Source: Verrucomicrobiia bacterium
GTDB lineage: Bacteria; Verrucomicrobiota; Verrucomicrobiia; Limisphaerales; JADLHS01
Length of the DNA: 64,000 bases
Direction: 5' to 3'
NCBI GenBank assembly: GCA_011525685.1
Contig: WYBW01000068.1
Location: 1 to 64,000 of the forward strand
Shown here one piece after another: positions 1-64,000 of this stretch. The position numbers and the translations under genes are program-made. Position 1 is the first letter of the stretch, and the number at the start of each line of letters is the position of its first letter. The notes under the pieces were generated by a model. The model had not been told where the DNA came from and ran no database searches. It worked only from the letters and a program-made list of their open reading frames with translations.

Positions 1-602
1 CCGAGGGACGCGGCGACTCGATGTAAAATCTGTTTCCGCGTTCAATGAGTCGGGTTTCAATCCGCGCCGCGTCCCGTGGGACGCGGCGACACACTACCCC
101 ATGAGCATGGTTCACGCTCAACTCACCGTTTCAATCCGCGCCGCGTCCCGAGGGACGCGGCGACTCGATGTAAAATCTGTTTCCGCGTTCAATGAGTCGG
201 GTTTCAATCCGCGCCGCGTCCCGAGGGACGCGGCGACACACTACCCCATGAGCATGGTTCACGCTCAACTCACCGTTTCAATCCGCGCCGCGTCCCGAGG
301 GACGCGGCGACCGTTGGAAGCGTGCTGAAGGTTGTCGCGTACGGACGGGTTTCAATCCGCGCCGCGTCCCGAGGGACGCGGCGACTGGCAAAAATCTTGG
401 CTGGTTTTCAACGCGCATGAAGTTTCAATCCGCGCCGCGTCCCGAGGGACGCGGCGACAGTTTGGTTGCAAGGTTATGGTCCGAGGAAGCTACGTTTCAA
501 TCCGCGCCGCGTCCCGAGGGACGCGGCGACACGCCAATCACACAAGAGTTGATTGAGAGGTTCAAGTTTCAATCCGCGCCGCGTCCCGAGGGACGCGGCG
601 AC
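1..602 (-). CRISPR. Type I-C CRISPR array (leader-proximal end; continues past left edge)
   Basis: There are eight complete 37-nt repeats (54-90, 128-164, 201-237, 275-311, 349-385, 422-458, 494-530, 566-602), a partial repeat at 1-17, and eight spacers of 35-37 nt. On the minus strand the repeat begins GTCGCCGCG and ends GGATTGAAAC, the usual 3' end of I-C repeats, so transcription runs leftwards from cas2. The repeat contains a perfect 11-bp stem (CGCCGCGTCCC with GGGACGCGGCG) around a 2-nt loop. The repeat at 54-90 has T instead of A at 77, in that loop. Spacers 18-53 and 165-200 are identical, as are 91-127 and 238-274, so a two-spacer block is duplicated. No Cas6 gene is present; in I-C systems Cas5c cuts the repeat hairpin. 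Confidence 0.98.
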
Positions 603-816
603 TGCGGCCCTTCCAACTGGCTGGGCCACAGGTCTTTTGTACCGCCTTTCCGCGAAGTTGCCAATCTCGAGTTGGGGTTGTCCGGTCGTGATCTCAAAGA
701 ACGATTGAAAGGGGTTGTTTGGCTTGTGGTTGGCTTGCTGCGCGAAGTCTTCCGGCCCAGGCCGGCACTGGGGGTTCGCGCCGGGGAATTCAAATTTGAA
801 ATCTGAGATCTGAGAT
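603..816 (-). promoter_or_regulatory. CRISPR leader region
   Basis: This is the 214-nt non-coding stretch between the cas2 stop and the first repeat in the inferred direction of transcription. Position and repeat orientation make it the leader where new spacers would be added. It is not notably AT-rich except for the locus repeat at 786-821. I could not pick out a promoter or an IHF site. Confidence 0.7.
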
Positions 817-821
817 TCAAA
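786..821. repeat. Locus repeat (AATCTGAAATC type), leader copy
   Basis: This is an AT-rich, partly self-complementary run built from AAATTTGAAATCTGAGAT-like blocks in a GC-rich region. It spans the leader/cas2 end. It belongs to the family found between and inside the cas genes. Confidence 0.8.
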
Positions 822-1107
822 GGATGAGGGGTTCGGTGAGGTCCATGGGTTTCTCGCAGCCGTGGTGTTCGATCCGGCTCTTGGCGGTTTCATCGAGAAA
901 GTAGAAGCGCAGGGAGTCTTCATCCGTCTTGATTTCCTTGAGCAGGCGCGCGCGCAGTTGCACCCATTCGGTCTGGCCGACCTGACATTCGAAGACGCTT
1001 TTCTGCACGCGCACGCCGTAGTCTTCGCAGGCGCGGGCCACGCGGCGCAGCCGGCGCAGGCCGGCTTTTTCCACGGTGGAGACGTCGTAGGTGATGAGGA
1101 TCAGCAT
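817..1107 (-). CDS. cas2: CRISPR-associated endoribonuclease Cas2
   Basis: The product has 96 residues, the usual Cas2 length. It starts MLILITYDVST, the beta-1 strand carrying the conserved Asp of the ferredoxin fold, followed by the arginine-rich helix (AGLRRLRRVARACEDYG) and VQKSVFECQ, all typical of the family. Cas2 forms the dimeric core of the Cas1-Cas2 integrase. The ATG at 1107 is chosen because homology begins there; the frame is open further upstream but that part only shadows cas1. It is the last gene before the leader. A 43-nt gap to cas1 contains one copy of the locus repeat. Confidence 0.96.
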   Translation of the reverse strand: MLILITYDVSTVEKAGLRRLRRVARACEDYGVRVQKSVFECQVGQTEWVQLRARLLKEIKTDEDSLRFYFLDETAKSRIEHHGCEKPMDLTEPLIL

Positions 1108-1120
1108 GGCGCGCGGGGTG

Positions 1121-1156
1121 ATTGGAGATTTGAAATTTGAGATTTGAATTTCATTT
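1121..1156. repeat. Locus repeat between cas1 and cas2
   Basis: GGAGATTTGAAATTTGAGAT and adjoining bases fill most of the 43-nt gap and reach the end of cas1, where they supply its last sense codons and the upstream region of cas2. Confidence 0.8.
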
Positions 1157-2365
1157 GGGCACGAAGGGAAGATAATCCGGCAGATCGCCGCGCAGGTGGC
1201 GGGCGAGGATGCGGGCTTGGACGAAGGGAATCTGGGCGATGCGGAATTCCTGTTCCAGCAGCGGGTGGGTGAGTTTCTCCTGCTTCCGTTCCTGATAGGC
1301 CTTGATGACGCGCTTGCGTCCGGCGTCGGTGAACTCGACCGCGCCGCCTTCGCGCACGGCAAAATCGTCCGGGCCGATTTGCTGGCGGTTGATGAGGGTG
1401 ACGGCCAGTCGGTCGGCGAGCCAGGGGCGGAATTCTTCCATGAGGTCGAGCGCCAGCGCCGGGCGGTTCGGGCGCTCGGCGTGCAGAAAGCCGACAAACG
1501 GGTCGAGGCCGATGCTCGTGAGCGCGGCGATGCAGTCGTGCCGGACGAGCGCGTAGAGGAACGAGAGCAGGCAGTTGATGCGGTCGCGGGGCGGGCGGCG
1601 GCTGCGGGTGGTGAAGGCGAACGCCTCGCGTTGCTGTTTGAGCAGGAGGGTGAACACGCCAAAGTAGGTGGCGCTGCCCAGGCCTTCCGCGCCGCGCAAG
1701 GCGTCCACCTGGGATTTCAAATTTGAAATTTGAGATTTCAGATTGTCGGGCCTGCTCGATTCCTGATTTGAGAATCGAGATTGCAGATTGTCCGGACCGT
1801 TCGATTCCAAGTCTGCGATTGGTGATTTCGGTTTGGGAACTTGAAATTCCGCCAACTGGCGAATTTGCCGGGCCAGGGAATCGGTGGCTTCGCCGAATTG
1901 GGATTTCACATTTGAGATTTCAGATTCTCTTGCGCCGCGCAGGAGGCTGTTGCGGGAGTTCTGGAGTTTGCCGGCGATGATTTGACGCGCGATGGCGGCG
2001 CATTTCGCCGGGTCATCGGCGGCGCGGAACTGGGCGCGGCGCAACGTGACGCTGGTGTCCGCCACGCCGGTCAGGCGGGCCTGCAGATAACCAAACTCGC
2101 TCAGGAAATTCACGGCCACGCCGTGCTCCCAGCACAGGTCCAGCGCCGGCGGCGTGAGGGTGACGGGGCCGAAGGCGCAGAGGGATTCGAGGTGATGAAT
2201 GGGGATCGAGACCTTGCGCCAATCCGCGGCCTGGTCGCGGGTGCGTTGCTCTGGCGGCAGGTCGGGCGGGAAAACGGGCACTTCGACCTGCAAGGTAAGG
2301 TGGTCACGACTGACGAAGGTGCCCCCGGTGGTCAGGTACAGGGTGTTTTGGATGACTTCAGGCAT
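1151..2365 (-). CDS. cas1: CRISPR-associated integrase/endonuclease Cas1 (type I-C) with repeat-derived insert
   Basis: The product has 404 residues, against about 340 for I-C Cas1. The N-terminal beta domain (VIQNTLYLTTGGTFVSRDHLTLQVE) and the helical catalytic domain are clear. Likely metal ligands are Glu227 (AEGLG), His295 (FLHAERPNRPALALDLMEEF) and the acidic residues that follow. Cas1 joins prespacers to the leader-proximal repeat together with Cas2; Cas4 is present for PAM trimming. The extra length lies roughly at residues 145-222 and contains three clusters of the locus repeat translated as NLKSQISNLKSQ-like peptide, between the N-terminal part and Glu227. The reading frame is intact, so the gene is probably functional, but this needs testing. 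Confidence 0.95.
   Translation of the reverse strand: MPEVIQNTLYLTTGGTFVSRDHLTLQVEVPVFPPDLPPEQRTRDQAADWRKVSIPIHHLESLCAFGPVTLTPPALDLCWEHGVAVNFLSEFGYLQARLTGVADTSVTLRRAQFRAADDPAKCAAIARQIIAGKLQNSRNSLLRGARESEISNVKSQFGEATDSLARQIRQLAEFQVPKPKSPIADLESNGPDNLQSRFSNQESSRPDNLKSQISNLKSQVDALRGAEGLGSATYFGVFTLLLKQQREAFAFTTRSRRPPRDRINCLLSFLYALVRHDCIAALTSIGLDPFVGFLHAERPNRPALALDLMEEFRPWLADRLAVTLINRQQIGPDDFAVREGGAVEFTDAGRKRVIKAYQERKQEKLTHPLLEQEFRIAQIPFVQARILARHLRGDLPDYLPFVPK
1711..1929. repeat. Cluster of in-frame locus repeats inside cas1
   Basis: Copies lie at 1711-1746, 1757-1792, 1801-1836 (diverged) and 1901-1929. On the coding strand they read AATCTGAAATCTCAAATTTC and encode NLKSQISNLKS-type peptide. The spacing between copies is not a multiple of one unit, yet the frame is kept throughout. 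Confidence 0.85.
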
Positions 2366-2374
2366 TGAGGCTTT

Positions 2375-2403
2375 GGAATTTCAAATCTGAGATTTCAGAT
2401 CAG
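2375..2403. repeat. Locus repeat between cas1 and the four-helix-bundle gene
   Basis: This copy covers the stop of the four-helix-bundle gene and the start region of cas1. It is the same TTTCAAATCTGAGATTTCAG sequence as in the coding copies. Confidence 0.8.
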
Positions 2404-2922
2404 ACCCTTTTCCTCGGCTTCCTTGCGTTTGGGATGCCAGACGGGCAGGTGGCGCAGCAAGGTCACGTCAAACGCCTGCGCGCGCTTTTTCCGCTCGGCT
2501 TCGGCGCGCGATTTGTCGGTCAGATGGCGCTGACCCTTGATTTCCGAGTTTTGCAGGTGGTCGGCCCAGGCGCGAATCTGGCGCGAGCAGCTTTCCGCAA
2601 TGGATTTGAGATTGGAAATTTGAGATTTCAGATCGGCGGGCCAGCGGGATTTTTCCGCGCGGCGAAATTTGAGGGTGAGCATGGAGCGGGTTTCGCCGGC
2701 CGAGCCGCGGGCGATGTAGAGAAACGCCAGCAGCTCGTTGGTCGTCCCTCGCTCAAAACCCTCGGCGATGTTGTTGGACACGGAGAGCGCGGCGCGGTCG
2801 AGCTGGTCGCGAAAGCCGGTAGTGGCTTTGAAGGCGGGAAGTTCGAGCAGCTCCTCGGTCAATTCGTAGAGTTCAGCGGCTTTTTGCCAGACGGGCAGGT
2901 CTTCAAACGATTTGTAGGTCAT
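2395..2922 (-). CDS. Four-helix bundle protein (23S rRNA intervening-sequence / S23 family) inside the cas operon
   Basis: The 175-residue product opens with MTYKSFEDLPVWQKAAELYELTEEL and contains DQLDRAALSVSNNIAEGFERG and ELLAFLYIARGSAGETRSML, hallmarks of the four-helix-bundle family that includes 23S intervening-sequence proteins and the Avd proteins of diversity-generating retroelements. A C-terminal part (SRQIRAWADHLQNSEIKGQRHL, then a basic tail) follows an in-frame copy of the locus repeat (DLKSQISNLKS, about residues 97-107). The gene lies between cas4 and cas1 on the same strand, with repeat copies on both sides. It is not a standard I-C component that I know of. It may be a passenger or an accessory adaptation factor; its role is unknown. 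Confidence 0.85.
   Translation of the reverse strand: MTYKSFEDLPVWQKAAELYELTEELLELPAFKATTGFRDQLDRAALSVSNNIAEGFERGTTNELLAFLYIARGSAGETRSMLTLKFRRAEKSRWPADLKSQISNLKSIAESCSRQIRAWADHLQNSEIKGQRHLTDKSRAEAERKKRAQAFDVTLLRHLPVWHPKRKEAEEKGLI
2601..2633. repeat. In-frame locus repeat inside the four-helix-bundle gene
   Basis: It encodes DLKSQISNLKS between the predicted third and fourth helices. Confidence 0.85.
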
Positions 2923-3023
2923 GGGTTCTTGGGGTTTGAGGGTTGAGGGTCTTTCGATGAATGACTGATGATTGATGGTTGATGGTTGAGATCGCTGATG
3001 GTGTTTGGAGGGTTGCGCTGGGC

Positions 3024-3061
3024 GTCTGAAATCTCAAATCCCGAATCTCAAATCTGAAATA
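3024..3061. repeat. Locus repeat at the 3' end of cas4
   Basis: The repeat begins within the last codons of cas4, which end SLFQI, and extends into the gap upstream of the four-helix-bundle gene. Confidence 0.8.
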
Positions 3062-3821
3062 AGGAAGCCGCCAGGCGCTCCACGCGGCGGTCCTGGGCGG
3101 TGGCTTTGGGCAGGCAGATGTCGAACAGCGAACATTCCTCGCAGGCGGGTCGCCAAACTGCCGGGGGGAGCGGCGGGATTTCAGATTTGAGATTTGAAAT
3201 TTCAGATTGGGCCAGCAGCGCGTGGAGTTCGGCGATGGCCTGCTCGGTGCGGGCGCGCAGGTCGGCGGTGAACTCGACTTCGCGCCGGCGCTTGCTGTCC
3301 GCGTGAAAGACCGCGCCGCGCGGGATGGCGATGCCGAACATTTCCTCCAGGCAGAGGGCTTGGGCGCAGAGTTGGGCGTCGTCGTTCTCCCATTTCCGGC
3401 GTTTGCCGAGTTTCAATTCGACCGGCCGCAGGGCCGCGATGCGGCCCGATTTCAGATTTGAAATTTGAGATTTCAGATTGTCCGCCGCACCCGATTGCAA
3501 ATCTGAGATTGGAGATTGCAAATTCGAGGTTGAACGGAGTTCGACCTCGACGATATCGCACTTGCCAGAGAGGCCGAGGCGCTCGGACCAAACGGGCAAC
3601 GCACGCCAGAGGAGCACGCCCTTGACGACCTCGTAACCGGCGAGGTCGGTGTGCTCGTGGACGATGTCGCCGCGGAGGGTGTGTTCGTTGTCCTCGAAGA
3701 TGCCCTCCATGTGGATGAGGGCGGCGCGACGGGGACAGAACAGGTATTGGTTGATGGCGGAGAGCGGGATTGGCTCGCGCTCTCCGCCCCAATCCGGCGG
3801 TGATGGCAGGGTTGGATTCAC
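3048..3821 (-). CDS. cas4: CRISPR-associated exonuclease Cas4 (type I-C)
   Basis: The product has about 257 residues from the GTG at 3821, one base after the cas7 stop. That start keeps the N-terminal LSAINQYLFCPRRAALIHMEG, which holds the first iron-sulfur Cys and the RecB-like entry motif; longer readings only shadow cas7. RecB-family features are the PVELKLGKR motif (metal-binding acid plus Lys) and the C-terminal CEECSLFDICLP with three Cys for a 4Fe-4S cluster. Cas4 trims prespacers and selects the PAM. Two repeat-derived inserts are present: one of about 30 residues before PVELK (NLQSPISDLQS and NLKSQISNLKS) and one before the Cys cluster (SEISNLKSE). These explain the excess over the usual length of about 210. 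Confidence 0.93.
   Translation of the reverse strand: MNPTLPSPPDWGGEREPIPLSAINQYLFCPRRAALIHMEGIFEDNEHTLRGDIVHEHTDLAGYEVVKGVLLWRALPVWSERLGLSGKCDIVEVELRSTSNLQSPISDLQSGAADNLKSQISNLKSGRIAALRPVELKLGKRRKWENDDAQLCAQALCLEEMFGIAIPRGAVFHADSKRRREVEFTADLRARTEQAIAELHALLAQSEISNLKSEIPPLPPAVWRPACEECSLFDICLPKATAQDRRVERLAASLFQI
3176..3209. repeat. In-frame locus repeat inside cas4, C-terminal copy
   Basis: It encodes QSEISNLKSEI just before the Cys cluster of Cas4. Confidence 0.85.
3447..3528. repeat. Two in-frame locus repeats inside cas4
   Basis: Copies at 3447-3480 and 3491-3528 encode NLKSQISNLKS and NLQSPISDLQS, separated by GAAD, immediately before the catalytic PVELK motif. Confidence 0.85.
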
Positions 3822-3822
3822 A

Positions 3823-4797
3823 TCAGGCGCGTCGCGGTCCGATGGAAAGGCCCTCGTGGCGCAGATGAAGAATGATTCCCAGCGGCAGATTTTCCACGGT
3901 CCATTCGCATCGCACCTCGTAGTCGGCAAAGGATTCGGGGAAGGATTTGCCGGGTTTGAGGCTGGCCTTAACGCCCTCGAAGAGCTGGTGGGCATGGGCG
4001 CAACCGAGGCGAGCTTCCTTCTTGTTTTGCTCGGCGTTGTTCGCGTGCTGTGTGCCGACGTGCTCGAAGTCGTAAAGGCCGCGCACGACCATTTCGCCGC
4101 GGGCGGCGGAGCGGTCGTGCTCGAACATGTGCAGGAGCGCCTGCCAGAGCAGGTCGAGGTCGGCCTGAGTGAAGCCGGTGCGCTCGGCAAAGGCGGGCGA
4201 GACGTAGCCTTTGGCGGCGTAGAGGGCGTAGGGAACGATGTGTTTGTTGCCCATGGTGCGCTCTTTCTTGGCGTCTTCCTCCTTGGTCACGGCGCAACGC
4301 GTGATCGTCACCTCCAGCGGCGTGATGGGATGGAAGGACTGGCCGAAGGTGAATTGCACCGGCCCTCGCACCTGACCGAACGCCGAGCCTTTGAGCACGT
4401 CGTCGCCGGTGGAAAGAACGCCGCCGAAGGTGCGGACGTCGTAGAACTCGCGGCAGAGCCAGTCTTTGGCGACTTCGGCCTTCTTGGAATCGGGTGCGTC
4501 CTTGGGCAACGAGTCCACGGCGGCTTTGATGCCGCGTTTCTGCTCGGTCTCAATCACCGCGCCCTGTTTGATGAGGATGTTGTAGCCGTTGGCGGTTTCG
4601 CTTTCGCGGGGCGGCGGAAACAACTCGACGAAGTTGCGCACTTTGCGCTTGAGGCAGACGTCGGAGACGATGCCGCGGTTGGTGTTGGGATCAAGACGCG
4701 GCAGGTTGCCGGCATCGGGATCGCCGTTGGGGTTGCCGTTGGTGACTTCGAACAGGAGCAGGAAGTCGTGGCGGTTCGTGAGGATGTTTGTGTTCAT
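3823..4797 (-). CDS. cas7: CRISPR-associated Cas7 (Csd2), type I-C backbone subunit
   Basis: The product has 324 residues from the ATG at 4797; an ATG at 4809 in frame would add four residues, and neither has a strong ribosome-binding site. The signature FEVTNGNPNGDPDAGNLPRL, followed by NRGIVSDVCLKRKVRNFVEL, identifies Csd2. GPVQFTFGQSFHPITPLEVTITRCAV is the conserved central strand. Several Cas7 copies coat the crRNA spacer in the I-C Cascade. It lies 31 nt downstream of cas8c and its stop abuts cas4. No repeat insert is seen. Confidence 0.96.
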   Translation of the reverse strand: MNTNILTNRHDFLLLFEVTNGNPNGDPDAGNLPRLDPNTNRGIVSDVCLKRKVRNFVELFPPPRESETANGYNILIKQGAVIETEQKRGIKAAVDSLPKDAPDSKKAEVAKDWLCREFYDVRTFGGVLSTGDDVLKGSAFGQVRGPVQFTFGQSFHPITPLEVTITRCAVTKEEDAKKERTMGNKHIVPYALYAAKGYVSPAFAERTGFTQADLDLLWQALLHMFEHDRSAARGEMVVRGLYDFEHVGTQHANNAEQNKKEARLGCAHAHQLFEGVKASLKPGKSFPESFADYEVRCEWTVENLPLGIILHLRHEGLSIGPRRA

Positions 4798-4828
4798 GGT
4801 CTGTGTCATTTTCGTTGTGGTGGACAGT

Positions 4829-5275
4829 TTAATTGTCTGGCTTGGGGTTCGGGTTTGTCGGGCTTGACGGCTTGCGGGCCGCCTCGTCCTCGGCGGACTG
4901 TTGATAGAAGCCCAGGGCAAACCGGCCCTGGGCCTGGAGGTCGAGCGTGCGAGGAAAGACCGGCGGTTTGCCGGGCTGTTCGGGCTTGAAGAGCGTCAGG
5001 ATGTTCTGGATTTGCTCCTGCAAGAAGCGTTCGTGTCCGGCGAAGCGCTCGGACTTGCTGATTTTTTTGAGGTGATGGCGGTTCAGCCGCAGGATCAGCG
5101 GGAACACGCTGGCGGGCGAGACCGAGGCCGTGCCGAAGTAGCGTTCGGCGACGCCCGCGCCCTCAAGTTTGAATTCATGCGCCTTGGCCTGGGCGGCGGC
5201 AAGGACGGCAAGGAGACGACCGCAATTGTAGGCCGGGTCGTCAGTGTCGGCCGTGAGTTTGGTTTTGATTTCCAT
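4829..5275 (-). CDS. cas11c: Cas11c small subunit, internal translation start within cas8c
   Basis: The in-frame ATG at 5275 (MEIKTKLTADTDDPAYNCGR) is preceded by AAAGGA seven nt upstream, a good internal ribosome-binding site. The predicted 148-residue product is helical and corresponds to the C-terminal domain of Cas8c. In studied I-C systems a small subunit, Cas11c, is made from exactly this kind of internal start and is needed for a full Cascade. Translation here is inferred from the site and that precedent, not shown. Confidence 0.8.
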   Translation of the reverse strand: MEIKTKLTADTDDPAYNCGRLLAVLAAAQAKAHEFKLEGAGVAERYFGTASVSPASVFPLILRLNRHHLKKISKSERFAGHERFLQEQIQNILTLFKPEQPGKPPVFPRTLDLQAQGRFALGFYQQSAEDEAARKPSSPTNPNPKPDN

Positions 5276-6757
5276 GGTGGAGTCCTTTCGGTTGCGGTTG
5301 AGGATGAGTCTGAGGAGAGCGAACCGGCTCTCGTCGAAAAGCAGATTGTAATGCTCGTCGCGCACGAGCCGGGAGTGGAGTTGGTCCAAAATGGGCTTGA
5401 TGAGGGCCGTGGACGGGGCTGTGCCTTCGAGGGCGGCGCGGTAGAGCTGGGCCGGCACGTCCGGGGGCAGGTCTTTGGCCTCGCGAACGGTGGTGCAAGC
5501 CAGGCGGAAGACGGCCAGCGGTGGAATGGATTCCTTGTCGGGCGTGGCGGAGTCGTCGCGCGGCTTGCGGCGTTTGCCAGCATCGGCTTGCGGTCGGAGC
5601 GGCACGAACAATTCCAAATCGGCGAACCACTGGTGGAAGTTCTCGACGGCCTGGTCCAAGGGGACTTGCAGCCAGTGTTTGACCACAACGCGGCCGGCAT
5701 TGCCCGCCAAGGTGATCGCGCAGAAGCGATCGCGGCGGGCAAGTTCGCGCTCAATGCCCGCCCAAGGCGAGCGAATGAACTGGGCCACGCTTTGCGGATC
5801 GGGGCGGTTGAGCAGGCGCGCGAACAACCCGGAGGAGGCTTCGTTTTCCTGTGCCCAGAAGCAGAGGGTGGTTTGGCCCAAGCGAAGGGAATGATCAGCG
5901 CGGTCGAGCAGCCAGTTGAGGGCAACGCAGTAAGCGGTGGCCGCCTCGTCTGACGCCGGCGCGTTGAGGCTCTGGTCAAAACCATAGGAGGCGAAGGCCG
6001 GTTTATCGAAGGACACGATGGCCGCACCGAAGGCGGGAGTGTTCGGCACGCCCTGGATTTTGGGGTTATGCGTAGGCGCAAGGGGCGCGCCGTTCGCACC
6101 GGAGATGAGGCAAAGGCCTTTGGGAAACGCCTCGCGCGCGGTTTTGATTTCGTTGGCGTGAACGGTTCGCCAATAAGCCCGGAGCGCTTCGTCTTCCAAG
6201 AGAAGCTGGCCGTTGACGCGGAAGGTGAAATTGTCCGGGCCGAGTTTGACTTCGCTACCGCCGGCAGTTCGCAACCACCAAGCGGGTTTTGCATCGGCAG
6301 TTGCGTCGGCCGCCTTGCCCCAACGAAGCAACCTGGGTTGCAGTTCGCTCATCCGACGCTTGAAGGCGAGCACCGCTTTGAGGCCGGGATGGGCGGTCGC
6401 CTTTTTGGCTTCCTCAATCTGCCGCCAGAAGTCGGCTTGCTTGGCCGTGTTGTTGGCGTCGCGGTCAGCGCGCCTCTTTGCCGGCATCCGAGCTTCGGGA
6501 TCGGGATCGAGGCCGAAAACAGCCGTCAGGCCGTCGGCCAGAAACTCGGCCACACCGCCGGCGACCTTGGGACGGGTAGTCTGCGGACAACGGAATTCCT
6601 TGCCGCGCTTGTCGTCGCCGGCGGCCTGCGGACCAGCGCCGACGAGATTGCCGGAATCATCCAGTTCGATGATCCAGCGCACGGCTTTGGGCGCAAATGC
6701 GAGGTCATCGAGCAGATGGCGGGATTGCGCCAGTTCGTAAAGCAGTTTGAGCAGCAT
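4829..6757 (-). CDS. cas8c: CRISPR-associated Cas8c (Csd1), type I-C large subunit
   Basis: The product has 642 residues starting MLLKLLYELAQSRHLLDDLAFAPKAVRWII, typical of Csd1. A strong ribosome-binding site (GGAGGA, 8 nt before the ATG) fixes the start two bases after the cas5 stop; upstream codons only shadow cas5. Conserved parts include RFRVNGQLLLEDEALRAYW-like sequence, NPKIQGVPNTPAFGAAIVSFD, and the central FASYGFDQSLNAPASDEAATAY. Cas8c recognises the PAM in the I-C Cascade. The C-terminal 148 residues are also the predicted separate product Cas11c. Confidence 0.95.
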   Translation of the reverse strand: MLLKLLYELAQSRHLLDDLAFAPKAVRWIIELDDSGNLVGAGPQAAGDDKRGKEFRCPQTTRPKVAGGVAEFLADGLTAVFGLDPDPEARMPAKRRADRDANNTAKQADFWRQIEEAKKATAHPGLKAVLAFKRRMSELQPRLLRWGKAADATADAKPAWWLRTAGGSEVKLGPDNFTFRVNGQLLLEDEALRAYWRTVHANEIKTAREAFPKGLCLISGANGAPLAPTHNPKIQGVPNTPAFGAAIVSFDKPAFASYGFDQSLNAPASDEAATAYCVALNWLLDRADHSLRLGQTTLCFWAQENEASSGLFARLLNRPDPQSVAQFIRSPWAGIERELARRDRFCAITLAGNAGRVVVKHWLQVPLDQAVENFHQWFADLELFVPLRPQADAGKRRKPRDDSATPDKESIPPLAVFRLACTTVREAKDLPPDVPAQLYRAALEGTAPSTALIKPILDQLHSRLVRDEHYNLLFDESRFALLRLILNRNRKDSTMEIKTKLTADTDDPAYNCGRLLAVLAAAQAKAHEFKLEGAGVAERYFGTASVSPASVFPLILRLNRHHLKKISKSERFAGHERFLQEQIQNILTLFKPEQPGKPPVFPRTLDLQAQGRFALGFYQQSAEDEAARKPSSPTNPNPKPDN

Positions 6758-6759
6758 GG

Positions 6760-7623
6760 TCAGTGTCCTCCGGTGGTTGGGGTGAGGATTTGGACGCGGT
6801 CGGGGTGGCAATCGAGTTTGGATTTCTCGATGCGGGCGTGGAAGAAGGCGGGTTGTGGCTTGATGAGCTTGCCGGTCCAGCGGACGGGTTCGGCGGTGCG
6901 GCGGGAGGCTCGTGGGCGACCGCGTAGCGGATTTGGGATTTGAGATTCGGAATCTGAGATCTCCTCCGCGCGCAGCCACCGGAAGCCGGCGCTGCGCTCG
7001 CGGGGGTCAAAGACATCGTAGAGCATCAGGCCGAGGTCTTCGTTGAACTGTTCCGGGCATTGGCAAAGCTCAGCGGCGCGGCGGGTGAGAGCGGCGTCGG
7101 GATCGCCGTCCACCCACTCGAAGTCGGCGGCGAATTCCCTCATGCCCAGTCCGGGGCGGTGGAAGCATTTGCCCTGGCGGGCGCGGCGTTCGATTTCGCC
7201 GAGGTATTTGGCCAGCGTGTCTTCGGGGCGGTTGGCCAGCGGCGTGGTGCGGACCTCAGCGGTGATGAGGTATTCAACGTCCTGGAGGGCGAGCATGTTG
7301 CGCTGCGTGCCGTCGTCCGCTCCGCCGCCGGCTTGAATGGGCGTGACTTTGTCCGGCTCGCGCATCCAAGTGCGGGCGCTGTCGAGGCTGATGACTTTGA
7401 TGACTTCGTTACGCCGGAAGGAGAACCACCGGCCCTTTTTGACGACGCGGATGGCCTCAATGAGGTAGAACATCTGCGGCTCCCAGAAGATGGCTTCCAG
7501 GATGCCGCGGGCGGCGGAAGGCGTCATGACGGGGTAGCTGACGCGCTCGACTTTCATTTCGGGGCGGGTGAAACAGGCAAAGTCGCCCCAGACGCGGAGG
7601 GTGATGTGGCTGTTGGTTTTCAT
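6760..7623 (-). CDS. cas5c: CRISPR-associated Cas5c (Cas5d), type I-C crRNA-processing subunit
   Basis: The product has 287 residues beginning ITLRVWGDFACFTRPEMKVERVSYPVMTPSAARGILEAIFW, a near-canonical Cas5d N-terminus. It is a RAMP-fold protein that cuts the repeat hairpin in I-C (replacing Cas6) and stays bound to the crRNA 5' handle. CFHRPGLGMREFAADF matches the conserved central segment. A repeat-derived insert (EEISDSESQIPNPLRG, about residues 222-237) interrupts the C-terminal third. The start overlaps the cas3 stop as ATGA, so translation is probably coupled. Confidence 0.95.
   Translation of the reverse strand: MKTNSHITLRVWGDFACFTRPEMKVERVSYPVMTPSAARGILEAIFWEPQMFYLIEAIRVVKKGRWFSFRRNEVIKVISLDSARTWMREPDKVTPIQAGGGADDGTQRNMLALQDVEYLITAEVRTTPLANRPEDTLAKYLGEIERRARQGKCFHRPGLGMREFAADFEWVDGDPDAALTRRAAELCQCPEQFNEDLGLMLYDVFDPRERSAGFRWLRAEEISDSESQIPNPLRGRPRASRRTAEPVRWTGKLIKPQPAFFHARIEKSKLDCHPDRVQILTPTTGGH
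6930..6962. repeat. In-frame locus repeat inside cas5c
   Basis: It encodes EISDSESQIPNP. This is a diverged copy read in a different phase from the NLKSQIS copies, but still without a stop. Confidence 0.75.
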
Positions 7624-9890
7624 GCGATGAAATCGTCCAGCGGGCGGTTCTCAATCACCAAGCCGAGGTCAGGGTGATAGTAGCCGTCGTCGAGGACTTG
7701 GAGTTCAAGGTTCGGGAGAAGTTCGTGGATGGCCTTCATGGGCTGCAGCCGGGCAAAGTTGTGCGAGCGGACGTTGACCATGAAGCGTTGCAGGCGGCGG
7801 AGGTCATCGCGCGTGAAGCGGGGCTGGCCGGGCGCGGGCACACGAGCGCGGATTTCTTCGATGAGCGGCGCGGCGTAGGGTTTGCCGTGGCTGTCGCGGG
7901 AGACGATGACGGGCCGGCCTTCGTCGGCGATGACCCTGGCTTTGGCGGCGACCTGACGGAAACGGAGTTGCTCGCGGTCCTGCTGAATGGTGGTTTCACC
8001 ACGCCGAGCGTAGTCCGTGTTCACGACCTGATAAAGGTTTTGGAAGTAGTCGGCGAAGAGTTGCGGGTCGGTGGCGAGGCGCTCGGTGGGGTGCGGGTCC
8101 TGGCTGAGAGAGGCAAGCGTGATGGCGGCCTGGTCAGCGGCGGCTTGATAGAGACCTTGCGGGAGCTTGTGGTCGGCCGGGCGGAAAACGTGCATCTGGC
8201 CGGCGGGCCGGCGGCCTTCGCGGTTGCAGCGGCCGGCGACCTGGACGATGGAATCCAGCGGGCCGAGCGCGCGCCAGACGACGGGGAAGTCCACGTCCAC
8301 GCCCGCTTCGATGAGCTGCGTGGAGACGACGCGGCAGGATGCGCCGTCGCGCAGTTGCCGGCGGATTTCCTCAATGAGCGTGAGGCGATGTTCCGGGCAC
8401 ATCGCGGCGGAGAGGTGGATGGGCGGCGGCTCATCGGGCCGCTGGCGGCGCAGTTCCTCCCAGAGATCCTTCGCATGGCGGGTGAGGTTGACGACGCAGA
8501 GAACCTGCGGCTCGGCGGCAAGGCGTTCGGCCAGCGCGGGCCAGTCGAGCGTTTCGCCGGCGGCGGGCAGGTGGTAATCCACACGGCGCAGTTGGCGGAA
8601 GAGCGCCGGAGGATCGGGCGCGATTTCGCGCAGTTCGTGCGGCTCGAAGAAGTCTTTGGGCAGCGAGCCGTTGCGTCGGAAGGCCGGTTGCGTGGCGGAG
8701 CAGAAGATGAAGCTGACGCCATAGTTGCGCTGGAGTTCACGGAAGACGTTGAACGAAGGCGCGAGCAGATGCGCCGGCAAGGTTTGCACTTCATCGAAAA
8801 TGACGACGGAGCGGGGGATGCGGTGGAGCTTGCGGCAGCGCGCGGGCGCGGCGGCAAAGAGCGATTCGAGGAACTGCACCGACGTGGTGACGATAACCGG
8901 GGAGTCCCAATTCTCGGCAACGAGTTCGAGGCGGGATTTTTCCTCTTCGCTCTGGTCCGGTGGCGGGCAAACGCCAGAGTGGTTCTCCAGGACCACGTCG
9001 TGCCCGAGGATGCGGCGATACTCGGCGGCGTTTTGCTCGATGATGGAAAGGTAGGGAATGACGACGATGACGCGGCGGAGGCCGTGCGCTTTGGCGTGAG
9101 CCAGCGCGAAGGCCATCGAAGAAAGCGTCTTGCCGCCGCCGGTGGGGACGGTGAGCGAGAAGAAGCCCTGGGGCTGCGCGGCTTGTGCGAGGCAGGCGTC
9201 GAAAATGCGGTTCCGGAGCGCGGCGAGCGGACTGTCGGGGTTGGCCTCGCTTTTCCGCTGGCGCTCCGTCTGGACGGCTGCGAGCAACCGGTCGGCTTCG
9301 AGGGGTTTGTCCGGCTGTGGAGTGTCCGGCCAACAGGCGGTGTCGAGCCGGTCGGCGTCCACCAGACAGGAAAAGAGCAGCCGGGTGTAAAGATCGGTCG
9401 CGAAGGCATCCGTCACCCACGGAGGCGGGCTGGCGGCGGCCGGGATCGGGCCGAGTTCGCCTTCGAGCAGTTGCACCAAATCTCGGGCGGTTTCGAGGGG
9501 ACGAAGTTTCGGCGCGGCGACAAGTTGCTGCAAATCGCCGAGGTCATGCAAGCCGGCGTGGTGACCGGCGATGGCAAAGGCTGTGCCGGCGAGCTTGTTT
9601 TCCTGTTCAACGCGGTCAAACGCCCAGGCCGCGCCGAAAACAGCGTGTTGGGTTTCGGCACTGCTGCCGCGCTCACCGCGCAACATCTGCTGAAATTCAG
9701 GCCGGTATTTCCCCAAATCATGCAGCAGGCCGGCGAATTCGGCTTCCATTTCCAGACCGAGCGGCGCGGCAAAACCCTTGGCCAGCGCGGCGCCATTGCG
9801 CAAGTGCTCGATTAGCGGTTGCCAGCGTCCAGAGCTTTCCGGCAACGGGTGTTCCTGCGCGTCTTTGGCGGTGTGAGCGTAAAGTGTCAT
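7620..9890 (-). CDS. cas3: CRISPR-associated helicase/nuclease Cas3 (type I-C)
   Basis: The product has 756 residues. The N-terminal HD nuclease domain has LLHDLGKY (His57-Asp58), a following HAVFGAAWAF, and IAGHHAGLHD. The superfamily 2 helicase domain has Walker A VPTGGGKT near residue 250, the DEVQ box near 365 and motif VI QVAGRCNREGRR. Cas3 is recruited by Cascade to unwind and degrade target DNA. It ends four bases into cas5c. The Cas5-like ORF lies five bases upstream of its ATG, so both are probably co-transcribed. No repeat insert is present. Confidence 0.97.
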   Translation of the reverse strand: MTLYAHTAKDAQEHPLPESSGRWQPLIEHLRNGAALAKGFAAPLGLEMEAEFAGLLHDLGKYRPEFQQMLRGERGSSAETQHAVFGAAWAFDRVEQENKLAGTAFAIAGHHAGLHDLGDLQQLVAAPKLRPLETARDLVQLLEGELGPIPAAASPPPWVTDAFATDLYTRLLFSCLVDADRLDTACWPDTPQPDKPLEADRLLAAVQTERQRKSEANPDSPLAALRNRIFDACLAQAAQPQGFFSLTVPTGGGKTLSSMAFALAHAKAHGLRRVIVVIPYLSIIEQNAAEYRRILGHDVVLENHSGVCPPPDQSEEEKSRLELVAENWDSPVIVTTSVQFLESLFAAAPARCRKLHRIPRSVVIFDEVQTLPAHLLAPSFNVFRELQRNYGVSFIFCSATQPAFRRNGSLPKDFFEPHELREIAPDPPALFRQLRRVDYHLPAAGETLDWPALAERLAAEPQVLCVVNLTRHAKDLWEELRRQRPDEPPPIHLSAAMCPEHRLTLIEEIRRQLRDGASCRVVSTQLIEAGVDVDFPVVWRALGPLDSIVQVAGRCNREGRRPAGQMHVFRPADHKLPQGLYQAAADQAAITLASLSQDPHPTERLATDPQLFADYFQNLYQVVNTDYARRGETTIQQDREQLRFRQVAAKARVIADEGRPVIVSRDSHGKPYAAPLIEEIRARVPAPGQPRFTRDDLRRLQRFMVNVRSHNFARLQPMKAIHELLPNLELQVLDDGYYHPDLGLVIENRPLDDFIA

Positions 9891-9895
9891 GCGGA

Positions 9896-10156
9896 TTACG
9901 CAGATGCGTCCCGATAAAACCCCGCTTGCAGCGGCCCACCGTAGTTGGTGACGTAGCGATGGAATTGGATGAGCCGGCAGATTTCCGCTTTCACCGGGCG
10001 GACGCGAACCGACTTCCAGCGCAGGATGGACTCAAACATGCCCTTCGCCGCGCTGAACGTCGGCGCGACATACGACACGGGCGACGAGCCGGTGTCGGGT
10101 CGCGTCCATAACGCCGGCAGACCGGAGATTGCGAGTGGGAGGGGATACGGTTTCAT
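9896..10156 (-). CDS. Short Cas5-like N-terminal protein upstream of cas3
   Basis: The product has 86 residues. SSPVSYVAPTFSAAKGMF has the form of the Cas5 N-terminal segment (compare VSYPVMTPSAARGI in the adjacent cas5c), and FHRYVTNYGGPLQ resembles a motif in Cas5-like proteins encoded upstream of cas3 in some loci, as I remember them. Those proteins are longer, so this one looks truncated: after GGPLQ only nine unrelated residues (AGFYRDASA) remain before the stop. The stop lies five bases before the cas3 ATG. It may be a decayed second Cas5 or a genuine mini-protein. Confidence 0.6.
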   Translation of the reverse strand: MKPYPLPLAISGLPALWTRPDTGSSPVSYVAPTFSAAKGMFESILRWKSVRVRPVKAEICRLIQFHRYVTNYGGPLQAGFYRDASA

Positions 10157-10358
10157 AAAATCAATCTCATTTCATCGCCCCGGAGCGCCTGGGTAGCATG
10201 GGCTTTTGTAGCCACTGGGCGCGGGAGTAACAAGGTGGAGTTGTTGCCAATTGTTCACATTCACGCGGCCAGTTTACCCGTGAGGGTGGGACAAATACCG
10301 TCCAAGGATGACTTTACTCGTCCGAGGCCGGTGTCATATCGTTGCCACACTCGACAAT

Positions 10359-11144
10359 ATGAAAACGATCCTCTCCCTCCACCCGGCAGTCACGCTCCTC
10401 TTACTTCTGACATTTGTGCCCGGCACTGTCGCCGCCGAGAAACACATTGGGGTCGGCGCGAAGCCCGAGGCGGGGGCGGAGGTTCTTTTTGACGGCTCAC
10501 GCGCGATGCTGGACGAGAAGTGGACGTACTGGGAAGGGCCGGGGTTCAAGTCGTCGCTGCCCATCAAGTGGCGCATCGTGGAGGACCCGGTGGATGGCGG
10601 GACCTGTGTGATGACGGATGACCGCGCGGCGGATGGCGGCCGGTATGGCGCGGCGGACATTGTGACGAAGCAGGCGTACCGCGACTTCCGGCTGCACATC
10701 GAATTCCTGATTCCCAAGCCCCGCGGCAACAGCGGCGTCTATTTGCAGAACCGTTACGAAATCCAGGTGCTCGACGGCGACAAAACCAAACATGGCATGG
10801 GCGCGGTGATCAACGAGACCGAGTCGCCGTATCACGCCTACAATGGCGTCGGCAAATGGAACGCCTACGACATCGTGTTCCGCGCGGCGCGGTTCAAGGA
10901 CGGTAAACGCGTTGAAAAGGCCTTGGTGACGATGTATTTCAACGGTATCAAGGTTCACACCAACGTGCCGATCAATCAAGTTTGGGGCGGGCCGAACTCC
11001 GGTCTCGATGGGGGCAACGACGGTGGCAAGGGCATCACGGACACACCCGGCGGGCTAAAACTTCAGGCCGAAGGTCACGACGTGCGTTACCGCAACATCT
11101 GGATCAAGGAACTGGATTTGCCGCAGCCGAACACGGATTTCTGA
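10359..11144 (+). CDS. Secreted DUF1080 protein (3-keto-disaccharide hydrolase family)
   Basis: The product has 261 residues. A signal peptide (TILSLHPAVTLLLLLTFVPGTVAA) is followed by a concanavalin-like jelly-roll domain with GNSGVYLQNRYEIQVLD, HAYNGVGKWNAYDIVFRAARF and GGLKLQAEGHDVRYRNIWIKEL, all hallmarks of DUF1080. Members are periplasmic or secreted and some cleave 3-keto-glycosides; the substrate here is unknown. The ATG at 10359 is chosen because the signal peptide starts there; an earlier in-frame codon would add a non-hydrophobic leader. It stands alone, divergent from the cas operon across a 200-bp gap. Confidence 0.9.
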   Translation: MKTILSLHPAVTLLLLLTFVPGTVAAEKHIGVGAKPEAGAEVLFDGSRAMLDEKWTYWEGPGFKSSLPIKWRIVEDPVDGGTCVMTDDRAADGGRYGAADIVTKQAYRDFRLHIEFLIPKPRGNSGVYLQNRYEIQVLDGDKTKHGMGAVINETESPYHAYNGVGKWNAYDIVFRAARFKDGKRVEKALVTMYFNGIKVHTNVPINQVWGGPNSGLDGGNDGGKGITDTPGGLKLQAEGHDVRYRNIWIKELDLPQPNTDF

Positions 11145-11212
11145 ATCATCAGCCAGGCCGCCGGGACGCGGGGCTGGTTGATCACCTTCGCCCGCTCGCG
11201 CTTTCCTGTGTC

Positions 11213-11530
11213 ACGGGCACATCTCAGTTTGTTGCCACGGGGGATGGCTGAATGTGGTGAGTTGGTTGCGCTTGATGCCGATGGGGCGGCTTACCAGCAG
11301 ACCCGGTACACTGGGCGGCTGGCAAGCCGCCCCTCCAGCAGACCAGCGGACTTGCAACAACTGAAACGCGTTGTTGCGCCCCCGAATCCTAACGGACCTG
11401 CTCAAAGCGTTCAGCCGTTGGGTGAGACGCAGAACTCATGGGCGCGCGGCCTTCAGGCCGCTTCAACGCGGGTTTTTAAGCCGACGCGGAAGCGGCGTGA
11501 ACGCCGCGAGCCAAAGTCGCCAAGGATTCA
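11213..11530. repeat. Intergenic repeats of three families in a 450-bp gap
   Basis: At 11215-11234 there is a sequence like the left end of the 213-bp MITE (GGGCACATCTCAGTTTGTTG). At 11284-11360 lies a palindromic repeat with GGCGGCTGGCAAGCCGCC, also found near 15500, 21510, 29920, 33215 and 43710. At 11440-11530 lies a second palindrome (GCGGCCTTCAGGCCGC, then GGCGTGAACGCCGCG) with a close copy at 33384-33470. No gene is visible in this gap. Confidence 0.75.
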
Positions 11531-11595
11531 GGTTGTGCCGCAAGGCTGGGGAATTTTTCTTCCTTTGACGGCGGGCATCTGTTAGGAATCGCCGC

Positions 11596-12540
11596 GTGCG
11601 TAAGTTCATTCTAACCGGCTTCGCCCTCTGTCTTTGCGTGTGGCTCGCGCCTTTGGCCAGCGCTCAAACGTATCAGTTGCTCGATGGGACCAGTGTGACA
11701 GGCGAGGTGGTATTGCCCGCCCGGCCCGAGGGGGTGAACATTCGCGTGGCGCCCAGCACCTACCAGTTCGTGGGCTGGACCAACTTCACGCAAGCGGCGC
11801 TTCAGGAGCTGGCGAAGAACGAACGAATCGCTCCGTTTGCCGAACCCTACATCGAGATCACCGAGGAGGACCGTCTCCGCAAGACCGAGGTCGTCATCAA
11901 ACCTCCGCCGCGCCTGGAGCGGCCGGCGGGCGGTTCCCTGCTGGGCAGTCTGCTCCGTTCCTCGGTCGGGATGTTTGCCCTGCTGCTGATTTACGCGGCC
12001 AACGTTTACGCGGCCTACGAGATCGCTGTCGTGCGCGCCTATCCACCGCTCATGGTGTGCGCCGGCGCGGCGGTCGCACCGTTCATCACGCCGATTGTCT
12101 TTCTTTGCCTGCCGACGCGGCTCGAATCCACAGCGGCCCCGGTGGAGGAGGAAAAGGCGCAGGAGGCCACGGCACTGGACCATGGTTCGATGGCCGACGT
12201 GCCCACCGGCACGGTGGGCAGCACACTGCACATCGCGCATGAAGAGGCTGCCGCGGCCGCCCGCCCCGAAACCCAGGTGTTCAAGCGCGGCCAATACACG
12301 TTCAACCGGCGGTTCATCGAAACCAAATTCTCCGGCTTTTTCGGGATTGTGCGGCGGGACACGGAAAAAGACCTGGTGATGCTGCTCAAATCGGCGCGGG
12401 GCGAGTTTGTCGTCCACCGCATCAGCCGCATTGCCGCCAACGACATGCACGTGGAAATCCGGAAGGGCGCGGCCACTTCCGAAGTCCAGGTGCCGTTCGC
12501 GGAAATCCAGGAGATTCAACTCAAACACAAGGATGCATAG
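11596..12540 (+). CDS. Hypothetical exported/membrane protein
   Basis: The product has 314 residues from a GTG start. It has an N-terminal signal sequence (ILTGFALCLCVWLAPLASA), a short extracytoplasmic domain starting QTYQLLDGTSVTGEVV, two central membrane segments (about residues 118-143 and 152-172), then an acidic linker and a C-terminal domain with KRGQYTFNRRFIETKFSGFFG. I do not recognise the family. The QLLDGTSVTGEVV start resembles small beta domains in other Verrucomicrobia secreted proteins. The palindromic repeat at 11440-11530 ends about 65 bp upstream. Confidence 0.75.
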   Translation: MRKFILTGFALCLCVWLAPLASAQTYQLLDGTSVTGEVVLPARPEGVNIRVAPSTYQFVGWTNFTQAALQELAKNERIAPFAEPYIEITEEDRLRKTEVVIKPPPRLERPAGGSLLGSLLRSSVGMFALLLIYAANVYAAYEIAVVRAYPPLMVCAGAAVAPFITPIVFLCLPTRLESTAAPVEEEKAQEATALDHGSMADVPTGTVGSTLHIAHEEAAAAARPETQVFKRGQYTFNRRFIETKFSGFFGIVRRDTEKDLVMLLKSARGEFVVHRISRIAANDMHVEIRKGAATSEVQVPFAEIQEIQLKHKDA

Positions 12541-12661
12541 CTCGTCGGAGGGAGGTTGCCCCCGCCCGAGTCCGCTGGCGCCGGGATGCGATTCCGTGCG
12601 CCGCTTTTGAACGCAAGGGCCGGAGAATTGTCTGTAAACCGAAATCAATCCCTGAACCCGC

Positions 12662-13249
12662 ATGAAATACCGCACGATTCTGCTCTTTGGCGCGCCCGGC
12701 GCCGGCAAGGGCACCCAAGGCAAAATCCTCGGCACCATCCCCAACTTCTTTCACTGCGCCTGCGGCGACGTGTTCCGGTCGCTCACGACCAGCAGTCCGT
12801 TGGGCAAGACTTTCATCGAGTATTCCAGTCGCGGAGAACTCGTGCCGGACGAACCGACGGTCGAGTTGTGGCGCAGCTTCATCCAGGGCTGCGAGCGCTC
12901 CAACCGCTTTCGCCCAAAGGACGACACGCTGGTATTGGACGGCATCCCCCGCAACCGGCATCAGGCTGAGATGCTGGCGGACACGCTGGACGTGAAAGCC
13001 GTGTTTTACCTCCACTGCACGAATTTCGAGGCGCTGGTGCAACGCCTGCAAAAACGCGCGCTCAAGGAGAACCGGCTCGACGATGCCAACCTCGATGTGA
13101 TCCGCGACCGGCTCAAGACTTACGAAAAGGAAACGAAACCAGTCCTGAACTTTTACGGTCGAAAGCTTACGCACCGCATTGACTCGACCCAATCGCCCGT
13201 CAAGGTCCTCCGTGACATCCTGCGCCACGTGGACAAAGTGATTTCCTGA
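12662..13249 (+). CDS. Nucleoside monophosphate kinase, adenylate kinase-like, short LID
   Basis: The product has 195 residues. The P-loop is GAPGAGKGT (residues 10-18), followed by CGDVFRSL, GELVPDEPTVELW and LDGIPRNRHQAEML, which match adenylate kinase NMP-binding motifs with small changes (GDML and DGFPR are usual). The long LID with its Cys or polar lobe is missing; only RALKENRLDDAN remains, followed by IRDRLKTYEKETKPVLNFY. It probably phosphorylates AMP or a related NMP. It could be a second, divergent Adk rather than the essential one. Confidence 0.85.
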   Translation: MKYRTILLFGAPGAGKGTQGKILGTIPNFFHCACGDVFRSLTTSSPLGKTFIEYSSRGELVPDEPTVELWRSFIQGCERSNRFRPKDDTLVLDGIPRNRHQAEMLADTLDVKAVFYLHCTNFEALVQRLQKRALKENRLDDANLDVIRDRLKTYEKETKPVLNFYGRKLTHRIDSTQSPVKVLRDILRHVDKVIS

Positions 13250-13295
13250 AACTTGAACCGCATGTCCGCGAGAGTTCAACTCGCCGGCCAATCCC

Positions 13296-13538
13296 TCAAG
13301 TTCCCCGCCGCACCTTGGGTTTGATCTGAGTCACCTTGTACACCTGCCCTTGGCGATCGTAGGTGGTCCATTCGCCAACTTGCGCGCCATTCTGAAAGTG
13401 GCCTGATCGCAGCTTCGTGCCGTCCTTTCGAAACCATTCCCAATAACCGACCGGGAGGCCGTCGGCCATGTTCCCTTTCGCCCAGACAGTTCCATCCTTG
13501 TGATACTCGACATGCTTTCGCGTTTTGCTCCTTTTCAT
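13296..13538 (-). CDS. Small YwqK/MORN-like repeat protein
   Basis: The product has 80 residues with repeated YHKDGTVWAKGNMADGLPVGYW, FRKDGTKLRSGHFQNGAQVGEW and YDRQGQVYKV units, the pattern of the YwqK family (often annotated as toxin-antitoxin antitoxin) and of MORN repeats. No signal peptide is seen. No partner toxin is visible beside it. Function unknown. Confidence 0.7.
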   Translation of the reverse strand: MKRSKTRKHVEYHKDGTVWAKGNMADGLPVGYWEWFRKDGTKLRSGHFQNGAQVGEWTTYDRQGQVYKVTQIKPKVRRGT

Positions 13539-13598
13539 CGGTGCTGTGTTGAGTTTTACGATGGCAGGTCACGACGGCGGGAGATTCGCCTGCGCGAC

Positions 13599-15062
13599 TC
13601 AGGCCGGTTGTTCCGCATCGCGCGTCACTTTGGCGAACAGATGTCGCGTCAGCAAGCCCGCCGTGAACGCCAGCAGCACCAGTGCGCAAAGGTTGAGGTA
13701 AAGCGATTGCCATTTGCCGCCCAAACCGGCCACGCAGGGATAGATGATGCCGAACAGCATCAACAGCCCGGCCAACGGCTTGCCGGCGCCACCTCCGATG
13801 CGCGCCAGCAGCACCGCCAGCAGCGCGAACAGCGGCAACAACACCAGCGCCGCCGTGCCCCAGAACCCAAACAACAGATCGCTGAAGTCCCCCAGCAAAC
13901 CGTAGCTCACGGCGGTCGCCGCGCTGAACAGCACCGTGAGCAGCACCGCATGGCGCTTGGCCTGAAGTGTCAACGACAGTGCCAGCAGGGCGAAGATCAG
14001 CAGCCATGCTCGTTCGACTTCGCGGAGGACGGCGTTGGTGGTGTCGCCCGGTTGCGGCAGTTCGGGCAGCGCGATGCCCATGCCCTTGTTCGACAGGGCA
14101 TGATCCAAACGATAGGTCAACACGCTGCCCTGTTGATCCGCCGTGGGTTTGATGTCAGTGGGAGTCATGCAGCCTTCCGGATAATTGAGTCGGGCACGGG
14201 GCAGATCGGGCAGAGTGAGCGTCAGCAGGAAGTCGCGGATTTCCCGGGCCTCGCGCACCTGGAAATACCAGAAGGACATGCCGCGGCTCTTGAAACCGAT
14301 GCGCAAATCCATCGCCTCATTCGGCTGGACCACGCGGTGGAGCAACAGGCCGCCATGCTTGATCTCCATTTGCGGAAGCACGTCGGCGCCGTTGAGGGTG
14401 GCGGTCATCGCGTCGTACATGGCGCCGTCGGCCGGCAGGGGAAAGATCAAATTGCATTGTTGGGCCGTCGGGGCGGGATTCCGCAGCCGCCAGGCAAACC
14501 GGCAGTCGGTTTCGTAACCGCCGTAATACGCCGAGCCTTTTTTGCGCGGGTTTTGACGCAGGCTCACCTCGTGGCGGGCGGCCACGAACGGATTGCCCGT
14601 GGCAAACTTGCGGACGGTTTTCTTGCGCAACACGGCCGGCCGGGTGAGGTCCTCGGACTCGATGCGCTCGGTGATTTCCTCTTCGGTGAAGAGTTCCACC
14701 CGGAGCTCGGCCTGGGTTTGCTCGGCCCCCCAGATGGTCTGGACGGCGTTGTAATTGGCCGTGGTGACGCGGCCATGGGTGCGTTGAAAATTCGCCACGG
14801 TCTGATGGAGATAACTGCGCAACACGGCCACCGCGGCCACGAGCAGGGCCACGAGCAACCCGGCCCGAAGCAGACGCAGCAAATGACCGTGCAGCGTCCA
14901 GAGCAAACTGGTCTTCCCAGTGGATTCCGGCGGGGGCGTCGTTCGCCAAAGCGCGGAAAGGAACACCGCCAGCAAGGCGGCGCCCAGAAAGAGGGCCAGC
15001 AACGGTTCGTCGGCGGCCAGACCGCGCGCGCGGTCAGTGAAGTGAGAGAGGAAACTTTTCAT
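13599..15062 (-). CDS. Multi-pass membrane protein with CreD-like layout
   Basis: The product has 487 residues. Two N-terminal membrane segments (about 21-41 and 62-84) are followed by an extracytoplasmic domain of roughly 270 residues and five to six C-terminal membrane helices from about residue 352. A large periplasmic domain after one or two TMs and a helical bundle at the end, with GMGIALPEL near the junction, resemble the inner-membrane protein CreD. I am not sure of the family; envelope function is inferred from topology only. Confidence 0.7.
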   Translation of the reverse strand: MKSFLSHFTDRARGLAADEPLLALFLGAALLAVFLSALWRTTPPPESTGKTSLLWTLHGHLLRLLRAGLLVALLVAAVAVLRSYLHQTVANFQRTHGRVTTANYNAVQTIWGAEQTQAELRVELFTEEEITERIESEDLTRPAVLRKKTVRKFATGNPFVAARHEVSLRQNPRKKGSAYYGGYETDCRFAWRLRNPAPTAQQCNLIFPLPADGAMYDAMTATLNGADVLPQMEIKHGGLLLHRVVQPNEAMDLRIGFKSRGMSFWYFQVREAREIRDFLLTLTLPDLPRARLNYPEGCMTPTDIKPTADQQGSVLTYRLDHALSNKGMGIALPELPQPGDTTNAVLREVERAWLLIFALLALSLTLQAKRHAVLLTVLFSAATAVSYGLLGDFSDLLFGFWGTAALVLLPLFALLAVLLARIGGGAGKPLAGLLMLFGIIYPCVAGLGGKWQSLYLNLCALVLLAFTAGLLTRHLFAKVTRDAEQPA

Positions 15063-15530
15063 CGAGGGTCATGGGGATTGGCCCGCGAACTGGACGAAGC
15101 GGCTTTGGGTAAAAGCTGGATACGACCGGTCAGACGGCGACGGCGTCGCGCCTGCCCGCGCGGATTCGTCAGTCGGTTCACACCATTCAAGCAGAATCGC
15201 CCGGTTCACGGACCGGGTTCGGGTTGGCCAGGGCGCGTTGAAGAATCGGCATAACCGGACCAGCAACACGTCATGGCTTGAGTTGCTGCACCTGACTCAC
15301 ACGAGGGGTGACAGATTGGGTGAGGAACCGCTGCTCCGCGTTCACTTTGCCGAAGCGCCACCATTAAAGACCCGCGCCCGTGCCGGTGTCCAATGTCATC
15401 TGGAAAAACTTATTCACAACAACCGGTCTGGCTGAAACCACGGCCTGGTCGCGGCAGAGATTGTGAATGGCGGCACCCGCGCAGTCGTAGAAACCGGGCG
15501 GCCGGTAAGCCGCCCCTCCCTGCCGGCCAA
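15063..15530. other. Intergenic region with one palindromic repeat
   Basis: This 468-bp gap holds a GGCGGCCGGTAAGCCGCC-type palindrome at 15495-15530, ending at the GH5 gene stop. I see no convincing gene in the rest. Confidence 0.6.
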
Positions 15531-16886
15531 TCATGGAGCGCGAGACAAGGTTAGGCGATAGAACGAAGTCGCGCCTTCGCTGGTGTTCACGTTGATCGTG
15601 AGGGTCTGACCAGTGCCCGCGAGGGCCGGGCCGTGGTTGGTCCAGGTCGTGGCGAGACTCGGCGCGGCTTGTGGTTGATAAACGAAGCCCAGACGGGAGG
15701 GGAATTTGATCTGTTGATTGGCGAGTTCCAGCGCCGGGGCGGGAATGGGAATGAAACTGCGCAGGATGGGCATGGCCGCGCGCTCGGTTTGACCCGGTTG
15801 GCCGAGGTTGGCCGGTTCGAGCGTGAACATGTAGTTGCCCCACCACGGGCCGGCGGCCCACCAGGCCCAGCCTTCCCAGACGTCCGAGTTGGCGGCGATG
15901 TAACTGAGCATGTTCGTCAAGGCCTCGTCCCCCATTTGTGTCGGCCCGCCGCCGATGGTCGAATTGGCCACGGCAAATTCGCCGAGGAAACCGCGCTTGT
16001 TGTGCGTGCGCAGCCAGGAGGTGAACGCGCTCAACCGCGTGACCCCGATGTTGACGTTGACGATGTTCGTGCTGGTGCCGGAAGAGTCGCTGTCGAGATA
16101 CTGATGCACCTCGAACACGTGATTGCTGGCGGGGTCCACGATGTCGAGCATGGCGACCGAGTTGGGCGTGCCGTAGTAGTTCGCCGTCCAGGCGTGCGCG
16201 CCGGTCCACTGGTTGCCGGGCACGTGAATGAGGTTGGTCGCCCCGGCCGCGCGAATCCCGGCGATGGCGGCGTTGGCGGCGGCGACCCACTGCTCGGTAG
16301 GCATCGAGTTCGGCTCGTTCATCAGGTTGAAGATTACGTGCTGGTTGGTCCGGTAAATGCCGGCCAGCCGCCACCAGAAATTGGAAAAGACCGAGTTGGG
16401 ATGGTAACTGCCGATCAAGCCCTGGGCGGAGGCCTGAAAATTGTCGGGGTCGGGGTAATAGCGCGCAAAGTTGTGCGGTTCGAGAATGACGTAAACGCCT
16501 TTGGCAGTGGTCGCGGAAACGAAGTTGTGCAATCGGGAAAGCTCCGCGCCGTTGAGACTGGCGTTGGTCGCCTGCTGCAGGCGTTCCCAACGGAACGGCA
16601 GGCGGATGAGGTTCATGCCCCGACCGGCGAAGTAATCCACCTCCGCCTGATTCGGGTAGGTGTAATGGGTGTTATAGGTGCCGGGCAGGTTGCTCTGGCC
16701 AAACTCCGCGCCCGCGAGGTTGACTCCGGCATACTTGATCTGCGCGATGGTTTGGGGCAGGCATAGACAGAAGATCAACGCCATGCCCGCCAGTTTGACA
16801 CCTCTCACCGCGGCCATCGCGGCACCGGGGAAAGTCACAACCGATCGCGTCGCTGCAAGCAGTTCACCATCTCTCGTGCTCGTCAT
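15531..16886 (-). CDS. Secreted glycoside hydrolase family 5 (cellulase-like)
   Basis: The product has 451 residues from the ATG at 16886; an ATG at 16817 would shorten the leader and give a cleaner signal peptide (LAGMALIFCLCLPQTIAQ). The (beta/alpha)8 GH5 domain has YAGVNLAGAEF, GMNLIRLPFRWERLQ, the acid/base Glu191 in FNLMNEPNSM, VFEVHQYLD, and the likely nucleophile Glu303 in GFLGEFAV. It probably cleaves a beta-1,4-glucan or mannan outside the cytoplasm. A C-terminal beta segment (PSLATTWTNHGPALAGTGQT) resembles a Verrucomicrobia autotransporter-style or CBM tail. Confidence 0.9.
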   Translation of the reverse strand: MTSTRDGELLAATRSVVTFPGAAMAAVRGVKLAGMALIFCLCLPQTIAQIKYAGVNLAGAEFGQSNLPGTYNTHYTYPNQAEVDYFAGRGMNLIRLPFRWERLQQATNASLNGAELSRLHNFVSATTAKGVYVILEPHNFARYYPDPDNFQASAQGLIGSYHPNSVFSNFWWRLAGIYRTNQHVIFNLMNEPNSMPTEQWVAAANAAIAGIRAAGATNLIHVPGNQWTGAHAWTANYYGTPNSVAMLDIVDPASNHVFEVHQYLDSDSSGTSTNIVNVNIGVTRLSAFTSWLRTHNKRGFLGEFAVANSTIGGGPTQMGDEALTNMLSYIAANSDVWEGWAWWAAGPWWGNYMFTLEPANLGQPGQTERAAMPILRSFIPIPAPALELANQQIKFPSRLGFVYQPQAAPSLATTWTNHGPALAGTGQTLTINVNTSEGATSFYRLTLSRAP

Positions 16887-17022
16887 TTTCACACCGGCGG
16901 GTTTCGTTCGGGGGAGCTTACACCTTGCAACCGCTTTCGCGTAATCAAATCTGGTTGGCGGCCGGCTGAAGCCCGGAGCCGCGAGGAAATTCGAGCGCCG
17001 CGCGGGTGCCGCCTGTCCACCG

Positions 17023-17056
17023 GAAAAACAACGGGGCGCCGGCGAAGGCGCCCCGT
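17023..17056 (-). terminator. Rho-independent terminator
   Basis: ACGGGGCGCC and GGCGCCCCGT form a perfect 10-bp stem around a 6-nt loop. Read on the minus strand it is followed by TGTTTTTCC. It lies 27 bp after the stop of the two-module secreted protein. Confidence 0.9.
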
Positions 17057-17082
17057 TGACAGTCCCCACCTTCTTCACTCAC

Positions 17083-19164
17083 TCACGGAGCAGGTTTCTG
17101 CAGCAGGAAGTAGCTTTGGTCCAGAACTTCGGGCTTGCGGAGCAGGACGTGCCGGCGCGTGCCGTTGAGCAGCGGCGTCAGTGTGGAATCCGCGAAGGCG
17201 TCGCCCAGCTTGTGCGCTTGCTGCAATGTGAAGTCCGCGTCCGGCAGCGTCCAACTGATCCAGTAGGCCGGTTCTTCGGTCACGACGAACAATCCCTGCG
17301 GACTGTCCAACCGGTTCTCCCAGTCGGCGCTCAAGGTTTCCTCCGGGAACGTGTCGTCCACGACGGTGAGGTCGCCGTTGGTGATCCGGATGCGGGAGAT
17401 GACAGAGGCCCCGCCGATGCTGGCCGCCTGATTCGGTTGCACCCCGAAGATCGTGTACATGTTGAACAAAGGCATGAACAGGGCCGCCGCCTCCGGGTGC
17501 ATCGTGAAATTGGTGCTGACACCGGTGGGTCCGGTGATGGTGACATTGGTGTCGTTGACGAACCGCAGACTCCAGGTGCCGGCGATGGTTGTGTCCGACA
17601 AGCTGGCCAGAACGCCCTCGTTGTACATCTGCGAGTTGCCGGTGGGTTGGTTGGTCTTGGAGCGGAACAGGGCCACACCGCCCGACTCACCCTGCCGCCG
17701 GATGTCCAGCATGATGGCATGGGGCGCGGAATAATCCGGGGCGTTGCCCGTGCCGTCCGGCACCAGGAAAACGTGCGTCTGAAAATCCGGGCCGGGCGGG
17801 GTGTCCACGATGGTCAGGGAGTAAGTGACCGGATTGGGATTGCCTATCCACCACACATAATCTGCGGAAACCGCCTGGATGCCCTGCCGTTGGTATTGGC
17901 CACCGGGCTGGCTGGCAAACAGGTTCAGACCTTTCCTGGCCTTGGCCAGGGACATGGTCGGCGGCGGGATGGCTGCGGACGAAGGAATGAAGCGGACGTT
18001 GTCCAACCAATAGACCATGCTGCCTGTTGGGCCGGACCCAAACCACTTCTTGAAGACCAAACCCGGAATATTGGGCCAGGACGGGTCGAGCGGAATGGAA
18101 ACCGTGTGCCATGCTCCGTCGGCCACGACCCTCGGCTGGTTGGCGTTGGGTGCCCAAGTTTGCCCCCAAGTCGGCGAGGCAAATCCTATGCCCAAGCCTT
18201 GAGGATCGCCGGTGTCGTTGAGCGTTTCCACTGGCAGTGTCGAGGCGGAATCCCAGAGCAGGTCAAACTCAAGTCGCGAGAAGTTTGGGGTAGCGATGAC
18301 CACCCCACTGTTGTAGCTGCCACTGCCGCTCAGGGACATGCCTTGCGAATACTGATTGTCGCCCGTGCCGGGGAAATCCACGCTGATCTTGATGGCGCCG
18401 GAGGCCACGTCACCATCGGCGTCTTTCGTCGAATCCCACTCCACGGTGCGAGCGGCACCGCCCCACCAGTTCCAGAAGCCCCCGCCAGCAACGTACGCAT
18501 CGGTGTCAAAATCCGTGATGAAACCGATGGGAATAAGTTTGATGTTGTCCAACCAAAACGTTGCCGTGCCGGTCTGGCCCCATCCCGCGTCGCCGGACCA
18601 CATCTTGAAGACCAGCCCGCCGATGCTGCTCAGGTTGCCCGCGGCCGGGTCAATCGGAATGCTCAAGTGTTGCCAGCCGACTTGCACGCCGTAGTTCGTG
18701 AGCCAGATCTGGCTGAAGTCTGTCGGCACGAGACCGACGTCCAGCCCACCGTAATCCCCCCACGGACGCATCGGCGTGCCGGGGTCACAATACAGATCAA
18801 ACTCCACGCGGGCGTACTTCGAGGCATCCACCACCAGGGCGTTCAAATCGCCGTTGCCGCTCAATGCCCCACGAATGGCGAACTGGTTGTCCCCGCCGTG
18901 CGTGGCTAGGTTGAAATCAACGACCACTTTGAGCGAGCCGGAGGCGATGTTGCCGGCGGCATCGAAGTTCGCGTCGTGGGAGATTGTGGTGGCCGCGGCG
19001 CCCCACCATTTGGTCCAGTTGGCGGCCGTCGCAGCCGTGTTGAAGCGGTGAACGATGATGTCTTCGGCCAGGACCATTGAACTGGTCGAGGCCCAAGTGA
19101 GAAGGGTCGCCGTGAGCGTGAGGAGCAGGTGCGATTTGGATTTGGTTCTAGGGTGCGGTTTCAT
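17083..19164 (-). CDS. Secreted protein with two carbohydrate-binding-like modules
   Basis: The product has 693 residues with a signal peptide (LLLTLTATLLTWASTSSMVLA). Two homologous modules follow, at about 36-213 and 215-390: each starts with a FNT or FDT strand plus W-WWGAA, has a VVVDF or ISVDFPG strand, and ends TFWLDNIKLIP or VYWLDNVRFIP, as in beta-jelly-roll carbohydrate-binding modules. The C-terminal 300 residues are beta-rich without a catalytic motif I recognise. Next to a GH5 gene, polysaccharide binding is a reasonable inference. Confidence 0.8.
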   Translation of the reverse strand: MKPHPRTKSKSHLLLTLTATLLTWASTSSMVLAEDIIVHRFNTAATAANWTKWWGAAATTISHDANFDAAGNIASGSLKVVVDFNLATHGGDNQFAIRGALSGNGDLNALVVDASKYARVEFDLYCDPGTPMRPWGDYGGLDVGLVPTDFSQIWLTNYGVQVGWQHLSIPIDPAAGNLSSIGGLVFKMWSGDAGWGQTGTATFWLDNIKLIPIGFITDFDTDAYVAGGGFWNWWGGAARTVEWDSTKDADGDVASGAIKISVDFPGTGDNQYSQGMSLSGSGSYNSGVVIATPNFSRLEFDLLWDSASTLPVETLNDTGDPQGLGIGFASPTWGQTWAPNANQPRVVADGAWHTVSIPLDPSWPNIPGLVFKKWFGSGPTGSMVYWLDNVRFIPSSAAIPPPTMSLAKARKGLNLFASQPGGQYQRQGIQAVSADYVWWIGNPNPVTYSLTIVDTPPGPDFQTHVFLVPDGTGNAPDYSAPHAIMLDIRRQGESGGVALFRSKTNQPTGNSQMYNEGVLASLSDTTIAGTWSLRFVNDTNVTITGPTGVSTNFTMHPEAAALFMPLFNMYTIFGVQPNQAASIGGASVISRIRITNGDLTVVDDTFPEETLSADWENRLDSPQGLFVVTEEPAYWISWTLPDADFTLQQAHKLGDAFADSTLTPLLNGTRRHVLLRKPEVLDQSYFLLQKPAP

Positions 19165-19447
19165 GGTGCATTCGTTTCATTGAGGATGCCGGATGTGCGT
19201 GGCCGCCGGTCGCGAACCACCCTGGCGTCATGCCACTCCCGCAGCCGTGCGGCAAAGCAGGCTGGCCGTGCAAAAGGAACAAGATCAAGCGGCATACCGG
19301 GTTTCAATGATTTGAAATATACTGCCACGTAACCGCTTATGGGCATGTCATCAAAACTGACGACACTGCCGCTCACTCAAGAATGTTCTCGCGCCAAACC
19401 TCTGCGGAAAAACTTGAGTCCTCCCTTGCTCCACTCCCGGCCTCTCG

Positions 19448-21409
19448 TCAAGCCAGCCGACCCTTCTCCAGAAGCGTCATGATTCTTTGGGCATCATAAA
19501 CGCAACCGGCCCAGGTTCCGCCGCCGGCCAGTTGCAATGCGGCCCACAGCTTGGTGTCCTGTGGCAAGTCCGGGTTTGGCGACAAATCCGCGCGTGGTGC
19601 GCGCGCGGACAACATCCGTTCGCCTTCCTCCGGTGTGAAGCGCTTTTCGCCCTCGCCCACGAGGTCCAGTCGCCCCTCATTGTGCTGCGGATCAATCGTG
19701 ATGCGAATCCTGTCCCCCTCCAGCACTTTGCCTATCGGTCCACCAGCCAAACCCTCCGGCCCGATGTGTCCAATGCAGGCGCCGGTCGAAACCCCGGAGA
19801 AGCGCGCATCCGTGAGCAGCGCGACTTCCTTGCCAAAGGGCAGATGCTTCAGCGCGCCGGTGACTTGATACGTTTCCTCCATGCCGGTGCCCATCGGCCC
19901 GATGCCGGTCAGCACCAGCACGTCGCCGCCTTTGATCCGACCCTGTTTGATGGCCGCCATGGCATCCCGCTCATTGAGGAAAACCCGCGCCGGGCCTTCC
20001 TTGCGGTAAACGCCGTTCGCGTCGAGCACGGACGGATCAATCGCTGCCGCCTTTACCACCGAACCTTCCGGCGCCAGGTTTCCGCGCGGGAAGACCAGGG
20101 TCCGACTCAGGCCGCTCGCTCGCGCCCGATCCGGCGGCAAGATCACCTCGTCCGCATCCACCCCGTCCAGTTGGCGCAGCAATTCCCGAAAGCGACGCCG
20201 ACGCTCGGAGCGTTTCCACGCGTCCAGGTTTTCATCCAGGGTCTTTCCCGTAACCGTGAGCACTCCGGTTTCGAGCAGGCCCAGTTCGCGCAGATGGAGC
20301 ATGACCTCCGGCACGCCGCCCGCCAGAAACACGCGCACGGTCGGATGATGCACCGGCCCGTTCGGCAGCACACTGACCAGACGCGGCACGCGTCCATTGA
20401 CCTCGATCCAGTCCTCCACCGTGGGAGGGTTGAGTCCCGCCGCGTGGGCAATGGCCGGAATGTGCAGCAGCAGATTCGTCGAGCCGCCAAACGCCGCATG
20501 CACGATCATGGCGTTGCGAACACTGGCCGGCTTGAGAATTTCGCGCGTGGCTAACCCACGGGCCTCCAATTGCTGAAGCGCACAGGCCGAGCGACGGGCA
20601 AGATCGAGCCAGACAGGTTGACCCGATGGCGACAACGCGGCATGTGGCAGAGATAGTCCCAGCGCCTCGCCCACCACTTGTGCGGTGGCCGCCGTGCCCA
20701 GAAACTGGCATCCGCCCCCCGGTGACGCGCACGCGCGGCATCCCAATTCCGCGGCCTGTTCCAAAGTCACCAGCCCGTGGGCGAATCGCGCGCCCAGGGT
20801 TTGCACCGCTCCGGCATCCTCGCCGTTCGTTGGCGGCAGGGTGACGCCGCCCGGCACCACCACGGCGGGCAAATCCCGCAAACCCGCCACCGCCATCAGC
20901 ATCGCCGGCAGACCTTTGTCGCAGGTGGCGATGCCCAGCACCCCGGCCCGCAACGGCAGTGATCGGGCCAGACGCCGAAAAAGGATCGCCGCATCATTGC
21001 GATACGGCAGGCTGTCGAACATACCCGCGGTGCCCTGTGTGCGCCCGTCGCAGGGATCGGAGACAAAGCCGGCGAAAGGAATCGTCCCCAGCCGGCGAAA
21101 CTCTTCGGCCGCCGCCTGCACGAGCAGACCGATCTCCCAATGCCCCGTGTGATAACCCAGCGCAATCGGCCGGCCATCCGGCGCGCGCAGTCCGCCCTGC
21201 GTGCTGAGAACGAGAAACTGCTTTCGCCCGGCCTCGGCCGGATTCCAACCCATCCCGACATTCTGTGTCAGTCCAAACAAATCCCCACTGGGGCTGTGAA
21301 GCAGTTGCTCCCGGGTCAATGGCAGACTGCCGGCCGGCCCGGCGATGGCGGTTTGGATTTCATAAATCCCCGGTGACTCGGAGTCGAACCCAGTCTGGCT
21401 TGGTTTCAC
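19448..21409 (-). CDS. IlvD/Edd family dehydratase, YjhG/YagF type (D-xylonate dehydratase)
   Basis: The product has 653 residues from a GTG at 21409 ([20 protein letters not shown]). It resembles E. coli YjhG/YagF, as I remember them, along its whole length: [98 protein letters not shown] and [17 protein letters not shown]. The Cys residues in DPCDGR, CDKG and GGGCQF would bind an Fe-S cluster. The enzyme dehydrates D-xylonate to 2-keto-3-deoxy-xylonate, an oxidative pentose route. Upstream codons in frame lack homology and overlap a palindromic repeat. Confidence 0.92.
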
Positions 21410-21499
21410 GGCCTCATTGAAACAAGTCGCGGCCAAATGGAAATGAAATCCTGAGAAACCACAACCAGATCTGCCCGCCCCTGGCCGCGCAGTCGGGAG

Positions 21500-21560
21500 T
21501 GACGCCGGAGAGGCGGCTGGTAAGCCGCCCCTCCGGCAAGACCGGCTTCGTTGCAAAAGA
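21500..21560. repeat. Palindromic intergenic repeat (GGCGGCTGGTAAGCCGCC family)
   Basis: This is one of six copies in the window. It lies between the divergently oriented dehydratase and nuclease genes. The stem is followed by CCTCCGGCAAGACCGGC, a second small hairpin. Confidence 0.75.
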
Positions 21561-21635
21561 ACTCACATCCGCTTCCCGTAACCACCGCCGCCAATTTGAT
21601 ACTGCAATCTCCCGCAGCCGTGGCATACTGTTCGC

Positions 21636-22520
21636 ATGGTCAAATCGGCAGGCTTTCACGCATGGCAGGCAATCGTCCTGGGTGGTTTTCTCGGATTGAT
21701 CAGCAGTCCGCTCTGCGGCCTGTTCGCGCAGCAGCAACCCGGCCCGGACGGCACCGAGCCCAAATGGGAGGTGCTGGAGCGTTGCCGGCTCGTCGCCAAC
21801 GCTGTCGTGGATGGTGACAGCTTCCGGGTCCAGCGGTGGGGCCGCGAGTATATCTTCCGGCTCTATTTTGTGGATTCACCCGAGAGCGATGCGTCGCTGG
21901 ACCAGCGGGCGCGGGATCAAGCGGCCTACTTTGGCATCTCCACCAACGACATACCGCGCGCGGGAAAACTGGCTTCCCAATTCACCCGCCAGTTGCTCAC
22001 CGACAAGGAATTCACCGTCATGACCCGCTGGCAAAACGCGATGGGCCGCAGCCGCCTGGCCCGCTTCTATGCGGTCGTCCTTGTGGATGGGAAGAATCTG
22101 GCGGAGGAACTGGTGGCCAACGGTCATGCGCGCATTTACGGCCTGCGCGCCAACTGGCCGGGCGGACCGAACTCCAGCACCTTCATCAACCAGCTCAAGC
22201 ACCTCGAGATCAAAGCGCGGGAACAAAAGCTGGGCGTGTGGGATGATGGCAAGTTTCCCCGGCTCGCGTCCGGGGGAGGCGGAGAGTTGTCCTCCACCAA
22301 CGTCCTGATCCATTCCCCTGGCGAGCCGCCGTTGATCAACCTCAACACGGCCAGCTACGAAGAGTTGCAGAAACTGCCGCGCATCGGACCAAAACTCGCC
22401 GAACGCATCATCGCCCATCGCCCATACAAGAGCGTGGACGACCTCGACAAAGTCACCGGCATCGGCCCGGCGACGATCAAGCAGTTGCAGCCGCTGGTGA
22501 CCGTCGAGCCGCTGCCTTGA
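21636..22520 (+). CDS. Exported SNase-like nuclease fused to a ComEA-type helix-hairpin-helix domain
   Basis: The product has 294 residues. An N-terminal hydrophobic segment (IVLGGFLGLISSPLCGLFA) suggests export. The thermonuclease domain covers about 45-205: RLVANAVVDGDSFRV, a YFVDSPESD strand corresponding to the IDTPE motif, and ELVANGHARIYG. The C-terminal 65 residues hold LINLNTASYEELQKLPRIGPKLAERIIAHRPY, a DNA-binding helix-hairpin-helix pair as in ComEA. The fusion suggests a secreted or surface nuclease that grips double-stranded DNA, perhaps for DNA scavenging. It stands alone, upstream of the fluoride island. Confidence 0.88.
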   Translation: MVKSAGFHAWQAIVLGGFLGLISSPLCGLFAQQQPGPDGTEPKWEVLERCRLVANAVVDGDSFRVQRWGREYIFRLYFVDSPESDASLDQRARDQAAYFGISTNDIPRAGKLASQFTRQLLTDKEFTVMTRWQNAMGRSRLARFYAVVLVDGKNLAEELVANGHARIYGLRANWPGGPNSSTFINQLKHLEIKAREQKLGVWDDGKFPRLASGGGGELSSTNVLIHSPGEPPLINLNTASYEELQKLPRIGPKLAERIIAHRPYKSVDDLDKVTGIGPATIKQLQPLVTVEPLP

Positions 22521-22611
22521 ACTGGCGCAACGCCTGTCAGGAGAACTTTGGATTTCCGTGCAGAGCGCTCTTTGTCGTTTGCCAACCGGCGCGGCGCGGC
22601 ATAACAATGAG

Positions 22612-22684
22612 CGCGGCAATGGAGTTTGCCCTCCCCGCATGGGAAAACCGCCTGACCGTTTCAGCGCTGATAACTCCTACGAGT
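22612..22684 (+). promoter_or_regulatory. Fluoride riboswitch (crcB motif) 1, upstream of crcB
   Basis: The conserved core is readable: GGCAATGGAGTTTGCC, a CCCCGC-ATGGG hairpin, AAACCGCC, and GCTGATAACTCCTAC. GGAGTT at the 5' side pairs with AACTCC at the 3' side, as in the aptamer fold. Seven bases of the 3' strand (AACTCCT) are also perfectly complementary to AGGAGTT, which includes the crcB ribosome-binding site. This suggests translational control: without fluoride the site is paired, with fluoride it is free. Confidence 0.93.
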
Positions 22685-22707
22685 GACACCACATTCGCAG
22701 GAGTTGT

Positions 22708-23106
22708 ATGCTGACTTATCTCTGGATTGCCCTTGGCGGCGCGCTCGGCAGCGTGGGAAGATTCTGGCTCTCCGGCCTGGTCGCCCAGCGCCATGGCGAA
22801 ACCTTTCCGCTCGGCACGTTGATCGTAAATGTGACCGGCTGCCTGGCCATCGGCGTGGTGGCCACGCTGACCAGTCCGGACGGACGATGGCTCGCGCCGG
22901 TCAGCTTCCGCCAGTTTCTGATTTACGGCCTGCTCGGCGGTTACACGACCTTTTCCTCGTTCAGTTGGCAGACCCTCGAATTGGTGCAGGACGGCCAATG
23001 GCTGCGGGCTGGCTCAAACGTGGTCGGTTCGGTGGTGCTGTGCCTGGCGGCGGTCTGGCTGGGTCACGTGCTGGCGGCGAGCTTCAATTCCATGAAAGGC
23101 GATTGA
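22708..23106 (+). CDS. crcB: Fluoride channel Fluc/CrcB
   Basis: The product has 132 residues with four membrane helices. Family signatures are GGALGSVGRFW (10-20), GTLIVNVTGCLAIG (36-49, with the conserved Asn41) and GGYTTFSSFSWQ (77-88, the Phe-box residues Phe82 and Phe85). Fluc forms a dual-topology dimer that lets fluoride leave the cell. A fluoride riboswitch directly upstream confirms the call. DUF190 follows after one base. Confidence 0.97.
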   Translation: MLTYLWIALGGALGSVGRFWLSGLVAQRHGETFPLGTLIVNVTGCLAIGVVATLTSPDGRWLAPVSFRQFLIYGLLGGYTTFSSFSWQTLELVQDGQWLRAGSNVVGSVVLCLAAVWLGHVLAASFNSMKGD

Positions 23107-23107
23107 T

Positions 23108-23467
23108 ATGCAAATCCCTCACCAGGCAGTCCTGCTGCGCATCTTCATCGGCGAAAGTGACCGCTGGGAACACAAACCCCTCTACGAAGCCATCGTGCTC
23201 AAGGCGCGCGAACTGCACCTGGCCGGTGCGACCGTCTTGCGCGGCCCGATGGGGTTTGGCAAATCCAGCCGCCTGCACACCGCGAAAATCCTTCGCCTCT
23301 CGATGGACCTCCCGCTCGTCATTGAAATCGTGGACAGCGAGGAAAAAATCAACGCGTTCCTGCCCGAACTGGACAGGATGATCGGCGGCGGCCTGGTGAC
23401 TTTGGAGAACGTGAAGGTGATCGAGTACCGCGGCGACGCCGTCGAACCGGGGTCGCCAGAAATTTGA
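23108..23467 (+). CDS. DUF190 protein, CrcB-associated
   Basis: The product has 119 residues with the DUF190 pattern: RIFIGESDRWEHKPLYEAIVLKARE, LAGATVLRGPMGFGKSSRLHTAKILRLS and LPLVIEIVDSEEKINAFLPELDRMI. This family has a PII-like fold and is often next to crcB. It is probably co-translated with crcB and may sense or modulate the fluoride response; its ligand is not known to me. The GPMGFGKSS run resembles a P-loop but is a family motif, not a Walker A. Confidence 0.93.
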   Translation: MQIPHQAVLLRIFIGESDRWEHKPLYEAIVLKARELHLAGATVLRGPMGFGKSSRLHTAKILRLSMDLPLVIEIVDSEEKINAFLPELDRMIGGGLVTLENVKVIEYRGDAVEPGSPEI

Positions 23468-23558
23468 AACTCAGGTTGCTCGGACGTGTCTCAACGCAAG
23501 ACCGGCGGCACACGAAAAACTTGCGGCGTGTTCTGCGTGGGCAGTAGTTTTGCCGAGG

Positions 23559-23645
23559 TCGGGCAATGGAGTCTGCCCGCTCCGGTCTTTCAGGCAAGGC
23601 CGGGGCAAACCGCCTGAGCCGGTTTCAGCGCTAATGACTCCTGCC
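23559..23645 (+). promoter_or_regulatory. Fluoride riboswitch 2, upstream of the antiporter
   Basis: The core is GGGCAATGGAGTCTGCCC, a variable stem, AAACCGCC, and GCTAATGACTCCTGCC. GGAGTC pairs with GACTCC. The 3' end, CTCCTGCCAA, can instead fold with TTGGCGGGAG (10 bp, one G-U, 6-nt loop), which buries the antiporter ribosome-binding site. The fold is therefore a mutually exclusive switch like the first one. Confidence 0.92.
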
Positions 23646-23670
23646 AACGCCGATTGGCGGGAGACAAGCT

Positions 23671-24891
23671 ATGCTCGAGAACATCTGGTTCATTGCGGCT
23701 TTCTGGATGGGATTGGCGCTGCTGGCCAGCCTGATCTCGATCCGGCTGGGCATCTCGGTGGCTCTGATCGAAATCCTCCTTGGCGTGGTCGTGGGCAACC
23801 TCCACACCGCCGATCAAGCGCCCCTCTTGCACACCACCGAGTGGACGAACTTCCTGGCGATGCTGGGCAGCGGCGTGCTTACGTTTCTGGCAGGCGCGGA
23901 AATTGACCCGGCATCATTGCGCGCCAATCTCCGGGCCAGCCTGAGCATCGGGATTCTGTCGTTCCTGCTGCCGTTCGTTGGCGTCTGGCTGTTCGCGCAG
24001 CACGGCCTGGGCTGGCCGATCCGGCAGGCGTGGATCGCGGGCATCGCGCTTTCCACCACGTCGGTCGCGGTGGTGTACGCCGTGATGATCGAGGGCGGAC
24101 TGAGCAGCACGGCGATGGGCAAAATGCTGCTCGCGGCCTGCTTCATCACCGACTTCGGCACTGTGCTGGCGCTGGGCATCCTGTTCGCCGATTTCAACAT
24201 CTGGCTGGTCATTTTTGTGGCGGTGACGGCGGTACTGCTCTGGTTCATGCCCAGGTGGACCCAGTATCTCATCACCCGGCTGGGTGCGACGCGGGTCAGC
24301 GAACCGGAAGTCAAGTTCCTGTTCCTGGTCCTGTTCTTCCTCGGCGGACTGGCATCCACGGCCAAGAGTGAAGCGGTCCTTCCGGCCTACCTCTTGGGCT
24401 TGGTCGTGGCGGGGGTTTTTCTGCGCGACAAAACACTGGTCCACCGGATGCGAAGCATCGCCTTCGCGATTTTCACGCCCTTCTACTTCATCAAGGCCGG
24501 ATTGTTCGTGTCGCTGCCCGCGTTGGCGGCGGCGCTGGGCGTGATCGCACTGCTGCTGTTTCTGAAGATGGCCACCAAGGTCATCGGCGTGTGGCCCTTG
24601 TCACGGTGCTTCTTCATGCGCACCCGCGAGGCCAACTACACCGCGCTGCTCATGTCCACGGGACTGACCTTCGGCACGATCTCGGCACTGTTCGGACTGC
24701 AAAACCAGATCATCAGCCAGGAACAATACTCGGTGCTGGTCACGGTGGTCATCCTGAGTGCGTTCGTGCCGACGCTCATCGCGCAGAAGTGGTTTCAGCC
24801 GACCGCCAGGACGATGGTGGCGTGGGGACGGCTTTACCAACGCAGGATCAACGGCCAAGCCGGGTCACCGGCAACAGACAATGGAAAGTGA
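23671..24891 (+). CDS. Cation:proton antiporter, CPA2 (KefB/NapA-like)
   Basis: The product has 406 residues with about 12 membrane helices. Sequence features are GVLTFLAGAEIDPASLRANL, TTSVAVVYAVMIEGG, AACFITDFGTVLALGILF (the Asp-containing ion-binding helix) and FTPFYFIKAGLFVSLP. No cytosolic RCK/TrkA domain follows. Proton/cation antiporters are a known class of fluoride-riboswitch targets, thought to manage pH and HF cycling. A riboswitch precedes it, and uspA starts six bases after its stop. Confidence 0.92.
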   Translation: MLENIWFIAAFWMGLALLASLISIRLGISVALIEILLGVVVGNLHTADQAPLLHTTEWTNFLAMLGSGVLTFLAGAEIDPASLRANLRASLSIGILSFLLPFVGVWLFAQHGLGWPIRQAWIAGIALSTTSVAVVYAVMIEGGLSSTAMGKMLLAACFITDFGTVLALGILFADFNIWLVIFVAVTAVLLWFMPRWTQYLITRLGATRVSEPEVKFLFLVLFFLGGLASTAKSEAVLPAYLLGLVVAGVFLRDKTLVHRMRSIAFAIFTPFYFIKAGLFVSLPALAAALGVIALLLFLKMATKVIGVWPLSRCFFMRTREANYTALLMSTGLTFGTISALFGLQNQIISQEQYSVLVTVVILSAFVPTLIAQKWFQPTARTMVAWGRLYQRRINGQAGSPATDNGK

Positions 24892-24897
24892 GGCTCT

Positions 24898-25323
24898 ATG
24901 TATCGAAAGATTCTCGTCGGCTATGACGGCTCCAAAGGCGGCAGGGCGGCCCTGCGACGAGCCGCTGTGATGGCCAGGGAGTTCAACGCTCAACTCACGG
25001 CCCTGTGGGTGCGCGAGCCGCTGCCCCGCTACACCGACCTGCCCGGTGAACCGGAAAGCGAAGCGGAAGCGGCGGACGAGTATTTCCAGGAGCGTCAGAA
25101 GGAGGTGGCCGAGGTCGCTGCGCAGCACGGTATCCAGATCGCCTGTGAAACCGGGCGCGGCCATCCGGCCAAGACCATCGTCAAGATCGCCGACGAAGGC
25201 CGCTACGACCTGATCGTCGTCGGCCACAGCGACCACTCGGAGTTGTGGGGACGCCTGCTGGGCGACACCGCCGACCGCATCAGCGACCATGCCCATTGCA
25301 GCGTCTTGATCGTGAAATCCTGA
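24898..25323 (+). CDS. Universal stress protein UspA family
   Basis: The product is a single-domain protein of 141 residues. It starts YRKILVGYDGSKGGRAALRRA and ends VVGHSDHSELWGRLLGDTADRISDHAHCSVLIV, with the ATP-binding G-2X-G-9X-S-like signature near the end (the HSD and DHAHCS positions). It is co-transcribed with the antiporter under the second riboswitch. UspA genes are among known fluoride-regulon members. Confidence 0.93.
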   Translation: MYRKILVGYDGSKGGRAALRRAAVMAREFNAQLTALWVREPLPRYTDLPGEPESEAEAADEYFQERQKEVAEVAAQHGIQIACETGRGHPAKTIVKIADEGRYDLIVVGHSDHSELWGRLLGDTADRISDHAHCSVLIVKS

Positions 25324-25493
25324 TCCGGCTCGCTCTGCCGTTTCGAGCGCAGCGCCAGTTGCAACCGCCGGCTGCTCGCGCAGGCGTCGGGCAGGAAGGC
25401 GCGGTACGGCGGATCACCGTTCAAAGCGACCCAGCGCTGATGCACGGGCTGGACTGTGGTTGACCAACAGGCTGATGTCGCCGAGTTTGTGGC

Positions 25494-25557
25494 AAGGCAA
25501 TGGAGTTTGCCTCCCCGTGATCCGGGGAAACCGCCTTGTGGCTGATGACTCCTACCG
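25494..25557 (+). promoter_or_regulatory. Fluoride riboswitch 3, upstream of the ATPase-GTPase operon
   Basis: The core is AAGGCAATGGAGTTTGCC, a CCCCG-TGATC-CGGGG hairpin, AAACCGCC, and GCTGATGACTCCTACC. The base pairing GGAGT with ACTCC is kept. Downstream, CTACCG is complementary to CGGTAG just before the ATG at 25588, so the start region can again be paired with the aptamer's 3' strand. Confidence 0.92.
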
Positions 25558-25587
25558 AGCAGATAGGTCATGTCACGGTAGCGAGCC

Positions 25588-26301
25588 ATGTCAGCAAAAG
25601 TCCCAAACACGACTCGTTCACTTGATCCGCCTTTCGTCGGGCGAAGGGGGGAGGTAAAACGATTGCTTCAGCTTCACGCCCATCGCAAGCACGGGTTGAT
25701 TTTGGGACCGGCAGGGGTGGGAAAGTCCACACTGATCCGCCACGTGGCCGGCCAAGTGAACTTGCTGATGTGCCCGCAGACGACCCGACTGTCCGACATT
25801 TGCGGGGCAATGGAGCAACAGCTTGGTCTCGAGGCCGACGGTCAACATCTGGTCCAGCGCAAGAACCGGCTGCTACGGGCCTTGGCTGCCGCTGACCAGA
25901 CGGTGGTCTTCGACGGAGTGGGGTGGACGACGCCGAAGTTGAGTTCGTTCATCGAGGGAGTCAACCAGCGCGTGCCGGTTTGGATCGTCACGCGCTCGGA
26001 ACATTCGTGGGACATCGGGCATTTCTGGCCGTTGTTGACCCGGTTCACGCGCGTCGAACTCGAACCCTTTCGCCTGGCCGACACGTCTGGACTCATGGGT
26101 CGGCTGGCGGAAACCGGGGACATTCCCGCCTCTGCTTTGCAGGCAGCCCACTCTTGGCATCGGTTGTCGGCGGGCGTGCCGCGGGTGCCGGGCGAATTGC
26201 TGGCGGGCGTGGCCACGGGCGGGTATGATCTGCATGCCCGGTTCGGTCTGAAACTGCTCGATCTCGACCGGCGCATTCAACGGTTGTACTGCCGCGACTG
26301 A
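25588..26301 (+). CDS. P-loop ATPase (AAA-like), fluoride-riboswitch controlled
   Basis: The product has 237 residues. FVGRRGEVKRLLQLH precedes Walker A GPAGVGKST (40-48), as in AAA/STAND ATPases. The Walker B strand is TVVFDGVGW (Asp109) and the sensor-like strand is VWIVTRSEHS (131-140). The C-terminal third is helical (ALQAAHSWHRLSAGVPRVPGELL). No nuclease or membrane segment is seen. It is the first gene of a three-gene unit with a small helical protein and a dynamin-like GTPase. Its partner and role are unknown. Confidence 0.85.
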   Translation: MSAKVPNTTRSLDPPFVGRRGEVKRLLQLHAHRKHGLILGPAGVGKSTLIRHVAGQVNLLMCPQTTRLSDICGAMEQQLGLEADGQHLVQRKNRLLRALAAADQTVVFDGVGWTTPKLSSFIEGVNQRVPVWIVTRSEHSWDIGHFWPLLTRFTRVELEPFRLADTSGLMGRLAETGDIPASALQAAHSWHRLSAGVPRVPGELLAGVATGGYDLHARFGLKLLDLDRRIQRLYCRD

Positions 26302-26324
26302 AACGATCTTTGCCCTTTGCAGAC

Positions 26325-26783
26325 ATGAATCCCCACTTGCCACTGACCGAGCCTCAAGAGCGCAAGCTCATGGTGACGCTGGCGGAGTTGGAACGCCGGT
26401 TGGCGGCCTTGCGGCGCACGTTGGACTGCCCACCCGAAGATCTGCGGCTCGTCCACCATGAGGACCGCATTCGGGCGGACGAAGCCGCTGGCCTGCGACA
26501 GAAAGTCGAAGCGGCGCGGCTTTGCCTGTGCCGCATGGCAGACACGCTGGGGTTGTCCCCTTCGACCGAATCAGTGCGCCGGGGCTTTGTCGCGGGCCTC
26601 GAACTGGCCGGCATCTCGTTGTACGAGGCTCATCCTGCAGGCGAAATGCGTGGCTGTGGCGAGCTGGCCCCGGCAAGCGCCGCGTATTTGAAGGCGGAAC
26701 TGCCGCGACTCGAAGCCCATGTGCGCGACCTGATCCGACTGCTCGAGCGTGGTGACAAACTGGAGCCGCCGGAAGCGGTATGA
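26325..26783 (+). CDS. Small helical protein of unknown function
   Basis: The product has 152 residues from the ATG at 26325. Helices with heptad-like spacing (ERKLMVTLAELERRLAALRRTL near the start and AYLKAELPRLEAHVRDLIRLLER near the end) suggest a coiled-coil or helical bundle. It contains CRMADTLGLSPSTESVRRGF in the middle. I do not recognise the family. Its stop overlaps the GTPase start as ATGA, so the two are made together and may interact. Confidence 0.75.
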   Translation: MNPHLPLTEPQERKLMVTLAELERRLAALRRTLDCPPEDLRLVHHEDRIRADEAAGLRQKVEAARLCLCRMADTLGLSPSTESVRRGFVAGLELAGISLYEAHPAGEMRGCGELAPASAAYLKAELPRLEAHVRDLIRLLERGDKLEPPEAV

Positions 26784-28468
26784 ACTTGCGCGAACCGAAT
26801 CACATTCTCGAACGCGTGGAGGTCGTCGCCGCAGACTTGAAGCTGACCAGCCTGCAACCGCTGATTGACGCCTGCCGCAACCAGTTCCGGAGCCAGGACT
26901 CGGTGGACGTGGCCGTTTTCGGACGATTCAAGGCGGGCAAGAGTTCATTCCTCAACCATCTGGCAGGACGCACGGTGCTGCCGATTGGCGTCGTGCCGTT
27001 GACGGCGGTCATCACCCGACTGCGCCATGGGGAACGGGCGGGCGCGGAAGTCCGGTTCCTTAACGGGACCGGCCGATCAATCTCGTTGAACGAAGTCGGC
27101 CTCTACGTCGCCGAAAACGAGAATCCGAACAACGAAAAGCAGGTGGCATCGGTGGAGGTTGAGTTGCCGGAATTGAGGCCGCTCGCCCCGCTGCAGTTCG
27201 TGGACACGCCCGGGCTGGGCAGCGTGTTCACGCAGAACACGGAAACCGCGATGAACTGGCTGCCGAACGTCGGCGCTGCGTTGGTGGCGGTCAGCGCCGA
27301 CGCGCCGCTGTCCGAGCGTGACCTGGCCCTGCTGGCCACGCTTCGCAACTACACGCCCAAGATTGTCCTGCTGCTGACGAAGGCGGATTTGCTTACGGAA
27401 GCGCAGCGATCCGAAGTGCGCGATTTCGTGCTGGCTCAGTTGAACCCTGGCAGCGGACGTGAGTCCGCTCACAATTCAAAATCCGAAATCCGAAATCCGA
27501 AGTCCGAAGTTCCTCCTCCGGTGTTCTTTTATTCCATCAAACCGGAGCTGGCGGCGATGAAGTCCAAGCTGCTCTCGGAACTGCTCGAACCACTGCGGGA
27601 ACATCGCGGCGAAGCAGCCGGGCAAATCCTCCGGCACAAGGTGGAATCGTTGCGGAAACAAGCTCTGGACTACGTGCGCGTCGCCCTGGCGGCCGCCACC
27701 CAGGCCGAGTCCGCCCGGCAGGCATTGAGAGAGCGACTCGACGAGGAAGGCAGACAATTCGACCTGTTCCGGGTCGAGTTGGAAGTGCTGACGCGGCAGT
27801 GGTCGGTCAAGGCATTGGAGCAATCGCTGGCGCGGTTGCAGCCCATTCAACGTGCGTTGCAGGAAAGGATCACCCGCGAACTTCAAGCCGAGTTTGGCCA
27901 GTGGCAGATGCGGCTGCCGGCGCTGCTTGAGGCGTGGCGCAACTGGGTGGGGTCATTCCTTGATCGCGAGTTGAGCGCGGTTTCGCGCGAGCAGCGGTCC
28001 ATGTTTTGTGAGCCGGTCACGATGGCTGCCGCTCATCTCACGCGCAGCGTCCGGGCGTTCCATGACCGTCTGACCGGGCACGTCCAGGCCGCGCTGGGAA
28101 TCACGCTCTCGCCGCGTGAGTTCGCTCTCGAAGTGCGTCAAGCCGATGCGCCGCCGGTGGATGTGAGCTACGCGTTCGATGCTGCTTTCGGGATCGTCAG
28201 CAACGTCATCCCGGCCTCGGTGTTCCGTCGCGCGATCCGAAGGGTCTTGCTCCGCAAGGCGCGGTACGAGGTTGAAAAAAACCTCGCGCGCCTGGCCGCA
28301 GGTTGGAACGACCGCGTTGGGGTTGTCATTGGCGAACTGCGCCGGCAAACGGAGCAAGCTGCACGGAACGAGTTGAAAGAGCTGGCGCGGATGGCCGATC
28401 AAGTCCCGTCCAACGTCCCGCGCCTCCGCGAGCAAGCGGCACAACTGGAAGCCATGTCGCTGGCCTGA
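26780..28468 (+). CDS. Dynamin-like GTPase (bacterial DLP)
   Basis: The product has 562 residues. G1 is GRFKAGKSS (48-56), G2 Thr75, G3 DTPGLG (142-147), and G4 TKAD (200-203). A long helical region follows (about 255-562), rich in coiled-coil and ending with basic helices (RAIRRVLLRKARYEVEK). This layout fits bacterial dynamin-like proteins, which bind and remodel or repair membranes. An in-frame repeat (residues 226-246, NSKSEIRNPKSEV) sits just before the G5-like YSIK. The gene overlaps its upstream neighbour by four bases. It is under the third fluoride riboswitch, unlike any dynamin I know of. Confidence 0.9.
   Translation: MNLREPNHILERVEVVAADLKLTSLQPLIDACRNQFRSQDSVDVAVFGRFKAGKSSFLNHLAGRTVLPIGVVPLTAVITRLRHGERAGAEVRFLNGTGRSISLNEVGLYVAENENPNNEKQVASVEVELPELRPLAPLQFVDTPGLGSVFTQNTETAMNWLPNVGAALVAVSADAPLSERDLALLATLRNYTPKIVLLLTKADLLTEAQRSEVRDFVLAQLNPGSGRESAHNSKSEIRNPKSEVPPPVFFYSIKPELAAMKSKLLSELLEPLREHRGEAAGQILRHKVESLRKQALDYVRVALAAATQAESARQALRERLDEEGRQFDLFRVELEVLTRQWSVKALEQSLARLQPIQRALQERITRELQAEFGQWQMRLPALLEAWRNWVGSFLDRELSAVSREQRSMFCEPVTMAAAHLTRSVRAFHDRLTGHVQAALGITLSPREFALEVRQADAPPVDVSYAFDAAFGIVSNVIPASVFRRAIRRVLLRKARYEVEKNLARLAAGWNDRVGVVIGELRRQTEQAARNELKELARMADQVPSNVPRLREQAAQLEAMSLA
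27472..27509. repeat. In-frame ATCCGAA repeat inside the dynamin-like gene
   Basis: Tandem AAATCCGAAATCCGAAATCC-type units encode SKSEIRNPKSEV. They are a variant of the cas-locus repeat and also occur in hom and between nuoH and nuoJ. Confidence 0.85.
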
Positions 28469-28536
28469 ATACTCACCAAACGCCGCCACGCCCCCGCTGG
28501 CTTAACCGCACCGTGGTTGGCGTTTGATTTGCCGGC

Positions 28537-28785
28537 TTGTTCAGTGCTTCGTCTCACGAGATCGCCACGACGGTATTGCCGGCGTTTCTGGCCACTATGA
28601 GCGTGGCGGCGGCGTGGCTGGGGATCATCGAGCGCGTCAGCGACGGGTTGTCGTCGTTCGCCAAGATGGCCGGCGGTTATTACACGGAAAAGTTGGCGCA
28701 GCGCAAACCCATCGCCGTGCCGCGGGACTTTACGTGTTCCTCAAGTGTGGCCTCTTCCGCAGCCCAACACGCTTCTCGTGCCTGA
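28537..28785 (+). pseudogene. Remnant of an MFS transporter
   Basis: The reading frame gives SSHEIATTVLPAFLATMSVA, then LGIIERVSDGLSSFAKMAGG and YYTEKLAQRKPIAV, which looks like the first two helices and loop 2-3 of a major facilitator transporter. Similarity ends after about 60 residues and a stop follows. The rest of the gene is absent. It lies downstream of the dynamin-like gene on the same strand and may be a former member of the fluoride island. Confidence 0.65.
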
Positions 28786-28806
28786 GCTGACTGACCTTGA
28801 AACGGC

Positions 28807-29799
28807 TTAACTCCGTCCCACCTCATCAATCACCCGCTTGCACTTGATGCAGGCGTCGTAGGGATCCGGCACTTCCCATTCATCCACCATGATCCAGCCC
28901 CGGAAGCCGCCGTCCTTCAGGATGCGAAGCGACTTTGCGCAATCAATCCGGCCATCCCCGCAAGCCAGGTGCTTGGACGTACCGCCATCCCGCAACGTGC
29001 TGTCGGTGTCGCAGAAATGTACGTAGCCGATGTTCTTCACGCCCACGCGCAGCAGCATTTCCTCGGGCTTGCCGGTCGCGCCATTCATCTGATCGAAATG
29101 GCTTGGGTCGTAAATGCCTTTCAAGGCCGGGTGATCCGCGCCCTGAAGTATGCGGTGGAAGTGTTCCTCGGTGTTGAAAACAAAAACCGGCTCGATCTCG
29201 AAACAGGCCAGCAAACCGGCGTCGCCCGCGATGCGTCCGGCTTCGCGAAACGTTTTCGCCAGACGCTCAATCGCCTGGTCAATCGTCTGTCCGCGCAGTC
29301 CTCCACCCGGCCACATCCCCACGCAATCGCAGCCGAGTTGCGTCGCGAGTTGGATGCGGTCGCGAAACTCCTGCAACCAACTTTGGCGCGCCGCTTCTTC
29401 GGGGGCGAAGGCGCCGCCCGCGCCCAGTTGAATCGAGAAGATGCGCAGACCGTACTGGTCGTAAAGGCGACGCAGCGACTGGATACGTTCTTTCTCCTGT
29501 GCCGCCGGATAGCCGCCGGCAGGCCAGTCGGCAACCAGTTCCACGCCGTCAAAGCCGTGGCGCGACGCGAAGTCCAGCACCTCCCAGATGGGGTAGTTCT
29601 GTTTGTATTTGCGCGAGCCGGACTGGAAGCCATTGAGGCCAATGGCGGTTTTCCAGACGGACTTTTTTTCGGCGGCAACCGCGGACGGAAGCAACGCCGA
29701 GAGCGTCAGCGCGCCCGCGGCGCACTTGAGGGCGTGACGGCGCGTCAGCTTCCGCGAACGGGTGGGGATTGCACCGGACGGAGCGGGATCAGCTTTCAT
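28807..29799 (-). CDS. Tat-exported sugar phosphate isomerase/epimerase-like TIM barrel
   Basis: The product has 330 residues from the ATG at 29799. A twin-arginine signal (SRKLTRRHALKCAAGALTLSALLPSAVAA) is followed by an xylose-isomerase-like TIM barrel: HGFDGVELVADWPAGG, FEIEPVFVFNTEEHF with metal-binding Glu, KGIYDPSHF, IGYVHFCDTDS and VDEWEVPDPYDAC. It is probably a secreted sugar epimerase or oxidoreductase partner. Such proteins are abundant in Verrucomicrobia and Planctomycetes. Confidence 0.87.
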   Translation of the reverse strand: MKADPAPSGAIPTRSRKLTRRHALKCAAGALTLSALLPSAVAAEKKSVWKTAIGLNGFQSGSRKYKQNYPIWEVLDFASRHGFDGVELVADWPAGGYPAAQEKERIQSLRRLYDQYGLRIFSIQLGAGGAFAPEEAARQSWLQEFRDRIQLATQLGCDCVGMWPGGGLRGQTIDQAIERLAKTFREAGRIAGDAGLLACFEIEPVFVFNTEEHFHRILQGADHPALKGIYDPSHFDQMNGATGKPEEMLLRVGVKNIGYVHFCDTDSTLRDGGTSKHLACGDGRIDCAKSLRILKDGGFRGWIMVDEWEVPDPYDACIKCKRVIDEVGRS

Positions 29800-29904
29800 C
29801 TCTTGCACGGTGGTGACTCTACTTCGAGGAACGAAAAGTGGAAGGCTGGAGTTCGGCAACACCTCAGTCTCGCCCGGGGAGGAGGCTACTGGCGCATCTC
29901 CGCT

Positions 29905-29962
29905 ATTTACAAGCCCGCCGGTCTGCCGGAGAAGCGGCTTACCAGCCGTCACCTGGGTGGGG
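29905..29962. repeat. Palindromic intergenic repeat (GGCGGCT family), diverged
   Basis: GCCGGTCTGCCGGAGAAGCG and CTTACCAGCCGTCACC match the family, in the opposite orientation to the 21500 copy. It fills part of the 316-bp gap before hom; the rest shows nothing. Confidence 0.65.
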
Positions 29963-30115
29963 CGGTTCGTAAGCATCCGTTCCGACGTCCAGCCACAGCC
30001 ACGCGGCCATCGCCAGGCAGGCCCATTTGCATGACAGTGAAATGCGCACCCGCACTCTTCACGTTGCCAGATTTGATTTGTCCGAACTGACCGCCCTCGG
30101 CACATTCTCCGCCCC

Positions 30116-31438
30116 ATGACACGGAAGGTGCATCTCGGCATGATCGGCGGCGGCACGGTGGGCAGCGGCGTTTACCACGCCCTGCATCGCAACGGCCGGC
30201 TGTTGTCTTCGCGCATCGGCGTGGAGGTCAAAATCCACAGAATCGCGGTGAAAGCCTTTGAAGAACCGCGTCCCTACGAAATTCCGCGCGGCTTGATGAC
30301 CACCGACTGGCAGAGCGTGGTCCATGATCCCCAAGTCAACATCATCGCGGAACTCGTCGGCGGTACCGGCCTCGCGCGAACGATGATCCTCGCCGCGCTC
30401 AAGCTGGGCAAACCGGTCATCACCGCGAACAAGGCGCTCTTGTCCGAACACGGCGAGGAATTGTTTGCCGCAGCGCGGAAGTACGGGACGAACCTTTACT
30501 ACGAGGCCGCCGTGTGCGGCGGGATTCCCATCATCAAATCGTTGCGCGAAGGTTTTGTCGGCAATCGGATCGCCGCCCTCTACGGCATCGTCAACGGCAC
30601 GTGCAATTACATCCTCACCCGGATGAAGCTCGAGGGCGCGGACTTCGACGCCGTTCTGGCGGACGCGCAGAAGCAAGGCTATGCCGAGACCCCGCCGGAC
30701 CTGGACATTGACGGCTGGGATTCGCAGCACAAGATCGGCATCCTCGCGTCGCTCGCGCACGGTTTTTGGGTCAGCCCCAAGCGGATTCACGTCGAAGGTA
30801 TCCGGCCCATCAGCGCGCTGGACATCAAGTTTGCCGGGCAACTCGGTTACACGATCAAGCTGCTGGGCATTGTGAAGCAAATCCGAAATCCGAAATCCGA
30901 AATCCGAAACCGGATTCAGGTCTCGGTGTATCCGGCGCTCATCCCGAGCGGCCATGTGCTCGCGGATGTGAACCACGTGTTCAACGCCGTGTTCGTCCGC
31001 GGCGACGTGGTGGGCGATACGTTGTTCTATGGCCGCGGCGCCGGCAAGGACGCCACGGCCAGCGCGGTGTTGAGTGATCTGGCGGATGCAGCGCTGGATT
31101 TGAAGTTCGGGACGAAACATCGCGTTCCGCCGTTTGTGCCACATGAACGCGACGGCGCCGTGCTGCCCATCGAGCAGGTGGTCTCCCGCTACTTCGTCCG
31201 GTTGAATGTCGTGGACCGGCCCGGTGTACTGGCCAAAATCTCGGCCATCCTCGGCGCCGCCCGGATTGGCATCTCCTCGGTCATCCAGCCGGAAGCGCAC
31301 GAGGGTGGGAGCGTGCCGCTGATTCTGATGCTGCACGACGCGCCGAACGGCGCCGTGACCCGGGCGTTGGCCAGGATTGGCAGGCTGCCCGTCGTCAAAG
31401 GCCGGCCGGTGAGGATTCGGGTGGAAAGTTTCGAATGA
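30116..31438 (+). CDS. hom: Homoserine dehydrogenase
   Basis: The product has 440 residues. The N-terminal NAD(P)-binding fold has MIGGGTVGSG (9-18). The catalytic domain has PVITANKALLSEHG, CGGIPIIKSL, GIVNGTCNYILTRM and YAETPPDLDIDGWDSQHKI, a conserved run that includes the active-site acids and Lys. A C-terminal ACT domain (YFVRLNVVDRPGVLAKISAIL) allows threonine feedback. An in-frame repeat (IRNPKSEIRNR, about residues 255-265) lengthens a turn between two strands. thrC and lysC lie downstream. Confidence 0.96.
   Translation: MTRKVHLGMIGGGTVGSGVYHALHRNGRLLSSRIGVEVKIHRIAVKAFEEPRPYEIPRGLMTTDWQSVVHDPQVNIIAELVGGTGLARTMILAALKLGKPVITANKALLSEHGEELFAAARKYGTNLYYEAAVCGGIPIIKSLREGFVGNRIAALYGIVNGTCNYILTRMKLEGADFDAVLADAQKQGYAETPPDLDIDGWDSQHKIGILASLAHGFWVSPKRIHVEGIRPISALDIKFAGQLGYTIKLLGIVKQIRNPKSEIRNRIQVSVYPALIPSGHVLADVNHVFNAVFVRGDVVGDTLFYGRGAGKDATASAVLSDLADAALDLKFGTKHRVPPFVPHERDGAVLPIEQVVSRYFVRLNVVDRPGVLAKISAILGAARIGISSVIQPEAHEGGSVPLILMLHDAPNGAVTRALARIGRLPVVKGRPVRIRVESFE
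30879..30910. repeat. In-frame ATCCGAA repeat inside hom
   Basis: Repeated AAATCCGAAATCCG units encode QIRNPKSEIRNR. Homologues I remember have only a short turn here, so the repeat appears to be an addition. Confidence 0.85.
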
Positions 31439-31567
31439 GATCCGACCATCAAGGGACGCCCAGGAACGTGAAGTTCATCCGAGTGGACTTTGATTCGTGG
31501 GCATTCGCATGACAATGACGCGACTTCGCGCACAAACGGCAGAGCGTCCAAGGAGCACCCGTCGGCG

Positions 31568-31707
31568 TTCTCCCTCTCCCAGCGGAAGAGGGATCAAGGG
31601 TGAGGGCGAGCAGTTCACCGAGCGGGGCGCCTTTGCGTTAACTGGATGGACCATCATGGCGAAGTGCCCTCCCTCACCCCGGCCCTCTCCCGCTGGGAGA
31701 GGGAGAA
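31568..31707. repeat. Long inverted repeat between hom and thrC
   Basis: TTCTCCCTCTCCCAGCGGAA and what follows (31568-31606) is almost the reverse complement of 31671-31707 (ending GCTGGGAGAGGGAGAA). The arms are about 38 nt, separated by 64 nt. It could be a transcription terminator or a REP-type element. The remaining part of the 348-bp gap holds no gene. Confidence 0.75.
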
Positions 31708-31786
31708 ACGTGCTCCACGCCAGTGCCGGTGGCCATCCGCTTTGGTTGGGGCTGGGCCGCGCCATGTCCATTCGTGGTTAATCAAA

Positions 31787-33148
31787 ATGGCTTCAATACT
31801 GTTCAAATCCACCAACGGTCAATCGCCTCCTGTCAACCTGCGCGAGGCGCTGCTCGCGGGTTTGGCGCCGGATCGCGGCCTTTATTTTCCCGAACGGTTT
31901 CCGCGGCTGGCTCCCGAGGAAATCGCCGCGTTTGCCCGGTTGCCCTACCACGAAATCGCCTTCCGCGTGCTGTCGAAATTCACCGAGGGCGTGATACCCA
32001 ACGAGGATCTCGCGGCGCTGTGTCGCGACGCCTACACCTTCCCGGTGCCGTTGGAAAAAGTGTATGACCGCGTCCACGTCATGCGGCTGGATCAAGGGCC
32101 GACGGCGTCGTTCAAGGATTTTGCGGCGCTGATGATGGCGCGGTTGATGGGGCGGTTCACTCGCGAGGACGGCCGGCAGATCACGATTCTGACCGCCACG
32201 AGCGGCGACACCGGCTCGGCCGTGGCGCACGCGTTTCACAAGGTTCCCGGCATTCGTGTCATCGTGCTGTTTCCGTTTGCCGAGGTCGCGACGAGCCAGC
32301 GCAAGCTGATGACCGTGCTCAAGGACAATGTCCGCACGGTGGCGATAGACGGCAAGTTCGACGACTGCCAGGCCATGGTGAAACGCGCGTTTGCCGATCC
32401 GCAGCTGAAACACATTCCGCTGTCGTCGGCCAACTCGATCAACATCGGCCGGTTGCTGCCGCAAAGCGTTTATTACTTTTACGCCGCCTCGCGCCTGGCC
32501 CAACCCGGCGAACCGATTGTGTTCTCCGTGCCCAGTGGTAATTTCGGCGACATGATGGGCGCGGTCGTTGCCAGACAAATGGGCTTGCCCATCCGCAAAC
32601 TCATCGCGCCGGTGAACGAGAACGATGCCTTCCCGCGCTTTCTGGCCAGCGGGCATTATGAAAAAGTCGTGCCCTCGCGCAACTCGCTCTCCAACGCCAT
32701 GAACGTGGGTCATCCGAGCAACCTCGCGCGACTCGTGGCCGTGTACGGCGGGCAGATGGATGAAACCGGCAGGATCCACCGGCTGCCCGATCTGGCCGCG
32801 ATGCGCCGCGATTTGTTTTCGAGTTCGGTTTCGGACGAACGCACGCGCATTGCCTTCCAGGATGTCTGGGCGAAATACCAGTTGTTGCTCGAACCGCACG
32901 GAGCCGTGGCTTGGCGCGGCTTTGAAGATTGGTTGGAAACGGAATCCTTGGATGGTCTGCCCGCCGTGATTCTTGAAACCGCGAATCCGGCCAAGTTTCC
33001 GGAAGAAATCGAAAAGACCTTCGGGTGGTCGCCGGACGTTCCCCCGGCCATGGCCGCGATGATTCAGTTGCCGGAGGATTATGATCGGATGGGAACCGAC
33101 TATGAAGCCTTCAAGGCCTACCTGCTGGCCCACCACCGGATTTCGTGA
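31787..33148 (+). CDS. thrC: Threonine synthase
   Basis: The product has 453 residues from the ATG at 31787. It begins MASILFKSTNGQSPPVNLREALLAGLAPDRGLYFP and contains the PLP lysine Lys110 (GPTASFKDFAALMMARLM), ATSGDTGSAVAHAF and VPSGNFGDMMGAVVARQMGLP for phosphate binding, and NAMNVGHPSN. It converts O-phosphohomoserine to threonine. The ATG replaces a longer reading frame because the first residues match the family. Confidence 0.96.
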   Translation: MASILFKSTNGQSPPVNLREALLAGLAPDRGLYFPERFPRLAPEEIAAFARLPYHEIAFRVLSKFTEGVIPNEDLAALCRDAYTFPVPLEKVYDRVHVMRLDQGPTASFKDFAALMMARLMGRFTREDGRQITILTATSGDTGSAVAHAFHKVPGIRVIVLFPFAEVATSQRKLMTVLKDNVRTVAIDGKFDDCQAMVKRAFADPQLKHIPLSSANSINIGRLLPQSVYYFYAASRLAQPGEPIVFSVPSGNFGDMMGAVVARQMGLPIRKLIAPVNENDAFPRFLASGHYEKVVPSRNSLSNAMNVGHPSNLARLVAVYGGQMDETGRIHRLPDLAAMRRDLFSSSVSDERTRIAFQDVWAKYQLLLEPHGAVAWRGFEDWLETESLDGLPAVILETANPAKFPEEIEKTFGWSPDVPPAMAAMIQLPEDYDRMGTDYEAFKAYLLAHHRIS

Positions 33149-33204
33149 GGCGCATCTCATGGTTGTGGAAATGCACCGCTTTGCGGGGAGGCGGCTTGAG
33201 AGTG

Positions 33205-33480
33205 GTCAAAAGGACTGGGCGGCTGGCAAGCCTTCTCTCCGGCGTTCAGCCCGGCCAAGCGAACACTGGCGGGCAGAGCCGATTGCAGGAAACCTGGCTG
33301 CGCCCGACGTCGTGACCGTGGCCTTTGAATCCTTTCCAACTTGCGCCTGGGTTTCACCCCTTGGGTGAAGAGAAAAAAGCCTTAGCGCGCGGCCTTGAGG
33401 CCGCTTCGACACCGATTTCGCAAGCCGACGACGAGGCGGTGTGAACGCCGCGCTCCAAAGTCGGCAGGGATTTGGCGCGG
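33205..33480. repeat. Intergenic repeats, two families, upstream of lysC
   Basis: A GGCGGCTGGCAAGCC palindrome (33215-33260) is followed by GCGCGCGGCCTTGAGGCCGC at about 33386 and GGTGTGAACGCCGCG. This second family is the same as at 11440-11530, about 100 bp long, and both copies lie within 100 bp of the next gene start. Nothing else is seen in this 416-bp gap. Confidence 0.75.
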
Positions 33481-33564
33481 CTGATTGCCTGTTGATTCAA
33501 GGAAAGTTTTTGGCATCCTCGTCGCCCTGTTAAGGTTCAGCGGGCATCGAACACAATTCGGCAA

Positions 33565-34782
33565 ATGGCTTTGATCGTACAGAAATATGGCGGCACATCG
33601 GTGGGTAACACCGAGCGCATCAAGAATGTCGCGGCGCGCGTGGCAAAATACCGCGCAAAAGGCGACCAGGTCGTCGTGGTGGTTTCCGCCATGAGCGGCG
33701 TGACGGACAATTTGATCAAGCTGGCCAAGGAAATCATGCCCCTGCCCAACGAGCGGGAGATGGACATGTTGCTGGCCACGGGCGAGCAGACCACCATTGC
33801 GCTGACCGCCATCGCGCTGCACGCGCTGAATGTTCCTGCAGTGTCGCTCACGGGCGCCCAAGCCGGCATCGTAACCGACGGCGTTCACACCAAGGCCCGA
33901 ATTCACAACATCACGCCGCGGCAGGTACACGCCGCACTCAAGGCCGGCAACGTCGTCATTGTCGCGGGATTTCAGGGTCAGACGATGGACGGCCAGATCA
34001 CGACGCTGGGCCGGGGCGGTTCGGATTTGACGGCCATCGCGCTGGCCGCGGCGCTCAAGGCAGACCTGTGCCAGATTTACACGGACGTGGACGGCGTTTA
34101 CACCGCCGACCCGCGCATTGTGCCGACCGCCCGGAAACTCGACGAAGTTTCCTACGACGAGATGCTCGAGCTGGCCAGCCTCGGCGCGAAGGTGATGCAA
34201 TCACGTTCGGTTGAGTTCGCCAAAAAGTTTGGCGTGGTGTTCGAGGTCCGCTCCAGTTTGAACGACAACCCAGGAACGATTGTGAAAGAAGAAACCAAGA
34301 GCATGGAGGACATCGTCGTGCGCGGCGTGTCGCTCGACAAGAACCAGGCCAAGGTCACGCTGGTGGCCGTGCCGGACAAACCCGGCGTGGCCGCGCGCAT
34401 CTTCAAGGCCATCGGCGACGCGAACGTAAACGTGGACATGATCGTGCAGAACATCAGCCACGGCAGCGGCCGGCCCGCCACGGACCTCTCCTTCACCGTG
34501 GACAAGCCGGACCTGCTCAAGGCGCGCAAGGTCATCGAGGGGCTGAAAAGCGAGATTGGCCACAAGGAAGTCATTGCCAACGAAGGCATCGGCAAATTGT
34601 CCATCGTGGGCGTGGGCATGAAGAGCCACACGGGCGTGGCGGGCAAGATGTTCGAGACGCTGGCCCGGGAGGGCGTGAACATTGACATGATCTCCACCAG
34701 CGAAATCAAAATCTCCGTGGTGGTTGATCTGACCAAGGCAGAGCAGGCCATGAAGGCGGTTCATGCGGCGTTTCTGGGATGA
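33565..34782 (+). CDS. lysC: Aspartate kinase
   Basis: The product has 405 residues. It starts ALIVQKYGGTSVGNTERI, the conserved kinase N-terminus, and contains GFQG, TTLGRGGSDLTAIALAAALKAD and YTDVDGVYTADPR. Two C-terminal ACT domains (VTLVAVPDKPGVAARIFKAI and LSIVGVGMKSHTGVAGKMF) point to feedback control by lysine or threonine. It makes aspartyl phosphate for the Lys/Thr/Met pathway. Confidence 0.96.
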   Translation: MALIVQKYGGTSVGNTERIKNVAARVAKYRAKGDQVVVVVSAMSGVTDNLIKLAKEIMPLPNEREMDMLLATGEQTTIALTAIALHALNVPAVSLTGAQAGIVTDGVHTKARIHNITPRQVHAALKAGNVVIVAGFQGQTMDGQITTLGRGGSDLTAIALAAALKADLCQIYTDVDGVYTADPRIVPTARKLDEVSYDEMLELASLGAKVMQSRSVEFAKKFGVVFEVRSSLNDNPGTIVKEETKSMEDIVVRGVSLDKNQAKVTLVAVPDKPGVAARIFKAIGDANVNVDMIVQNISHGSGRPATDLSFTVDKPDLLKARKVIEGLKSEIGHKEVIANEGIGKLSIVGVGMKSHTGVAGKMFETLAREGVNIDMISTSEIKISVVVDLTKAEQAMKAVHAAFLG

Positions 34783-34820
34783 AGCCCGCGGGTGAGCCCC
34801 CGACTTGGATATTTAACACC

Positions 34821-34933
34821 AGCGTAGCGCAGACTTCCAGTCTGCTGTATCGCAGCGCTTCCAGCCTGCATCGTGCCCGACCTGGCGGACGCGACCGATT
34901 TGCAACGGTCTGCCGGTTGGAAACCTGCGCTAC
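34821..34933. repeat. Palindrome-rich intergenic repeat (GTAGCGCAG family)
   Basis: GCGTAGCGCAGACTTCCAGT starts and GGAAACCTGCGCTAC ends this stretch, with CTTCCAGTCTGC and GCTTCCAGCCTGC hairpins inside. The ends are inverted. It resembles the interior of the 213-bp MITE (which has GCGTAGCGCAGG and GACTTCCAGTCGG) but lacks its GGGCGCATCTCA termini. It fills much of the 303-bp gap. Confidence 0.7.
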
Positions 34934-35085
34934 AAACTCGCGCCGTTGCACCGCTCATGAACCAGTGTGAAATTTCCGGGCTAAAGGCGGCTTGATTTCC
35001 CGCGGGTGCTGGCCGACTCCGGCAAAGACTCTGCTGATCGTTGATTGCGGCATCATTCAACGCCGCTTTCTCAAGGCGGCGGACC

Positions 35086-35355
35086 TCAACTGCTGGCGGC
35101 CACGCCCGCGCCCAGAACACCGATGACAAGCAACACAATCACCGCGAGGATGGCGAGGGCCAGGAGAATCGTGGCGATCATGCCACAAATCCGCCCCGCG
35201 TTCGTCAGGCTCCGGCCGGTCGCGTCCATCGCTCCGGCGTCCATTTGCTTGAGGTCGCCGTTGCCCAGAATCCAAGCGACGACGCCCAACGGACCACAGA
35301 CGACCAGGCCGAGGATCCCGAGCACAAGTATCAGCGTACCGCGATGTGGTTTCAT
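35086..35355 (-). CDS. Small membrane protein, DUF4190-like
   Basis: The product has 89 residues from the ATG at 35355. There are two membrane segments: TLILVLGILGLVVCGPLGVVAWILG and ICGMIATILLALAILAVIVLLVIGVL. The pattern GILGLVVCGPLGVVAWILGNGDLKQMDAG followed by GRICGMIATIL is typical of DUF4190/interferon-induced-like small membrane proteins. Function unknown. Confidence 0.75.
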   Translation of the reverse strand: MKPHRGTLILVLGILGLVVCGPLGVVAWILGNGDLKQMDAGAMDATGRSLTNAGRICGMIATILLALAILAVIVLLVIGVLGAGVAASS

Positions 35356-35436
35356 AGTTGGATGGGTTGTCGGTTGGGTTAAAGGTTGCTTTCTCATACG
35401 AGGGCCGGTTCAATCCCGCAAGTTTTTTATTCGGCT

Positions 35437-36639
35437 ATGAACGTTCACGAGTTTCAGGCGAAGCAATTGCTGGCCCAGCACGGCGTCGCGGTGCCGGCGG
35501 GTGAAATGTGCGACAACCCGGAGTCTGCCCGGACTGCGGCGGAGAAACTGATTGCCAGTGGCCATTCGCGCGTGGTGGTCAAATCGCAGATTCACGCTGG
35601 CGGCCGCGGGAAAGGCGTCTTCAAGAGCGGCTTGCAGGGCGGCGTGAAGGTGTGTTCCAACCCCGAGGAAGTCTTTGTAAACGCCCGCGCCATGCTCGGT
35701 CAGACGCTCGTCACCAAGCAAACCGGGCCGGAGGGGCGCGTCGTCAACAAACTGCTCATCGAAGCCGCCTCGAGCATCAAGAAGGAGTTTTACCTGGCCG
35801 TGCTGCTGGATCGCGCGGTCTCGCGCCCCATCGTCATGGCCAGCACGGAGGGCGGCATGGACATCGAGGAGGTCGCCGCCCGTACTCCGGAAAAGATCGT
35901 CAAGGAATCCATTGACCCCGCCGTGGGCATGATGCCCTACCAGGCGCGCAAACTTGCCGCCGCGCTTGGACTCAAGGGGGAACTGATCGCCGCCGGGGCA
36001 AAACTGACTCTGGGCGTTTACCGGACCTGGTGGGAACTGGACGCCACGCTGGTCGAGATCAACCCGCTTTGTCTCGTCGAAGCCGGTGGCAAAGAGTCTT
36101 TGATCGCGCTCGATGGCAAGATCGGTTTCGACGACAACGCGCTATACCGGCACAAGGACATCCAAGCCATGCGCGATTTGAACGAGGAAGCGCCGTTGGA
36201 AATTGAGGCGAGCAATTACCAGCTCAACTACATCAAGCTCGACGGCAACATCGCCTGTCTGGTCAACGGTGCCGGCCTGGCGATGGCCACCATGGACATC
36301 ATCCAGCACTTTGGCGGCAGTCCGGCCAACTTCCTCGACGTGGGCGGTGGCGCCAGCGAGGAACAGGTTGCGGCGGCGTTCAAGATCATCATGCAGGACC
36401 CGAACGTGAAGGGGATTCTGGTGAACATCTTTGGCGGCATCATGGATTGCAACGTCATCGCCACGGGCATCGTGGCGGCGGTGCGGGAAACCGGTCTGAA
36501 CCTGCCGCTGGTGGTGCGGCTCGAGGGCAACAACGTGGTCGCCGGCCAGAAAACCCTGGCGGAGTCGGGCCTCACGCTCATCACTGGCGATTCCATGGCC
36601 GACGCCGCGCGGAAAGTGGTGAAAGCGGTGACGGCCTAG
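35437..36639 (+). CDS. sucC: Succinate-CoA ligase [ADP-forming] subunit beta
   Basis: The product has 400 residues from the ATG at 35437 ([20 protein letters not shown]). The ATP-grasp domain has [19 protein letters not shown] and the C-terminal CoA-ligase domain [29 protein letters not shown] and VVRLEGNN. It makes succinate plus CoA plus ATP with SucD in the TCA cycle. No sucD follows: the next gene is a sulfotransferase, and none was seen in the window. Confidence 0.95.
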
Positions 36640-36688
36640 GCCGCCAACCCGCTCGCAGAGTTCCGGCGGGACACCGCCGTTCCTCCAG

Positions 36689-37840
36689 ATGTTCTTCAAC
36701 TGGCGCATGTTTGGTAGGGCCTTGCGGCTGGCGCTGTTTCAGCAGCCTTTCAGCCTGCGGCGCTGGGCGTTCGTGATCTTTTTCAGCGCGCTGTTCCTTT
36801 CGTTCCTGGGCGTTGTGCTGGTGGGGCGCGCGCTGGACCATGTCCTTTTCCCCGGCTTCAAGCGCCAGCCGGTCCGGCAACCGGTTTTCATCATCGCCCC
36901 GCCGCGCAGCGGCACCACCCTCGTTCAAAACTTGTTCAGCCTGGATGCCGACCGGTTCGTCCACCTCAAGATGTATCAAACCATCTTCCCGTCCGTCAGT
37001 TTCCAACGGCTGTTCGACGCCCTGGGCTGGCTGGATCGCAGGCTGGGCTGGCTGGATCGCAGGCTGGGCCGGCCGGTTACGCGGGTGCTGGGTTGGTGCG
37101 AAAAGAAATGGTTTGGCGGCTGGGACACCATGCACAAGATGCGCCTCAACCAACCGGAGGAGGACGACGCCCTTTTCCTCTACGCGTTCGAGTCCGAGGC
37201 GATTTATCTGCTGTTTCCTTATGTGCAGGAGTTGTGGGAAGCCGGGTTTCCCGACGCGCTTCCGCCGGAAAAACGCCGCCGCCTGATGCGGTATTACCGG
37301 AGCTGCCTGCAACGGCATCTCTACGCCAACGGCCCGACACGCACGCTGTTGTCCAAGGCCACGCAATCCTCGGGCACGGTCGAGTCGCTGATGGAGGAAT
37401 TTCCGGACGCGCGGTTCATCACCATCATCCGCCATCCTTACAAATCCGTCGCCTCGCACGTGAGTTTGTTTGTTCCGGTGTGGCGGGCGCACTCGCCGGA
37501 CATCGCCAAGGACGGGCCGGTGGCACGCGCTTATGCCGGGTTGGCGGTGGAATGGTACAAGCACCTGTTTCAGTTTCGGACCAAGATTGATCCGGCGCGG
37601 TATCATTGCATTGATTACCGGGAACTGGTCCGCGATCCGGGCGCGGTCATCGAACAGGCCTACGCGCATTTTGGCTGGCCGGTGAGCGACGATTTGCGGA
37701 TGCGGCTGCGGGAAGCGACGCGGCGGCAGGCGGAATTCAAGAGCCAGCACGAATACACGCTCGAGGAGTTCGGTCTTTCCAAGCAGTGGATTCAAGATGA
37801 GCTGGGTGAGGTGCTGGACTTCTACAAGCTGCCAAGGTAG
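36689..37840 (+). CDS. Sulfotransferase family protein
   Basis: The product has 383 residues. An N-terminal membrane segment (WAFVIFFSALFLSFLGVVLVG) is followed by the PAPS-binding 5'-phosphosulfate loop PRSGTTL (72-78) and the 3'-phosphate site RFITIIRHPYKSVASHVS. It is probably a membrane-anchored sulfotransferase acting on a carbohydrate or lipid. A tandem 21-bp duplication gives GWLDRRL twice (about residues 113-126). cysD and cysNC nearby make its PAPS. Confidence 0.88.
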   Translation: MFFNWRMFGRALRLALFQQPFSLRRWAFVIFFSALFLSFLGVVLVGRALDHVLFPGFKRQPVRQPVFIIAPPRSGTTLVQNLFSLDADRFVHLKMYQTIFPSVSFQRLFDALGWLDRRLGWLDRRLGRPVTRVLGWCEKKWFGGWDTMHKMRLNQPEEDDALFLYAFESEAIYLLFPYVQELWEAGFPDALPPEKRRRLMRYYRSCLQRHLYANGPTRTLLSKATQSSGTVESLMEEFPDARFITIIRHPYKSVASHVSLFVPVWRAHSPDIAKDGPVARAYAGLAVEWYKHLFQFRTKIDPARYHCIDYRELVRDPGAVIEQAYAHFGWPVSDDLRMRLREATRRQAEFKSQHEYTLEEFGLSKQWIQDELGEVLDFYKLPR

Positions 37841-37998
37841 CCCCCGCCATTCGATTTGCCGAGTCGCCGCGGCGGCCAGACCGGCGGCATCGCGCGCCCA
37901 GCAGACATCCGGGAGGGTCAGAACTTCAATCGTCAGGTTGACGCACAGCCTCTCGCCCGGGCAACGGCCTGAAGCTCGTCCGCCGCTGGCGCATCATC

Positions 37999-38211
37999 GG
38001 GCGCATCTCAGTTTATCGCAGGCAGGCATTCCTGGCGTAGCGCAGGTTTCCCAACCTGCGGTATCGCCGACTTCCAGTCGGCGGGCCCAGGCACGGCGTG
38101 GCAGGCCGGGAATTCCCAGCGTTTGCGGATTGGAAATCCGCGATCCGGCAGACTGGAAGTCCGCGCTACGGCATCGCCCCGGCGCCCCCTGCAAGAAAAT
38201 GAGATGCGCCC
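37999..38211. mobile_element. 213-bp MITE, copy 1
   Basis: The ends are GGGCGCATCTCAGTTT and AAAATGAGATGCGCCC, a 16-bp terminal inverted repeat with one mismatch. It is flanked by CGCATCATC (37990-37998) and CGCATCCTC (38212-38220), a 9-bp target duplication with one mismatch. The interior is palindrome-rich (GCGTAGCGCAGG, GACTTCCAGTCGG) and has no gene. It is closely similar to copy 2. The rest of the 435-bp gap holds no gene. Confidence 0.93.
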
Positions 38212-38275
38212 CGCATCCTCACGCCGCCTTGAATTTGCTTTGCCAGAGCGGGCAACTGATCTAACCTAAACTCGC

Positions 38276-39712
38276 ATGTCAATTGTGCTGGAAACCGAAA
38301 CCTCAAGACCGACAGCCAAGGAAGGCCTCGACCTCCGCGCGCTGATCGAGCAGCACGAGGGCCGCAACTACGAGTTGCAGTCCGAGCACATCAACCCCGC
38401 CAACGTTCGCACGCTCAAGACCATCGGCTTTGACCGCTGCTACGTCCGCGCGGAAGGGCCATACCTCTGGGACGTCCAGGGCACCAAGTATCTGGACCTG
38501 CTGTCGGGTTACGGCGTGTTTGGCCTGGGACGCAACCACCCCGAAGTCATTCGCGTGTTGAAGGACTTCCTGGATTTGAACTACCCGAGCCTGGTCAAGA
38601 TGGAAGCGCCTTTGCTGTCCGGTCTGCTCGCCGAGCAACTCAAGCAGCGCATGCCCAACCAGCTCGACATGGTGTTTTTCACCAACTCGGGCGCCGAAGG
38701 CGTGGAGACCGCGATCAAATATGCGCGCTGTGCCACGGGCAGACCCGCCATCCTCCATTGCGCCAAGGCGTTCCACGGGCTGACGTACGGCTCGCTCTCG
38801 CTCAACGGCGACGACAGTTTTCGCGAGGGGTTTGCCCCCTTCCTGACCGATTGCCGGAAGATTCCGTTCAATGACCTCGCGGCGCTCGAACAGGAACTGC
38901 GCAAGCGGGACGTGGCCGCGTTCGTGGTCGAACCGGTCCAGGGCAAGGGCGTGAACATTCCGTCGCCGGGTTATCTGCGCGAAGCGGCGGCGCTCTGCCG
39001 CAAGCACGGCGCGCTGTTCATTGATGATGAAGTGCAGGCCGGCATGGGCCGCACGGGACGTTTCCTGGCCATCGAGCACGATGGCGACGTGGACCCGGAC
39101 ATTGTGGTGCTGGCCAAGACGTTGTCCGGTGGTTTCGTTCCGGTGGGCGCCGTGCTCTGCAAGAAGTGGATTCACGAAAAGGTGTTTTCGAGCATGCAGC
39201 GCTCGGTCGTTCACAGTTCCACGTTCAGTCAGGGAAGTTTCGCGATGGCGGCCGGCCTGGCCGCGCTCGACGTGCTCGAACGCGAGCAACTGGTGCAACG
39301 CGCCGAGCGGATGGGCAACCTGATTGGCGAGGCCGTGCGGGCCATGATCCCGCGCTTCGAGTTCCTCAAGGAAATCCGCTGGCGCGGCCTGATGATGGGC
39401 ATCGAGTTTGGTTCCCCCAAATCGCTCACGCTGAAAGCCGCGTGGTCGTTGATGCACACGATGGACAAGAGCCTGTTTCCGCAGGCGGCCATCATCCCGT
39501 TGCTCAACAAGCACCACATCATCACCCAGGTCGCGGGCCACCACATTGACGTCATCAAGCTGCTGCCGCCGCTGGTCATCAGCGAGGCGGACGCGCGCTG
39601 GTTCCTCAGCGCCTTCGAGGACGTGCTGGTGCAGATGCACAAGTTCCCCGGCCCGGCCTGGGACGTGGTATCGGACATCGGCAAAATGGTTTTGACGAAC
39701 CGGGCGCGGTAA
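38276..39712 (+). CDS. Class III aminotransferase (aspartate aminotransferase family)
   Basis: The product has 478 residues. PLP-dependent class III features: GYGVFGLGRNHPEVI, FFTNSGAEGVETAIKYARCATGR, AFHGLTYGSLSL, ALFIDDEVQAGMGRTGRFLAIEH and LAKTLSGGFVPVGAVL with the PLP-binding Lys. Related enzymes include acetylornithine and diaminobutyrate aminotransferases; the substrate is not clear. It begins 65 bp after the MITE. Confidence 0.9.
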   Translation: MSIVLETETSRPTAKEGLDLRALIEQHEGRNYELQSEHINPANVRTLKTIGFDRCYVRAEGPYLWDVQGTKYLDLLSGYGVFGLGRNHPEVIRVLKDFLDLNYPSLVKMEAPLLSGLLAEQLKQRMPNQLDMVFFTNSGAEGVETAIKYARCATGRPAILHCAKAFHGLTYGSLSLNGDDSFREGFAPFLTDCRKIPFNDLAALEQELRKRDVAAFVVEPVQGKGVNIPSPGYLREAAALCRKHGALFIDDEVQAGMGRTGRFLAIEHDGDVDPDIVVLAKTLSGGFVPVGAVLCKKWIHEKVFSSMQRSVVHSSTFSQGSFAMAAGLAALDVLEREQLVQRAERMGNLIGEAVRAMIPRFEFLKEIRWRGLMMGIEFGSPKSLTLKAAWSLMHTMDKSLFPQAAIIPLLNKHHIITQVAGHHIDVIKLLPPLVISEADARWFLSAFEDVLVQMHKFPGPAWDVVSDIGKMVLTNRAR

Positions 39713-39757
39713 CCGAGCGCAGCGCCCCAGCTCTGCAAGCGCCAATACCGCGTGGAG

Positions 39758-40618
39758 CTACAACTCCGCGTTCCTCCGGGGAGAGGCAAACCGCCACCAC
39801 GCCACGTGCAGCAGCCCCAGCAGGATCAGCAGGAGTCCGTTCGCCACCACCCCGGAAACGACCGGCGTGCCCGCGAAGCTCTGGATCGCGACCAGCAGCG
39901 CCAGCGCGATGTTGCGGTTGCTTGTGCCGAAGGCGATCACCTGTCGCGACGCCGGCGCGCCGCCCAGGCCGTAACCCATCACCAGCGACAATTCCGCCAC
40001 CAACGCCATGACCAGCAACGGCCGCCAGCCGGTGGCGATGATGGAGTTGAATTCCACAACGGTCACGAACGCCAGCGACAGCGCGCCGACGGCTTCAGAG
40101 GCCACTTCCACCGGACGCAACATTCGACGGCCGAGAGCCGGCCAGCGGTGGTTGACGAAAACCCCGAGCGCCAGCGGCAGGGTGATGGTGGCCACCAAAG
40201 TCAGCAAAACGCCAAGCAGATTGAATCGGATTGCTCCGGCATCCGGCACTGCTTTCAACGCCACCACACAGGCCAGCGGAGTCAGGAACGCGGAGAGCAC
40301 GGGAAAGATGGACGTCAAGCCGGCCGCGAGCGAGAGATCGGCTCGGGCCAGGCGCGCGAACACGGGCACCACCGGGGCAAACGGCGCCGAGCCGAGCAGG
40401 ATCATCGCAATGGTGATGTCGCGTTCGAGGCCGGACACGCGCGCCGCCGCCAGTGTCAGCGCCGGCACGATGAGGAAGTTCGCGACGAGAATCGCGACGA
40501 AGCGGCAGCGCCGCAGCGATTGGACCACCTGCCCCAGCGTCAACCGCAAGCCCACCGCGCCCAGCAGGCCCGCCAGGGCGCTGATGGTCAGGAGGCGGAT
40601 GACGGTTTCCGTGGTCAC
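39758..40618 (-). CDS. Bile acid:sodium symporter (BASS) family transporter
   Basis: The product has 286 residues with nine or ten membrane helices: ILVANFLIVPALTLAAARVSG, GSAPFAPVVPVFARLA, a central EVASEAVGALSLAFVTVVEFNS, and FGTSNRNIALALLVAIQS, which is a BASS-type core. It lies 18 bp after cysNC on the same strand. Sulfur or organic-anion transport is suggested by position only. Confidence 0.83.
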   Translation of the reverse strand: MTTETVIRLLTISALAGLLGAVGLRLTLGQVVQSLRRCRFVAILVANFLIVPALTLAAARVSGLERDITIAMILLGSAPFAPVVPVFARLARADLSLAAGLTSIFPVLSAFLTPLACVVALKAVPDAGAIRFNLLGVLLTLVATITLPLALGVFVNHRWPALGRRMLRPVEVASEAVGALSLAFVTVVEFNSIIATGWRPLLVMALVAELSLVMGYGLGGAPASRQVIAFGTSNRNIALALLVAIQSFAGTPVVSGVVANGLLLILLGLLHVAWWRFASPRRNAEL

Positions 40619-40636
40619 GGGCGCGAAGCCGGCCGG

Positions 40637-42520
40637 TCAGATGGAGATGGCGCTGGAATCGTCCTGCAGTTGGAGGTGTTCCAGCACGCGGGCGACGGAC
40701 TCGGACACGCTCAACTGGTCGGTGCGCAGTTCGATCTCCGGGTGCAACGGCGGCTCATACGGCGCGGAGATGCCGGTAAACTCCTTGATCTCCTTCGCGC
40801 GCGCCTTGGCGTAGAGTCCCTTGGGATCGCGCCGTTCGCACACCTCGATGGGTGCGTTCACATGCACTTCGATGAAACGGCCCGCCGGCATGATCTTGCG
40901 GGCAAAGTCGCGGTCGGCGCGATACGGCGAGATGAAGGCCGTGATGCAGATCACCCCCGCGTCCGCGAACAGTTTCGCCACTTCCGCCACCCGTCGGATG
41001 TTCTCCGCGCGGTCCTTCGGCGAAAAACCAAGGTCCGAACCGAGACCGTGTCGGATGTTGTCGCCGTCGAGCACATAGACCGAGCGACCGAGGTTGAACA
41101 GCTCGCGCTCCAGTTCCGTGGCGATGGTGGACTTGCCGGAGCTTGAGAGGCCCGTCAGCCAGATGACGCAACCGGGATGGCCGTGGCGGGCTGCGCGCTG
41201 TTGCGGGGTCACCTTGCCCCGGCTCCAGAAAATGTTGTCGCTCTTCGTGCCGGCATCGTGCGTGCGGCGGGGATAGTTGTCCCCGATGATGATGCCGCCG
41301 CCGGCCACGTCGAATTCATCCACGATCACAAACCGGCCCGTCGGCGCGATGTCGGCATGAACATCGAAGGCGAGCGGCTTCCTGGTGCGCAGGGTCAGTT
41401 CCGCGACCTCGTGACGGCCCACGAACAATTCATGCTCCTTGCGCGAAACCACCGCGAGGGACGACGCGTCAATGACCTGGTCCACTGATTCGATGAAACA
41501 CTCCAGTTCCTGCGTGGCGAGTTTGAGCTTGTAATTGCGGCCCTTGGCGAAGGGGCGCTTGCCCAGCCAGAACAAGCGGGCCTTGAAGCGGGAGAGCTCG
41601 TACGGCGGAGCGGCCTCATGCGCCGCCACGGCCCCGCGCGCCACGAAGATTTGTTCCGTGAGCGTGATGCCGATGGATTCGCCGGCTGCCGCCCGGTCGG
41701 TGGCGGGCGCGTTCCAACGTTCGATGGTCTTGACGGTGCTGGTTTTGTCCGTGGGCGAAAACACGATCTTGTCTCCCACCTGAATCACGCCCGCTTCGAC
41801 CCGGCCCGCCAGGATGCGGCGGTGGTCAAAACGATAGACATCCTGGATGGGCATTCGCAACGGCTGGTGATCAGGCCGGTCGGTGGCGCTGAATCCGTCC
41901 AGCGCCTCAAGCACCGTCGGGCCGTCATACCAACCGAGCTTCCCGCTGCGCGTGGCGATGTTGTCGCCGTCGCGGGCGACGATGGGAATGAAGACCCGCG
42001 GCTCGAGGCCGATCGTTTTGAGCCAGGCGCGGTAGTCGTTTTCGACCTGTTGAAAGCGCGCCGCGCTGTAGTTTTCGAGATCGAGTTTGTTCACCAGCAC
42101 GGCGACCTGGCGGATGCCCAGCAGGTGAAGCAAATAGCCGTGCCGTCGGGAATTCTCCTGAACGCCCTCGTGCGCGTCTATCACCAGCAAGGCCGCCTCG
42201 GCCTGCGCGGCGCCGGTGACCATGTTCTTGAGGAACTCCTTGTGGCCGGGTGCGTCAATGATGACGTATTGCCGCCGGGCGGTGTGAAACCAGATTTGGG
42301 CGGTGTCAATCGTGATGTTCTGGTCGCGCTCGGACTGGAGCGCATCCATGAGGTTGGCCCACTCGAAGGGCACGCCCCGTCGCTCAGCCACGCGGCGAAG
42401 CTGCTCCAGTTTGCCCTCGGGCAACGAGCCGGTGTCGTGAAACAACCGGCCCACCAGGGTGGACTTGCCGTGGTCCACGTGCCCGACGATGACGATCTTG
42501 AGTTGCTCGGTCGGAGTCAT
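40637..42520 (-). CDS. cysNC: Bifunctional sulfate adenylyltransferase subunit 1 / adenylylsulfate kinase
   Basis: The product has 627 residues. The N-terminal CysN part is an EF-Tu-like GTPase: [47 protein letters not shown]. The C-terminal 180 residues are Cys[25 protein letters not shown] and [23 protein letters not shown]. Together with CysD it activates sulfate to APS and then PAPS. The fusion is like NodQ. cysD lies 48 bp upstream. Confidence 0.96.
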
Positions 42521-42568
42521 GTCATTGGCGGCAGCCGCCGCGATCGGTCCACGGTCGAAGAGGGGGGG

Positions 42569-43381
42569 TCACATGTAGCCATCGCGCCGGAGTTTCTCAA
42601 AGGCGTCCTCGCTTTCCTGGTCCTGCGCGCGGCCGGAGCGCTCGGGCGTCCGCGTCTGGCGCAATTCGGTGATGATCTCGGACACGGTGCGGGCCGAGGA
42701 TTTGATGGGCGCGGTGCAGGGAGCGCAGCCCAGGCTGCGGTAGCGCAGGCCCTCGCCGTTGGCAAAGTAGAGCGGGATCACGGGAATGTTTTCGCGCTCG
42801 ATGTACTCCCACACGTTGACCTCCGTCCAATGCAGCAGCGGATGGATGCGGATGTGCGCGCCGGGAGCGAAGTCGGTCTTGAACTGATCCCACAACTCCG
42901 GAGGCTGGTCTTCGACGTTCCATTCCATGTTCTTGTCGCGCGGGCTGAAATAACGCTCCTTGGCGCGGGTGGGCTCCTCGTCGCGGCGCACGCCCACGAT
43001 CACGCCGGTGTAGTGGTGTTTGGCCAGCACTTGTTGCAGGGCGTCTTTCTTGAGCGTCCCGCAACATTCCACGCGTGTGGCCCGGCCATTGGGAAAGGTG
43101 GTGCCGGCCTCCAACACGGCGTGGTTCTGGCCGACGACGAGCTGCAGCTTCCACTCGCGCACCAGCCGGTCGCGGTACTCAATCATCGAAGGGATTTTGT
43201 AGCTGGTGTCCACGTGGACGAGCGGAAACGGAACGTGGCCCAGGAAAGCCTTGCGCGCCAGCCAGAGCAGAACGGTGGAATCCTTGCCGATGCTCCAGAG
43301 CATGGCCAGGTGTTCGAACTTGTTGAACGCCTCGCGCAGGATGTAAATGCTTTGATTCTCGAGTTTGGACAAATGATCCAT
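42569..43381 (-). CDS. cysD: Sulfate adenylyltransferase subunit 2
   Basis: The product has 270 residues. It has [20 protein letters not shown] (the adenylyltransferase PP-loop, usually SGGKDS or SIGKDS), [22 protein letters not shown], and [19 protein letters not shown]. It forms APS with CysN. It is the first gene of the cysD-cysNC-BASS operon. A MITE copy lies 74 bp upstream of its start. Confidence 0.96.
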
Positions 43382-43454
43382 GACGAATGTCGCGCGTCAC
43401 CCTAGCGGGCGCCGCCCGCCGCGGAAAGTTGAATTTGCGGTCGTCGCGCCAATT

Positions 43455-43667
43455 GGGCGCATCTCAGTTTATTGCAGGCAGGCATTCCTGGCGTAGCGCA
43501 GGTTTCCCAACCTGCGGTATCGCCGACTTCCAGTCGGCTGGCCCAGGCACGGCGTGGCAGGCCAGGAGCTCGCCGCGGTTGCGGATTGGAAATCCGCGAC
43601 CCGGCAGACTGGAAGTCCGCGCCACGGCATCGCCTCGGCGCCCCCTGCAAGAAAATGAGATGCGCCC
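43455..43667. mobile_element. 213-bp MITE, copy 2
   Basis: The termini are GGGCGCATCTCAGTTT and AAAATGAGATGCGCCC, identical to copy 1, and the interior is closely similar. Identical 9-bp direct repeats GCGCCAATT flank it (43446-43454 and 43668-43676), so it was inserted by transposition. It lies in the cysD promoter side of the 600-bp gap before nuoA. Confidence 0.95.
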
Positions 43668-43693
43668 GCGCCAATTGAGGGTATTCCGGTTCT

Positions 43694-43765
43694 TTGCAAG
43701 TCCGCCGGTCTGCTGGAGGGGCGGCTTGCCAGCCGCCCTCCGGCGTCCAGTCCGGCCACCCGGCC
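43694..43765. repeat. Palindromic intergenic repeat (GGCGGCTGGCAAGCC family)
   Basis: GCAAGTCCGCCGGTCTGCTG and GGGGCGGCTTGCCAGCCGCCC match the 11284, 15495, 21500 and 29905 copies. It lies 27 bp right of MITE copy 2. The remainder, up to nuoA, contains no clear gene. Confidence 0.75.
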
Positions 43766-43981
43766 GAGTGCAGGCGGCATGGTTGCTGGAAGCCGGAGGC
43801 GGTTGCGCCACTGCCTGACTCGGCGACGGCAACGACTGGGCGGGAGAAGTTCACGTGGCGCGAGAACCCTCACCACCCATCCCGAACCCAACTTGCGATC
43901 ACCCCTGACGTCCGGCCCTTCCTTGACGCGCGTCCGGGCGGTTGTTACGGTGCGTTGCAGCAAGAGACGAAAGTTCGCGTC

Positions 43982-44350
43982 ATGGACAGTCCCTATTTCT
44001 TCATCGTTCTGCTCATGTTGGCCGCGGTGGCGTTTGCGCTGACGCCGCTGGCGCTGGCGTGGCTGTGGGCGAAGTTCTTTTCCCCCCGCAAACCCGGACC
44101 GGACAAGAATGCCACTTACGAGTGCGGTCTGGAATCCAAGGGCGATGCGTGGATCCGGTTCAAGTCAGAATACTATCTCTACGCCATCGTGTTTCTGATC
44201 TTCGACGTGGAAACGATTTTTCTCCTGCCGTTTGCGGTGGCCTTTGGCGGCCTGTCCGCCGGCGCGTTCATCGCGATGATGATTTTTCTCCTGTTGCTGG
44301 TGGAGGGTCTGGTCTGGGCCTGGAAGAAAGGTGTGCTGACGTGGAAGTGA
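43982..44350 (+). CDS. nuoA: NADH-quinone oxidoreductase subunit A
   Basis: The product has 122 residues with three membrane helices. YECGLESKGDAWIRFKSEYYLYAIVFLIFDVETIFLLPFAV is the conserved NuoA signature with its acidic loop and the FDVE motif. The ATG at 43982 keeps the first helix; upstream codons belong to the repeat region. It is the first gene of the complex I operon. Confidence 0.96.
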   Translation: MDSPYFFIVLLMLAAVAFALTPLALAWLWAKFFSPRKPGPDKNATYECGLESKGDAWIRFKSEYYLYAIVFLIFDVETIFLLPFAVAFGGLSAGAFIAMMIFLLLLVEGLVWAWKKGVLTWK

Positions 44351-44418
44351 GTTTTACCTCTTGATCTGGCTCTCCATCTCAAAGACCAAACCCAGCGCAG
44401 ATTGGGAGCAGGATCACG

Positions 44419-45048
44419 ATGAAGCTCAAGAATCCGACCATGGATGAAGGACTGAAAAGCGAATTGCAGAAGCAGGGCATCTTCACGACGAGCCTCCAGG
44501 AGGTTTACAACTGGGGACGGAAGAATTCCGTCTGGCCGCTGCAGTTCGGTCTGGCCTGTTGCGCCATCGAGATGATTGCCACGACCATGGCGCGTTACGA
44601 TCTGGCGCGGTTTGGCGCGGAGGTGTTCCGGCCCTCACCGCGGCAGGCCGACTTGATGATCGTCGCGGGCACGGTCACCAAAAAAATGGCGCCCCAGGTG
44701 GTGCGCCTCTACAATCAGATGGCAGAGCCGAAATACGTCATCGCCATGGGGGCGTGCGCGATTTCCGGCGGGCCGTTCAAGCAAGGTTACAACGTGCTCA
44801 AGGGCATTGACCGTTACCTTCCGGTGGACGTGCATATTCCCGGGTGTCCGCCGCGACCCGAGGCTTTGATCCATGCCTTCATGACCTTGCAACGGAAGAT
44901 TTCGGAACAAACATTGGCCGGCCCGCGGCGGCCACGGCATCTCGACGCGGAAGCGCCAAGCGAGTTCCCCGTGCCTCAGTTTGGCGCACACGATCTGGTG
45001 CCGCCCAAGAATCCCGAGTTGTGGCAGCCGCCCGCTCTGGTTCGCTGA
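44419..45048 (+). CDS. nuoB: NADH-quinone oxidoreductase subunit B
   Basis: The product has 209 residues. [35 protein letters not shown] and [14 protein letters not shown] hold the conserved Cys residues, including the adjacent pair, of cluster N2, and [18 protein letters not shown] ends the core. A ribosome-binding site, AGGA, precedes the ATG. Confidence 0.97.
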
Positions 45049-45064
45049 GGCACCCGGACCCGCC

Positions 45065-46390
45065 ATGCTGCGCGCTGTTGTCATCTCCTTGTCCAGCGCA
45101 GTCCTCTGCCATGGCTTGTCGGTCCTCGCTGCCAACCCGGACTGGCCGCAGTGGCGTGGGGTGGGAGGATCAGGGGTTTCCAGTGAAACCAACGTTCTGT
45201 TGGAATGGAACACGCGGGAAGGCATCCTGTGGCGAAGCCCGTTGCCGGGGCGCGGACATTCTTCACCGGTCGTGGTCAATGGCCGGGTTTTTCTGACCAC
45301 AGACGTGGAGGGCGAAGTGGTGCCCGGCGCCAAGGCGGTTGAACACTCTCTCCGGGGCGAGCCTTTCAAACATCCCGACAGCACGGGTGCGGATCGTTCG
45401 CATGAGCTTCGGGTGCTGTGCCTCGAGGCCGCCTCGGGGAAGTTGCTCTGGAGCAAGGTCGCTTATTCCGGAACTGTTTTCGATGACCGCCACCGCAAGG
45501 GCAGTTACGCGTCACCCACCGTGGCCGCGGACCGGGATCGGGTGTTCGCCTTCTTCGGTGGGGAGGGACTTTATTGTTACGACTTCGAAGGGGCGCTGGT
45601 CTGGTCCAATCGCTCTGGTGGCCTGGCGTTGCTTGGCTTGGGTCCGGGTTCATCGCCCGTGCTGTCCGGGCGGGCGGTGATCGTGCAGTGTGATCAAAAC
45701 GAAGGTGAGCACTCATTCATTGCCGCGTTCGACAAGCGAACCGGAAAGGAACTCTGGCGCGCGGCTCGACAGGTGAGCGCGAGCTGGGCCACACCTGTGG
45801 TGGTGAAGTGGCGGGGGCGTGAGCAGGTCATTGCTTCCGGCATGGAAACCATCATCGCCTATGACACGGAAACCGGCTCCGAAGTGTGGCGGCATGAAGG
45901 TCTCGGAAACAACGCCGTGCCCTCGCCGGTGGCCGGTCCGGATGCGGTTTATCTCGCGGCGGGGTATCCGAGGAAGCGAACGCTTGCCTTGAGCCTGGCA
46001 GGGCGGGGCGATGTCACCGGCACGACAAATCTGCTGTGGGAGTATGACCGTGGGGCGGGTTATGTGCCGTCGCCCTTGTTGGTGGGCGGGGATTTTTATC
46101 TGATGACGGATGGCGGCGCGTTGAGTTGCCTGGATGCGCGCAGTGGTGAGGTTCGCTATGATGGCGAACGATTGCCGTCGCCCGCGCGTTTCACCGCGTC
46201 CCCGGTGGCCGTAGCCGGGCACCTGCTGCTGACCAGCGAGGAAGGGGACACTTTCGTGGTCAAGGCCGGCGCCAAGCACGAGTTTGTGCGCAAGAATCCC
46301 GTCGGCGAAAGCGTTTTCGCCTCGTTGGCGGTGGCGGAAAACCGCATCTACATCCGCGGCGAAACGCACTTGATCTGCATCGGTCGGTGA
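45065..46390 (+). CDS. Secreted PQQ-like beta-propeller protein 1
   Basis: The product has 441 residues from the ATG at 45065. A signal peptide (AVVISLSSAVLCHGLSVLAA) and NPDWPQWRGVGGSGV precede repeated beta-propeller blades of the GKLLWSKV, GKELWRAA and GSEVWRHE type, as in PQQ-binding-like/YncE-type proteins. Quinoprotein dehydrogenase Asp and Cys-Cys motifs are not apparent, so enzymatic activity is not clear. It sits inside the nuo operon between nuoB and nuoC, 16 bp after nuoB. Confidence 0.87.
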   Translation: MLRAVVISLSSAVLCHGLSVLAANPDWPQWRGVGGSGVSSETNVLLEWNTREGILWRSPLPGRGHSSPVVVNGRVFLTTDVEGEVVPGAKAVEHSLRGEPFKHPDSTGADRSHELRVLCLEAASGKLLWSKVAYSGTVFDDRHRKGSYASPTVAADRDRVFAFFGGEGLYCYDFEGALVWSNRSGGLALLGLGPGSSPVLSGRAVIVQCDQNEGEHSFIAAFDKRTGKELWRAARQVSASWATPVVVKWRGREQVIASGMETIIAYDTETGSEVWRHEGLGNNAVPSPVAGPDAVYLAAGYPRKRTLALSLAGRGDVTGTTNLLWEYDRGAGYVPSPLLVGGDFYLMTDGGALSCLDARSGEVRYDGERLPSPARFTASPVAVAGHLLLTSEEGDTFVVKAGAKHEFVRKNPVGESVFASLAVAENRIYIRGETHLICIGR

Positions 46391-46455
46391 AGAATCCGCC
46401 CTTGGGGCGATGATCAAAGCTCGCCAGCGGCTTTGACCTGGCTACAATCCGCGAC

Positions 46456-47091
46456 GTGGAAACACTTGAACAAATCAAAGCGCGCCTGGAGGCGGCGATT
46501 CCCGGCGTCCGCCTTGAGGTGGTGGTCAACGGCGCGGTGGCGACCCAAAGCTCGTTGCTGGTGGACAGCGCGCACGCGGTGCAAGTGGCCAGGTTTTTGC
46601 GCGATGACCAAGAGCTTCGTCTCGATTACTGCTCGAACGTGACCGGCGTGGACTGGCTGGAGGCGGAATTGACCGAAAAGGTGAAGATGAAACGGGTGGT
46701 GGACGGCGTCGAAAAAGAAGTCGAAGAAACCAGAACGACGCGGCGTCCGGGCCATCTCGAAGCGGTCTATCACCTTTATTCGATGGAAAAGAAACACGGG
46801 CCGGTGATCATCCGTCTGCGCACGGAGAACCGCGGCGACCGGCCTCACCTGCCCTCGCTCACGCCGGTCTGGCGAGGCTGCGAGTTTCAAGAGCGCGAGA
46901 TTTTCGATCTCTATGGCATCGTGTTTGACGGTCATCCCGACCTGCGACGAATTCTGATGTGGGACGGTTTTCAGGATCATCCGATGCGCAAGGATTACGT
47001 CGAGCCGGACGACTACGAGTACGAGCCGACACCGCACGACGCGGTGTTGGAGAGGGCCAGGCGGCATTGCGAACCGGAGGCGAAAGCGTGA
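46456..47091 (+). CDS. nuoC: NADH-quinone oxidoreductase subunit C
   Basis: The product has 211 residues. [13 protein letters not shown] and [21 protein letters not shown], then [49 protein letters not shown], is the standard NuoC/30-kDa signature. NuoC and NuoD are separate here. It overlaps the next small gene by four bases (GTGA). Confidence 0.95.
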
Positions 47092-47390
47092 GGGAGGAGG
47101 AACTCAAGGAAACGTCCCCGCCGTATCGGGCACAGGAGTGGAAGAGCGAATTTCAACCGCTCATTGACGAGCTTTATCGGGAGGAGGTTTTGGAAGCGCG
47201 GAGGATGTCACCGGAAGACAAGTTTCTCTTGGGAGAGGAATTGTTCGAGTATGCCTGCTCCATCACCCTGGCCGGAATTCGCAACCAGAATCCGGAGTTC
47301 AGCGAGGAGGAGTGCGAGCAAGAACTGGAGCGGAGGCTGGAGTTGGGCGAGCGGATGGACAAGCTGGAGCGGTCGTCCCGCCGGAAATGA
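47088..47390 (+). CDS. Small hypothetical protein paired with a nucleotidyltransferase-like gene
   Basis: The product has 100 residues from a GTG overlapping the nuoC stop. It is charged and helical ([63 protein letters not shown]). I do not recognise its family. Its stop overlaps the next start (ATGA), so the two are translated together. The acidic helical partner of a nucleotidyltransferase often acts as an antitoxin; that is inference. Confidence 0.7.
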
Positions 47391-47938
47391 ATCCGCAAGC
47401 CAGCTTAACCTTACAGGTGTGCGCCGCGTTGCAGGAGGCTGACATTCCCTTTCTGCTGGCCGGATCGTTCGCGAGCAATTACTACGGCATCCCGAGGTCC
47501 ACGAAGGACGCGGCTTTCGTGGTCCAACTGAGTTCCGGAGTCGGAGCGGATTTTGCCACCCGATTGGGCGATGAGTTTGTGGTGGATCCGCAACTTTCGA
47601 ATGAAACCGTGATGGGGACATATCGGCAGTATCTGCGGCATAAGAAGAAGAAGTTCAAAATCGAACTCTTTCTGCTGTCGCAGGATGCCCACGACCAGGA
47701 GCGGTTCAAGCGGCGTAGGCAGGAATTGCTCTCTGGCCAGTGTGTGTGGTTGCTCTCGCCCAAGGACGTTATTGTGACGAAGCTTCGGTGGTCGCGCGGC
47801 AAGGACGAGGAAGATGTCAGAAACGTTATGCTCGTCCAGGGCGGCAAACTGGATTGGCCCTACATCGAGCAGTGGTGCCGCCAGCACGGCACGCTTGCAA
47901 AACTGGACGAAATCCGGCGTTCTATTCCCGACATCTGA
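47387..47938 (+). CDS. Nucleotidyltransferase-fold protein with an incomplete active site
   Basis: The product has 183 residues from the ATG at 47387. IPFLLAGSFASNYYGIPRSTKDAAFVVQLS follows the GS-x(n)-Dx(D/E) layout of the nucleotidyltransferase fold (AbiEii/DUF6036-like), but the second acidic residue is Ala43 (Asp41-Ala42-Ala43). A later acid lies in KKFKIELFLL. The C-terminal half has VWLLSPKDVIVTKLRWSRGKDEEDVRNVMLVQGGKLDWPYIEQW, typical of these proteins. It is inserted with its partner inside the nuo operon. Confidence 0.8.
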   Translation: MNPQASLTLQVCAALQEADIPFLLAGSFASNYYGIPRSTKDAAFVVQLSSGVGADFATRLGDEFVVDPQLSNETVMGTYRQYLRHKKKKFKIELFLLSQDAHDQERFKRRRQELLSGQCVWLLSPKDVIVTKLRWSRGKDEEDVRNVMLVQGGKLDWPYIEQWCRQHGTLAKLDEIRRSIPDI

Positions 47939-47948
47939 ACCGCAACTT

Positions 47949-49357
47949 ATGACCAGACACCTCGCAATCGCGTTTGGACTTTGCGCCGCTCTTTCAGCCT
48001 GCACCGCGGCCGCCACGCCGCAATGGCCGCAGTTTCGCGGGCCTGGAGGTGCGGGCGTGGCCGACGACCAGTCACCGCCCATCCATTTCGGGCCGGGGTC
48101 GAATCAACTCTGGAAAGTCCCGCTCCCGCCGGGGGCGTCTTCACCATGCGTTTGGGATGGATACATTTTTCTCACCGCTTTCAACGACGGCAAACTCGAA
48201 ACCCTCGGTCTGGACCGCAAGGATGGCGGGATTCGTTGGCGGCAGACCGCGCCGGCCAGGGAAATCGAGAAGTTTCACCGAACCGAAGGCAGTCCGGCTT
48301 CGGCGACCCCGGCGACCGACGGGAAAAGCGTTGTCTCCTACTTCGGCTCCTGCGGCTTGATTTCTTACGATTTCGCCGGCAAGGAACAATGGCGGCTCGA
48401 GTTGCCAGTGACGCAGCAGGCCGGCGACTTTGGCAGCGGCGCCTCGCCCATCATCGCGGGCGGATTGGTGTTGATGAATCGCGACCAGATGCAAGGCGCG
48501 GAATTGATCGCGGTGGATTTGCAGTCGGGCAAAGTCCAATGGCGCGCGAACCGCGCGGAACTGGGCTCCAGCTATGGCACACCGGTCGTGTGGGAAAATG
48601 GCGGGGTGACAGAGGTCATCCTTCCCGGCTTCACGCAGATGCGCGCCTACGACTTGAAATCCGGCCAGGAAGTCTGGCGTCTCCGCGGCCTGCCGACCGC
48701 CGTCTGTACCACGCCGGTGGCGGGAAATGGCCTGTTGTTCTTTGCCGGATGGTCGCCCGGAAAGGAATCGCCCATGCCCTCGTTTGACACGCTGCTCCAA
48801 GCCGACCAGAACGGCGACGGCGTGCTGGCCAGGAGTGAGGCCAACGAAATGATGCAGAGCTTTTTTGCCAGCTTCGACGCCGACCGGGATGACAAGCTCA
48901 CGCGCGCCGAGTGGCAGGGTTTTCTCGACGTGCTCTCCAGGGGTGAAAACTCGCTGCTGGCCATCAAACCCGGCGGCAAGGGCGACATCACCGAGACGCA
49001 CGTCGCGTGGAAACAGACGCGCGGCCTGCCTTATGTGCCCTCGCCGTTGCTCTACCGTGACAAGGTTTACCTGGTGAAGGACGGTGGCCTGGTGTCCTGT
49101 TTCAACTCCCGGTCGGGCGAACCAATTTACGAACAGGAACGCATCGGGGCGATTGGGAATTATTATGCGTCGCCGGTGGCGGCCAATGGCAGGATATACG
49201 TGGCCTCCGTGAATGGCGTGTTGAGCGTGCTCGACGCCGGGGAAAAGCCGAACGTGGTCGGCCGCGCGGATTTCAGGGAGCGCTTGTCCGCCACGCCGGC
49301 CATCGTGGACAACAAGCTTTACATCCGGACTGCGGACCATTTATGGGCTTTCGGGAA

Positions 49358-49361
<4 letters not shown>
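47949..49361 (+). CDS. Secreted PQQ-like beta-propeller protein 2 with EF-hand pair
   Basis: The product has 470 residues with a signal peptide ([19 protein letters not shown]). [18 protein letters not shown] and propeller blades ([50 protein letters not shown]) resemble the first propeller protein. Two EF-hand loops lie at about residues 285-296 ([12 protein letters not shown]) and 311-322 ([12 protein letters not shown]), inserted between blades. It starts 10 bp after the nucleotidyltransferase and its stop overlaps nuoD as ATGA. Confidence 0.88.
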
Positions 49362-50569
<1,208 letters not shown>

Positions 50570-50712
50570 ACACCTTGCAGGCGGGAATGTGGGAGGCTGA
50601 TCAAGCGGCAACAACCCCGTTCGTGAATCTTCTTCCTTGCCTGCTTTCTCCCTTTCCCCCGTTCGGCCGGGATTGCATTCTGTTGTTCAAGCGAGTTTGA
50701 ACTGAAGACCTT

Positions 50713-51312
50713 ATGCTCGGCGAAGGCATCATCAAAGGGATGGCGGAAACGGCGAGGAATTTCCTCGGCAGTTACGTCCACGAAGAACGGCTTACCACGG
50801 TGCAATATCCGGAGGAACGGCTGCCCCAGAACGAGAGCGCGCGCCAGTTCCCGTTCCTGCTTTACGACGGCGATGACTGGCAGAAAGGGCTGCGCTGCGT
50901 GGCCTGTCAGATTTGCGAGAAAGAATGTCCGCCCAAGTGCATCTACATCGAGAAGAGCAAGGACAAGAAGCCGGACTACGTTGGCAAGCCACAGTTCTAT
51001 CCGGCGGTTTTCGACATTGATCTCTCGGTCTGCATGAGCTGCCAGATCTGCGTTGAGGTCTGCCCGTTCGACGCCATCAAGATGGACACCGAATATGAGT
51101 TGAGCACGGCGGATCGTTTCGGCGGGTTGCTGGTCAACAAGCAACAACTCGCCAAACCCAACAGCTACTATCGCCGCATCCATCCCGGCGAGGCCGCGGA
51201 GGTGGATGCGCGATTGGCGGCGGAGAAAGCCAAAGCGGAGGCCAAAGCCAAAGCCGCCGCCGCTCCGAAACCCTCCGTCCAACCGTCCGTCGCCGCGGCT
51301 GCGACGAAATGA
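50713..51312 (+). CDS. nuoI: NADH-quinone oxidoreductase subunit I
   Basis: The product has 199 residues. Two 4Fe-4S motifs are present: CVACQICEKECPPKC and CMSCQICVEVCPFDA. A C-terminal tail of Ala/Lys-rich repeats (AAEKAKAEAKAKAAAAPK) is unusual. It lies after a 143-bp gap without a gene. Confidence 0.95.
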   Translation: MLGEGIIKGMAETARNFLGSYVHEERLTTVQYPEERLPQNESARQFPFLLYDGDDWQKGLRCVACQICEKECPPKCIYIEKSKDKKPDYVGKPQFYPAVFDIDLSVCMSCQICVEVCPFDAIKMDTEYELSTADRFGGLLVNKQQLAKPNSYYRRIHPGEAAEVDARLAAEKAKAEAKAKAAAAPKPSVQPSVAAAATK

Positions 51313-51456
51313 ACCGCTTCCGGGCTTTGAAGGGGGACTCCGAGCCAGACCTGCCGCTGGTAAGCGGCAGCGCACCTGCCAGCGGGTCGCCTGCAAGCTT
51401 GATTTTGATCAACGCGCTGGCGAAGCTGCGCCGCGATTTTGCAACCCGACAACGCG

Positions 51457-52632
51457 ATGGGTGATTCGTTGGATCAGATCTTTGTCCTGCTCAAACACTG
51501 GTTGGTGCAGCTTGCGCCAGCCAGTTGGCAGCCCTTGGTGGCCGCTGTGATCTCCATTGCGGCGATCATCATCGTGTTTGCCACTTTGTTTGCCGTCACC
51601 ACCTGGCTGGAGCGCAAGGGACTGGGACGCATCCAGAATCGTTATGGCCCGAATCGCGTCGGGCCGTTCGGGTTGCTGCAACCCGCGGCGGATGGCATCA
51701 AGGCGTTGACCAAGGAGGATTTGGTTCCCCGGGCGGCTGACCGGATCGTGCATTTTCTCGCGCCGGTGGTGCTGGTGATTCCGGTGCTGCTCTCGTTTGC
51801 CGTGCTGCCGGTGGGGCGCAACATGGTGGCGGTGGACATGGACGCCGGCCTGCTCTTTTTCTTCGCCGTCGGTGCGGCGGCGGAGTTGAGTGTGTTCATG
51901 GCCGGCTGGTCGAGCCGCAACAAGTACGCGCTCTTTGGCGCCATGCGGGCCATCGCCCAAATGGTCAGCTACGAGATTCCGCTCATTCTCTCCGCGGTCA
52001 CTGTGATCATGATGACCGGCACCCTTTCCACGGTCAGCATTGTCGAGGCGCAGGCCGGCCACGCCGGATGGCTGCCGGACTGGTTTGTGTTCACACCCTG
52101 GGGCTTCGCGGGTTTCGTTCTGTTCATGATTGCCGCGGCCGCGGAATCGAATCGTTCGCCCTTCGATCTGCCCGAGGGAGAATCCGAAATCATCGCCGGT
52201 TACTTTATCGAATACTCGGGCTTCAAGTTTGCGCTGTTCTTCCTGGCGGAATACCTCGGGTTGTTTGCCATCAGCGGTCTGGCCATCACGTTGTTCCTTG
52301 GTGGCTGGCACCCGCCGGCGCCCTGGCTCGCGTGGATTCCCTCGTGGGCGTGGTTTTTCCTCAAACTCGTCACCCTTATCCTGGTGTTCATCTGGGTGCG
52401 GGGCACAGTGCCGCGACTGCGCATGGACCAGCTCATGAACTTTGCCTGGAAGTTCATGCTGCCGATGACACTGATCAACCTCGTGGCGGCGGCGGCCTGG
52501 CATTTCATGCCTCCGGGCCTTCCGCGCTGGCTGGTCTGCGGCGCGCTGGTGGTCACGCCGTACTTGTTGCTGGGCAAAACTCTGTTCCAAAATAAGAACC
52601 TGGCCAAACGCACATATCGTTTTGCGGAGTGA
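51457..52632 (+). CDS. nuoH: NADH-quinone oxidoreductase subunit H
   Basis: The product has 391 residues from the ATG at 51457. IQNRYGPNRVGPFGLLQPAADGIKALTKEDLVP and AAAAESNRSPFDLPEGESEIIAGYFIEYSGFKFALFFLAEY are the NuoH signature. It forms the junction with the quinone chamber. Confidence 0.97.
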   Translation: MGDSLDQIFVLLKHWLVQLAPASWQPLVAAVISIAAIIIVFATLFAVTTWLERKGLGRIQNRYGPNRVGPFGLLQPAADGIKALTKEDLVPRAADRIVHFLAPVVLVIPVLLSFAVLPVGRNMVAVDMDAGLLFFFAVGAAAELSVFMAGWSSRNKYALFGAMRAIAQMVSYEIPLILSAVTVIMMTGTLSTVSIVEAQAGHAGWLPDWFVFTPWGFAGFVLFMIAAAAESNRSPFDLPEGESEIIAGYFIEYSGFKFALFFLAEYLGLFAISGLAITLFLGGWHPPAPWLAWIPSWAWFFLKLVTLILVFIWVRGTVPRLRMDQLMNFAWKFMLPMTLINLVAAAAWHFMPPGLPRWLVCGALVVTPYLLLGKTLFQNKNLAKRTYRFAE

Positions 52633-52635
52633 TCA

Positions 52636-52778
52636 TGAAATCCGAAGCTCGAAATCCGAAGCGCGAAAAAAGGCCGAATCCCAAGATTCCAAACGTTGTC
52701 GGGCGGGCTGTTTTTTCGGCGTTCGGATTTCGGAATTCATTCGGATCTCGGCGTTCGGATTTCGGAATTGGTCTGCAA
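52636..52778. repeat. ATCCGAA/TTCGGAT repeat between nuoH and nuoJ
   Basis: The left part (52636-52665) has AAATCCGAAGCTCGAAATCC units and the right part (52720-52778) has GTTCGGATTTCGGAATT units, so the two halves are inverted. It is the same variant family as in the dynamin-like gene and hom. Confidence 0.8.
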
Positions 52779-52780
52779 AC

Positions 52781-53281
52781 ATGACTCTGCCATTTGCCAT
52801 CATCGCCATCCTTACCATCGCCGCCGCCGTGGCCGCCATGAGTCTGCGCAATCTCGTGCATTGCGCCTTGGCCTTGACCTTGGCCTTCGCGGGTCTGGCT
52901 GCCGCGTTCCTGAATCTCGACGCGCAGTTTGTCGGTTTCGCCCAGATACTGGTCTATGTCGGCGCGGTGGCGATTCTCATCGTCTTCGCCATCCTGCTGA
53001 CCCGCGGCGGTGAGACGCCGGAGAAGTCGGTTTTTTCCGCTTCGTGGGCTTGGGGGCTGGCTGTCGCGGTGGTGGTGTTCGCGACCCTCGCCTGGGCGAT
53101 CACCAAGAGCGCGGTGGTTGAGCGAAGGCCGGCGGAGCAGGTCGAGGCAAGCGTCAGACAGATCGGCGACGCGCTCATGACGAGATTCGTGCTGCCTTTG
53201 GAAGTCATCGGCCTGCTGCTGACGGCGGCGTTGATGGGCGCCGTGATCATTGCCATGCGCGAGGAGGGGAAATCCAAATGA
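52781..53281 (+). CDS. nuoJ: NADH-quinone oxidoreductase subunit J
   Basis: The product has 166 residues from the ATG at 52781. The core is LRNLVHCALALTLAFAGLAAAFLNLDAQFVGFAQILVYVGAVAILIVFAILLTRG, the conserved NuoJ helix 3. The upstream reading frame is only repeat sequence. Confidence 0.94.
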   Translation: MTLPFAIIAILTIAAAVAAMSLRNLVHCALALTLAFAGLAAAFLNLDAQFVGFAQILVYVGAVAILIVFAILLTRGGETPEKSVFSASWAWGLAVAVVVFATLAWAITKSAVVERRPAEQVEASVRQIGDALMTRFVLPLEVIGLLLTAALMGAVIIAMREEGKSK

Positions 53282-53295
53282 AGTGGAATTCCGAA

Positions 53296-53380
53296 AGTGA
53301 GCACGTGGGAAAGTGGGAAAGGGAGAATGGGCGCCTGCCGCGCCTCCCACGTTCCCGCTTTCCCATTTTCCCACTTTCAT
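53296..53380. repeat. Inverted repeat before nuoK
   Basis: GTGGGAAAGTGGGAAAGGGA and its partner region GCTTTCCCATTTTCCCACTT form an imperfect long stem. Position between nuoJ and nuoK suggests an mRNA structure or an inserted repeat. The nuoK start has GGGGGAA six nt upstream of it. Confidence 0.65.
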
Positions 53381-53393
53381 TACGGGGGAAAGC

Positions 53394-53702
53394 ATGACGC
53401 CGCTTGCGGGCTATCTTCTCCTGAGCGCGATGCTCTTTGCCATCGGCCTCGCGGGTGCATTGACTCGCCGCAACGCCATCATCGTGCTGATCGGCATCGA
53501 ATTGATGCTCAACGCGGCGAACTTGAACTTCCTCGCGTTCTGGCGGTTCGGCGAACACCCGGAGGCGCTGGCCGGCATCATGTTTGTGATTTTCTCCATC
53601 GGCGTCGCGGCAGCGGAGGCAGCGGTGGGTCTGGCGCTCATCATTGCGATTTACCGGCATTACAAGACTGCCAATGTGGATGAAGTGAATTCGTTAAAGG
53701 GA

Positions 53703-53705
<3 letters not shown>
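53394..53705 (+). CDS. nuoK: NADH-quinone oxidoreductase subunit K
   Basis: The product has 103 residues from the ATG at 53394. [26 protein letters not shown] and [32 protein letters not shown] are the NuoK core with its conserved Glu residues. The upstream reading is the inverted repeat. Confidence 0.96.
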
Positions 53706-53895
<190 letters not shown>

Positions 53896-53901
53896 ACCGA
53901 G

Positions 53902-56025
53902 ATGCCCTGGATCGTCAAAAACCTCTGGCTGATTCCTGCGCTGCCCATGCTGGCGGCGGGGTTGACCGCGCTGGCGCCGCAGCGATGCCGCAAGTTCGCC
54001 GCATCGCTGGCCATCGGCTCAATGGTGGGCGCGTTCCTGCTTTCGCTCTGCGCGTTTGCGCGGGCCCTGCAAATTGGACCGCACGGTCCAAAGGACTTCT
54101 ACAACTTCGACTGGCTGCAGTTCGCGGCAGGCGCTCCCGGTGTTCTCCAGCTGGGCTGGGTGTTGGATCCCCTTACCGCCGTGATGCTGGTGATGGTCAC
54201 GTTCGTCGGGCTGCTGATCTTCATCTACAGCGTCGGCTACATGGCGCACGACGAGAATTTCACGCGCTTCTTCACGTTCCTCTCGCTGTTCGCCGGCGCG
54301 ATGTTGGGCGTCGTCATCGCGAACAGCCTGTTGCTGCTGTTCATTTGTTGGGAACTCGTCGGTCTCACTTCCTATCTGCTCATTGGGTTCTGGTATCACA
54401 GGCCCAGCGCGGCGGCGGCGGCGAAGAAGGCCTTCATCACCACGCGCGTTGGTGACGTGTTCTTCTTCCTCGGCATGATGTGGCTCTACCATGAAGCCGG
54501 CACGCTTTTATTCTATGACGAAGGCAGGGGGTGCCTTGAACAAGGTGCCCTCATCGGGATGGTCGCCCAGACCACCAGCCTCGGCCTGGCGGTTTCGACC
54601 TGTATTGGGCTGCTGATCTTCGCCGGGGCGGTGGGCAAGTCCGGCCAGGTCCCGCTGCACGTCTGGTTGCCGGATGCGATGGAAGGTCCGACGCCCGTCA
54701 GCGCGCTCATTCACGCGGCGACGATGGTGGCGGCGGGCGTTTTCCTGGTGGCGCGGGTGTTCCCGCTGATGGCGGCGCATCCCGAAGGGGCCGCCGCCGA
54801 GACCACCGCACTCCAGGCCGTCACTTGGATCGGGGCCATCACCGCCGTGTTCGCCGCGTCCATCGCGGTCGCGCAAAACGACATCAAACGCATCCTCGCT
54901 TACTCCACCGTCTCCCAGCTTGGCTACATGATGATGGGTCTCGGCACGGGCGGTGTGGCGGTCGGCATGTTCCATCTCATCACGCACGCCTTCTTCAAGG
55001 CGCTGCTGTTCATGGGGGCCGGCTCAGTGATTCACGGCTGTCACGAGGAACAGGACATTCGCCGCATGGGCGGCATCAAGAAATACATGCCGATCACGTT
55101 CGCGACTTATGCCGTCGGCATGTTGGCGCTGGCGGGTTTCCCGCTGTTCTTCTCGGGCTTCTGGAGCAAGGATGAAATTCTTCATGCGGCGCACGGCTGG
55201 CCGGTTTCGCACGTTCCGTTCTACCTTGGAGTGGCGGGTGCCTTCCTGACGGCGTTCTACATGACCCGGCAGGTGGCGCTGGTGTTCTTCGGCAATAATC
55301 GGAGCGAGGCTCTCCCGAGCCGCAGCACTCACGAAGCGAAGGAGGCGCACGATAAATCTCACGCGCCAAATGCAGGCGGACATGCTGCGGCTGAGGACAG
55401 CCGCGCTCCGCACGAATCCCCGCCCGTGATGACGTGGCCGCTGATCATCCTGGCAGCGTGCGCCATTGGCCTGAGCGTCATTGGCACGCCAGCGTGGCCG
55501 TGGTTTCAATCGTTTCTGGGGGCGCACCACGCGGAGGGTTTCACCGCCGGGGTGGTCAAGCTCATGGTGATTTCGGCATTGATCGTGTTCGCCGGCCTCG
55601 GCCTCGGCTGGTGGCTCTACGGCCGCAAGCCGAGTCAGAATGCGGATGAGCCCGACGTGCTCGAAAAGCTGCCGCTAGGCATGCACACCTGGTTTGCGAG
55701 AAAGTATGGAATTGATGAACTTTACGAATTGACCGTCATCCGCTTCAACGCGTGGTCGGCGAGGGCGTGCGCATTTCTCGATCAATGGATTTGGGGCGGG
55801 GCGGTCGCTCTCGTCTCCTATCTCATGCTCGGGTTTTCCTGGGTGAGCCGCGCGTTCGACGAATTCGTGATCAATCTCGGTTTCGATCAAAGCTGCGGCG
55901 GCGTGACGCGCGGCGGCAGGATGATGTCGCGGTTCCAGGACGGGCGCGTGCAGAATTACCTGCGCATTTTGGGCGCCGGACTGGTGGCGCTGGTGTTGTT
56001 CCTGATCTGGGGAGGTGGGAAGTGA
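53902..56025 (+). CDS. nuoL: NADH-quinone oxidoreductase subunit L
   Basis: The product has 707 residues from the ATG at 53902. Antiporter-type motifs include FICWELVGLTSYLLIGFWY (the TM5 Glu), GAVGKSGQVPLHVWLPDAMEGPTPVSALIHAATMVAAG (the TM7 Lys), and the long C-terminal lateral helix region. A His/Ala-rich loop (STHEAKEAHDKSHAPNAGGH) lies near residues 472-505. It is the distal proton-pumping subunit. Confidence 0.95.
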   Translation: MPWIVKNLWLIPALPMLAAGLTALAPQRCRKFAASLAIGSMVGAFLLSLCAFARALQIGPHGPKDFYNFDWLQFAAGAPGVLQLGWVLDPLTAVMLVMVTFVGLLIFIYSVGYMAHDENFTRFFTFLSLFAGAMLGVVIANSLLLLFICWELVGLTSYLLIGFWYHRPSAAAAAKKAFITTRVGDVFFFLGMMWLYHEAGTLLFYDEGRGCLEQGALIGMVAQTTSLGLAVSTCIGLLIFAGAVGKSGQVPLHVWLPDAMEGPTPVSALIHAATMVAAGVFLVARVFPLMAAHPEGAAAETTALQAVTWIGAITAVFAASIAVAQNDIKRILAYSTVSQLGYMMMGLGTGGVAVGMFHLITHAFFKALLFMGAGSVIHGCHEEQDIRRMGGIKKYMPITFATYAVGMLALAGFPLFFSGFWSKDEILHAAHGWPVSHVPFYLGVAGAFLTAFYMTRQVALVFFGNNRSEALPSRSTHEAKEAHDKSHAPNAGGHAAAEDSRAPHESPPVMTWPLIILAACAIGLSVIGTPAWPWFQSFLGAHHAEGFTAGVVKLMVISALIVFAGLGLGWWLYGRKPSQNADEPDVLEKLPLGMHTWFARKYGIDELYELTVIRFNAWSARACAFLDQWIWGGAVALVSYLMLGFSWVSRAFDEFVINLGFDQSCGGVTRGGRMMSRFQDGRVQNYLRILGAGLVALVLFLIWGGGK

Positions 56026-56185
56026 GCGGCGGCGTATGGTTTCGGGGGCGCGCGCGTCTCGCGTGCGGTTTTCGGCATCCCGCCGAAATCTTCGTCATAC
56101 AAACTGGAATGAAGTCGTTGATGGTCCAGGCGCGACGCCCGAACCTGCACGCGGGACGTGTGCGCTCCCAGGACGGAGGGGCGAA

Positions 56186-57757
56186 GTGAACGAACTTCCC
56201 ATACTCACGATCATCACGCTGCTGCCGCTCGTCAGCGGGATTGTTGTCGCGGGCCTGGGCGAGCACAGGAAACTCGCGCGCGGATTGGCGCTGACCTCCA
56301 GCTTCCTCTCGCTGGCACTGGTGTTGGGGCTTTGGCGATCTTTCGATGGCAATTCGGGGCTATTGCAATTCGTCGAAGGGCCGCATGCCTGGATTCCGAC
56401 GCTGGGAGTGCAGTACTACCTCGGGGTGGACGGCTTGGGATTGTTGATGGTTTTGCTGACGGCCCTTGTGGTGCCGATGTCGCTGTTGGCCTCGGGGCGC
56501 GTGGCGGACCGGCCGCATGTGTACTACGGGCTGGTGTTATTCCTCCAAGCCGGCCTGGTCGGCACGTTTACGGCGCTGAACTTCTTTCACTGGTTCATCT
56601 TCTGGGAACTCAGTCTGATTCCAGCGTTCTTTCTTGTGCGGCTCTGGGGCGGAGCAGCCCGCGCAGCGGCGGCGACGCAGTTTTTCGTTTACACCATGGT
56701 CGGCAGCATTGCGATGCTGCTGGCGTTCCTGGCGATCTTTCTTGCCACGAGCGAACCGGGTCAGCCGGGCGTGTTCGATTTCATCACGCTGGCGGACATG
56801 GCGCGCAGCGGCACGCTCGAACAATTGTTGCCCGCCAAACTTGGCTGGATTGATCTCACGGCCAGGAAACTCTTGCTCGTCGTGTTTGGCGGGGCGCTGT
56901 TGGGCTTCGCGGTAAAGGTGCCGATGATGCCGTTTCACACCTGGCTGCCGGCGGCTTACTCCGAGGCGTCGTCGCCGGTGACGATGCTGCTCACGGGCGT
57001 GATGTCGAAGATGGGCGTCTATGGTTTCGTGCGCATCCTGCTGCCAATCTTCCCGCAGCACATCAACTGGATGCTGACGCCGCTGCTGTGGCTGGCGGTC
57101 ATTACGATTGTCTTCTCCGCTTGCGCCGCCTTCGCGCAGCGCGACCTGAAGCGGATGCTCGCCTACTCCTCCATCAACCACCTCGGTTACTGTTTGTTGG
57201 CGGTGTTCGCGGTGGCCAAGTTCACCAACGCGCCCCAGTTTGCCACGGAGAAAGCCGCCGCGCTCAACGGCGTGTTTCTGCAAATGTTCAACCACGGCCT
57301 CACGGCGGCGGCCCTGTTCTGGTTTGTGGCGCTGATCGAACAACGCAGCGGTGGCTTGCGCGGGCTGAACGACTTCGGCGGCCTCCGCAAGGTCGCGCCA
57401 ATCTTCTGCGGACTGATGGGCATCGCGCTGTTCTCGTCGCTGGGCTTGCCCGGGTTGAACGGGTTCGTCGGCGAATTCCTGATTTTCAAGGGCGTGTTCC
57501 CCCTGGCGCCGTGGGCGGCGGCGTTCTCCGTGATCGGCCTGCTGGTCACGGCGATTTTTATCCTCACGATTTTGCAGCGCGTCTTCAATGGGCCGCTGAA
57601 TGAGAAGTGGTCGAAGTTTCCGGACCTGACGCTGGGCGAGATTGCGTTGTTGATCATCCCGATTGCTTTGATGTTCGTGCTGGGACTGTATCCGCGCCTC
57701 GTGCTGGACGTGATCAACGCGACGGCGGTGCAGATGGTGGAGCAGTTGAAATTTTAA
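56186..57757 (+). CDS. nuoM: NADH-quinone oxidoreductase subunit M, copy 1
   Basis: The product has 523 residues from a GTG at 56186 behind GGAGGGG. The key residues are kept: IFWELSLIPAFFLVRLWGG (TM5 Glu), FAVKVPMMPFHTWLPAAYSEASSPVTMLLTGVMSKMG (TM7 Lys plus following Lys), and GLPGLNGFVGEFLIFKG. It looks like a canonical NuoM. A 160-bp gap with no gene precedes it. Confidence 0.95.
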   Translation: MNELPILTIITLLPLVSGIVVAGLGEHRKLARGLALTSSFLSLALVLGLWRSFDGNSGLLQFVEGPHAWIPTLGVQYYLGVDGLGLLMVLLTALVVPMSLLASGRVADRPHVYYGLVLFLQAGLVGTFTALNFFHWFIFWELSLIPAFFLVRLWGGAARAAAATQFFVYTMVGSIAMLLAFLAIFLATSEPGQPGVFDFITLADMARSGTLEQLLPAKLGWIDLTARKLLLVVFGGALLGFAVKVPMMPFHTWLPAAYSEASSPVTMLLTGVMSKMGVYGFVRILLPIFPQHINWMLTPLLWLAVITIVFSACAAFAQRDLKRMLAYSSINHLGYCLLAVFAVAKFTNAPQFATEKAAALNGVFLQMFNHGLTAAALFWFVALIEQRSGGLRGLNDFGGLRKVAPIFCGLMGIALFSSLGLPGLNGFVGEFLIFKGVFPLAPWAAAFSVIGLLVTAIFILTILQRVFNGPLNEKWSKFPDLTLGEIALLIIPIALMFVLGLYPRLVLDVINATAVQMVEQLKF

Positions 57758-57758
57758 A

Positions 57759-59273
57759 ATGTTAGCCTGGACCGTTTATATTTCATTTCTTGGCGTGCTG
57801 GGGCTGATGCTCCTGCCGAAGGGCAACGCGTCGGCGGCGCGCAAGGTCGCCATGCTGTCAGCAGTCGCGGGATTGCTCGTGGCGGTGGCGGGCTTTATCC
57901 AGTTCAAGGCGGGTGAAATCCTCACGGTTGCCAAATTGCCGTGGGTGCCATCGCTTGGTATCGAATATCATCTTGCAGCCGATGGCGTGAGCTTGACGCT
58001 TGTGTTGCTCACCGGTCTAGCGGCGGTGGGTGGAATCCTTTTCTCCTGGAACATCGAGCATCGGGCGAAGGAGTTTTTCGCTTTCTACCTCGCGCTCATC
58101 GGCGGCGTATATGGTGTGTTCCTAAGCTTCGATCTGTTCCTGCTGTTCGTGTTCTACGAAATCGCCATCGTGCCCAAGTATTTCATCATCGCGATCTGGG
58201 GTTCGACGCGGAAAGAATACGGCGCGATGAAGCTCGCGCTCTACTCGTTCGTCGGCAGCGCGATGGTGTTGATCGGCCTCATTGCGGCGTACGTGGTGTC
58301 CGGGGCGCAGACGATGAATGTGCTCGAGCTGGCCAAGCATCCGTTTCCGCACAGCTTCCAGGTCTGGGCCTTTCCGCTGGTGTTCGTGGGCTTCGCCATC
58401 CTCGCCGGTATGTGGCCATTTCACACCTGGGCACCGACCGGTCACGTGGCGGCGCCGACCGCCGCTTCGATGTTGCTCGCCGGCGTGGTGATGAAACTCG
58501 GCGCTTACGGCTGTCTGCGCGTGGCGATGACGCTGTTCCCGGAAGGGCTGGAGGCTTGGAAAACCTGGATCGCGGTGCTGGCGGTCATCGGCATCGTCTA
58601 TGGCGCGATGGTGGCGCTGGTGCAGAAGGATTTCAAATTCGTCATTGGTTACTCGAGCGTGAGCCACATGGGTTTTGTGCTGCTCGGGTTGGTGACGCTC
58701 AACACCATCGGCCTGAGCGGCGCGGTATTGCAGATGTTCTCGCACGGGATCATCGCGGGACTGCTGTTCGCCGTGGTGGGGCGAATGGTTTATGAGCGGA
58801 CGCACACACGCGAATTGTCCGTGCTGGAGGGAATGAACCTGGTCAAGGCGATGCCATTTGCGGCGGTGACGTTCGTCATCGCGGGCGCGGCTTCGATGGG
58901 CTTGCCGGGCTTCAGCGGGTTTGTGGCGGAGTTGCAGGTGCTCATCGGTGCGTGGAAGGCGTTTCCGACGCTGGCGGTGATTACGGGTGTGGGAATTCTG
59001 ATTGGCGTGGCATACACGTTGCGCGCGATCCAGCAGGCGTTTTTTGGCGAGGCGAAGGAACGCGGCGCTCCAGTTCCGCACGATGATGAGGAAACGAAAC
59101 ACGCGGAGCAGGAGATCCGCGCGCCCATCACCATTCCCGAGCGCATCGGGGCGGTGTTGTTGATTGGCACTTCGCTGGTGATTGGGCTTTACCCGCGAAT
59201 TCTCCTGGACGTGATCTTCCCGAGCTTCAATTCGCCGTTGTTTGACGGTTTGAGAAGGGTGGGGTTGCAATGA
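57759..59273 (+). CDS. nuoM: NADH-quinone oxidoreductase subunit M, copy 2 (additional antiporter-like subunit)
   Basis: The product has 504 residues, one base after the first NuoM. LFVFYEIAIVPKYFIIAIWGS keeps the TM5 Glu and MLLAGVVMKLGAYG keeps a Lys, but the segment that aligns with GKAVKxPxxPFHTW reads FAILAGMWPFHTW, so the TM7 Lys is replaced. GFSGFVAELQVLIG keeps the TM12 acid. A tandem second NuoM defines the 2M type of complex I, proposed to pump more protons per electron pair. Confidence 0.93.
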   Translation: MLAWTVYISFLGVLGLMLLPKGNASAARKVAMLSAVAGLLVAVAGFIQFKAGEILTVAKLPWVPSLGIEYHLAADGVSLTLVLLTGLAAVGGILFSWNIEHRAKEFFAFYLALIGGVYGVFLSFDLFLLFVFYEIAIVPKYFIIAIWGSTRKEYGAMKLALYSFVGSAMVLIGLIAAYVVSGAQTMNVLELAKHPFPHSFQVWAFPLVFVGFAILAGMWPFHTWAPTGHVAAPTAASMLLAGVVMKLGAYGCLRVAMTLFPEGLEAWKTWIAVLAVIGIVYGAMVALVQKDFKFVIGYSSVSHMGFVLLGLVTLNTIGLSGAVLQMFSHGIIAGLLFAVVGRMVYERTHTRELSVLEGMNLVKAMPFAAVTFVIAGAASMGLPGFSGFVAELQVLIGAWKAFPTLAVITGVGILIGVAYTLRAIQQAFFGEAKERGAPVPHDDEETKHAEQEIRAPITIPERIGAVLLIGTSLVIGLYPRILLDVIFPSFNSPLFDGLRRVGLQ

Positions 59274-60787
59274 ACGTGAGCTACCTCGAACTGCTCAAGC
59301 TCGCGGCGCCTGAAACCATCGTGGTCCTCACGGCGCTGGCGGCGCTGGTGGTGGACCTGACCTCGACGCGGGACCTGGAGGCGCGCTTCCGTTTCATCAT
59401 CAACGGAATGATTGCGTGCGCGGGTTGCGTGGCCGCGATCGTGTGGATGCTGGTGATGCCCGCGCACGCAAACGCGCTGGAGGGGATGTTCGTCGTGGAT
59501 CCCCTGACCCAGGTGGTGAAGATCGCGCTGCTCGGCCTGACCCTCTTCACGGTGCTGATTTCAATGGATTCCACGTTCACCGAGCACATCGGCGAGTATC
59601 TCGCGCTGATTCTGCTCGCGGCGGTGGGGATGATGTTTCTCGTAAGCGCCGAGGACATACTGATGATTTTCATATCGCTCGAACTGACCAGCCTTTCGCT
59701 CTACATCCTGGCGGCGTTCAACAAGCGCGATGTCAACTCGGCCGAAGCGGCGCTGAAGTATTTCCTGTTCGGCGGCATGGCGGCGGCGTTCACGCTGTTC
59801 GGGTTGAGCCTCCTCTATGGTTTGTCCGGAGCAACGAACCTCGGCCAAATCGCAGCGGCACTGGAGGACAAAGGACTCGATCCGCTGCTGATCGTTGCAA
59901 TGGTGATGATCGTGCTTGGCTTTGGTTTCAAGGTGGCCGCGGTGCCGTTTCATCTCTGGGCGCCGGATGCGTATCAGGGCGCGCCGACGCCCAGCGCCGC
60001 GTTCATTGCGTCTGGGTCAAAAGTCGCGAGCTTCTTCATTTTTGCCAAGGTCATGATGATTGGGTTCACCGGCGGCGAAACAAACGGAGTTCACGAAATC
60101 GCCGGAAGTGCAGCCTGGCAGCAATTTGTTTCGGGTTGGACACCGGTAGTCGCGGTCGTGGCCGTGCTCTCGATGTTGTTGGGCAATCTTGTGGCGATTG
60201 TTCAAAGCAGCGTGAAGCGGCTGATTGCGTATTCTGCCATCGCACATGCGGGTTACATGCTGATCGGTGTGATGGCGCACAGCGGGGAAGCCGTCGCCTC
60301 GCTGGTTTATTACGCGGTGACTTACGGGCTGACAACGATTGGCGCGTTCGGCGTGGTGGCGGTCGTCGAGGCCAGGTCCAAGGATGACCAACTGGCGAGC
60401 TTCGCCGGCCTGAGTCGCCGTGCGCCGGTGGTTTCGCTGTGCATGATGATTTTCATGCTGTCACTGGCGGGCATCCCGCCGCTGGCTGGATTCTTCGGCA
60501 AGTTCTACGTGTTCGCCGCCGCCTTGAAAACCGGCGCGCCGAATCTTGGCCTGCTGTGGCTGGTGATTCTGGCCATCGCGATGAGTGCCGTGTCCTTCTA
60601 CTACTACCTGCAGGTGCTCAAACAGATTTACGTGGCCGATATGCCGGCGGGCGCCGAGGAGTTGCGAGTGCCGGTTCTGGGCCAGGTGGTGCTGGGGTTG
60701 ATTGCCGTCGGAGTGATTCTGCTGGGCTGTGCGCCGAATCTTCTGGTGGGTGTGTTGCAAGCGTCTATCAAGGCCGCTGGGCTGTAG
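59270..60787 (+). CDS. nuoN: NADH-quinone oxidoreductase subunit N
   Basis: The product has 505 residues and overlaps the second nuoM by four bases. ISLELTSLSLYILAAFNKRDVNSAEAALKYFLFGGMAAAFTLFGLSLLYG and GFGFKVAAVPFHLWAPDAYQGAPTPSAAFIASGSKVASF are typical NuoN core. It is the last gene of the operon. Confidence 0.96.
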   Translation: MNVSYLELLKLAAPETIVVLTALAALVVDLTSTRDLEARFRFIINGMIACAGCVAAIVWMLVMPAHANALEGMFVVDPLTQVVKIALLGLTLFTVLISMDSTFTEHIGEYLALILLAAVGMMFLVSAEDILMIFISLELTSLSLYILAAFNKRDVNSAEAALKYFLFGGMAAAFTLFGLSLLYGLSGATNLGQIAAALEDKGLDPLLIVAMVMIVLGFGFKVAAVPFHLWAPDAYQGAPTPSAAFIASGSKVASFFIFAKVMMIGFTGGETNGVHEIAGSAAWQQFVSGWTPVVAVVAVLSMLLGNLVAIVQSSVKRLIAYSAIAHAGYMLIGVMAHSGEAVASLVYYAVTYGLTTIGAFGVVAVVEARSKDDQLASFAGLSRRAPVVSLCMMIFMLSLAGIPPLAGFFGKFYVFAAALKTGAPNLGLLWLVILAIAMSAVSFYYYLQVLKQIYVADMPAGAEELRVPVLGQVVLGLIAVGVILLGCAPNLLVGVLQASIKAAGL

Positions 60788-60813
60788 AGGTCGAGGTGGA
60801 ACGGGCAAGAAGT

Positions 60814-62811
60814 TTAGCGAGCCGGCGGGTTTTCACGGTGATCGAGTTCCTTAACCCACTCCGCTTCCAATGCGGCTTCGAGGCTGAAGCGAATGAACAT
60901 GGGCGGATCGCCCTCCTGCCCGAGGACGCGTTCAAGAGTTCGGCGCATGGCAGGCAGGAGCGGTTGCGCGCGCGGGCCGAGAAGCTCGACCGCCCGGGCG
61001 GCGTGCAACACGACCTCGGGCACAGGATCGTTGAGCGCCTGCTCGAGTACCGCGAGCGATTCTTTCGAGGGCGACAAGGCGTTCAGCGTGGCGGCGAGTT
61101 CAATGCGCACCACGGGCGAGGTCTCCGCGAGCCGTTCCCGCAGTGCGGAGCGATCCGACGGACTCAGGCCTGCGCTGCGGGCGGTGGCTTGAAGGCCAAC
61201 GGCCGCCCAGTACCGCACACCATCGTCCGGGTGAGCAAGCCATGCGAGTTGTTTGGGCGTCGCCTCGGGACGACCGACTTCCTCTGCCGCTTGGAGCAAA
61301 TCGCCCAGCGGATAACCGTGTGGATCACGGGCCAGTTCCCGCGGCGAACGTTCTTTGCCGATGCGCTCCCAGACCTGCGGTTCGGTGAGGAAACCGGCGT
61401 CGCGCGTTTCGACGAGCCAGCGCCGCAGTTCGCCGCGCAGAGTAGTCAGGCGTTCCCGGTGGGCCGGGTCGCTCGCAAGATTGTTCAACTGGTGCGGGTC
61501 AGCATGGGCGTCGTAAAGTTCCTCCAGTGCCCGGCGTGGGGCGGCGTAAGTTTGCGGTCCCCGCCCGAGCTGACCCGCGGCGGCGAGTCGCCGGAACTCC
61601 TGACGGAAGGTGGAGCCATCCGAGTAACGCTCGGGCTGCATCCAGGAAAGATGCGGCATGTAATTGCGGATGTAGAGCCAGCGCTCGTCACGCACCGACC
61701 TGGACAGATCAAAGACCTCATCCACCCGGTCGCGCGCGCCGTGGACGTATTGCCGGGCCTTGCCCGCCTTTAGGCCAAGAAAAGCAACACCCTGCATGTG
61801 CGGCGGGATTTGGAGATCGGCAAGACTGAGCATGGTCGGCGCAAAATCCACGAAGCTGACCAGTCGGTCAGTGTCGCCTCCAGCCGGCGCCGGCGCGAGG
61901 TGACGCCACTTCTCCGGGAAGAAAACAATCAGCGGCACGCGCAGCCCGGAATCGTGCAACACCCGCTTGCCCCGCGGCATGCCCATGCCGTGATCGCCGA
62001 AGAAGAAGACGATGGTGTCCTGTGCCAGCCCGTCGGCTTCAAGCTGGACCAGCAGTTCGCCAACCTCCTGATCCATCCGGGTGATGCAATCGTGATAGCG
62101 CGCCCAGGCGCGCCGGGCTTCCGCGGTGTCCGGGTAGTAAGGCGGCAGGTTTGCGGCGGCGGGATCGTGCCGCTCGACAGCCTTGAGCTTCGAGCCGACT
62201 TCCCGCTCGAACTCCTCGGGGCTCCACACACTGGTGCGGGACTGGTGCGTGGTCATGAGATTGACCACCGCAAAGAACGGCTGGCCGGGTTGGCGGTTGC
62301 GCCAATGGGCGCGGGGTGAGCTTTCGTTCCAAGCGTCGGCGATGAAGGCCGCCTCGTCGCGAAGGTTGTAGTCAGTCTTGACGTTGTTCGAGCAGTAATA
62401 GCCCGCCTCGCGCAACCACGCCGGGAAACCGCGAACCTCCCGATCAACTGGAAACTGGGAACGCAGCCGTTGCGTTCCCAGGGAGGTGGCATGGAGGCCG
62501 GTGATGAGCGTGGACCGCGCCGGCGAACATACCGGGGCCGTGGCGAAGGCGCGGGTGTAGCGCACCCCGCGGGCCGCCAGCCGGTCAAGGTGGGGCGTAA
62601 GCGCATAGGGATCACCATAACAACCCAGGTGGGGACTAAGATCCTCGGCAGTAATCCAAAGAAGATTGGGGCGAGCGGGCGACTCGGCGGCCTCCGACAG
62701 GCTGCCGGCCATCAGGGAGGCAAGCGCCAGCCCGAACCAGGTTCGGACAACAACGGTCACTCGAGATCCGTTCGGGCGGCGGCAGTGCCTGAGGAGGTTG
62801 AACTGTCTCAT
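60814..62811 (-). CDS. Secreted sulfatase with a C-terminal HEAT-like region
   Basis: The product has 665 residues. A signal peptide (WFGLALASLMAGSLSEAA) is followed by RPNLLWITAEDLSPHLGCYGDP and the formylglycine motif CSPAR (Cys95-Arg99) with STLITGLHATSLGTQR. FFFGDHGMGMPRGKRVLHDSGLRVPL is the second metal and Asp/His segment. The C-terminal 200 residues contain repeats like GRPEATPKQLAWLAHPDDGVRYWAAVGLQA and EALNDPVPEVVLHAARAVELLG, HEAT/PBS-like. The true start may be a few residues later. It desulfates a glycan or ester outside the cytoplasm. Confidence 0.9.
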   Translation of the reverse strand: MRQFNLLRHCRRPNGSRVTVVVRTWFGLALASLMAGSLSEAAESPARPNLLWITAEDLSPHLGCYGDPYALTPHLDRLAARGVRYTRAFATAPVCSPARSTLITGLHATSLGTQRLRSQFPVDREVRGFPAWLREAGYYCSNNVKTDYNLRDEAAFIADAWNESSPRAHWRNRQPGQPFFAVVNLMTTHQSRTSVWSPEEFEREVGSKLKAVERHDPAAANLPPYYPDTAEARRAWARYHDCITRMDQEVGELLVQLEADGLAQDTIVFFFGDHGMGMPRGKRVLHDSGLRVPLIVFFPEKWRHLAPAPAGGDTDRLVSFVDFAPTMLSLADLQIPPHMQGVAFLGLKAGKARQYVHGARDRVDEVFDLSRSVRDERWLYIRNYMPHLSWMQPERYSDGSTFRQEFRRLAAAGQLGRGPQTYAAPRRALEELYDAHADPHQLNNLASDPAHRERLTTLRGELRRWLVETRDAGFLTEPQVWERIGKERSPRELARDPHGYPLGDLLQAAEEVGRPEATPKQLAWLAHPDDGVRYWAAVGLQATARSAGLSPSDRSALRERLAETSPVVRIELAATLNALSPSKESLAVLEQALNDPVPEVVLHAARAVELLGPRAQPLLPAMRRTLERVLGQEGDPPMFIRFSLEAALEAEWVKELDHRENPPAR

Positions 62812-63037
62812 GTGGCGGCGAGGTTAGGCGGGCCTGGGCGGGGATTCAAGCGGCGCCTCTGGGTTGGGTGTCCAAGTTGCATTCAAGTCAGGCGGGTGAT
62901 CTGCAAGATCCTGGTGGCGGTTTGGGCCTTCGCCATCTCAATGCTTGTAACTTCGGCGGACGCGAGCGAAGAGGAAAGTGCGCGACGCTTTCGGGGCTGG
63001 ACAGCTTTTGTCCCAGGCAGTTTGATTGAATCAGCGC

Positions 63038-63391
63038 ATGGCCACCGGTCAACTCTGGCTGTTCCCGCCGCCGCGCCCCTTGGTGGAGCGGTTGGGCCGG
63101 GAGTTTTTTCGCAATCTGCCCGCGCAACCGGGTGTGTACCTGATGTGCGGGGCGGAGGGGGGAGTCCTTTACGTGGGACGGGCGAAGAACCTGCGAAAGC
63201 GGCTGACCAGTTATCGCGTGGCGAACGCGGAACGAATGTCGCGCCGTATGATCCGCCTGCTCCATTGTGTGCGACGCATCGAGTTTGATGTTTGCGCCGA
63301 CGAGCACGCGGCCCAGAGGCGGGAGGAGATGTTGATCTGCGTTCTGCAGCCGCGGTTCAATCGTGCCGGCAAAGTCTGGCCGGCGGCCTGA
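63038..63391 (+). CDS. GIY-YIG nuclease domain protein
   Basis: The product has 117 residues from the ATG at 63038. [30 protein letters not shown] carries the GIY (here GVY) and YIG (here YVG) strands and the conserved Arg. The end [15 protein letters not shown] matches the family's LI...P.FN motif. It may be a small DNA-cleaving or repair nuclease; no partner is seen. Confidence 0.87.
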
Positions 63392-63515
63392 CGGCTCTGC
63401 TCTGCTGGGTCTGCTTTCTCGATCACTGACCGCTGTTCCGTTACTCGCACCGGAACTGAGCGCTCGCTAATTTCCGCCCGGCGACCATCCGCCGGCTCTT
63501 CCTCCCTGACCAAAT

Positions 63516-63782
63516 CTAAATCGGCAACCGGCTGGCAACGCCTGCCGGGGCTTCCGGCGTGTTGAAAATGGGCGGCATGTCACGCCGCCAGGAAGCCAGA
63601 AGCACCGAGGCCGCAAGAAAATCATCGTCGTTCTCGATCCACAACTCCGGATAAAGCGCCATCTCCAGCATGGAGGGGGACATGGCATCGTTCAGGATGT
63701 CGCAGGGGATGCCGGCCCGGGAAAGGAGGTTCTTCACCGAGGTGACCTCGGAAAGATCCATCGAGGAGAACAGCATCTTCAT
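63516..63782 (-). CDS. DUF2007-like small protein
   Basis: The product has 88 residues from the ATG at 63782. MKMLFSSMDLSEVTSVKNLLSRAGIPCDILND and PELWIENDDDFLAASVLLASW match the DUF2007 putative signal-transducing domain. The frame is open further upstream but those residues do not resemble the family. Function unknown. Confidence 0.75.
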   Translation of the reverse strand: MKMLFSSMDLSEVTSVKNLLSRAGIPCDILNDAMSPSMLEMALYPELWIENDDDFLAASVLLASWRRDMPPIFNTPEAPAGVASRLPI

Positions 63783-64000
63783 AATCTGGTTTCCGCGAGC
63801 AGCTTCCCACGCCCGACTGTCCAATTCAAAGACAGTGAATACGGAAATTGCCCCCGGTGATCCCCCGGGGGAATTGACCCGACCGGGCGGCGTGATTACG
63901 ACCAGGCGGAATTCGTCGCGGGACGTGTTGGCCATTGCGGGGCTTTGCGTTCTCAACATAGGATGCGGCTGTGCCAATCGAATCCGCCGCTCCTGTAAAC

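Follow-up and report, generated by a model that had tools for sequence, protein, structure and literature searches.

A fluoride riboswitch leads a dynamin operon in a verrucomicrobial fluoride-resistance island, and the link between switch and dynamin recurs in other phyla

Bacterial dynamins are widespread, and a trigger is known for few of them. Mycobacterial IniA, from iniBAC, is a single-chain, stress-induced dynamin; drugs that act on the cell wall induce it, it cuts membranes in vitro and supports drug tolerance, and its presumed task is to keep the membrane intact (PMC6715688). In Campylobacter, two dynamins work as a pair: the long one (Cj-DLP1) captures the short one (Cj-DLP2) via a domain at its N-terminus, and the capture activates GTP hydrolysis and binding to lipid (PMC6104087). 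BDLP1 of Nostoc and the mitofusins, including Fzo1, consist of a GTPase with a helical neck and trunk. The fluoride riboswitch (crcB motif, RF01734) has been described separately. Being a weak acid, HF gets into cells and reduces the proton-motive force (PMC11139923). Descriptions of resistance have so far comprised export, pH control and metabolic compensation. An earlier note on the DNA studied here had listed the known fluoride genes correctly and observed that a dynamin is not among them. Indeed, dynamin is not mentioned in the founding crcB-motif paper, the riboswitch review or the 2024 fluoride-resistance review. We found no paper joining “fluoride riboswitch” and “dynamin” in a search that did not reach the gene list of the 2012 regulon paper; the sole paper with crcb, fluoride and dynamin together was a cancer paper. 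Both parts, riboswitch and bacterial dynamin, are known, and what is new is their combination, together with a detached dynamin domain as third part.

The window, a stretch of 64,000 nt from a Verrucomicrobiia bacterium, contains three fluoride riboswitches, and the 6.7 Mb genome has no further one. Its features are:

22606..22686, + strand: fluoride riboswitch 1 (RF01734, 40.8 bits), leading crcB-DUF190
22708..23106, + strand: crcB, fluoride channel (Pfam CRCB E 3.3e-29; NCBIfam equivalog above cut-off)
23108..23467, + strand: DUF190 protein (Pfam DUF190 E 1.9e-42)
23553..23650, + strand: fluoride riboswitch 2 (RF01734, 34.2 bits), leading antiporter-Usp
23671..24891, + strand: CPA2-type cation/proton antiporter (Pfam Na_H_Exchanger E 1.9e-39)
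24898..25323, + strand: universal stress protein (Pfam Usp E 5.3e-33)
25487..25561, + strand: fluoride riboswitch 3 (RF01734, 52.5 bits, E 1.1e-11), leading the dynamin operon
25545..25589, + strand: expression platform hairpin (RNA fold, -15.5 kcal/mol, z -1.7)
25588..26301, + strand: P-loop (AAA_16/STAND-like) ATPase, 237 aa (Pfam AAA_16 above cut-off; AAA_22 also)
26325..26783, + strand: helical protein, by profile match (E down to 2e-15) a free-standing N-terminal domain of a long fluoride dynamin
26780..28468, + strand: dynamin-like GTPase, 562 aa (Dynamin_N E 5.3e-22; AlphaFold2 model, pLDDT 89.6)
28450..28719, + strand: decayed MFS transporter gene remnant (61% identity to residues 9-95 of the MFS protein of locus L029; in-frame stop)

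The earlier note had called the third riboswitch clear, which is in good agreement with its score relative to the RF01734 gathering score of 34; the operon coordinates it gave were also correct when checked against the open reading frames. A chance match at riboswitch 3 is ruled out by the Rfam score, by its recurrence and by the presence of only three switches in the genome. The window resembles the described fluoride regulon in having an aptamer above cut-off, crcB, DUF190, antiporter and Usp, but differs in the genes that riboswitch 3 regulates, which are, in order, the P-loop ATPase, the small helical protein and the dynamin-like GTPase. We conclude that these three genes form a dynamin operon within an island for fluoride resistance.

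RNA folding of riboswitch 3 gave an expression platform in competition for the strand of the pseudoknot. The ACUCCUACCG strand of the aptamer can pair with the leader, so that the aptamer 3′ strand and the downstream leader are partners (AUGACUCCUACCG with CGGUAGCGAGCCAU), and the pairing ends at the ATPase start codon, taking in its A and U. The layout GACUCCUACCG...CGGUAGCGAGUCAUG is kept in relatives despite different loops. In three relatives the same hairpin layout reached z -3.2 to -6.5 relative to shuffled sequences; the hairpin of the window has one mismatch and is weaker, at z only -1.7. Uptake of the ACUCC strand by the pseudoknot on fluoride binding should free the start codon, and from the aptamer class we infer that riboswitch 3 is probably a translational ON switch. 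Riboswitch 1, with a hairpin sequestering the SD (z -5.1), and riboswitch 2 (hairpin z -4.5) follow the same switching principle.

In the dynamin of the window G1 (GRFKAGKSS), the switch-I T75 (G2), G3 (DTPG) and G4 (TKAD) are intact, as had been noted earlier, and across 44 homologs their key residues vary little or not at all. The AlphaFold2 model shows a GTPase followed by helical neck and trunk, that is, the BDLP/IniA/mitofusin fold. Compared with this model, Fzo1 (9kfe) gave Z 27.3 over 296 residues (rmsd 2.9), IniA Z 23.0 over 487 residues (rmsd 12.4, about 18% identity) and Nostoc BDLP1 (2j69) Z 17.4 over 404 residues (rmsd 11.9). IniA is likewise single-chain but differs in its inducer and is without a fluoride riboswitch. 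Relative to BDLP1 and the mitofusins, the trunk tip (about 440-482) is short and its lipid binding putative; a mitofusin-type membrane anchor was not found in the protein, while sequence and model place a hydrophobic and basic stretch at about 466-495, the predicted trunk tip. The best sequence matches in the PDB were Cj-DLP1 and Cj-DLP2, and many fluoride loci have the same pattern of a long and a short dynamin. The window differs from the Campylobacter pair in having one dynamin, with the N-terminal domain as a separate protein.

This separate protein is encoded directly upstream of the dynamin gene, with the ATGA overlap at 26780-26783 that the earlier note had reported. Its ATG at 26325 fits the homologs better than an alternative TTG at 26310. 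We found no Pfam family for it and nothing significant among solved structures. A profile of the free proteins matched the N-terminal ∼140 residues of a second, longer fluoride dynamin of about 670-750 aa, at the E-values given above. Among the 80 dynamin loci described below, the free form occurs in 13, the fused form in 21 and both in none (hypergeometric P 0.013). The two forms thus exclude each other. By its profile matches, the window's helical protein represents a separately encoded dynamin domain, which suggests that it binds the dynamin. The earlier note had proposed the small protein as a partner of the GTPase; a putative partnership is kept here, but the protein is recast from an unrelated helper to the detached N-terminal domain of a long dynamin. 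By analogy with Campylobacter, the fluoride dynamin would be assembled on the membrane by this protein, or by the domain in its fused form. In sequence the helical protein did not resemble the assembly domain from Campylobacter, its profile aligning to Cj-DLP1 only from residue 146, and in the model of a long dynamin the N-terminal domain is of low confidence (pLDDT about 40-70).

In order to assess the recurrence of the association we used a protein-pattern scan, blind to riboswitches, which covered 84,980 species and led to 80 loci. The matches L094 and L095 were not family members, as their similarity is confined to the GTPase domain; the final set consists of 78 scan loci, the window and L013. 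Riboswitches were searched for in 1.18 Mb with a model trained on nine Verrucomicrobiota switches. A same-strand fluoride riboswitch lies at most 4.4 kb upstream of the dynamin in 70 of the 80 loci, and in 29 it is within 350 nt of the dynamin match, the dynamin being the first gene. With this Verrucomicrobiota-trained model, 56 of the 70 matches reach E 0.01 and 14 are weak, with E above 0.01; two of the weaker ones (L047 and L075) pass the Rfam cut-off, and the match upstream of the L053 dynamin is doubtful. No upstream switch was found in the other ten loci. One of these (L024) ends at the contig end, six (L019, L020, L057, L079, L085, L091) still adjoin other fluoride-island genes, and at three (L068, L071, L077) we found neither an upstream switch nor fluoride-island neighbors. 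The earlier note had named occurrence of the genes elsewhere without a switch as evidence against its reading; the count came out in favor of the link.

The Rfam cut-off was passed at loci of Deltaproteobacteria, Planctomycetota, Actinomycetota, Acidobacteriota, Elusimicrobiota, Chlorobiota, Sumerlaeota and Riflebacteria. The link between dynamins and fluoride switches spans about ten phyla, many gene orders and several dynamin clades. This breadth bears on the idea that the dynamin has some unrelated function, for instance in phage defense or general stress, and came to lie behind the switch by chance in one lineage. Usp as a neighbor does hint at general stress, and PADLOC reported a likeness to LeoA, albeit a weak one (39 bits) lying mostly in the GTPase region. 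A fluoride riboswitch directly leading dynamins in about ten phyla, with varied gene orders and in several clades, already contradicts a chance neighborhood, which we regard as hardly credible. As PADLOC gave just weak LeoA and LeoBC matches, a phage-defense gene was rejected as identification. The matches in plasmid relatives cover under 40% of the query only.

Independent samples gave the same picture. The close dynamin family is present in 6 of 57 genomes of the order; all six fall among the 11 order genomes with any fluoride riboswitch, and in each the switch leads the dynamin gene or its operon. In a sample of the phylum the dynamin profile matched 3 of 289 genomes, the window's and two others, and in both others a fluoride riboswitch precedes the match at a distance of about 200 nt. 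Among Acidobacteriota, 29 of 247 genomes had a dynamin match, and 27 of 29 dynamin regions taken from them have an upstream same-strand switch, 26 at E below 0.01. The match at L148 is weak and lies 30 nt before the ORF, the L159 region is interrupted by a contig end, and at L149, where the dynamin follows enolase near a contig end, a switch was not detected. Of 15 Acidobacteriota regions tested, 14 have a switch that passes the Rfam cut-off, and in 13 such a switch precedes the dynamin. Most of the Acidobacteriota proteins carry the P-loop GQFKRGKST, not GRFKAGKSS, so the link extends past the scan pattern. Two genomes, one deltaproteobacterial and one of Chlorobiota, have a sole fluoride riboswitch, and it lies just upstream of the dynamin. 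As comparative genomics we consider the regulatory link between fluoride and dynamin solid; induction by fluoride is its prediction.

Other dynamins served as controls. In flanks of up to about 5 kb, no switch was found beside 14 other Dynamin_N proteins of sister genomes or beside the weak second dynamin match of the window's genome; none of these had crcB, DUF190, antiporter or Usp nearby. The fluoride dynamin was present in 6 of 11 riboswitch-bearing genomes of the order and in 3 of 36 in the phylum sample. As only a minority of switch-bearing genomes have it, the dynamin is accessory.

These observations speak against the dynamin having no special part in resistance and being simply an ordinary protein that fluoride inhibits, as GDP-AlFx or GDP-MgFx, and of which the cell makes more, in parallel to the proposals for enolase and pyrophosphatase. 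GDP-AlF4 is a standard trapped state of dynamins in structure entries, the fluoride-inhibited enolase is encoded in 22 of the same loci, and for enolase overproduction of the inhibited enzyme is an accepted reading (PMC11139923). However, enolase is universal, whereas the dynamin is an accessory protein whose few carriers in the order and phylum samples each have a fluoride riboswitch. Two separate dynamin clades have been recruited, and the ordinary dynamins of sister genomes are without fluoride control. We therefore find this compensation unlikely.

In its gene neighborhoods the dynamin is linked with known fluoride genes. The families recurring at the dynamin loci were DUF190 (38 loci), crcB (27), the CPA2 antiporter (27), the ATPase (27), enolase (22), Usp (17), an MFS transporter (17), a calcineurin-like phosphoesterase (16) and the helical protein (11). 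Examples, with RS for the riboswitch, are RS-CPA2-Usp-dynamin (L013), RS-CPA2-Usp-enolase-ATPase-helical-dynamin (L017), RS-crcB-DUF190-DUF190-dynamin-helical (L060, from the cultured acidobacterium Pyrinomonas methylaliphatogenes K22) and RS-dynamin followed by an 857-aa protein (L039), which from its sequence we take to be a membrane pyrophosphatase. The ATPase-helical-dynamin trio, for which a search had been suggested in the earlier note, was seen in the window, L017, L026 and L031. In its strict form the trio is found mainly in Verrucomicrobiota, and the core that recurs is the dynamin.

Operons common to the dynamin, crcB, DUF190, antiporter and MFS genes would also fit a dynamin in the service of transport, one that positions, groups or recycles CrcB, antiporter and MFS proteins within the membrane, or gives off vesicles loaded with fluoride, instead of mending leaks. 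We hold this to be improbable: several genomes have the dynamin alone behind their sole fluoride riboswitch (L075), or crcB elsewhere, and we know of no bacterial dynamin that handles ion channels.

Taken together, we favor, with somewhat better than even confidence, a reading in which fluoride frees the start codon of the dynamin operon and a dynamin complex remodels or repairs the cytoplasmic membrane. Rising intracellular fluoride would be bound by riboswitch 3, and the ACUCC strand, kept in the aptamer pseudoknot, would no longer pair with the leader at the ATPase start codon. Translation of ATPase, helical protein and dynamin would then be turned on. The ATPase, assigned as AAA-like in the earlier note in agreement with the Pfam matches, has a Walker A and a GNPG motif common to 11 homologs and is probably a loader or regulator of the dynamin. 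The dynamin is probably assembled through the helical protein, a second dynamin's N-terminal domain in detached form. The dynamin would work at the inner face of the cytoplasmic membrane, where it could tether, fuse or cut lipid, and would keep that membrane tight as incoming HF runs down the proton gradient needed by CrcB and the antiporter. As HF lowers the proton-motive force, a need to seal or reshape the membrane is plausible, and by analogy with described dynamins membrane repair is the likeliest role.

Fluoride could even act twice, via the riboswitch and directly as GDP-MgF3 or GDP-AlF4 that locks the dynamin assembled on the membrane, making the GTPase a sensor and effector that coats or seals sites of HF entry; we consider this very unlikely. 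The switches before dynamins in many unrelated bacteria suggest that fluoride resistance includes membrane remodeling or repair besides pumping fluoride out, and possibly a membrane-remodeling arm. The RNA switch would name the trigger of a dynamin in about ten phyla, which makes the purpose of bacterial dynamins testable with one cheap ion.

The long and short fluoride dynamins form two clades in a tree whose deep order is unsure; one control dynamin groups with the long clade, on a long branch. The long dynamins are mostly also downstream of a fluoride switch. The window encodes one dynamin, the other weak match of its genome being on another contig, and many relatives encode two dynamins together. 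In the same-genus relative G001 the dynamin is truncated. In the relative L029, the source of the match to the decayed MFS remnant of the window, the MFS gene comes after the dynamin.

On its 3′ side the dynamin gene of the window is followed by the N-terminal part of a decayed MFS transporter gene (28450-28719). In another dynamin locus, L029, the MFS transporter gene is intact and lies after the dynamin. The window also carries a short tandem repeat with the 7 bp unit AAATCCG, matched 9 times against 0.1 expected, at three sites:

27479-27508, AAATCCG repeat
30879-30908, AAATCCG repeat
52715-52769, AAATCCG repeat

Two of these lie within reading frames, those of the dynamin and of a homoserine-dehydrogenase-like ORF, where they encode an added NPKSEIRNPKSE-type insert. 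This insert is disordered in the predicted model of the window dynamin.

Two operon genes are broken in relatives, through decay or assembly error: the ATPase gene of genome G021 has an internal TGA (L011 5299-6042), and the dynamin of the same-genus relative G001 ends at 274 aa (L015 7960-8784).

Further features were seen in fluoride regions of other genomes:

L016 5082-6218, L018 6753-7889, L022 1285-2418, 378-aa calcineurin-like phosphoesterase
L033 3650-4384, double-length DUF190 protein (~244 aa), also in many Acidobacteriota loci
L078 429-607, L041 1962-2194, L137 6923-7228, fluoride riboswitch pairs, one per strand

In all three loci the phosphoesterase gene is flanked by a fluoride riboswitch on one side and the short dynamin on the other, and the L022 protein has a dUTPase_2/MazG-like C-terminal domain. 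The double-length protein contains the DUF190 domain twice and is weakly similar to P-II, and its gene adjoins a single-domain DUF190 gene in L033 and many Acidobacteriota loci. The paired riboswitches, spaced by a few hundred bases or less, apparently head divergent fluoride operons.
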